Under the pieces are notes generated by a model. It was not told where the DNA came from and did no database searches. It saw only the letters and a list, made by a program, of their open reading frames with translations. From NCBI GenBank assembly GCA_009885275.1, contig VFKY01000060.1:1-26005 (forward strand): 26,005 nucleotides of DNA, written 5' to 3'. This DNA is from Verrucomicrobiota bacterium. GTDB taxonomy: Bacteria; Verrucomicrobiota; Verrucomicrobiia; Verrucomicrobiales; Verrucomicrobiaceae. Each line of letters starts with the position of its first letter. The stretch's first letter is position 1. A program made the translations under genes and the position numbers. Of the stretch, positions 1-26,005 are shown in pieces.

Positions 1-165
1 AACCAGCGCTTTTGTGAAACAGGGGTCATTCACCGCACCAGCTGCTCGGTCTGTGATGTCCACCCTTGCGACCCCGGCACGTAGTTCAGCGCCTGCCAAT
101 GATGTCATGGACGTAGCCAGCAGGGCGATGAGAGATAGGGAGGCAGGCAAAAAGAGGCGAATCAT
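1..165 (-). CDS. Neutral/alkaline ceramidase-like secreted protein, N-terminal fragment
   Basis: Only the first 55 codons are inside the window; the gene runs off the left edge. The ATG is at 163-165 on the minus strand. Residues 1-26 form a signal peptide (MIRLFLPASLSLIALLA, ending near LAGA). The mature start reads LRAGVARVDIT and continues to VNDPCFTKALV. In the neutral ceramidase family (Pfam PF04734) the N-terminus typically reads xAGVAxxDITP followed by a HDPLYARALV-like strand, and this fragment fits that pattern. Such proteins are common in planctomycetes and Verrucomicrobia, mostly without a tested substrate, so ceramide hydrolysis is not implied. The usual Pro after DIT is Asp here. 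The call rests on a short stretch and the catalytic region is not visible. Confidence 0.6.
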   Translation of the reverse strand, partial: MIRLFLPASLSLIALLATSMTSLAGAELRAGVARVDITDRAAGAVNDPCFTKALV

Positions 166-264
166 ACCCAATCACTACAACAGAACCGTGGCATTCTTTC
201 CCATGGCAGGTTCAGTTGGTCACAAAACTATCAGATGTTATGACAAAATGTTACACCAAAGCAT

Positions 265-324
265 GGAGCGCGGATTTCAATCCTCAGCATTGCGCAACAC
301 ATGGCGGACTGAAGTCCATGCTCC
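265..324. repeat. REP-like inverted repeat, family A (paired copy)
   Basis: A left arm at 265-286 (GGAGCGCGGATTTCAATCCT...) and a right arm at 303-324 (GGCGGACTGAAGTCCATGCT...) are imperfect inverted copies. About 16 of 22 positions agree, and most differences are transitions compatible with G-U pairing. Each arm also has its own small dyad (GGATT-tc-AATCC and GGACT-ga-AGTCC). The element lies between two minus-strand genes. A single related arm occurs at 1355-1376. The form resembles dispersed REP/BIME elements. Confidence 0.6.
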
Positions 325-378
325 TGTCTCAGTTCATGGTGCCATGCTTCCCCTTAACCGTATGTTTCAATCAACATC

Positions 379-1266
379 TTAGGGTGTGCCCAGCACCTGC
401 TGCAACCACTCTCGCGCCTGCTTGCGCTCGGGAATATCCCGCAGTGTCCATGTGTCGTTGTGATTACGAAAAGGTATTGGCACATAGGTAAATTTCCCCG
501 CGACTCCAGTTTGTTCAAGATAGATGCGAGTAGAATCAATACTGTTCTCCATGCAGATGAACTGGGGTCGATTACCAAGCCGCTTCAATCTCGTCAACGC
601 TGAAGTCTTGTCAGCATTGGCATAAGGCCACGAGGTGGTGACGCCGTCATAATGGCTGTAGCAAACAAACGCGCGCCAGAGTTTTGCGATCTCGTCATCG
701 TGTAAGCCTATATAATTACAGGCGATGGAGCCGCGGGAAAAACCACAGAGGACGATGGCCGAGGTGTCGCCACCATAGCTTTGACAAACGGCTCTCACTG
801 TGGCGAGACAGTAACGCTTTGTTTCTTCAACATCTCCCCACCACGTGGACGCATTCGTTTTTGTGCCGTTCTTGATTTCGATATAGGGCAGGCACAACCA
901 AATAAATCCATGGCCGCCGGAGAGCCCGTAACCGATATTGCTGCCTTCCACCGTTCCTTCAGAGGTGTCGCCATACTTGTTTTTGTAACCACCATTGCCC
1001 GCGTATTCCACCAGTATCGGAAACTTCGCGCCCGGTTTCCAATCGACGGGAAGATAGAGCGCATGATGGGCTTGAGTGTTCTCCCACCCCTGTGTGGTCT
1101 GCTCTATTCGTTTACCCGCGGCAGGTGCTTCCTTCACCATGGGCGGCGCTGTAAGATCAACCGGCACGCTCGACAGATCCGGCAGTTCTGCGCTTAGCTT
1201 CATAGGGAATGAAGCGAGAAGCAGCAGCGTGTATTGCGCAAAGAGGAGATGATGGAGTTTAGTCAT
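379..1266 (-). CDS. Secreted alpha/beta-hydrolase (esterase-like)
   Basis: A 295-residue protein with a signal peptide (about residues 1-26, ending KLSA). The core has an alpha/beta-hydrolase layout: a strand PILVEYAGNGG near residue 83, the nucleophile elbow CGFSRGS at 174-180 with Ser177 as the likely nucleophile, and a late His269 in FRNHNDTW as the likely catalytic base. The acid residue is not certain; Asp207 or Asp244 are possible. The general look is that of PHB-depolymerase/feruloyl-esterase-like extracellular hydrolases. It lies between a ceramidase-like gene and another secreted esterase, all on the minus strand, but gaps of 213 and 122 bp holding repeats argue against one tight operon. 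The ATG start gives a good signal peptide directly. The substrate is unknown. Confidence 0.75.
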   Translation of the reverse strand: MTKLHHLLFAQYTLLLLASFPMKLSAELPDLSSVPVDLTAPPMVKEAPAAGKRIEQTTQGWENTQAHHALYLPVDWKPGAKFPILVEYAGNGGYKNKYGDTSEGTVEGSNIGYGLSGGHGFIWLCLPYIEIKNGTKTNASTWWGDVEETKRYCLATVRAVCQSYGGDTSAIVLCGFSRGSIACNYIGLHDDEIAKLWRAFVCYSHYDGVTTSWPYANADKTSALTRLKRLGNRPQFICMENSIDSTRIYLEQTGVAGKFTYVPIPFRNHNDTWTLRDIPERKQAREWLQQVLGTP

Positions 1267-1354
1267 TTCATCGCCTTTAAAAATTCCAGTTCAGGATCGG
1301 AAACCATCTCACATCGCGATCCTGGGCACAACAAGTATGGGCTTATGATACGAT

Positions 1355-1376
1355 GGCAGACTGAAGTCCACGCCCC
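1355..1376. repeat. REP-like repeat, family A (single arm)
   Basis: The 22-base segment matches the right arm of the repeat at 303-324 at 19 of 22 positions (core GGCAGACTGAAGTCC). I see no matching left arm next to it. It sits just beyond the 3' end of the esterase gene that ends at 1389. Confidence 0.55.
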
Positions 1377-1388
1377 ATGCTTTTTATA

Positions 1389-2321
1389 CTACTTCGTCTC
1401 GCGCCAGAGCCAGCGCATGGTATCAGGAAAGATACTGGCACCGTGTTTGCCGTTGTGTGTGCCTTCACCGAACACAAATTTGTAGTCCCATCCCGCGAAC
1501 TTAAGCGCGGCAGCCATGTCTTGATTGGCGAGAGGCCAGTTCCCAAACTGGTTGTCAACGTCACCGCTGCCATCTTGAAGAAAGACACGAATATTGCGAC
1601 GTTGCTCCAAGGTCTTTTGAAGTTCAGGCGTGTTATAAGTGTTCTTTGCCACTTCAAGCTGAGTCTTGCGAATCTGGGCGGGATAAATGTAGCCACCACG
1701 AATGTTTGTGAAACTGCCGATGTGACTGACCACTTTGCGGAAAGCATCAGGACGCTCCCATGCGACCACAAAGGCGCATATGCCACCACTGCTGCCACCG
1801 ACGATGGCGCGTTGTTCCGGGTTATCGGTAAGCTTGTATTGCTTGCTTACTTCGGGAAGAATTTCTTCCATGAGAAAGCGGGCGTAGTCTCCGTTGGGTG
1901 TGTCGTATTCAAAGCTGCGGTTGCTCCGTGGTTTATCCTTGGGGTCAGCAGCAGGGAAGTTGCCGGGACTGATGAAAATACCGATGGTTACCGGCATTTC
2001 TTTGGAGGCGATCAAGTTATCGAAAACATAGGTGGCGTTGTTGGGCCCAGGCTGCTTTTCATCACCTTTGGAGGCACCACCATCCTGAAAGACCATGACG
2101 GCAGCAGGCTTGGTTGCATCGTATTGGGCTGGCACATAGATCCACCAGTCGCGCACGGTGCCTTCATAAATCTTCGAATGCCATTGGGGCATCGGGACGA
2201 CCTTACCGCGAGGAACACCTTCTTTGGCGAGAGAGTCAGGCCCCAGCACATACTGGTCATCTTGGGGCGCAGCAAGAAGAGCGGTGGCAAAAACAAAGGG
2301 AAGAGTAAAACGGAGGAGCAT
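1389..2321 (-). CDS. Secreted esterase, Esterase D/enterochelin-esterase-like family
   Basis: A 310-residue secreted protein. Residues 1-18 are a signal peptide (MLLRFTLPFVFATALLAA). The domain matches the putative esterase family (PF00756): RDWWIYVPAQYD and PAAVMVFQDGG near residues 57-82, the nucleophile elbow IVGGSSGG at 173-180 with Ser177 predicted as nucleophile, a DGSGDVDN loop at 250-257 that probably gives the acid, and GTHNGKHG at 287-294 with the catalytic His. This layout is typical of planctomycete and verrucomicrobial secreted esterases related to Fes/IroE and to carbohydrate esterases. Possible substrates are acyl esters on polysaccharides or siderophores; nothing here decides between them. 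The 5' side carries a 7-bp tandem repeat about 20 bp before the start. Confidence 0.85.
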   Translation of the reverse strand: MLLRFTLPFVFATALLAAPQDDQYVLGPDSLAKEGVPRGKVVPMPQWHSKIYEGTVRDWWIYVPAQYDATKPAAVMVFQDGGASKGDEKQPGPNNATYVFDNLIASKEMPVTIGIFISPGNFPAADPKDKPRSNRSFEYDTPNGDYARFLMEEILPEVSKQYKLTDNPEQRAIVGGSSGGICAFVVAWERPDAFRKVVSHIGSFTNIRGGYIYPAQIRKTQLEVAKNTYNTPELQKTLEQRRNIRVFLQDGSGDVDNQFGNWPLANQDMAAALKFAGWDYKFVFGEGTHNGKHGASIFPDTMRWLWRETK

Positions 2322-2340
2322 GGGGAAGGATGGAGCTGAA

Positions 2341-2360
2341 GGATGAGGGATGAGGGATGA
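2341..2360. repeat. Short tandem repeat, about three copies of GGATGAG
   Basis: Three head-to-tail copies of the 7-mer GGATGAG (the last one lacks its final G) lie about 20 bp upstream of the minus-strand esterase start at 2321. A change in copy number would alter spacing in its leader. Confidence 0.6.
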
Positions 2361-2411
2361 AAACGCCGTGCTAGTCTTATGTCTTTCAGTCTTGTATCTT
2401 CTGTCGGGAAA

Positions 2412-3299
2412 TCATTGCACCATCTTTTCAAGCAACTTATGGCTGCGATCAAGTGCCTCCCGTTGTTCAGCGGTGACCTCTGGCCAAGCGAGCTTGAGTT
2501 TTTTTAATTCGTCTCGCAACACCATGGCTACAAGCAGTCGCATGTTACGCTTGTCATCAGCTGGAATGACATACCAGGGAGCTTGTTTGGTCGCCGTTTT
2601 TTTGATCATGTCTTCATAGGCGCTGACGTATTCATCCCAGTGCTCGCTCTCGGCCAGATCGGCTTCGTTGAATTTCCAGTTCTTGGTGTGATCTTCGATG
2701 CGAGCAAGAATGCGCTTGGTTTGCTCTTTTTTGGAAACGTTAAGGAAAAACTTCACCACCCTCGTGCCATTGCGGACGAGATGCTTTTCAAGATCACAGA
2801 TGCTCTCGTAGCGATGATCGAAGAGCGTTTTCATATCATGGAGTTCCTCCTTTGGCAGCCGTTGATATTTGGTGATGATTTCAGGATGCACCTTGCAGAT
2901 GAGCACTTCTTCATAGTAGCTGCGATTGAAGACTCCGATCTTGCCTCGCGGCGGCAGCTTCCGGGTGGTGCGCCAGAGGAAGTCGTGATTCAGCTCTTCA
3001 TCGCTCGGACTCTTGAATGAGCTGTCCTCCACTCCCTGTGGATTCACCCCACTGAAGACATGTTCGATGGTGCTGTCTTTTCCTGCGGCATCCGTGGCTT
3101 GGAAAATCACCAGCATCGAGTAGCGATTCTGCGCATACATCTGCGATTGCATTTCATGGATGTCCTTTTTCATGGTGGTCATCCTGCTTTGGTAGTCCTG
3201 TTTATCGATGTAGAGCTTAGCCGTTTTAGTAGGACTGTTTTTGAGCAGGAGAGGTTGCTTTTGAGGGTAGCAAAAATCGCTGGAGATTGGGAGATTCAT
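2412..3299 (-). CDS. ppk2: Polyphosphate kinase 2 family protein (polyphosphate:nucleotide phosphotransferase)
   Basis: A 295-residue cytoplasmic protein of the PPK2 family, of the TIGR03709-like type. It moves phosphate between polyphosphate and nucleoside mono- or diphosphates. Visible motifs are the Walker A variant FQATDAAGKDS (66-76), the following STIEHVFSGVNPQGV, the lid segment LWRTTRKLPPRGKIGVFNRSYYEEVL (108-133, containing the Walker B-like region), and the conserved KFFLNVSKKEQTKRI and APWYVIPADDK stretches. The Walker B-like FNRSYYEE has Asn where class I enzymes usually have Asp, which is normal for this subgroup. Length is usual for a one-domain PPK2. It could be class I, II or III; the direction and nucleotide preference cannot be set from sequence alone. 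It is followed at 90 bp by the esterase gene, so co-transcription is possible but not evident. Confidence 0.9.
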   Translation of the reverse strand: MNLPISSDFCYPQKQPLLLKNSPTKTAKLYIDKQDYQSRMTTMKKDIHEMQSQMYAQNRYSMLVIFQATDAAGKDSTIEHVFSGVNPQGVEDSSFKSPSDEELNHDFLWRTTRKLPPRGKIGVFNRSYYEEVLICKVHPEIITKYQRLPKEELHDMKTLFDHRYESICDLEKHLVRNGTRVVKFFLNVSKKEQTKRILARIEDHTKNWKFNEADLAESEHWDEYVSAYEDMIKKTATKQAPWYVIPADDKRNMRLLVAMVLRDELKKLKLAWPEVTAEQREALDRSHKLLEKMVQ

Positions 3300-3597
3300 G
3301 ATGAAAAAATGAGCCGGGTGTTTTTTAAAGAGGCCGCTTAATACTAAGATGGCAGACTCTATCGGAATGACAAGAGTTTGGGGGAAAGCCAGGACTTCTG
3401 CTGGGTGAGCAGCGAGGCACAGGGCACACCGCCAGTGAAGAGCGGGGCTAAGTCAACACACAGCGCTGTTCCAGACCAAATAAGCGAGCTCTCAGGAAAA
3501 CATCAGTTCAACAACCGCTCCCTTTTATTATCGCAGCAAAATTCTATGTTAATGATTTGCATCAGCCTGAAGTGATTCAGACGTAAATTTTTATTTA
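3300..3597. other. Intergenic stretch without a supported gene
   Basis: About 300 bp between the rsuA 3' end and the PPK2 5' end, both on the minus strand. It must hold the PPK2 promoter. A fragment GATGGCAGACT at about 3349-3359 resembles the start of repeat family A but does not continue. I see no RNA gene or convincing terminator. Confidence 0.5.
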
Positions 3598-4305
3598 TCA
3601 CTCTGATGTGACGTGGAAAGTTTGTAACTCTTCAGCAGTGAGGGGGCGCCACTGTCCTACCGCTAGATTGCTCGGCAGTTTGATGCTGCCGATGCTTTCG
3701 CGATGCAGGCTTATGACGCGGTTGTTCACACGGTGGAACATGCGTTTGACTTGATGGTAGCGACCTTCGTAAAGCGTTAGTCGCGCATGATGCTTATCAA
3801 GAATGATGAGCCGCGCAGGCAGGGTAGTTAGGTCTTCAGTGTGAAAATAGAAGCCCTCAGCAAATGCGGCAACAGCTTCGAGGGCGATCGGTTCAGAGGT
3901 TTCGACGAGATAGACCTTAGGCACTTTTTTGTCCGGAGTCATGAGGCGTTTCGACCAGCGACCGTCGTTGGTCAGTAACACCAATCCTGAGGTGTTGCGG
4001 TCGAGTCGGCCGGCGATATGTAGCGTGGATCTATCGGGATCGTCGATTAAATCAAGAATGGTGGGGTGAGTGTCATCCATTGTAGCGCTGAGGTATCCCA
4101 TCGGTTTGTGCAGCATTAGATAGATTGCCCGCTCAGATTCTTGAATCACTCGCGTGTCCAGTTCAATGCGCGAGAAGCGATTCACCTCACGCGTGCCATC
4201 GGTGACCAGATTGCCATCCACGCTGACGCGCTTCTCCATGAGCAGGCGACGAGCGTTTTTTCCGCCCATGGCGTCATGCTTGGCGAGGAAGCGGTCGAGT
4301 TTCAT
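3598..4305 (-). CDS. rsuA: 16S rRNA pseudouridine synthase, RsuA family
   Basis: A 235-residue protein, close to E. coli RsuA (231). The N-terminal S4 RNA-binding domain covers about residues 1-50 (MKLDRFLAK...RRLLMEKRVSVDGNLV). The catalytic domain has LMLHKPMGYLS (63-73) and the signature AGRLDRNTSGLVLLTNDG (98-115), with Asp102 as the catalytic aspartate. The C-terminal part YEGRYHQVKRMF and RVISLHRESIGSIKL is typical of RsuA/RluB/RluE. RsuA converts U516 of 16S rRNA to pseudouridine. RluB or RluE-type target choice cannot be fully excluded, but length and the MFHRVNNRVISLHRE region favour RsuA. It is divergent from the HAD gene at 4399, with 93 bp between. Confidence 0.88.
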   Translation of the reverse strand: MKLDRFLAKHDAMGGKNARRLLMEKRVSVDGNLVTDGTREVNRFSRIELDTRVIQESERAIYLMLHKPMGYLSATMDDTHPTILDLIDDPDRSTLHIAGRLDRNTSGLVLLTNDGRWSKRLMTPDKKVPKVYLVETSEPIALEAVAAFAEGFYFHTEDLTTLPARLIILDKHHARLTLYEGRYHQVKRMFHRVNNRVISLHRESIGSIKLPSNLAVGQWRPLTAEELQTFHVTSE

Positions 4306-4398
4306 GCAGGGTTATTCATTCACGCTATCGGGGCTATTCGCGATTAAAATTGTGTATCGTATTGAAAGCCGGTCGAGTTCCGCCAATGTCTGTGACTC

Positions 4399-5172
4399 AT
4401 GGAGCAATCTACTCAGCAACAAGAAATGACGGATGGCCGTAGTTTTGCATTTTTCGATCTCGATCATACTTTGTTGCCCTTTGATACACAGGCCATGTTT
4501 TGCAATTTTGTGTTGCAGCAAGAACGCCTGCGCTCGTTCTACATGCTTGGATTTTTACCCATAGCGATATTGCGTGCTTTCAAGCTGGTGCGAACCGTCA
4601 CCGCAAAGCGGGCTTTCATGGGATACCTGACCGGTATGGACCGGGAAACCCTCCGTAGTAGGGCGCGGGACTTTGCGGAAAAGGTCGTCAAACCACAGAT
4701 ATATCCCGAGTTGCTGACCATCATCGAAGAGCACCGGAGGCTCGGCCGCGTCTTGGTTCTAAACACCGCCAGCCCCGATTTCTATCCACATGAAATTGCT
4801 CGTATCTTTGGATTTGATCATTGTGTTGCCACCAAAATCGAGCCGCATGATCCCATGCCCTTTATGCCGGTGGTGATCGGTAGTAATAATAAGCGCGAAG
4901 CCAAGATCGAAGCGATGCGTCGGGAGCTTCCTGTGGTCGCTGGAGCGACAGAGCAGCAATTGAAAGATTCGTGGTCGTATTCAGATAGTGCTGCGGATTT
5001 GCCTCTGTTGGAGTTCGCTGGCCATGCCGTGTTGATTCATCCTAATGCAAAATTGGCCGCGATTGGTGCGGAGCGTGGTTGGCAAGTTTTGAGGCCAAAG
5101 CGGCCCTATGGTAGCAGGGTTGGTGATATCCTTTGTTCACTGAAGCAGGCTTTGGGATTTTATCGGTATTGA
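4399..5172 (+). CDS. HAD superfamily subfamily IB phosphatase (SerB-like)
   Basis: A 257-residue protein with all HAD motifs: motif I FFDLDHTLL (18-26, nucleophile Asp20, acid/base Asp22), an all-alpha cap of the IB type, motif II NTASP (near 129), a conserved Lys in the motif III region, and motif IV SYSDSAADLPLLEFAG with SDSAADLP giving the metal-binding acids. The ending AVLIHPNAKLAAIGAERGWQVLR is typical of TIGR01490-type HAD-IB hydrolases. These are phosphoserine-phosphatase-like; some act on phospholipid or small-molecule phosphates. The substrate is unknown. The first ATG is used; an in-frame ATG nine codons on (4426) is an equally good start because neither has a clear ribosome binding site. 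Confidence 0.82.
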   Translation: MEQSTQQQEMTDGRSFAFFDLDHTLLPFDTQAMFCNFVLQQERLRSFYMLGFLPIAILRAFKLVRTVTAKRAFMGYLTGMDRETLRSRARDFAEKVVKPQIYPELLTIIEEHRRLGRVLVLNTASPDFYPHEIARIFGFDHCVATKIEPHDPMPFMPVVIGSNNKREAKIEAMRRELPVVAGATEQQLKDSWSYSDSAADLPLLEFAGHAVLIHPNAKLAAIGAERGWQVLRPKRPYGSRVGDILCSLKQALGFYRY

Positions 5173-5231
5173 CAGGATATGACGATGTTATGACAGAAAA
5201 TAGGCTGCGATTCCGTTTGCTCATGCGACAC

Positions 5232-5245
5232 AATCTCAATAGATT
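5232..5245. promoter_or_regulatory. Inverted repeat upstream of feoA, possible operator
   Basis: AATCT-CAAT-AGATT forms a perfect 5-bp dyad with a 4-bp centre, 46 bp before the feoA start, in the only promoter-sized gap of the feo operon. It does not match the Fur box consensus. The assignment as an operator is a guess from position. Confidence 0.22.
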
Positions 5246-5291
5246 CCACCTTAATCGTTCGTTGTAGTAAGTAAGAAGCCTTTCTTTAATC

Positions 5292-5531
5292 ATGTCTGTC
5301 ACCACCATCCTTTCTGATCTTGCTGTTGGTAATACGGCGGTGATTCAAGACATGCCTACTGGGCACGATGCGCATCTTACGCGGTTGCGAGAGCTAGGTT
5401 TGGTGCCAGGCACAAGAGTGCGCCTCGTACGACGTGCGCCTTTGGGGGATCCTATTGAAATATCGGTGAGAGGTTCTCGGATCGCGATGAGGTGCAGTGA
5501 AGCTCAGCATATCAAAATTTTGACCGAGTAA
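5292..5531 (+). CDS. feoA: Ferrous iron transport protein A
   Basis: A 79-residue cytoplasmic SH3-like protein. The sequence has the FeoA pattern: LAVGNTAVIQDMP, then LTRLRELGLVPGTRVRLVRRAPLGDPIEISVRGSRIAMR, then a closing SEAQHIKI strand. FeoA assists FeoB-driven Fe(II) uptake at the inner membrane, though its exact role is unsettled. The stop codon lies 3 bp before feoB, so the two are surely one transcript. The length is normal for a single-domain FeoA. Confidence 0.93.
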   Translation: MSVTTILSDLAVGNTAVIQDMPTGHDAHLTRLRELGLVPGTRVRLVRRAPLGDPIEISVRGSRIAMRCSEAQHIKILTE

Positions 5532-5534
5532 TGT

Positions 5535-7646
5535 ATGTCCGCTGTGGTCACAGAAACTAATAGCCAAGTATCAGGAGACACTTCATCCCGTGAGACACTC
5601 GTTGCGCTGGTGGGGAATCCCAATTGCGGTAAAAGTACGCTTTTTAATATCCTCACGGGGCTGAAACAAAAAGTCGCCAACTATCCAGGCGTTACCGTAG
5701 AAAAACGTGAAGGGACTTGTTTTTCTCAGCATGGGAAAAAGATGCGTCTGATCGACCTTCCTGGGGCTTACAGTCTGAATGCTCGTTCCCCTGATGAAGC
5801 AGTCGTGCGTGATGTTTTGATGGGAAGACGTCATGACACACCCCGTCCTGATGTCGTAGTGTTGGTGGCTGACGCTTCTAATTTGGAGCGCAATCTATAC
5901 TTGGCCACGCAAGTTTTGGAATTGGGGCTGCCTGCCATTCTTGTGCTAAACATGATGGACATTGCGGATGCCAAGCAGTGGCGCATTGATCTGGCTCTTT
6001 TGAGTGAAAGGCTCGGGGTGCCCGTCATTCCAATGCAGGCCACAGCGGAAAAGGGGATCATTGAGTTGAAGGCGGCGATGAGTCGTAAGCTTGCAAGTCC
6101 ACCTTTGCGGCATCCTCCAATTCCAGCTGAAATTTATGCAACTTTGGATTTAGTGAGACAAGAGTTGGTCGGTACAGGTGCCCTGCATAACTTTGGTGGA
6201 CTGCTCGAACCGCTCTACCTTATTTCCGATCACGACCCGGAGCACTATGGAATTGATGATGCACATTTGAGTCGGATCACGGCGGGGCATGATGCCTTGG
6301 AGAAACAGTTTCCCGGTTGGGAAGATGTATTAGTGGCGGCAAGGTATGAGTCCATCGAGAAGCTTTTACACGATGTATTGCGTCGCCCTGAACGCGAAGA
6401 AAGCACGCTGACCGATAAGCTTGATGCCGTTCTGCTGCATCCGTTTTGGGGATGGGCTTGCTTACTGGGCTTTTTGGGATTGGTTTTTTATAGCATCTTC
6501 TCGCTCGCCGAGGGGCCGATGGGTTGGATTGATGACGCAACAGGATTTGTTGGTGACTGGGTGGAAACAAAGATGCCAGAAGGAGATTTGCGTGACCTAA
6601 TGGTGAACGGAGTCATTGCTGGTGTTGGTGGTGTGGTGATCTTCTTGCCTCAGATTCTCATCCTCTTTTTCTTCATCGGACTGATGGAGGACACGGGGTA
6701 CATGTCGCGTGTCGCCTTCATCGTGGATCGTCTCATGTCGAAGGTTGGATTGAATGGACGATCTTTTGTCCCGTTTTTAAGCTCCTACGCCTGTGCCGTG
6801 CCCGGGATCATGGCCACACGCACGATTGCCAGCGTGAAGGATCGGCTCATCACTATTCTTATCGTGCCGTTGGCGAGTTGTTCCGCGCGCGTGCCGGTAT
6901 ACTTATTACTTATCGCTACCCTCGTGCCCTCCACCGCGGTGTCCACGGGAGTGAAGGTGCTTATCATGCTCTCGATGTATGCACTGGGAACCTTTGGAGC
7001 CTTTGGATTTGCCTGGCTCTTTAATCGCACGCTGATGAAGGGGCAGAGCGCCTTGATGGTCTTGGAAATGCCGAGTTATAAGCGCCCCGCCGTGAAGACT
7101 ATTTTGCTCTACATGCTGGAGCGCGCCAGGCTCTTCCTGATGCGGGCCGGCACGGTCATCATGGGATTATCTATTCTTCTGTGGGCAGCGATGACCTATC
7201 CCAAGAGCGAGGGGGACGAGTCTTCGCGACTAGCGCACAGTCTAGCTGGGAAGGCCGGACATGTCATTGAACCTATCATCAAGCCTCTAGGGTTCGACTG
7301 GAAGATCGGCATCGGCCTGATCGCCAGCTTTGCTGCACGTGAAGTGTTTGTCAGCACCATGGGCATTATCTACGCGGTGGAAAGCAGTGATGACGATACA
7401 ACGTCTCTCCGCGAACACATGCGGGCGGAGCAATGGCCGAACGGCAAACCTGTCTATACGCCACTCGTTTGCGTCAGCTTGATGGTTTTTTTTGTTTTCG
7501 CCATGCAATGTCTGAGCACGGTCGCGGTCGTCAAAAGAGAGACCAATGGATGGAAGTGGCCGCTCTTCCAGATCGCCTACATGACCGGTGCCGCCTATCT
7601 CGCGAGCTTGTTGGTCTATCAGGGAGGGACGTTGCTTGGCTTCTGA
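5535..7646 (+). CDS. feoB: Ferrous iron transporter FeoB
   Basis: A 703-residue inner-membrane Fe(II) transporter with an N-terminal G domain. G1 is GNPNCGKS (27-34), the G2/switch I region is VANYPGVTVEKREG (47-60), G3 is DLPG (74-77), G4 is NMMD (139-142). A helical GDI-like spacer follows to about residue 290. The membrane part has the two Gate domains: GYMSRVAFIVDRLMSKVGLNGRSFVPFLSSYACAVPG holds the conserved Cys and Ser-rich translocation path, and AAREVFVSTMGIIYA is the second Gate motif. Complete and in frame, usual length for FeoB. It is coupled to feoA (3 bp gap) and followed after 4 bp by a small Cys-rich membrane protein. It is the main Fe(II) importer under anoxic or low-oxygen conditions. 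Confidence 0.97.
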   Translation: MSAVVTETNSQVSGDTSSRETLVALVGNPNCGKSTLFNILTGLKQKVANYPGVTVEKREGTCFSQHGKKMRLIDLPGAYSLNARSPDEAVVRDVLMGRRHDTPRPDVVVLVADASNLERNLYLATQVLELGLPAILVLNMMDIADAKQWRIDLALLSERLGVPVIPMQATAEKGIIELKAAMSRKLASPPLRHPPIPAEIYATLDLVRQELVGTGALHNFGGLLEPLYLISDHDPEHYGIDDAHLSRITAGHDALEKQFPGWEDVLVAARYESIEKLLHDVLRRPEREESTLTDKLDAVLLHPFWGWACLLGFLGLVFYSIFSLAEGPMGWIDDATGFVGDWVETKMPEGDLRDLMVNGVIAGVGGVVIFLPQILILFFFIGLMEDTGYMSRVAFIVDRLMSKVGLNGRSFVPFLSSYACAVPGIMATRTIASVKDRLITILIVPLASCSARVPVYLLLIATLVPSTAVSTGVKVLIMLSMYALGTFGAFGFAWLFNRTLMKGQSALMVLEMPSYKRPAVKTILLYMLERARLFLMRAGTVIMGLSILLWAAMTYPKSEGDESSRLAHSLAGKAGHVIEPIIKPLGFDWKIGIGLIASFAAREVFVSTMGIIYAVESSDDDTTSLREHMRAEQWPNGKPVYTPLVCVSLMVFFVFAMQCLSTVAVVKRETNGWKWPLFQIAYMTGAAYLASLLVYQGGTLLGF

Positions 7647-7650
7647 CGTG

Positions 7651-7794
7651 ATGAATCAAGACTGGCAAAGTTGGGCAGCAATCGGAGTGGTGATATTCAC
7701 CATCATCATCTTCCTCGCGCGCTCCCTCCGCAAAAAGAAGAAGGGCGGCGGCTGTTCGAACTGCTCCGGCTCCAAGGCTCCACCGAAACTGTGA
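7651..7794 (+). CDS. FeoB-associated Cys-rich membrane protein
   Basis: A 47-residue protein starting at the ATG four bases after the feoB stop (a GTG codon directly before it is also in frame). One membrane helix covers about residues 8-24 (WAAIGVVIFTIIIFLA), followed by a basic patch RSLRKKKK and a CSNCSG motif at about 34-39. This single-helix plus CxxC form matches the FeoB-associated Cys-rich membrane protein family (PF12669), which occurs next to feoB in many bacteria that lack FeoC. The role in iron uptake is not established; the Cys pair could bind Fe or an iron-sulfur centre. The longer in-frame reading from 7588 lies within feoB and is rejected. Confidence 0.8.
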   Translation: MNQDWQSWAAIGVVIFTIIIFLARSLRKKKKGGGCSNCSGSKAPPKL

Positions 7795-7930
7795 CGCTGT
7801 GTTGATTCGTTCAAAACGCTTCCATAACGGTCGTTTCATTTGATCACACCTTGCCGGTGAGGACATATTCCGATTACGTTTGCCTCCGCTGGCTGAAATA
7901 AAAGACAGATTTCAATCCTTGTTTCACTTT

Positions 7931-7957
7931 GAAATAAAACGGCTAAAAAGTTTAATT
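7931..7957. promoter_or_regulatory. Direct repeat 1 upstream of fic, possible operator
   Basis: A 27-bp segment (core AAATAAAACGGCTAAAAA) matches the segment at 8003-8029 at 23 of 27 positions in the same orientation, with starts 72 bp apart. It lies 73 bp before the fic start codon. The even spacing near seven helical turns fits cooperative binding of a regulator, perhaps the winged-helix domain of the Fic protein itself. Confidence 0.4.
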
Positions 7958-8002
7958 TTGGCTCGCAAAATGTAAGAAATGTTTCAATCTACCCCTATCA
8001 AT

Positions 8003-8029
8003 TAAATAAAACGCCTAAAAACTTTCATT
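8003..8029. promoter_or_regulatory. Direct repeat 2, abutting the fic start codon
   Basis: Second copy of the 27-bp repeat (core AAATAAAACGCCTAAAAA). It ends at the base before the ATG at 8030, so it covers the place where a ribosome binding site would be. Binding here would block transcription or translation start. It contains no purine-rich Shine-Dalgarno sequence. The rest of the 7795-8029 gap is AT-rich and I see nothing else in it. Confidence 0.4.
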
Positions 8030-9178
8030 ATGCAGCGCGGTCTCACTGGATATTACTTGCCCATCAGCAGTGCTGGGGAGTCTGCGCGAGCATTTATTCC
8101 CCAGCCATTGCCCCCCGATCCTCCTCTTCAGATTGATGGCGAATTGGGGGCGCTTTTGGATGCCGCCTCTACTGCATTGGGGCGTCTGGATGGTATTTCC
8201 TTATTGTTGCCCGATCCCGGCTTGTTTCTTTACACGTATGTCAGAAAAGAAGCGGTGCTTTCCTCACAAATTGAAGGCACCCAGTCGTCGCTCTCTGACT
8301 TATTGAGCCACGAGTTGGAAAATGCGCCTGCAGGTTTGCGACAAGATGCTTCAGAAGTCTCTTGTTATGTGGATGCCATGCAACAAGGCCTGGCACTCTT
8401 GAAGAAAGGCGAACCTCTCTCTCTGCGTCTCATTCGGGAGATTCATCTTGTGCTGCTTTCCCATGGGCGAGGGAGCGCGAAAATGCCTGGTGAATTTCGC
8501 ACCAGTCAAAACTGGATCGGCGGCTCGCGTCCTGACAACGCCCGATTTGTTCCACCACCACCTGATCATCTCATTGAGGTCATGGGCACGCTCGAGCTCT
8601 TTCTTCATGATAGACCTGTAAAGACTCGGCCATTGTTGAAGGCGGCTCTCGCCCACGTTCAATTCGAGACCATCCACCCCTTTCTCGATGGCAATGGCCG
8701 TCTCGGGCGCCTCCTCATCACTTTCATTCTTTGTGCGGAAGGCGTGTTGGATGCACCCTTACTCTATCTTTCTCTTTACCTCAAAAAACACCGAGATGAA
8801 TACTATCGCCTTCTTCAAGAAGTTCGGCAAAATGGTGATTGGGAAGAATGGCTCACTTTCTTTCTGACCGGAGTGCTGGAGACTTCTCGCGCCGCCACTC
8901 AGACTGCGCGAGAATTGCTCCGGCTCTTTGAACAAGATGCCATAATTTTACGCTCCGAGGCCGCCTCTGTCAGTCGTCTTCACCATCATCTTCAGCGTCG
9001 CCCGATTGTCAGCGTGGCCGAAACTGCAAAAGCTATCAGTGTATCAGTACCTACCGCAAATAAGGCACTCTCTACCTTAGAAAGCCTGGGCATCATCCAC
9101 GAGATCACAGGTCAATCTTACCGAAAAATCTTTTCTTACCGCGCTTACCTTGAAATATTAAACGCCGACACACTATAA
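8030..9178 (+). CDS. Fic family protein with C-terminal winged helix
   Basis: A 382-residue Fic/DOC enzyme, which usually transfers AMP from ATP to a Ser, Thr or Tyr of a target protein. An N-terminal Fic_N domain spans about residues 8-100 and holds the inhibitory motif SSQIEG (78-83, fitting [S/T]xxxE[G/N]), so this is a class II Fic with its own inhibitory helix. The active site is HPFLDGNGRLGR at 216-227, complete, with catalytic His216. A helical linker follows, then a winged-helix domain at about 325-372 (VSVAETAKAISVSVPTANKALSTLESLGII). This architecture is common as a stand-alone gene in bacteria; the DNA-binding domain suggests autoregulation. Two direct repeats lie just before the start. 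No antitoxin gene is beside it. Target protein unknown. Confidence 0.92.
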   Translation: MQRGLTGYYLPISSAGESARAFIPQPLPPDPPLQIDGELGALLDAASTALGRLDGISLLLPDPGLFLYTYVRKEAVLSSQIEGTQSSLSDLLSHELENAPAGLRQDASEVSCYVDAMQQGLALLKKGEPLSLRLIREIHLVLLSHGRGSAKMPGEFRTSQNWIGGSRPDNARFVPPPPDHLIEVMGTLELFLHDRPVKTRPLLKAALAHVQFETIHPFLDGNGRLGRLLITFILCAEGVLDAPLLYLSLYLKKHRDEYYRLLQEVRQNGDWEEWLTFFLTGVLETSRAATQTARELLRLFEQDAIILRSEAASVSRLHHHLQRRPIVSVAETAKAISVSVPTANKALSTLESLGIIHEITGQSYRKIFSYRAYLEILNADTL

Positions 9179-9210
9179 GGCTGAGTGGTTGCATTTTTTC
9201 ATTATTCTGT

Positions 9211-9990
9211 TCACAAAAACGCTGACAGAGGACTCGTTGCAGAAGCGAGTTCGCTGGCATCGGTCAGTCCAATTTCATAGGCGGCGCGCCCGGCTTCGGT
9301 GGCGGCTTTGAAGGCTTGGCCCATACGTGCAGGATCACTGGCGACGGCGATAGCGGTATTCACGAGGACGGCATCCGCTCCCATCTCCATGGCTTCGGAG
9401 GCGTGACTTGGAGCGCCGATACCAGCATCGACCACCACAGGAACAATGGCTTGCTCGATGATGATTTCAATTTGCCGACGGGTTGAGATTCCTTGATGGG
9501 AACCGATGGGGGAGCCTAACGGCATGACAGTGGCGGTGCCGATGTCTTGTAAACGTTTGGCCAATACAGGATCAGCATTGATGTAGGGCAGGACGATAAA
9601 TCCTTCTTTGACGAGGATTTCAGCAGCTTTGAAAGTCTCAATGGGATCGGGCAGAAGATAGCGCGGATCAGGATGTATTTCCAGTTTCACCCAATTGGGT
9701 AAGCCTGCGGCCACCGCGAGTCGAGCAAGCCGGACGGCTTCCTCGGCATTCATGGCGCCACTGGTGTTGGGCAGCAAGAGGTAGCGCTCTGGGGAGATGA
9801 ACTCTAAAATGTTGGCAAAGGGATCTTTTTTTCCGGTGAGATCAGCGCGTCGCAGGGCTACGGTCACGATCTCGCAACCGCTGGATTCCAGTGCATCGCG
9901 CATCAGTTCACCGGAGGCGAACTTGCCTGTGCCGAGCATGAGACGGGAATTGAACTGGCGACCAGCGATGATGAGGGGGCTGTTTTGCAT
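9211..9990 (-). CDS. thiG: Thiazole synthase ThiG
   Basis: A 259-residue TIM-barrel enzyme that forms the thiazole phosphate of thiamine from deoxyxylulose phosphate, dehydroglycine and ThiS thiocarboxylate. Conserved stretches are [16 protein letters not shown] at the start, [47 protein letters not shown] (with the Schiff-base Lys in VKLE), [13 protein letters not shown] (phosphate loop) and [31 protein letters not shown]. The ATG at 9988-9990 is preferred; a TTG at 10015-10017 would add nine residues and overlap the hemQ stop. It follows hemQ by 11 bp, so the two are probably co-transcribed. ThiS, ThiF and ThiH/ThiO are not in the window, which is unusual since thiG mostly sits with thiS. 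Confidence 0.95.
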
Positions 9991-10001
9991 CGAGTTAATA
10001 A

Positions 10002-10892
10002 CTAGAGCTGCACGCAACGCAGAAGTTCGTCCACGGGTTGTTGAATGCCGATATAGAAGTCGCCGAACTCACCATACTTAGCTGTGACTTCGTCGAAACG
10101 CATTTGATAAACGATGCCCTTCACGTGGAAGGTGTCGTGCGCCAGAAGCGTAACTCCCCATTCCATCGTGTCGAGTCCAGTGGAACCGGTGATGAGTTGG
10201 CGAATCTTACCATGCCATTGGCGACCGATGCGGGCATGCCCCTGCATGAGCTCCTTTCGGGCTTCGTGATCGAGATGATACCAGTTGTTGCCATCATTGC
10301 GGCGTTTGCTCATGGGGTAGAAACAAACGACCTGCCAGTCAGCCATGTTTGGGTAGAGGCGGTCGGCGTTGTATTTCTTGATGCGCTCACGCCATTCGGT
10401 GAGACGCAGTTCGAGGACGTCATTACCGTCGAGGTCATTCGGACTTAAGACCATGCCGGTGTTTTGTTCCGGTGCTTTCTTCAACTCTTCGATAAGTTCT
10501 TTTTTGTATTCTTCTTCACTGGTGGTGTATTCGCTAAGCTCCGTCATGGATAGGTAGCTGTAGGCTGGTTGAAGGATATCTGGACCGAGGGAGAGCGTGA
10601 GTTCCTTTTCAAAGCGGTTCGCATCGTGCAAGTCGGGGGTCAGCAGCATGAATCCTATGTCAGCCTTGGGGGTGACAACGCTGAAGATGAGCAATTGCGT
10701 TTGAGGATGAGAACGAATGGTTTGCAATAGCTCGCTGAAATTTGTCTTGGCCTCCCGTTGTTCTTCGCTGCTCATCATCCGCCAGAGGCCGTGATCAATC
10801 GAGTAAAAGAGATGCAGCACATGAAGTCCTTCCGCTGGAATGAGGGTGTTCTTGGTCTGAGTGGGAGAGTTTGGGAATGGTGTTGTGGACAT
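10002..10892 (-). CDS. hemQ: Coproheme decarboxylase HemQ (chlorite dismutase family)
   Basis: A 296-residue protein of the chlorite dismutase family. In the coproporphyrin-dependent pathway HemQ (ChdC) turns coproheme into haem b with peroxide. Visible features are FYPMSKRR at 191-198, where Tyr192 matches the catalytic Tyr of Firmicutes Hem[23 protein letters not shown] with His219 as the likely proximal haem ligand, and [18 protein letters not shown], the strongly conserved C-terminal block. True chlorite dismutases lack the YPM-type Tyr and have a distal Arg, so HemQ is the better call. An acidic insert (about 120-150, rich in Glu and Lys) is longer than usual. It is upstream of thiG and divergent from the ferredoxin gene, with 137 bp between. 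Confidence 0.9.
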
Positions 10893-11029
10893 TTTTTGGG
10901 AGGGCTTGAGGGTAGAATTGAATATGTGGGAAAGGGTGATCTAAGCGAGCTTTCGGTGTTTTTCAAAAAAAGGTTTGAATCAGGCACAGTGTCCGCTACT
11001 TATCTGGCCCGCAATCACCCCCTATAACC

Positions 11030-11263
11030 ATGGCAGACGCAGCAAATAAGTATTCTCAAAATATCACTGGGAAATTTTACGTGGACGATCAGTGCATCGA
11101 CTGTGACCTATGTCGCGAGACAGCACCCGCAAACTTTACCCGTGATGATGACGGGGGACATAGTTATGTATTCAAGCAGGCCGAGAATGAAGCTGAGCAG
11201 GCGCTTTGCGATGAAGCCATGGCTGGTTGCCCTGTAGAAGCCATTGGCAGTGATGGAGAGTAA
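11030..11263 (+). CDS. Small [4Fe-4S] ferredoxin
   Basis: A 77-residue protein with one [4Fe-4S] site: Cys22, Cys25 and Cys28 (CIDCDLC) plus Cys67 in AGCPVEAI. A further Cys60 is present. It belongs to the single-cluster ferredoxins (Fer4_13/Fer4_15-like) and should be a cytoplasmic electron carrier; its partners are unknown. It stands alone on the plus strand, divergent from hemQ, and ends with a clear terminator 30 bp downstream. No Shine-Dalgarno sequence is visible before the ATG (CCCCCTATAACC). Confidence 0.88.
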   Translation: MADAANKYSQNITGKFYVDDQCIDCDLCRETAPANFTRDDDGGHSYVFKQAENEAEQALCDEAMAGCPVEAIGSDGE

Positions 11264-11292
11264 TGCATCGCTGAGTACCAATTTCTTTGTTT

Positions 11293-11323
11293 AATCACGC
11301 TTTGCAAAAGGCGTGATTTTTTT
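11293..11323 (+). terminator. Rho-independent terminator after the ferredoxin gene
   Basis: A perfect 8-bp stem AATCACGC/GCGTGATT (11293-11300 with 11311-11318) and a 10-base loop are followed by a T run to 11323. It separates the ferredoxin from the dciA-like gene and shows that the reading frame opening at 11324 cannot use that ATG with a normal leader. Confidence 0.88.
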
Positions 11324-11362
11324 ATGGGGCGTAATGCTCATTTAGCTGATAGGGTTCTCTTT

Positions 11363-11734
11363 ATGCGTTTCGTCACGCGCCATCAACGTCTCCGTCATCA
11401 CCTTATCGCCGATTGGCGTGGCGTGGAGGATGGTCCATTGATCGACAGTCCGGCGGTAGGGCTGGGGTCGCTCATTCCTGAAATATTAAAGACGTGGAAG
11501 CTTGATGAACGCCTCCATGAAGAGGAGTTGTCCTCAGCATGGCGGGAGACGGTTGGGGATTTTATTGCCCAGCACACAGCGCCCGATAGTTTGAAGCGAG
11601 GCGTTCTTACGGTTCGGATTTTGCAGCCTACGATTCACCACACGCTGATGATGGAAAAGGGCAGACTTTTGAAGCGGATGCAGGAGCGTTTTGGAAAGGA
11701 CACGGTGCGGGAGGTTCGCTTCCGTCACGGATAA
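11363..11734 (+). CDS. DUF721 protein, DciA-like
   Basis: A 123-residue protein from the ATG at 11363. A start at 11324 would abut the terminator T run, so the later ATG, which has AGGG about 9 bases before it, is preferred. The DUF721 core is IPEILKTWKLDERL..ELSSAWRETVGDFIAQHTAPDSLKRGVLTVRILQPTIHHTLMMEKGRLLKRM, then a closing VREVRFRHG, which matches the VxxIxFRxG ending of the family. Members include DciA, which loads the replicative helicase DnaB in bacteria without DnaC/DnaI. The N-terminal part is short, so this may be a small variant. It is 7 bp before the DUF2868 gene, so one transcript is likely. Confidence 0.78.
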   Translation: MRFVTRHQRLRHHLIADWRGVEDGPLIDSPAVGLGSLIPEILKTWKLDERLHEEELSSAWRETVGDFIAQHTAPDSLKRGVLTVRILQPTIHHTLMMEKGRLLKRMQERFGKDTVREVRFRHG

Positions 11735-11741
11735 TTTCATC

Positions 11742-13136
11742 ATGATTTGGCCTGAATTTCTCCAAGTTAGTCGTATCCGTGCCATTGAGGAATCGGATTC
11801 AGAGACTTGTGTTTGGGACAGAGATACCCTGCGCGAAGTAAATGTGGAAATGGCGAAAGCCGCGGGAGGGGATTCTGAACGCTTTCTGAGCAATCGCGCC
11901 TCATGGCTCGCGGCGAGAGTAAAAGTGGCATCAATCGTGCCAGCGTTGAGCTGTCAGGAGTTGCCATCCTGGCTGGGTACGACGGGATGGTTGATGGCTT
12001 TTATTGCAGGTTGGTGGCTTGCCGCACTGGGGCAGGAGAGTGAGATCAATCTGCTCGCCTTACCACTGATCGGTATTTTGGTTTGGAATGGAGGAGTGGT
12101 GATGTTGAGTGTGTTGACCAGTTTCAGTAAAGATAAGACCTCCTCTGTAGCACAAATTATTGAGCATTGGTTGCAGCGTTTCGGTGGCCCCGCCGTATCC
12201 GGAGCTTCCGACACTTCTCTGGAGGCTGCTAGTCGCAGAAGATTTAGAGAGCTAACTCAGTCGGTGTGGTTGCGTCATTTCAGTTGTAGTTTCAAAGCGT
12301 GGCTTCACCTCGGTGCTGCGCTTTTGGCGTTGGGTAGTATTTCTGGCATGTATGCTCGCGGATGGTCGAAGGAGTATCGCGCAGTCTGGGAGAGTACTTT
12401 GTTAGATGAAGCGGGAGCTCAGTTGTTTTTAGGAACGTTATTTACGCCTGCGGCAAAAGTTACAGGAATGGTGATTCCGAAGGAGCAATTGCCGGAGATG
12501 CGTCGTCGGCCTGAAAATGTTGTTTCTCGATCTGGTCCTGCATTGCCGTGGATTCATCTGTATGCCACAACCTTGGGGTTGTTTGTCATGATTCCGAGAG
12601 GCTTTTTGGTGCTGTTAGAATTAAATCGCGCTCAAAGAACATCGCGGCAAGTCCTTAAAGATGAAGACTGGCAGTCCTATGTGGAGAGGCTTCTGGCTTG
12701 CGCAGAAGGTGAAGGCGCAGTGGTGGAAATATTGACTTACGGATTACCGTTGAGTGATGAGTCGCAGGATCGATGGCGTTTGTGGGCAAAAAAACAATGG
12801 CGCGATATCGGACGTGCGGAATTTTGCGCGGTGCCGGTGGGAGGCGAAGCAGATTTTGTAAAGGACTGGCAACCCTCGACGACGCGGGTGTTGATTATCT
12901 TCAATCTTGCGGGAACTCCAGAAGTGGAGGTTCATCGCTGGCTCGCTGAGGCGCTCTTGGAGCGTAAATCGAGATCAATGATGCTCTTGGCGCTGGATGA
13001 AACCGAATTAATAAAACGCTGGGCAGGATTCGCTGATGCCAGGCAACGGCTTACTGAGCGGGAGAATTCATGGCGGCAAATGATGCGAGGGCTGGCGCTT
13101 AGTTTTCTTGAGATCGATAAACGCAACGCGGTTTGA
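11742..13136 (+). CDS. DUF2868 membrane protein
   Basis: A 464-residue protein from the ATG at 11742, just after the DUF721 stop; a longer reading from 11691 would overlap that gene. The first part is soluble (WPEFLQVSRIRAIEESD..FLSNRASWLAARV, as in DUF2868). Four likely membrane helices follow: WLGTTGWLMAFIAGWWLAALG, LLALPLIGILVWNGGVVMLSV, LHLGAALLALGSISGMYARGW and IHLYATTLGLFVMIPRGFLVL. The last 150 residues or so are cytoplasmic. In gamma-proteobacteria DUF2868 genes lie directly before DUF3482 GTPase genes, and the same order is seen here (46 bp gap). The function is unknown; a GTPase-linked membrane complex is the natural guess. Confidence 0.78.
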   Translation: MIWPEFLQVSRIRAIEESDSETCVWDRDTLREVNVEMAKAAGGDSERFLSNRASWLAARVKVASIVPALSCQELPSWLGTTGWLMAFIAGWWLAALGQESEINLLALPLIGILVWNGGVVMLSVLTSFSKDKTSSVAQIIEHWLQRFGGPAVSGASDTSLEAASRRRFRELTQSVWLRHFSCSFKAWLHLGAALLALGSISGMYARGWSKEYRAVWESTLLDEAGAQLFLGTLFTPAAKVTGMVIPKEQLPEMRRRPENVVSRSGPALPWIHLYATTLGLFVMIPRGFLVLLELNRAQRTSRQVLKDEDWQSYVERLLACAEGEGAVVEILTYGLPLSDESQDRWRLWAKKQWRDIGRAEFCAVPVGGEADFVKDWQPSTTRVLIIFNLAGTPEVEVHRWLAEALLERKSRSMMLLALDETELIKRWAGFADARQRLTERENSWRQMMRGLALSFLEIDKRNAV

Positions 13137-13181
13137 TGCTGCTTCGTTGACGAAACCCAGCCATGAAGTAGACAATTTACG

Positions 13182-14621
13182 GTGCCAACTACTGTTACTC
13201 TTAGTTTAATTTCTCACACCAATGCTGGTAAAACCACATTGGCGCGCACGCTGTTGCGTCGGGATGTTGGAGAAGTGCGGGATGCCGCCCACGTCACGAT
13301 TTTCAATGAAGCGCATGCGTTGATAAATGTGGGTGATGTTGCGCTCGTTTTGTGGGATACCCCTGGTTTTGGCGATTCCGCACGCTTACTCAAGCGCTTG
13401 CAAAGAGTGGATCGTCCGATGTTCTGGTTTTTTAATCAGGTGTGGGATCGCCTTACTGACAAACCGCTATGGTGCAGTCAGCAGGCATTGCGCAATGTGC
13501 GCGAAGAAGCTGATGTGGTTTTGTATCTTGTAAATGCGAGTGAGAGTTTGGTGGGCGGAACTTTCGTAGAGCCTGAAATGGAGATACTTGACTGGCTTGG
13601 CAAACCCGTGGTGGTGTTGTTGAATCAGACCGGCGCACCGCGACCTGCCGAGGAGGAAGCAGCAGAAGAATTTCTCTGGCGAGATCACCTCACCAAGTTT
13701 CCCATCGTCAGTAGCGTCATTAATATGGATGCCTTCTCCCGTTGCTGGGTGCAGGAAGGGGAATTGATGCATACCATTTCGGCAGTATTGACGGGAGCAA
13801 AGCGAGAGGCATTTGAGAAGCTTAGCGATGCTTGGACAGAGAGAAATGAAGCGGTCTTCGCTCGTTCGATGCAGGCGCTAGCCAATCAATTGATGGCCAA
13901 TGCTCTTGATGGAGTTGCTGTTAAAACAGAATCATTTTTGCAGAAGCTAGGATTTAATCGAGGGTCCATTGAGTCTGACTGGAGTGAAGCACGGCAGAAG
14001 TTAAGTGAATCCCTGGCGATGCGAGCTGAGCAGGCGATGAATGAGCTTATTGTTTTGCACTCGCTTGAAGGACACGATGAGACAGCGGCTTTGCTGGGGG
14101 CGCGGCGTGATTTTGCAGAGCCCAAGCAGGTGGAGGCTGCAGTTTGGAGTGCCGTAAGTGGTATTGCTACTGGGGCGCTGGCAGGATTGATTGTTGACCT
14201 CAAGGCCGGTGGACTCACGTTCGGAGGAGGAGCATTACTGGGGGGGCTTAGCGGAGGGTTCAGTGCTTATGCCTTGATCAAGACCTATCATCTCGTGCGT
14301 GCTGACGACAATAAGCTTCACTGGTCAGGTGAGCATTTTCGAGAACAAGTAAAACTCGCATTGCTCTCTTATCTCGCAGTGTCGCACTTTGGGCGAGGTC
14401 GTGGAACCTGGAAACGTGATCCGCGCCCAGCGCACTGGCAAGAGAGTGTGAATATGTTAATAGATGAATGGAGAGATAAAGTGGAATTCGTCTGGAAGCG
14501 TTCTCTGCGCAGTGACGTCTCAGTCTCTCGAGTGAATGAAGAGATGCTCATCATGATGACTGATCTCGGGAATGAAATACTCCGGCGATTGTATCCCCCA
14601 GCGGCTACACCTGATACTTAA
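13182..14621 (+). CDS. DUF3482 GTPase
   Basis: A 479-residue protein with a GTG start and no visible ribosome binding site. The N-terminal G domain has G1 SHTNAGKTTL (11-20), G3 WDTPGFGDS (58-66) and G4 LLNQTG (146-151), where NQTG replaces the usual NKxD. The C-terminal half is DUF3482: long helices, then a glycine-rich membrane-prone segment GIATGALAGLIVDLKAGG and GGGALLGGLSGGFSAYALI (about 325-365), so it probably attaches to the membrane. It pairs with the DUF2868 membrane protein just upstream. Members of this pair have no established job; a TRAFAC-type GTPase acting on membrane structure or ion balance is a guess. It is the last gene before a long gene-free stretch. Confidence 0.82.
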   Translation: MPTTVTLSLISHTNAGKTTLARTLLRRDVGEVRDAAHVTIFNEAHALINVGDVALVLWDTPGFGDSARLLKRLQRVDRPMFWFFNQVWDRLTDKPLWCSQQALRNVREEADVVLYLVNASESLVGGTFVEPEMEILDWLGKPVVVLLNQTGAPRPAEEEAAEEFLWRDHLTKFPIVSSVINMDAFSRCWVQEGELMHTISAVLTGAKREAFEKLSDAWTERNEAVFARSMQALANQLMANALDGVAVKTESFLQKLGFNRGSIESDWSEARQKLSESLAMRAEQAMNELIVLHSLEGHDETAALLGARRDFAEPKQVEAAVWSAVSGIATGALAGLIVDLKAGGLTFGGGALLGGLSGGFSAYALIKTYHLVRADDNKLHWSGEHFREQVKLALLSYLAVSHFGRGRGTWKRDPRPAHWQESVNMLIDEWRDKVEFVWKRSLRSDVSVSRVNEEMLIMMTDLGNEILRRLYPPAATPDT

Positions 14622-14640
14622 ACGTCGTAATGAAGCGGTT

Positions 14641-14662
14641 ATGAAATGTGCGGACATTTCAT
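14641..14662. repeat. 9-bp perfect hairpin
   Basis: ATGAAATGT-GCGG-ACATTTCAT, 20 bp past the DUF3482 stop codon. No T run follows on either strand, so it is not a classic terminator, though it may stabilise the upstream mRNA end. Confidence 0.6.
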
Positions 14663-14666
14663 GAGC

Positions 14667-14702
14667 AAAAAAAAGCTCTCCGGCCTTGCGACCGGAGAGC
14701 TT
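14667..14702 (-). terminator. Strong Rho-independent terminator facing left
   Basis: An 11-bp perfect stem AAGCTCTCCGG/CCGGAGAGCTT (14673-14683 with 14692-14702) with an 8-base loop. Eight A residues on the plus strand (14667-14674) read as a T run after the stem on the minus strand, while no T run follows on the plus strand. It therefore ends a leftward transcript, yet no leftward protein gene lies to its right. Confidence 0.75.
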
Positions 14703-14793
14703 GCGATCCAGCAACCAATACGAGGATCGAACGAAAAGGAATCAGCAAACCGGGCTGGACCCATTCAGACTGCCAAACAAATGTCCGCAGACT
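14667..14793 (-). ncRNA. Candidate small RNA (about 125 nt) ending at the minus-strand terminator
   Basis: Inferred from an orphan leftward terminator. A possible promoter on the minus strand has TTGACG (14822-14827) and TAAGAT (14800-14805), 16 bp apart. The transcript would include a second hairpin CGATCC/GGATCG (14704-14709 with 14724-14729) and then the terminator. It does not resemble tmRNA, 6S, RNase P or SRP RNA that I can recognise. Promoter match is modest. Confidence 0.3.
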
Positions 14794-14890
14794 GCATTAA
14801 TCTTAAAATCTTTTGGGACAACGTCAATGCGGAGTCCTTACTTTTTCAAAAACAGTTTCAAAAATATAATTACCATAATAAATTGCTGGC

Positions 14891-14910
14891 TTTTAGCTAA
14901 AAATTTTAGC
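14891..14910. promoter_or_regulatory. Overlapping palindromes upstream of the PQQ/acyl-reduction operon
   Basis: TTTTAGCTAAAA (14891-14902) is a perfect palindrome and overlaps GCTAAAA-A-TTTTAGC (14896-14910). A TTGACA lies ten bases on (14921-14926), though no good -10 box is seen at normal spacing. A regulator site for the operon at 15147 is possible. Confidence 0.25.
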
Positions 14911-15146
14911 ATTTTACCGATTGACAGGCTTTTGGATTTTTTAAATGCGGCAAAAAAGATATAAAATGCATGAAAAGACTGTCCAAATTCTATATTTCTG
15001 GTGGTCTGTTCTGACATTCTTGTTTTTGCCGTCCAATTTCTCAATGCGTTCCTACACAATGATACATTTTGCGGTTTTCACGCGTTATATCGGGCCGGTC
15101 CCGAGTATTCACTAACTCGCTAAATTTCAAATTATACAATACAACT

Positions 15147-17546
15147 ATGATCACTAAAAAATGTATTTATAGCTTCTTAACTTTTGTGGCTATGACGATT
15201 TGCAGCCCGGCTGAGCAGAAAACGACAAGCGCAGATAATAAGCCAAAAAACTTAGTGTCAGCAGTGGAGTCAAAAAAAGAATCTGTGAAGGTTGCGGCGA
15301 AAGAGTCATCAATTGCCGGGGTTACCAAGTCTGATGTGACAGCGGTAGAAAATCATAATTGGTCGAGCTGGCGTGGTCCATTGCAGACCGGTGTCTCGAC
15401 TGAGCACTATAAAGACGGTAAGCTTAATCCAGTGCCGGCATGGGTCTATGATACCAAGGGACGTGGCGCACCTGTCGTATGTGATGGCAAACTATTCACA
15501 TGGGGCTATCGCGGTGAAACTTCCGAGCTAGTGGAAGTCTTAAGTTGCCTTGACGCTAAAACGGGCAAGAAAATATGGGAACATGAGTTCAAGGATTTCC
15601 TCAGTGACACAGTTTACGACAGGTACACGATAGGTGCTCCGACTGTCGATCCTGAGACTAAGCGTGTCTACCTGACCACTCACTATGGTTTGTTTATGAG
15701 CTTTGATTTCGAGGGTAAGGAGATCTTCCGTATTTCGATGATGGAAGATTTTGGCCGTATGAGTTTTCCAAACTCCCGTGTCGGCAGTGTTTCGATTGAG
15801 AGTGATCTTGCTATCCTTCATTGTATTTCTTCAAATTGGGGAGCCGACGGCCCTGCAGCGGATCGCTTCTACGCTTTCGATAAAATGACGGGCGAACTTG
15901 TTTGGTGGTCCATGCCGGGCGTGTCACCTCCGGTGGATAGCTCGTTTTCGACTCCTGTATTTGAAACACGCGACGGAAAACGCGTTTTCTATTCAGGCAC
16001 TGGCTGCGGTAATGTCGTCTGTGTCAATGCTCGCAATGGTAAGCCCTTGTGGCGTTGGCAGGCATGTAAGAATGGTGTGAATGCATCGGTGTTATTATAC
16101 AAAGGCAGTCTAATTTCTGTGCATGGTGATGAGAACGTGGATACTTCCGACAAAGGACGAATGGCGGCTATTAAGCTTCCTGAAAAACTAGCCCCCGCGG
16201 CACCTGGAGCGGAAAACAATGTGCTAGAACCGAGTGCCGAAGTTTGGCGCAATCCCATTGGCAGCAGTAACGGATCGCCCGTTCTTGTTGGGAATCAGAT
16301 TTACCAGCTTGATGACACTGGCGTGCTCAATGCGGTTAATGCAGATACGGGTGTGATTGAATGGACTAAAAAAGTAGCCACAGCAAACGTTCACGCCTCC
16401 ATCACGTTTGCTGATGGATTGATTTATGCGGCACTATTAGATGGTAGGTTGGCGATCTTGAAGCCCGGTGATAAAGACGCTGAACTGGTGCAGGAAGTAA
16501 AGCTGAGTGGACAGTGCATAGGCACTCCAGTCATTTCCAACGGACTTCTCTATGTTCATACTACCGACAAGTTTTATTGTTTTACTATCGAGAACAGCGG
16601 CATCACTTGGGATAAGGTGCCAGCACCTGAAATCCCTCAAGCAGGACCTGCAGCAGCATTGCAGATCATTCCCACGGAAGTGGTTCTCACTCCAGGTACA
16701 TCGGCGAAATTTCGCATTCGCAGTTTGGATAAAAATGGTTTTGTTGTCAACGAAGCAGTGAAAGCGACATGGGAGTCATTCATTCCTCCAACCGCAAAAG
16801 TGAAAAGTACATTGGATGCGAAGTTCAACGATGCTGGTGAATTGGTCGCAGCACCTGACGCCAAGCTTTCCGCAGGTGCATTCAAGGCAACAGCAGAGGG
16901 GGGTATTTTTAGCACCATTCGCGGCCGTGTATTACAAAACCTTCCCATCGCCATGGATTTTGAAAGCTATGAGTTGAATGAGGATCAACCGACAGAAGGG
17001 CTCAAATTTGCCTATCCACCTCTGCCTTGGATCGGTGCTCGCTTCAAGTTCGACGTGCGTGATATCAATGGCCAAAAGGTTTTTGCTAAAACATTTGATC
17101 GCATCCTCTTTCAACGCGCCACCACATTTATCGCACCATCAAATCTCTCGAACTACACGATACAAGCCGATGTTATGACAGATGGAAGTGCGCGTGTGAA
17201 ATCAGACATCGGCCTCTATAATCAGCGCTATCTCATCACCCTACGTGGGAACGCGAACCAGTTGGAAGTTAGTTCCAATCTGGAGAGACTCAAAGAAGTA
17301 GTGCCTTTCAAGATGACGGTAAACACTTGGTATGTATTGAAGACACGAGTCGATGTGAGCGCTGATGGCAGTGGTGTCGTTCGTGCCAAGGTATGGGATA
17401 AGGCCCAGCCAGAACCGGAAGCCTGGACGATGGAAGTGAAAGTCGCGATGGCTCACAAAAACGGTTCTCCCGGTTTGTTTAGTTTCACGCCACTCAATCA
17501 GAAGCGCGCCTATCTCGACAATGTCTCTGTGACTCCAAACAAATAA
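15147..17546 (+). CDS. Secreted PQQ-like beta-propeller protein with C-terminal LamG-like domain
   Basis: A 799-residue secreted protein. The ATG at 15147 gives a signal peptide (MITKKCIYSFLTFVAMTICS); an upstream in-frame ATG at 15069 would bury it and is rejected. A Lys/Ser-rich linker runs to about residue 70, then a beta-propeller starts at SSWRGPLQTGVS. Blade motifs of the PQQ_2/BamB kind are DAKTGKKIWEHEF, DKMTGELVWW, NARNGKPLWRWQA and NADTGVIEWTKK. From about residue 515 an Ig-like strand region (IIPTEVVLTPGTSAKFRIRSLDKNGF) follows, then a jelly-roll, LamG or 3-keto-disaccharide-hydrolase-like domain at the end (NYTIQADVMTD..RAYLDNVSVTPNK). I see no haem motif and no disulfide pair typical of PQQ alcohol dehydrogenases, so it need not bind PQQ. 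First gene of a five-gene co-oriented set; 33 bp before the next. Confidence 0.82.
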   Translation: MITKKCIYSFLTFVAMTICSPAEQKTTSADNKPKNLVSAVESKKESVKVAAKESSIAGVTKSDVTAVENHNWSSWRGPLQTGVSTEHYKDGKLNPVPAWVYDTKGRGAPVVCDGKLFTWGYRGETSELVEVLSCLDAKTGKKIWEHEFKDFLSDTVYDRYTIGAPTVDPETKRVYLTTHYGLFMSFDFEGKEIFRISMMEDFGRMSFPNSRVGSVSIESDLAILHCISSNWGADGPAADRFYAFDKMTGELVWWSMPGVSPPVDSSFSTPVFETRDGKRVFYSGTGCGNVVCVNARNGKPLWRWQACKNGVNASVLLYKGSLISVHGDENVDTSDKGRMAAIKLPEKLAPAAPGAENNVLEPSAEVWRNPIGSSNGSPVLVGNQIYQLDDTGVLNAVNADTGVIEWTKKVATANVHASITFADGLIYAALLDGRLAILKPGDKDAELVQEVKLSGQCIGTPVISNGLLYVHTTDKFYCFTIENSGITWDKVPAPEIPQAGPAAALQIIPTEVVLTPGTSAKFRIRSLDKNGFVVNEAVKATWESFIPPTAKVKSTLDAKFNDAGELVAAPDAKLSAGAFKATAEGGIFSTIRGRVLQNLPIAMDFESYELNEDQPTEGLKFAYPPLPWIGARFKFDVRDINGQKVFAKTFDRILFQRATTFIAPSNLSNYTIQADVMTDGSARVKSDIGLYNQRYLITLRGNANQLEVSSNLERLKEVVPFKMTVNTWYVLKTRVDVSADGSGVVRAKVWDKAQPEPEAWTMEVKVAMAHKNGSPGLFSFTPLNQKRAYLDNVSVTPNK

Positions 17547-17579
17547 AAAATTTCAACTCAATACCAAACAAAACGCACG

Positions 17580-19208
17580 ATGAAGAAATACACACTGATC
17601 ATATTTGCTGCCGCTTTAGTCTCAGGTTGTCTGCATGCCGCTGACTACCCACAATGGGGCGGTCAGAATTATCGGAATATGGTATCTGACGAAAAAGGAC
17701 TACCCGTGGATATCAATCCTGGGAAAAAACTTGGTCCCAAGGCTGCACCCAAAACAGCCGGTCGGCTTCGTCCCGATGCAGAAGAAGCCAATGCAGCGCC
17801 TGGTGCTGAAGATATTGACATGGCTACTACCAAAAACTGCCTCTGGGTGGCAAAGCTTGGCTCACAGACTTATGGCGCACCGATCATAGCGGATGGTAAG
17901 GTTTATATTGGAACAAATAATGAAAGCCCCCGCAACGGTGCTCATATTGGCGACCGCGGAATTGTGATGTGTTTTGAAGAAAAGACGGGGAAGTTTCTCT
18001 GGCAACTCGTCAGCCCAAAAATGGGGACAGGGAAAGTGAATGATTGGGAATATCTTGGCATCTGTGGCTCTCCAACCATCGTTGGCGATCGCGGTTATGT
18101 CCCGGGCAATCGTTGTCAGATCATCTGTTTCGATACCGCTGGTATGGCCAACGGAAATCAAGGCATGCAAGATGAGGCGGCTTTCATGGCGGCTCTCGGA
18201 CCTGACGGTAAACCTGTACCGGTTCAGCCTGGCGCTAAGGATGCGGATATCATCTGGGTCTATGACATGTATAAAGAGCTTGGTGTGTTCCAGCACAATG
18301 CCACCTCGGGTTATCCTCTTGTCGTCGGTGACAAAGTTTTCGTTCCGACCTGTAACGGAGTGGACTGGACGCATACCAATATCCCTGCACCGAACGCACC
18401 GAGTTTCATCATGCTGGACGCGAAGACTGGTACGCTTCTCGGTGAAATGGATCACACTGCAAGTGCCCGAGTACTGCATTGTTCATGGTCTTCTGCCATC
18501 GAAGTAAAAGTAAAAGAGCAACAGCAGATCGTCTTTGCCGCGGGTGATGGATGGATGTACGGCATGGCCCCTGAGACAAAAAAGGATGCTGACGGTCTGG
18601 ACATTCTCAAAGAGTACTGGCGCTATGACGCCAACCCCCCCGAATACCGTAAAGATGATAGTGGCAAACCCCGCAAGTATGCTGAATTCGACGGACCCAG
18701 TGAAATCATCGCCACCCCTGTATTCTACGATGGCCTTGTCTATGTGCCGATTGGTCAAGATCCTGAGCACGGTGAAGGGCTCGGTATGTTGAGTGCTATT
18801 GACCCCACGATGACAGGTGATATCAGCGGCAAGGCAGTTTGGACTTTTAAGGGTATTGAGCGTTCCATCAGCACCCCGGCGATCAAGGATGGGCTGATTT
18901 ATCTTAGTGATTACACAGGTCGTATGTTTTGTATTGATGCGAAAACCGGCAAGGAACATTGGAAGTATGACACCAAAGGACACATCTGGTGCAGTCCAGT
19001 GGTTGCCGATGGTAAAATATATATTGGAAATGAAGAGGGTGAGCTTTTCATTCTTGCTGAGGGCAAGGAGATGAAGGAGCTCGCCACCGTTGAGTTTCCC
19101 GCACCCCTTATGGGCGGAATTTCTGTTGCCAATGGCGTCCTATACGTCGCTTCACATACCCATCTTTATGCCTTCAAAGAAGGTGCCAAGGGCGTGGCCA
19201 AAAATTAA
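17580..19208 (+). CDS. Secreted PQQ-like beta-propeller (lipo)protein
   Basis: A 542-residue protein with an export signal, MKKYTLIIFAAALVSGCLHA. LVSGC could be a lipobox with Cys17 as the lipid site; cleavage after LHA by signal peptidase I is the alternative. The mature part begins DYPQWGGQNYRNM, the usual start of PQQ-propeller proteins (QWGGxxRN). Blades show TYGAPIIADGKVYIGTNN, EEKTGKFLWQL, GSPTIVGDRGYVPGNRCQIICFD, HCSWSSAI and DAKTGKEHWKYDTKGHIWCSPVVADGKIYIG. Similar proteins abound in planctomycetes and Verrucomicrobia, usually with no known job; they may be scaffolds or sugar/quinone-binding. True dehydrogenase activity is not supported by any visible active-site motif. Its neighbours are the other propeller (33 bp) and the adenylating enzyme (48 bp), which suggests one operon. 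Confidence 0.82.
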   Translation: MKKYTLIIFAAALVSGCLHAADYPQWGGQNYRNMVSDEKGLPVDINPGKKLGPKAAPKTAGRLRPDAEEANAAPGAEDIDMATTKNCLWVAKLGSQTYGAPIIADGKVYIGTNNESPRNGAHIGDRGIVMCFEEKTGKFLWQLVSPKMGTGKVNDWEYLGICGSPTIVGDRGYVPGNRCQIICFDTAGMANGNQGMQDEAAFMAALGPDGKPVPVQPGAKDADIIWVYDMYKELGVFQHNATSGYPLVVGDKVFVPTCNGVDWTHTNIPAPNAPSFIMLDAKTGTLLGEMDHTASARVLHCSWSSAIEVKVKEQQQIVFAAGDGWMYGMAPETKKDADGLDILKEYWRYDANPPEYRKDDSGKPRKYAEFDGPSEIIATPVFYDGLVYVPIGQDPEHGEGLGMLSAIDPTMTGDISGKAVWTFKGIERSISTPAIKDGLIYLSDYTGRMFCIDAKTGKEHWKYDTKGHIWCSPVVADGKIYIGNEEGELFILAEGKEMKELATVEFPAPLMGGISVANGVLYVASHTHLYAFKEGAKGVAKN

Positions 19209-19256
19209 TCAACTGATCAAACTTCATTTCGCCTTCATTCGTATTTCAAACTGTCT

Positions 19257-20306
19257 ATGAACTCTCAAGAACAACTCGATAATCATCTTCGCGAAATCAT
19301 TCAATGGCATTTCTCACCTGAAACAGGTTGCCCCTTTTGGCTTGAGTGGATGTCAAAAAACTTTGATCCCCGTAAGGTGATCAAAACAATTGAAGATGTA
19401 AAAAAGTTTCCGCATTTCGAAGACGAATGGCTCCGTGATCTCCAGCCTGAAGTTTGGATACCCGCGGCTTATAAAGGTCGCCCCTTTAACATTTTTGAAA
19501 CTGGCGGCACCACTGGCATGCCCAAGCAGCGTATCGGTTGGGAAGATTATAAAACAGACTACAGTGAATTTTCTGAGAAGATCAGCGACGAGCATTTTCC
19601 GCGTGGTGGTGCTTGGCTCATGATGGGGCCTACGGGTCCTCGGCGTCTTCGCCTCGCCATCGAGCATCTCGCCAATGTTCGTGGTTCTTCCTGTTATTTC
19701 ATTGATCTTGATCCTCGTTTTGTGAAGAAGCTGATAACGAATAAACAGTTTGATGTGGCTAAGCAATACATGGAACACGTGGCTGATCAGGCTGCGATCA
19801 TCTTAAAAAATCGCAAAGTCAGCGGTCTTTTTACCACACCGAAATTGCTCGAAGCATTATCTGAAAAAGTTGATATCTATGCGTCTGGTATTCGTGGTGT
19901 TTTCTGTGGTGGCACGACGATGTTGCCCCAGTATGTGCGCTTTATTGTAGAAGAAGTATTAGAGAATCGGATTGGCTTCTACCCCACTTATGGCAACACC
20001 CTGATGGGACTAGCCGCGAGTGTGCCGCTTACTCCGGAAGACAAATACTCGATTACTTACTACGCCCCGCAGCCTCGCGCTGTGCTCCGTGTGGTGAATC
20101 CCGAGAAGACCGAGGATACGGTGGAGTATGACACTTGGGGGCGAGTGGAGTTGACCACGATGACGAAGGAATTCTTTATGCCACGTTTTCTTGAGCGTGA
20201 TGAAGCTTTGCGTCGCAAGCCGCGCGCACCCTACACTTGGGACGGGGTCGCTGAAGTGCGTCCTTTTGGAGCCATGGAAAACAAGATCGTGGAGGGAGTT
20301 TATTGA
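19257..20306 (+). CDS. Short ANL-superfamily adenylating enzyme (LuxE/phenylacetate-CoA-ligase-like)
   Basis: A 349-residue protein. The AMP-forming P-loop is FETGGTTGMPKQ (80-91); a second core motif GVFCGGTTMLPQ lies near 214-225, the A5-like FYPTYGNTLMG at 241-251 and the acid-containing DTWGRVELTTMTKEFFMPRFLERDE at 292-316 (A7/A8 region). The protein ends soon after, so the mobile C-terminal subdomain with the usual catalytic Lys is missing or very short. Acyl-protein synthetases such as LuxE are of this short form. The likely reaction is ATP-dependent activation of a carboxylic acid to acyl-AMP. The ALDH-family gene follows after only 3 bp, and an iron alcohol dehydrogenase after that, in line with passing an acyl group for reduction. 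The acid is unknown; fatty, aromatic or sugar-derived acids are all open. Confidence 0.72.
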   Translation: MNSQEQLDNHLREIIQWHFSPETGCPFWLEWMSKNFDPRKVIKTIEDVKKFPHFEDEWLRDLQPEVWIPAAYKGRPFNIFETGGTTGMPKQRIGWEDYKTDYSEFSEKISDEHFPRGGAWLMMGPTGPRRLRLAIEHLANVRGSSCYFIDLDPRFVKKLITNKQFDVAKQYMEHVADQAAIILKNRKVSGLFTTPKLLEALSEKVDIYASGIRGVFCGGTTMLPQYVRFIVEEVLENRIGFYPTYGNTLMGLAASVPLTPEDKYSITYYAPQPRAVLRVVNPEKTEDTVEYDTWGRVELTTMTKEFFMPRFLERDEALRRKPRAPYTWDGVAEVRPFGAMENKIVEGVY

Positions 20307-20309
20307 GCC

Positions 20310-21740
20310 ATGTCGTTACCGCATCTTCCCGCTCTGCGCAAAGGTAAGCCCTACGAAAGTCTCGATAAAACAGAAGTCAAAGATCACCGCACTGGTGAGA
20401 TCTTGGCTACAGTCAGTCAGGTTGGCGCAGGTATTTTGCGCAAGGATTTGAGTCGTATTGGTGAAGCTCGTGACGACCTTCGTAAGTTCACCGTGGAGCA
20501 ATTGATTGCCATTTCTGCAAAGGCTGGCGACTTGTTTCTTAATGCTGAACTGACGTTTGGCGATCAAGGACACCTTCAAACACCGCAGCAATACACGGAG
20601 ACGCTTAGTCGTACCAGCGGTCTTCCGCATGTCATGGTGAAGCGCAACATGGCCAAAATTGCTGACGCGCTTTTTAACATGCGCACCGTGCTCAACGGAC
20701 TGACTCGCGGGCTGGACATGAGTATCATTGACATTGGGTATGGAGAACAAGCGGGATGCCCTGTGAGTTATTATCCCACTACGAATGCCTTGGGCTTAGT
20801 CATGCCGAGTAACTCGCCAGCTGTGAATTCGCTCTGGTTGCCAGCCATCGCACTCAAAACCCCGGTCATTATCAAGCCCGGTCGCGAAGAACCGTGGACG
20901 CCCTATCGTTTGATTCAGGCATTCATTGCAGCAGGCGCACCCGCATCTGCCTTTGGGTTTTATCCGACAGATCACGAAGGTTCAGGTGAAGTGATGAAGA
21001 CTTGTGGGCGCGCTTTGATTTTTGGCGATGCCAATACAGTTGCTCAATATAAGGACAATCCGAAATTTGAATGTCATGGTCCGGGCTTTAGCAAGGTTCT
21101 TATAGGTGAAGATGAAATTGAACGCTGGCCGGAGTTCATCGATGTTATCGCAGGCTCTATAGCTGACAATGGCGGACGCTCCTGCATCAATGCCTCTGCC
21201 GTAGTTGTTGCAAAATATGGTAGAGAGATCGCTGAAGCCCTGGCGAAGAAGCTTGGCCCGATCACTCCGTTGCCCTCTGATGATCCCAATGCCAAGCTAT
21301 CCGGATTTGCTAACGTTAAGATGGCCGAGTTCATTGATTCTGCGATCGAATCAGGACTTAAAGAGCCCGGAGCAGAAGATGTCACCGCTAAGTATCGTCA
21401 GGGTTCCCGTAAAACGGAACTTGGTGGCGGAGTTTATATGCAGCCCACCATCGTAAGGTGTGACTCCTTCAAGCATACCATGAGTAACCGGGAGTATCTC
21501 TGTCCCTATGCCAGTGTGGTGGAAGTTCCGCAAAGTGAGATGCTGGAACAAATTGGGCCTTCTTTGGTGGTGACCGCCATCACGAAGGATAAGAAGTTCA
21601 TCGATCAATTGTTGGAGTCGCCACTCATCGAAAGACTTAATATCGGACCGATTTCCACGATGAAAATTTCATGGAATCAACCGCATGAAGGCAACATGTT
21701 TGAGTTTCTCTACAAGCGCCGTTCCATTGACTTTGCTTAA
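20310..21740 (+). CDS. Aldehyde dehydrogenase superfamily protein, possible acyl reductase
   Basis: A 476-residue NAD(P)-dependent ALDH-superfamily member. Catalytic Cys292 is in NGGRSCINASAV. The cofactor-binding region is TNALGLVMPSNSPAVNSLWLPAIALKTPVIIKPG (158-191) and the conserved NREYLCPYASV is at 393-403. The usual ELGGK segment, whose Glu acts as base in aldehyde oxidation, reads HGPGFSK (256-262), which is closer to the GPGNxP type of CoA-acylating enzymes (EutE/PduP/AdhE) and LuxC-like reductases. So acyl transfer or acyl reduction is more likely than water-dependent oxidation. Starting ATG is 3 bp after the ligase stop, strong evidence of translational coupling. The next gene encodes an iron alcohol dehydrogenase. 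Substrate and cofactor preference are not known. Confidence 0.82.
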   Translation: MSLPHLPALRKGKPYESLDKTEVKDHRTGEILATVSQVGAGILRKDLSRIGEARDDLRKFTVEQLIAISAKAGDLFLNAELTFGDQGHLQTPQQYTETLSRTSGLPHVMVKRNMAKIADALFNMRTVLNGLTRGLDMSIIDIGYGEQAGCPVSYYPTTNALGLVMPSNSPAVNSLWLPAIALKTPVIIKPGREEPWTPYRLIQAFIAAGAPASAFGFYPTDHEGSGEVMKTCGRALIFGDANTVAQYKDNPKFECHGPGFSKVLIGEDEIERWPEFIDVIAGSIADNGGRSCINASAVVVAKYGREIAEALAKKLGPITPLPSDDPNAKLSGFANVKMAEFIDSAIESGLKEPGAEDVTAKYRQGSRKTELGGGVYMQPTIVRCDSFKHTMSNREYLCPYASVVEVPQSEMLEQIGPSLVVTAITKDKKFIDQLLESPLIERLNIGPISTMKISWNQPHEGNMFEFLYKRRSIDFA

Positions 21741-21767
21741 ACGTAGAGTGTTAGTGGAACTCAATTC

Positions 21768-22886
21768 ATGAATTCATTCGACCATTCGCCGCGCACGCGA
21801 CTTGTATACGGCAACGGTACGCTTTCGCGTATTGGTGAACTCGTGCGTGAGCTTGCAGGGCATAAAGTGCTGCTGGTCACGGATGCTGGCATCGTGAAAG
21901 CTGGTCATGCCGAGCGAGCCATTAATTTTTTGAAAAGTACAGGCTTGGAAGTGGCCTTGTATGACCAGGTTCATGAGAATCCTAGTACTAAAGATGTGGA
22001 TGATTGTGTGATCGCAGCGCGTGATTTTGAAGCGGATTTTCTTATCGGTCTCGGTGGCGGTAGCAGCATGGATACGGCAAAGGGATGCAACTTCATAGTG
22101 ACCAATGGGGGGAGGATGCAGGACTATTGGGGTGTTGGTAAAGCCACCAAGCCCATGCTGCCCATGATTGCTATTCCCACTACGGCAGGCACGGGAAGTG
22201 AGTGCCAGAGCTTTGCTCTGATTTCCGACGAAGTAACGCATGTTAAGATGGCCTGTGGAGATCCCAAAGCAGCAGCAAAAGTAGCCTTGCTCGATCCCGA
22301 GCTCACAATATCGCAACCGAGACGAGTTACTGCGGTGACAGGAATCGACGCGATCGCTCATGCCTTGGAGACCGCGGTTACGACGAAGCGTAATCCGCTT
22401 TCGGGAACATACTCTCGACAAGCGTTCCGTTTTCTGACGAAAGGCTTTGAGTGTGTTTTGGCAGATCCCACCGATATAGAAGCTCGCAGTTCTATGCTTT
22501 TGGGCGCGGCATTTGCGGGGATTGCTATCGAAAATTCGATGCTTGGCGCGGCCCATTCATGTGCGAATCCCCTGACGGCAGAATATCATTTGGTGCATGG
22601 GCAAGCAGTTGGATTGATGTTGCCACACGTCATTCGTTTCAATTCTGTCCTCCCTGAAGTGGCCGCTATCTATCACAGCTATTTTGAAGGGGATCTTTCT
22701 GACTATATTGTGAAGCTCCTTCGAGTCGCAGGTCTGGCAACCAACCTTCAAGAACTAGGAGTTAAAGAGGAGAGTATTCCCTCATTGTCCGCTAGTGCTG
22801 CAAAACAATGGACGGCCCAGTTCAATGCCCGCCCCATTACGGAAAGCGATTTTGCTAGGCTCTATCAGGCGGCAATGCATGATTGA
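21768..22886 (+). CDS. Group III iron-containing alcohol dehydrogenase
   Basis: A 372-residue enzyme of the Fe-ADH family (PF00465), which interconverts alcohols and aldehydes with NAD(P). NAD binding is shown by GLGGGSSMDTAKG (94-106). Metal ligands fit the FucO/AdhII pattern: Asp194 and His198 in GIDAIAHALE, His263 in LGAAHSCANPL, and His277 in YHLVHGQAVG. IPTTAGTGSE (136-145) is the other strong family motif. Full length. It follows the ALDH gene by 27 bp and ends the operon; a REP-like hairpin lies just beyond. In the acid-reduction reading it makes the alcohol from the aldehyde, and in the reverse reading it begins alcohol oxidation. The substrate is unknown. Confidence 0.92.
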   Translation: MNSFDHSPRTRLVYGNGTLSRIGELVRELAGHKVLLVTDAGIVKAGHAERAINFLKSTGLEVALYDQVHENPSTKDVDDCVIAARDFEADFLIGLGGGSSMDTAKGCNFIVTNGGRMQDYWGVGKATKPMLPMIAIPTTAGTGSECQSFALISDEVTHVKMACGDPKAAAKVALLDPELTISQPRRVTAVTGIDAIAHALETAVTTKRNPLSGTYSRQAFRFLTKGFECVLADPTDIEARSSMLLGAAFAGIAIENSMLGAAHSCANPLTAEYHLVHGQAVGLMLPHVIRFNSVLPEVAAIYHSYFEGDLSDYIVKLLRVAGLATNLQELGVKEESIPSLSASAAKQWTAQFNARPITESDFARLYQAAMHD

Positions 22887-22900
22887 GTGATCCTTTGTAG

Positions 22901-22919
22901 GGCGGGCGCTCCGCCCGCC
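22901..22919. repeat. REP-like palindrome, family B
   Basis: An 8-bp perfect stem GGCGGGCG/CGCCCGCC with CTC loop, preceded by TTTGTAG. The same lead sequence TTTGTAGGGCG occurs at 23290. It lies between convergent genes (Fe-ADH and the small membrane protein) and could also act as a shared mRNA-end hairpin. Confidence 0.7.
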
Positions 22920-23213
22920 TCATTGCAGAGGAATGAAGACGGCGAACTCGATGGCAAAGTTGCCCATCATGAAAACGATACTGAGGCCGATGATGCCGCC
23001 GATGCCCCATTGCCGACGAGCTGAAATCCCGCGGGCGAGGTAGATGGAGGCGATCATTTGCACGAGCATGATGGCTCCGAGAATCAGCACAAAATCCAAA
23101 GCCTTTCCCGCGAAAAAAGGCAGCACCAGCAGAATGGTGGAGGAAAACAGCCAGGAGAGCCAGTGAGGTTTGAGACTCTGCGGTTGAGGCATAAGAGGTG
23201 GCGCGGCATCCAT
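22920..23213 (-). CDS. Small hypothetical membrane protein
   Basis: A 97-residue protein from the ATG at 23211-23213; a GTG at 23259-23261 would give 113 residues with a Cys-rich, non-hydrophobic addition and is less likely. After a short Pro-rich cytoplasmic stretch (MDAAPPLMPQPQSLKPH) come about three membrane helices: WLSWLFSSTILLVLPFF, FVLILGAIMLVQMIASIYLA and GIGGIIGLSIVFMMGNFAIEFAVFI. I do not recognise a family. The 3' end abuts repeat B on the side of the Fe-ADH gene. Its codon pattern looks like a true gene because the hydrophobic periodicity holds to the stop. No function can be given. Confidence 0.55.
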   Translation of the reverse strand: MDAAPPLMPQPQSLKPHWLSWLFSSTILLVLPFFAGKALDFVLILGAIMLVQMIASIYLARGISARRQWGIGGIIGLSIVFMMGNFAIEFAVFIPLQ

Positions 23214-23289
23214 GACAGCAAAGACTCTCTGAAGTCGGCATAATTGGCAAGCAGGGATCACGGCAAAATGACTCCCTGTGCTGACATGC

Positions 23290-23352
23290 TTTGTAGGGCG
23301 ACCGCTCCGGTCGCCTTTTTCAATAGGGCGGGCGGAGCGTCCGCCCTACAAA
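23290..23352. repeat. REP-like paired palindrome, family B
   Basis: Two stems lie head to tail: GGCGACCG/CGGTCGCC (23297-23315, loop CTC) and AGGGCGG/CCGCCCT (23325-23347). The outer ends also pair over 11 bp (TTTGTAGGGCG with CGCCCTACAAA, 23290-23300 and 23342-23352). So the element is a BIME-like double palindrome, sharing its lead sequence and CTC loop with 22901. Confidence 0.75.
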
Positions 23353-23435
23353 ATACCCGTAAGGAAGCGCGGACCCATGCTAAGAAGATACGACACTTGA
23401 AAGACTCGGCCCCCGGCTTCATGTTACCCTCCATC

Positions 23436-24329
23436 ATGAAACGTATCCTCCTGTCCCTCTTGCTATTAGCCTCTCCCGTTTTCGGGCAGGACGCCCCAAA
23501 ATGGAAGAAAGTGTTACCCAATCTACCAGATTCCATCACCTTGCATGAAAAGGTAGAGTGTTCGCATCCGGGTGATTTTTCGATACCACTCGACATCTAT
23601 GTTCCCAAAGGCGAAGGCGCCTACCCAGCCATCTTACTTATTCACGGTGGTGGTTGGAAGCAACGACAGATAGATGCTGATAAACCCTTAGCCGAGCGTC
23701 TCGCCTCTAGAGGTTATGTTGTTGCTCAAGTGGCATATCGTCTCTCCACTGAAGCTAAATACCCTGCCGCATTGCATGACTGCAAAGCCGCTCTCCGCTT
23801 TCTCCGGGCTCATGCCAATGATTACAAGATCGATCCGTTATCGATAGGGGTTGCTGGTGGCTCGGCTGGAGGTCACCTTAGCGGTCTTATCGGCATGACC
23901 GGTGGGGCAGCTAATATGGAAGGAGAGGGTGGGAATGCCGGTCAATTCACCAGTGTAAAAGCCTGTGTCGTCATGGCTGCGACTATGGATATTGTGGAAG
24001 CTAACAAGACGAGTAACAGCGAAGGTTACGTGTCGTTCTTTGGTCCGATTGCTGAAAATCGTGAGATATACGTCGAAGCTTCCCCGATCACTTATGTCAA
24101 TAAAGCAAGCCCCCCTACGCTTTTTATTGAGGGCGAAAAGGACACGCTTAAAGTTGGGCGCGCTGAAATGCAGCAAAAATTGAGAGCGTCAGGTGTACCT
24201 ACCGAAATTGTCACATTGAAGAATGCGCCGCATCCCTATTGGATGAGTCAACCTTGGCTTGATGAGACCGCTGAAGAAATAGCTGTCTGGTTTGATATAT
24301 ATCTCAAAGGATTTCCGAAAAAATCATAG
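23436..24329 (+). CDS. Secreted alpha/beta-hydrolase, BD-FAE/carboxylesterase-like
   Basis: A 297-residue secreted protein from the ATG at 23436; it gives a signal peptide MKRILLSLLLLASPVFG. A longer reading from a TTG at 23244 would run through the REP element and is rejected. Motifs: oxyanion HGGGW (70-74), nucleophile elbow VAGGSAGGH (139-147) with Ser143, Asp236 in IEGEKD and His266 in APHPYW. This fits the esterase/lipase (hormone-sensitive-lipase/BD-FAE-like) group; in Verrucomicrobia and planctomycetes such genes often act on acetylated or feruloylated polysaccharides, but that is a family-level idea. It stands between the small membrane protein (divergent) and phoU (108 bp further on). 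Confidence 0.85.
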   Translation: MKRILLSLLLLASPVFGQDAPKWKKVLPNLPDSITLHEKVECSHPGDFSIPLDIYVPKGEGAYPAILLIHGGGWKQRQIDADKPLAERLASRGYVVAQVAYRLSTEAKYPAALHDCKAALRFLRAHANDYKIDPLSIGVAGGSAGGHLSGLIGMTGGAANMEGEGGNAGQFTSVKACVVMAATMDIVEANKTSNSEGYVSFFGPIAENREIYVEASPITYVNKASPPTLFIEGEKDTLKVGRAEMQQKLRASGVPTEIVTLKNAPHPYWMSQPWLDETAEEIAVWFDIYLKGFPKKS

Positions 24330-24352
24330 GGTTTGTTGCATATAACTTGCCA

Positions 24353-24372
24353 ATGTGACAACTTGTTCACAT
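24353..24372. promoter_or_regulatory. Inverted repeat upstream of phoU
   Basis: ATGTGA-N8-TCACAT, a perfect 6-bp dyad, lies 66 bp before the phoU start. The arms resemble a CRP/FNR site (TGTGA..TCACA) but the spacer is 8 instead of 6, and it is not a good PhoB box. Operator role is a guess. Confidence 0.25.
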
Positions 24373-24437
24373 GAAGCTGTTCGCCAGTCTGCAAGCAAAT
24401 GTGATGATAAAATCTCGCGTTTCCGATATTAATATCC

Positions 24438-25115
24438 ATGAATCCACAACGTCATATCCTCTCTAGTTTCGATAAAGCGCTTAATCAGTTGCATGAAGAC
24501 TTGCTGCGCATGGCGAGTTTGACTGTAAGCAACATCAATGCGGCGATTCGTAGTCTGATCGATCGTGATGCAGACTTGGCCAATCAGGTAATTGCGGAAG
24601 ACAACGAAGTGGATCAGCTTGAGAAAAGTATTGATGCTGATGGCATTTTTGTACTTACCAAGTTTAATCCAGTGGCTCGAGATCTGCGTCGCGTACTATC
24701 CACCATGAAAGCCTCAAGCAATTTTGAGCGCATTTCCGATCAGGCAGTGAATATTGCCCGCCGTGCCAAGCGATTGATGCAGAGTAATGAACTTTCTGAA
24801 ACACGTTTGGTAGAGCCCATCTATGCGCACGCGCTTGGTTTGCTTCACGATGCTGTTCGTGCGTTTCGTGAAGAAGATATTGAGTTGGCGATGTCACTGA
24901 AGCCTCGTGATAAGGAGCTCGACCGTCAGCAAAATGAATTGATCAACAAAATCACACTTCGTATGGAGGAAGACCGGACACGTGTGAAGGACTATGTGGA
25001 TTTAATATTCATCGTTCGTTATTTGGAGCGCGCCGGAGACCATGCTGTTAATGTTGGAGAAGATGCTGTTTATGCGAGCAGTGCGAAAGATATACGGCAC
25101 AACGGAGCGCTGTAA
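24438..25115 (+). CDS. phoU: Phosphate signalling regulator PhoU
   Basis: A 225-residue cytoplasmic protein with two PhoU three-helix repeats (about 15-100 and 115-205). Typical blocks: LHEDLLRMASLTVSNINAAIRSLIDRD, the first metal-site-like EDNEVDQLEKSID, RDLRRVLSTMKASSNFERISDQAVNIARRA, then DKELDRQQNELINKI and LIFIVRYLERAGDHAVNVGEDAVYA. The two E(R/K)xxDxxxN(I/V) motifs are the metal-binding signatures. PhoU links PstSCAB to the PhoR/PhoB pair and limits phosphate import. It faces pstB, which runs the other way 98 bp beyond, so the two are not in one operon here although they work together. Confidence 0.95.
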   Translation: MNPQRHILSSFDKALNQLHEDLLRMASLTVSNINAAIRSLIDRDADLANQVIAEDNEVDQLEKSIDADGIFVLTKFNPVARDLRRVLSTMKASSNFERISDQAVNIARRAKRLMQSNELSETRLVEPIYAHALGLLHDAVRAFREEDIELAMSLKPRDKELDRQQNELINKITLRMEEDRTRVKDYVDLIFIVRYLERAGDHAVNVGEDAVYASSAKDIRHNGAL

Positions 25116-25213
25116 TGGGCGCCATGGTGTCCAACTTTCTCGCTTCTTTCCTTTTCGTGGCGCCGAGAGTATGAGGGCGAATAACCTTACAATATGCTCA
25201 CACGCCGCATAGC

Positions 25214-26005
25214 TTACCCCATGTGACCTGAGATGTATTTCTCGGTCGCCTCTTCACGGGGAGTGCTAAAAAGTGTCTTGGTGTCGTTAAACTCGATTAC
25301 TTTGCCGAGATAAAAGAAGGACGTGTAGTCCGACACTCTCGTGGCTTGCTCCATGTTGTGAGTGACGATGATGATAGTATATTTTTCCCGGAGTTGGAGA
25401 ATCAACTCCTCGATTTTGCTTGTCGCAATTGGATCGAGTGCGGCGCAGGGCTCATCCATTAGGACGACTTCAGGTCTCACTGAGAGAGTGCGGGCGATGC
25501 AGAGACGTTGCTGTTGACCGCCAGATAAGCCGAGAGCGCTTTCGTGGAGACGGTCTTTCACCTCGTCCCAGAGGGTGGCCGAACGCAGACTCTGCTCTAC
25601 GGTTTCAGCAATGAGAGACTTGTTTTTTTCCCCTGCGACCTCCAAACCGTACGCGACATTCTCAAAAATGCTGCGTGGGAAGGGATTATATTTTTGGAAT
25701 ACCATGCCGACCTTGCGTCGTAGGGCAATGACGTCGAGATCTGGATGATGGATATTCAATCCGCCAAGGGTAATGTTCCCCTTGGTAATGTGCGCCCCTT
25801 CGATCAGATCGTTGATACGGTTGATGCACCGGAGCAAGGTTGATTTTCCGCAACCACTGGGTCCAATGAACGCGGTGACATGGTTCTTAAGGATGTCGAG
25901 ATTGACGTCGAATAACACCGTATTTCCAGAGTAGGCGAAGTCGACACCGTTGACTTTCACAATCGCCTGATCACTTTGTGGGCGGCGATGGGCAGGGGCG
26001 ATGCT
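25214..26005 (-). CDS. pstB: Phosphate ABC transporter ATP-binding protein PstB, 5' end beyond window
   Basis: The ATPase of the Pst phosphate importer. Walker [10 protein letters not shown], signature [16 protein letters not shown], Walker [15 protein letters not shown] and H-loop VTHNMEQA are all present. PstB marks are CINRINDLI after Walker [27 protein letters not shown] at the Q-loop and [19 protein letters not shown] at the end. The frame remains open from the GTG at 25958-25960 to the window edge with no stop (15 more codons, ending QSDQAIV), so the real start is likely outside; the GTG is only the first visible start. pstC/pstA/pstS are expected upstream of it, to the right. The strand is opposite to phoU. 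Confidence 0.95.

Follow-up and report, generated by a model that had tools for sequence, protein, structure and literature searches.

Background

Several systems are known in which a carboxylic acid is activated and the acyl group is then reduced. In a single-chain carboxylic acid reductase (CAR), one multidomain chain that includes a carrier domain converts an aryl acid to the aldehyde via an acyl-AMP. In the LuxE/LuxC system, whose substrate is a lipid (fatty acid), the acid is first activated and an ALDH-like protein then reduces the acyl group. EhpF and EhpG belong to the formation of griseoluteic acid, a phenazine, where a carboxyl group is reduced on the way to a hydroxymethyl group. 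As described in an excerpt of PMC3175449, EhpF and the enzymes following it take phenazine-1,6-dicarboxylate towards the hydroxymethyl product, and an excerpt of PMC11278526 places ehpF next to ehpG in Proteus mirabilis. GriC and GriD of grixazone form a carboxylic acid reductase in which GriC adenylates 3-amino-4-hydroxybenzoate and GriD carries out the reduction (excerpt of PMC10179220).

Here we analyse a stretch of 26,005 nucleotides (the window) from a Verrucomicrobiota draft genome (2.54 Mb, 76.9% complete). In the window, two propeller genes (propA and propB) precede genes for an EhpF-like adenylating protein, an ALDH and an Fe-containing alcohol dehydrogenase (Fe-ADH). The set shares with EhpF/EhpG the homologous adenylating and ALDH proteins, encoded by adjacent genes in equal order, and in both cases the carboxyl group would end as a hydroxymethyl group. 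It differs by the addition of Fe-ADH and propellers, and no phenazine genes were found among the window ORFs scanned. The likeness to GriC/GriD, namely two proteins for the adenylation and then the reduction of an aryl acid, is one of description (that of the same excerpt); the substrate of GriC/GriD is 3-amino-4-hydroxybenzoate. In contrast to a CAR, the window has two separate proteins and an ALDH-type reductase. In the open-licence full texts, judged by title or the start of the abstract, we found no paper describing this gene set. A sequence-only reading of the window had named no system of this composition; this does not hold for the enzyme pair, since a pair of the EhpF/EhpG (GriC/GriD) type gives the enzyme part a named precedent, whereas the whole combines a known enzyme type with other genes in a new way.

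Results and discussion

Layout of the gene set

Five intact ORFs lie on the plus strand between positions 15147 and 22886 (Table 1), with successive gaps of 33, 48, 3 and 27 bp, exactly the genes, order, strand and spacing that the sequence-only reading had given. The ATG taken as the start of propA lies within a longer, TTG-started frame from 15069. In a Pfam scan of 20 window ORFs, the five matched PQQ_2 propeller (twice), AMP-binding, Aldedh and Fe-ADH, the AMP-binding score (27.8 bits) being slightly under the cut-off of 29.9. A promoter and terminator scan gave no excess over shuffled sequence: no terminator-like sites were found in the four intergenic gaps, in a scan that overall returned no more sites than the shuffles did.

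Table 1 Genes of the set in the window and the features by which they were assigned
Gene	Position	Strand	Features
propA	15147..17546	+	exported BamB-like (PQQ_2) beta-propeller, C-terminal extension (LamG-like by eye only)
propB	17580..19208	+	exported beta-propeller, BamB-like fold (predicted)
EhpF-family adenylating subunit	19257..20306	+	GGTTGxPK signature; length class that of EhpF
ALDH-fold reductase subunit, EhpG-like	20310..21740	+	Cys292 and HGPG motif
Fe-containing alcohol dehydrogenase (Fe-ADH)	21768..22886	+	Pfam Fe-ADH; putative metal ligands Asp194, His198, His263, His277

Enzymes of the set

The EhpF-like protein matched the EhpF structure (PDB 3L2K) with an E-value of 3.3e-42 over query residues 7-349, almost its full length. 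In our alignment it shares 32-36% identity with five adenylating proteins encoded on plasmids, and the motifs GGT(T/V)G, ERD and a C-terminal EG(V/L)Y are common to all 10 aligned rows. The ALDH, whose gene follows after 3 bp, carries the catalytic Cys292 that is invariant in 11/11 aligned proteins. At the site of the general-base Glu of ordinary ALDHs, all 7 Verrucomicrobial rows of this alignment have HGPG, which would fit a reductase acting on an activated acyl group. The ALDH is 23-25% identical to the plasmid-borne relatives aligned. These adjoin EhpF-like genes in four of the five plasmid regions viewed; in the fifth (L128), annotated as arylcarboxylate reductase, the EhpF-like gene has no ALDH beside it, and 28 plasmid records were matched for the EhpF-like protein versus 18 for the ALDH. 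By family, the pair resembles a two-component aryl carboxylic acid reductase of the EhpF/EhpG (GriC/GriD) type. In Fe-ADH, the residues Asp194, His198, His263 and His277, which we take to match the usual metal-ligand pattern, are conserved in 6/6 aligned rows.

The sequence-only reading had proposed a route of acid activation, acyl reduction and aldehyde reduction, and this gains support from the EhpF family, the ALDH partner and Fe-ADH. Its comparison to LuxE/LuxC fails, as neither Pfam family was matched at E 0.001; AMP-binding and Aldedh were found, and the adenylating protein belongs to the EhpF family. The oxidation of an alcohol, which had been left as the reverse direction, is unlikely, since enzymes of this type consume ATP and since the ALDH, with its catalytic Cys kept, has HGPG in place of the general-base Glu.

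The set might also work in the manner of LuxE/LuxC: a reductase, or a CoA ligase together with a reductase, would act on fatty acids or some other non-aromatic acid, with the alcohols going into lipids or wax esters. The chemistry would be identical, Fe-ADHs and ALDHs often act on aliphatic aldehydes, and some sources label EhpF-like relatives among the matches listed as PaaK-like adenylate-forming proteins, which makes a CoA ligase a further possibility. We nevertheless consider a non-aromatic substrate highly improbable: besides the family memberships just given, the co-inherited genes described below resemble a chorismate lyase and a phenol-type halogenase, and a linked gene resembles an aromatic-acid transporter.

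Recurrence and synteny

In order to see how the set recurs, we searched genome contigs for the EhpF-like gene. Relatives are encoded at 314 loci, of which the best 80 (79-92% identity) were kept. Going by the labels as deposited, these records come from Verrucomicrobium, Prosthecobacter, Chthoniobacter, Pedosphaera and others, with a few from Akkermansia muciniphila or Proteobacteria. Neighbours were counted by tblastn with chosen queries in the 57 of these 80 loci having at least 6.5 kb before EhpF and, for downstream genes, in the 55 having at least 5 kb. In 45 of the 57 loci, propA and propB lie upstream of EhpF on the same strand, and in 11 neither does; an association of this frequency between propellers and EhpF is more than chance. 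The downstream side is less constant (ALDH in 23, Fe-ADH in 19 and both in 18 of the 55 loci), and all four partners occur in 14 of the 40 loci with both flanks long enough. The set seen in the window thus recurs, most consistently as the propeller pair just before EhpF. In locus L161 of G109, a genome related to that of the window at phylum level only, the order is propA, propB, a stretch of 3.9 kb, ALDH, EhpF and Fe-ADH. Genus g8 retains nearly all of these parts, yet there EhpF mostly lies far from the ALDH/Fe-ADH pair, and the propellers far from both. Scattered homologues in close relatives had been named in advance as evidence against the set; the g8 genomes show that a single operon is not general, while the co-retention of the genes means that a functional link still holds.

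The upstream region also bears on a different role, in which aromatic acids from plants or lignin, and not from chorismate, would be taken up and reduced to less toxic alcohols as detoxification or salvage, the propellers being outer binding proteins. An MFS gene lies upstream of EhpF in 27 of the 57 loci, in many between propB and EhpF, and a MarR gene in 29; the one MFS protein tested scored best against TIGR00895 (aromatic acid/H+ symport), far under the cut-off. On the other side, none of the 20 window ORFs in the Pfam scan matched MFS or MarR, and the genomes with a UbiC-like gene are precisely the 47 in which the ALDH was found (see below). We regard such a role as unlikely.

Shared distribution in relatives

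We then counted the genes in the genomes of 57 relatives. EhpF was found in 44 (E <= 1e-3), ALDH in 47 (E <= 1e-60), Fe-ADH in 47 (E <= 1e-80), propB in 48 (E <= 1e-80), the UbiC-like gene in 47 (E <= 1e-3) and a halogenase-like gene in 46 (E <= 1e-80). All six are present in 43 genomes, none in nine and a partial set in five: G005, G020 and G026 (85-95% complete) miss EhpF only, G007 misses the halogenase-like gene and G041 has propB only. The absences are mainly in genus g12 (family f2), in family f6 and in one f3 genome. Being bound to clades (f2, f6, plus G041), they amount to few independent events, perhaps three losses. In a phylum-wide sample EhpF was found in 4 of 144 genomes, one match being just 28% identical, so the trait is not phylum-wide, and our 57 relatives form a close and biased sample. 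By coordinates, ALDH and Fe-ADH are neighbours in 37/47 genomes, EhpF and ALDH in 15/44, EhpF and propB in 13/44, and EhpF, ALDH and propB all together in 11/44, contig breaks lowering these counts.

A BD-FAE esterase gene (23244-24329), beside Fe-ADH in the window, served as a contrast. It is off the shared pattern, occurring in 28 of the 57 relatives (E <= 1e-60) and in no genome of families f3, f4 and f5, and it was ruled out as a general sixth member. In loci L003, L004, L122 and L123 it directly follows Fe-ADH.

Propellers and enzymes may also be mere neighbours, with propA and propB serving an unrelated envelope function. G041, with propB and no enzymes, and the g8 genomes, with propellers far from EhpF, would agree with this. 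It appears distinctly unlikely to us, given the 45 of 57 loci with both propeller genes before EhpF, the presence of propB in all 47 ALDH-bearing genomes, and the five g8 genomes (G026, G027, G029, G032 and G035) in which propB is at most 20 kb from the UbiC-like gene. A link of the propellers to the enzymes, suggested earlier from their adjacency, is thus supported by both synteny and shared distribution.

A second module on another contig

On another contig, the genome of the window encodes a third propeller (propC), a HemN-like radical SAM protein, the UbiC-like putative chorismate lyase and the halogenase-like flavoenzyme, and genes of this second module come after Fe-ADH in 11 of the 80 loci. 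The UbiC-like protein was identified by no Pfam or NCBIfam model. Its predicted fold is chorismate-lyase-like, with GntR/HutC effector domains reaching a like Z, and the alignment to UbiC by hhalign is weak (probability 3.7). An Arg and a Glu, presumably the active-site residues of UbiC, as well as PLG and GR are aligned with E. coli UbiC in 10/10 rows. The UbiC-like distribution, the same as that of the ALDH, together with the placement of the module after Fe-ADH, makes a chorismate-derived hydroxybenzoate the likeliest substrate.

The flavoenzyme looks like a phenol-type halogenase. The motifs WxWxIP and Fx.Px.Sx.G (named as in an excerpt of PMC7336383) occur in 13/13 match rows from 10 distinct genes, and GxGxxG was seen by eye in two sequences. 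Its NCBIfam scores are far under the cut-offs, and the QhpG, LodB and GoxB flavoenzyme types match weakly too. Six genomes (G000, G022, G039, G048, G050 and G056) have the halogenase-like gene beside the UbiC-like one, with >= 61% identity; the other best matches have 47-57% identity, are unlinked to the UbiC-like gene and perhaps represent another subfamily. With linkage in six of 46 genomes only, the halogenase-like count is the weakest of the six. Other genes that flank the module in L147 and L148, among them those for a tail-specific protease, a type IV leader peptidase and IleRS, were excluded as they occur in single genomes only.

Exported propellers

Both propA and propB have, by eye, a Sec-type signal sequence at the N-terminus. 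After the signal, many propB homologues with a visible start have the motif DWPxWGG, which in the window is DYPQWGG; propA was traced in relatives by synteny only. The propB model (mean pLDDT 78) matches BamB chains with TMt of about 0.70-0.78. The fold is thus like that of BamB/PQQ_2 propellers, but propB is longer and linked to a probable aromatic pathway. No BAM genes were found among the window ORFs scanned. Against TIGR03300 (BamB, cut-off 285.2) propA and propB score 61.4 and 52.1 bits, and against TIGR03075 (PQQ-dependent dehydrogenase, cut-off 480.05) 35.5 and 39.8 bits, so that all four scores are far under the cut-offs of the curated families. No adjacent Cys-Cys was seen by eye in propA or propB, and pqqC was found in 0/57 genomes, although 0/14 control genomes gave a match either. 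PQQ catalysis by the propellers, though conceivable, is not supported by these comparisons, and the term PQQ-type, as used for them before, is a mere repeat label.

Of 25 genomes, 21 have matches to propB, with 9 to 29 in each. In an alignment of 26 sequences, propB has 110 invariant columns, many of them polar and five of them His; this would fit a conserved site better than a simple scaffold. In G041, where propB is retained without the rest of the set, 95 of the 110 invariant residues and all five His are kept, which weakens the idea that the site exists only for the product of the pathway. It is also conceivable, yet in our view very unlikely, that a dedicated chorismate-derived molecule (a hydroxybenzyl alcohol or the corresponding aldehyde, perhaps with halogen and radical SAM modifications) is a ligand or redox cofactor of the three co-inherited exported propellers and a substitute for PQQ where pqqC was not found.

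Proposed pathway

On balance we favour, with some reserve, a pathway in which the set converts a chorismate-derived hydroxybenzoate to a benzyl alcohol, with tailoring possible and the propellers perhaps serving the product outside the cytoplasm. The UbiC-like lyase of the co-inherited second module would supply the hydroxybenzoate from chorismate, and the halogenase-like flavoenzyme and the HemN-like radical SAM protein would probably decorate it. The EhpF-like subunit would use ATP to adenylate the aromatic carboxylate. The ALDH-fold subunit would then receive the acyl group on its Cys and convert it to the aldehyde by reduction with NAD(P)H, and Fe-ADH would in turn reduce this aldehyde, giving the benzylic alcohol. 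The propellers may serve to bind, carry or assemble the product or its conjugate. We infer each reaction, the substrate and the role of the propellers from family membership, motifs, synteny and shared distribution. As to the sequence-only reading as a whole, its acid-to-alcohol route and its propeller link are kept, while the LuxE/LuxC likeness is given up, the oxidising direction is held unlikely and PQQ-type stays as a repeat label.

Conclusions

A two-component aryl acid reductase, an enzyme type known from antibiotic clusters, would here be a slowly evolving trait of most of the near relatives sampled. The proposed pathway, some nine genes in all, includes a probable source of the substrate (UbiC-like) and tailoring enzymes (halogenase-like and radical SAM), and is concrete and testable. 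It may also give a first hint at the function of exported propellers, which are numerous in these genomes.

Gene neighbourhood

Features flanking the five-gene set (positions in the window)
Feature	Position	Remark
Fic-domain protein, ThiG, chlorite-dismutase-family protein	8030-10892	upstream
DciA-like gene, 481-aa protein, DUF3482 GTPase	11324-14621	upstream
Hairpin, 13 pairs	14673-14702	between the DUF3482 GTPase gene and propA
BD-FAE-type esterase	23244-24329	listed start TTG; downstream of Fe-ADH

The homologues of the esterase align only from about residue 61-84 onwards, so the TTG given as its start probably lies upstream of the real one.

Two observations concern related loci. In the MFS protein of these loci (L010, 6106-7782), a long hydrophilic stretch, about 110 residues as judged by eye, is inserted between membrane segments. 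In the relative G010, three consecutive stretches with matches to the halogenase-like flavoenzyme (L164, 13814-17000) lie approximately 3.3 kb away from propB.

Homologues of the EhpF-family subunit with 79-81% identity were also found in different gene neighbourhoods (L035, L072, L076 and L079), where none of the searched partner genes was present within 10 kb on either side of the homologue.

The hairpin ahead of propA is strong, its T run is on the minus-strand side, and the stretch from it to the propA start is rich in A+T. Among the genes upstream, the 481-aa protein has no Pfam match. The DciA-like, 481-aa protein and DUF3482 GTPase genes likewise precede the five-gene set in the loci L003, L004 and L122, and because these same three genes recur there, the neighbourhood as such is conserved within the genus.
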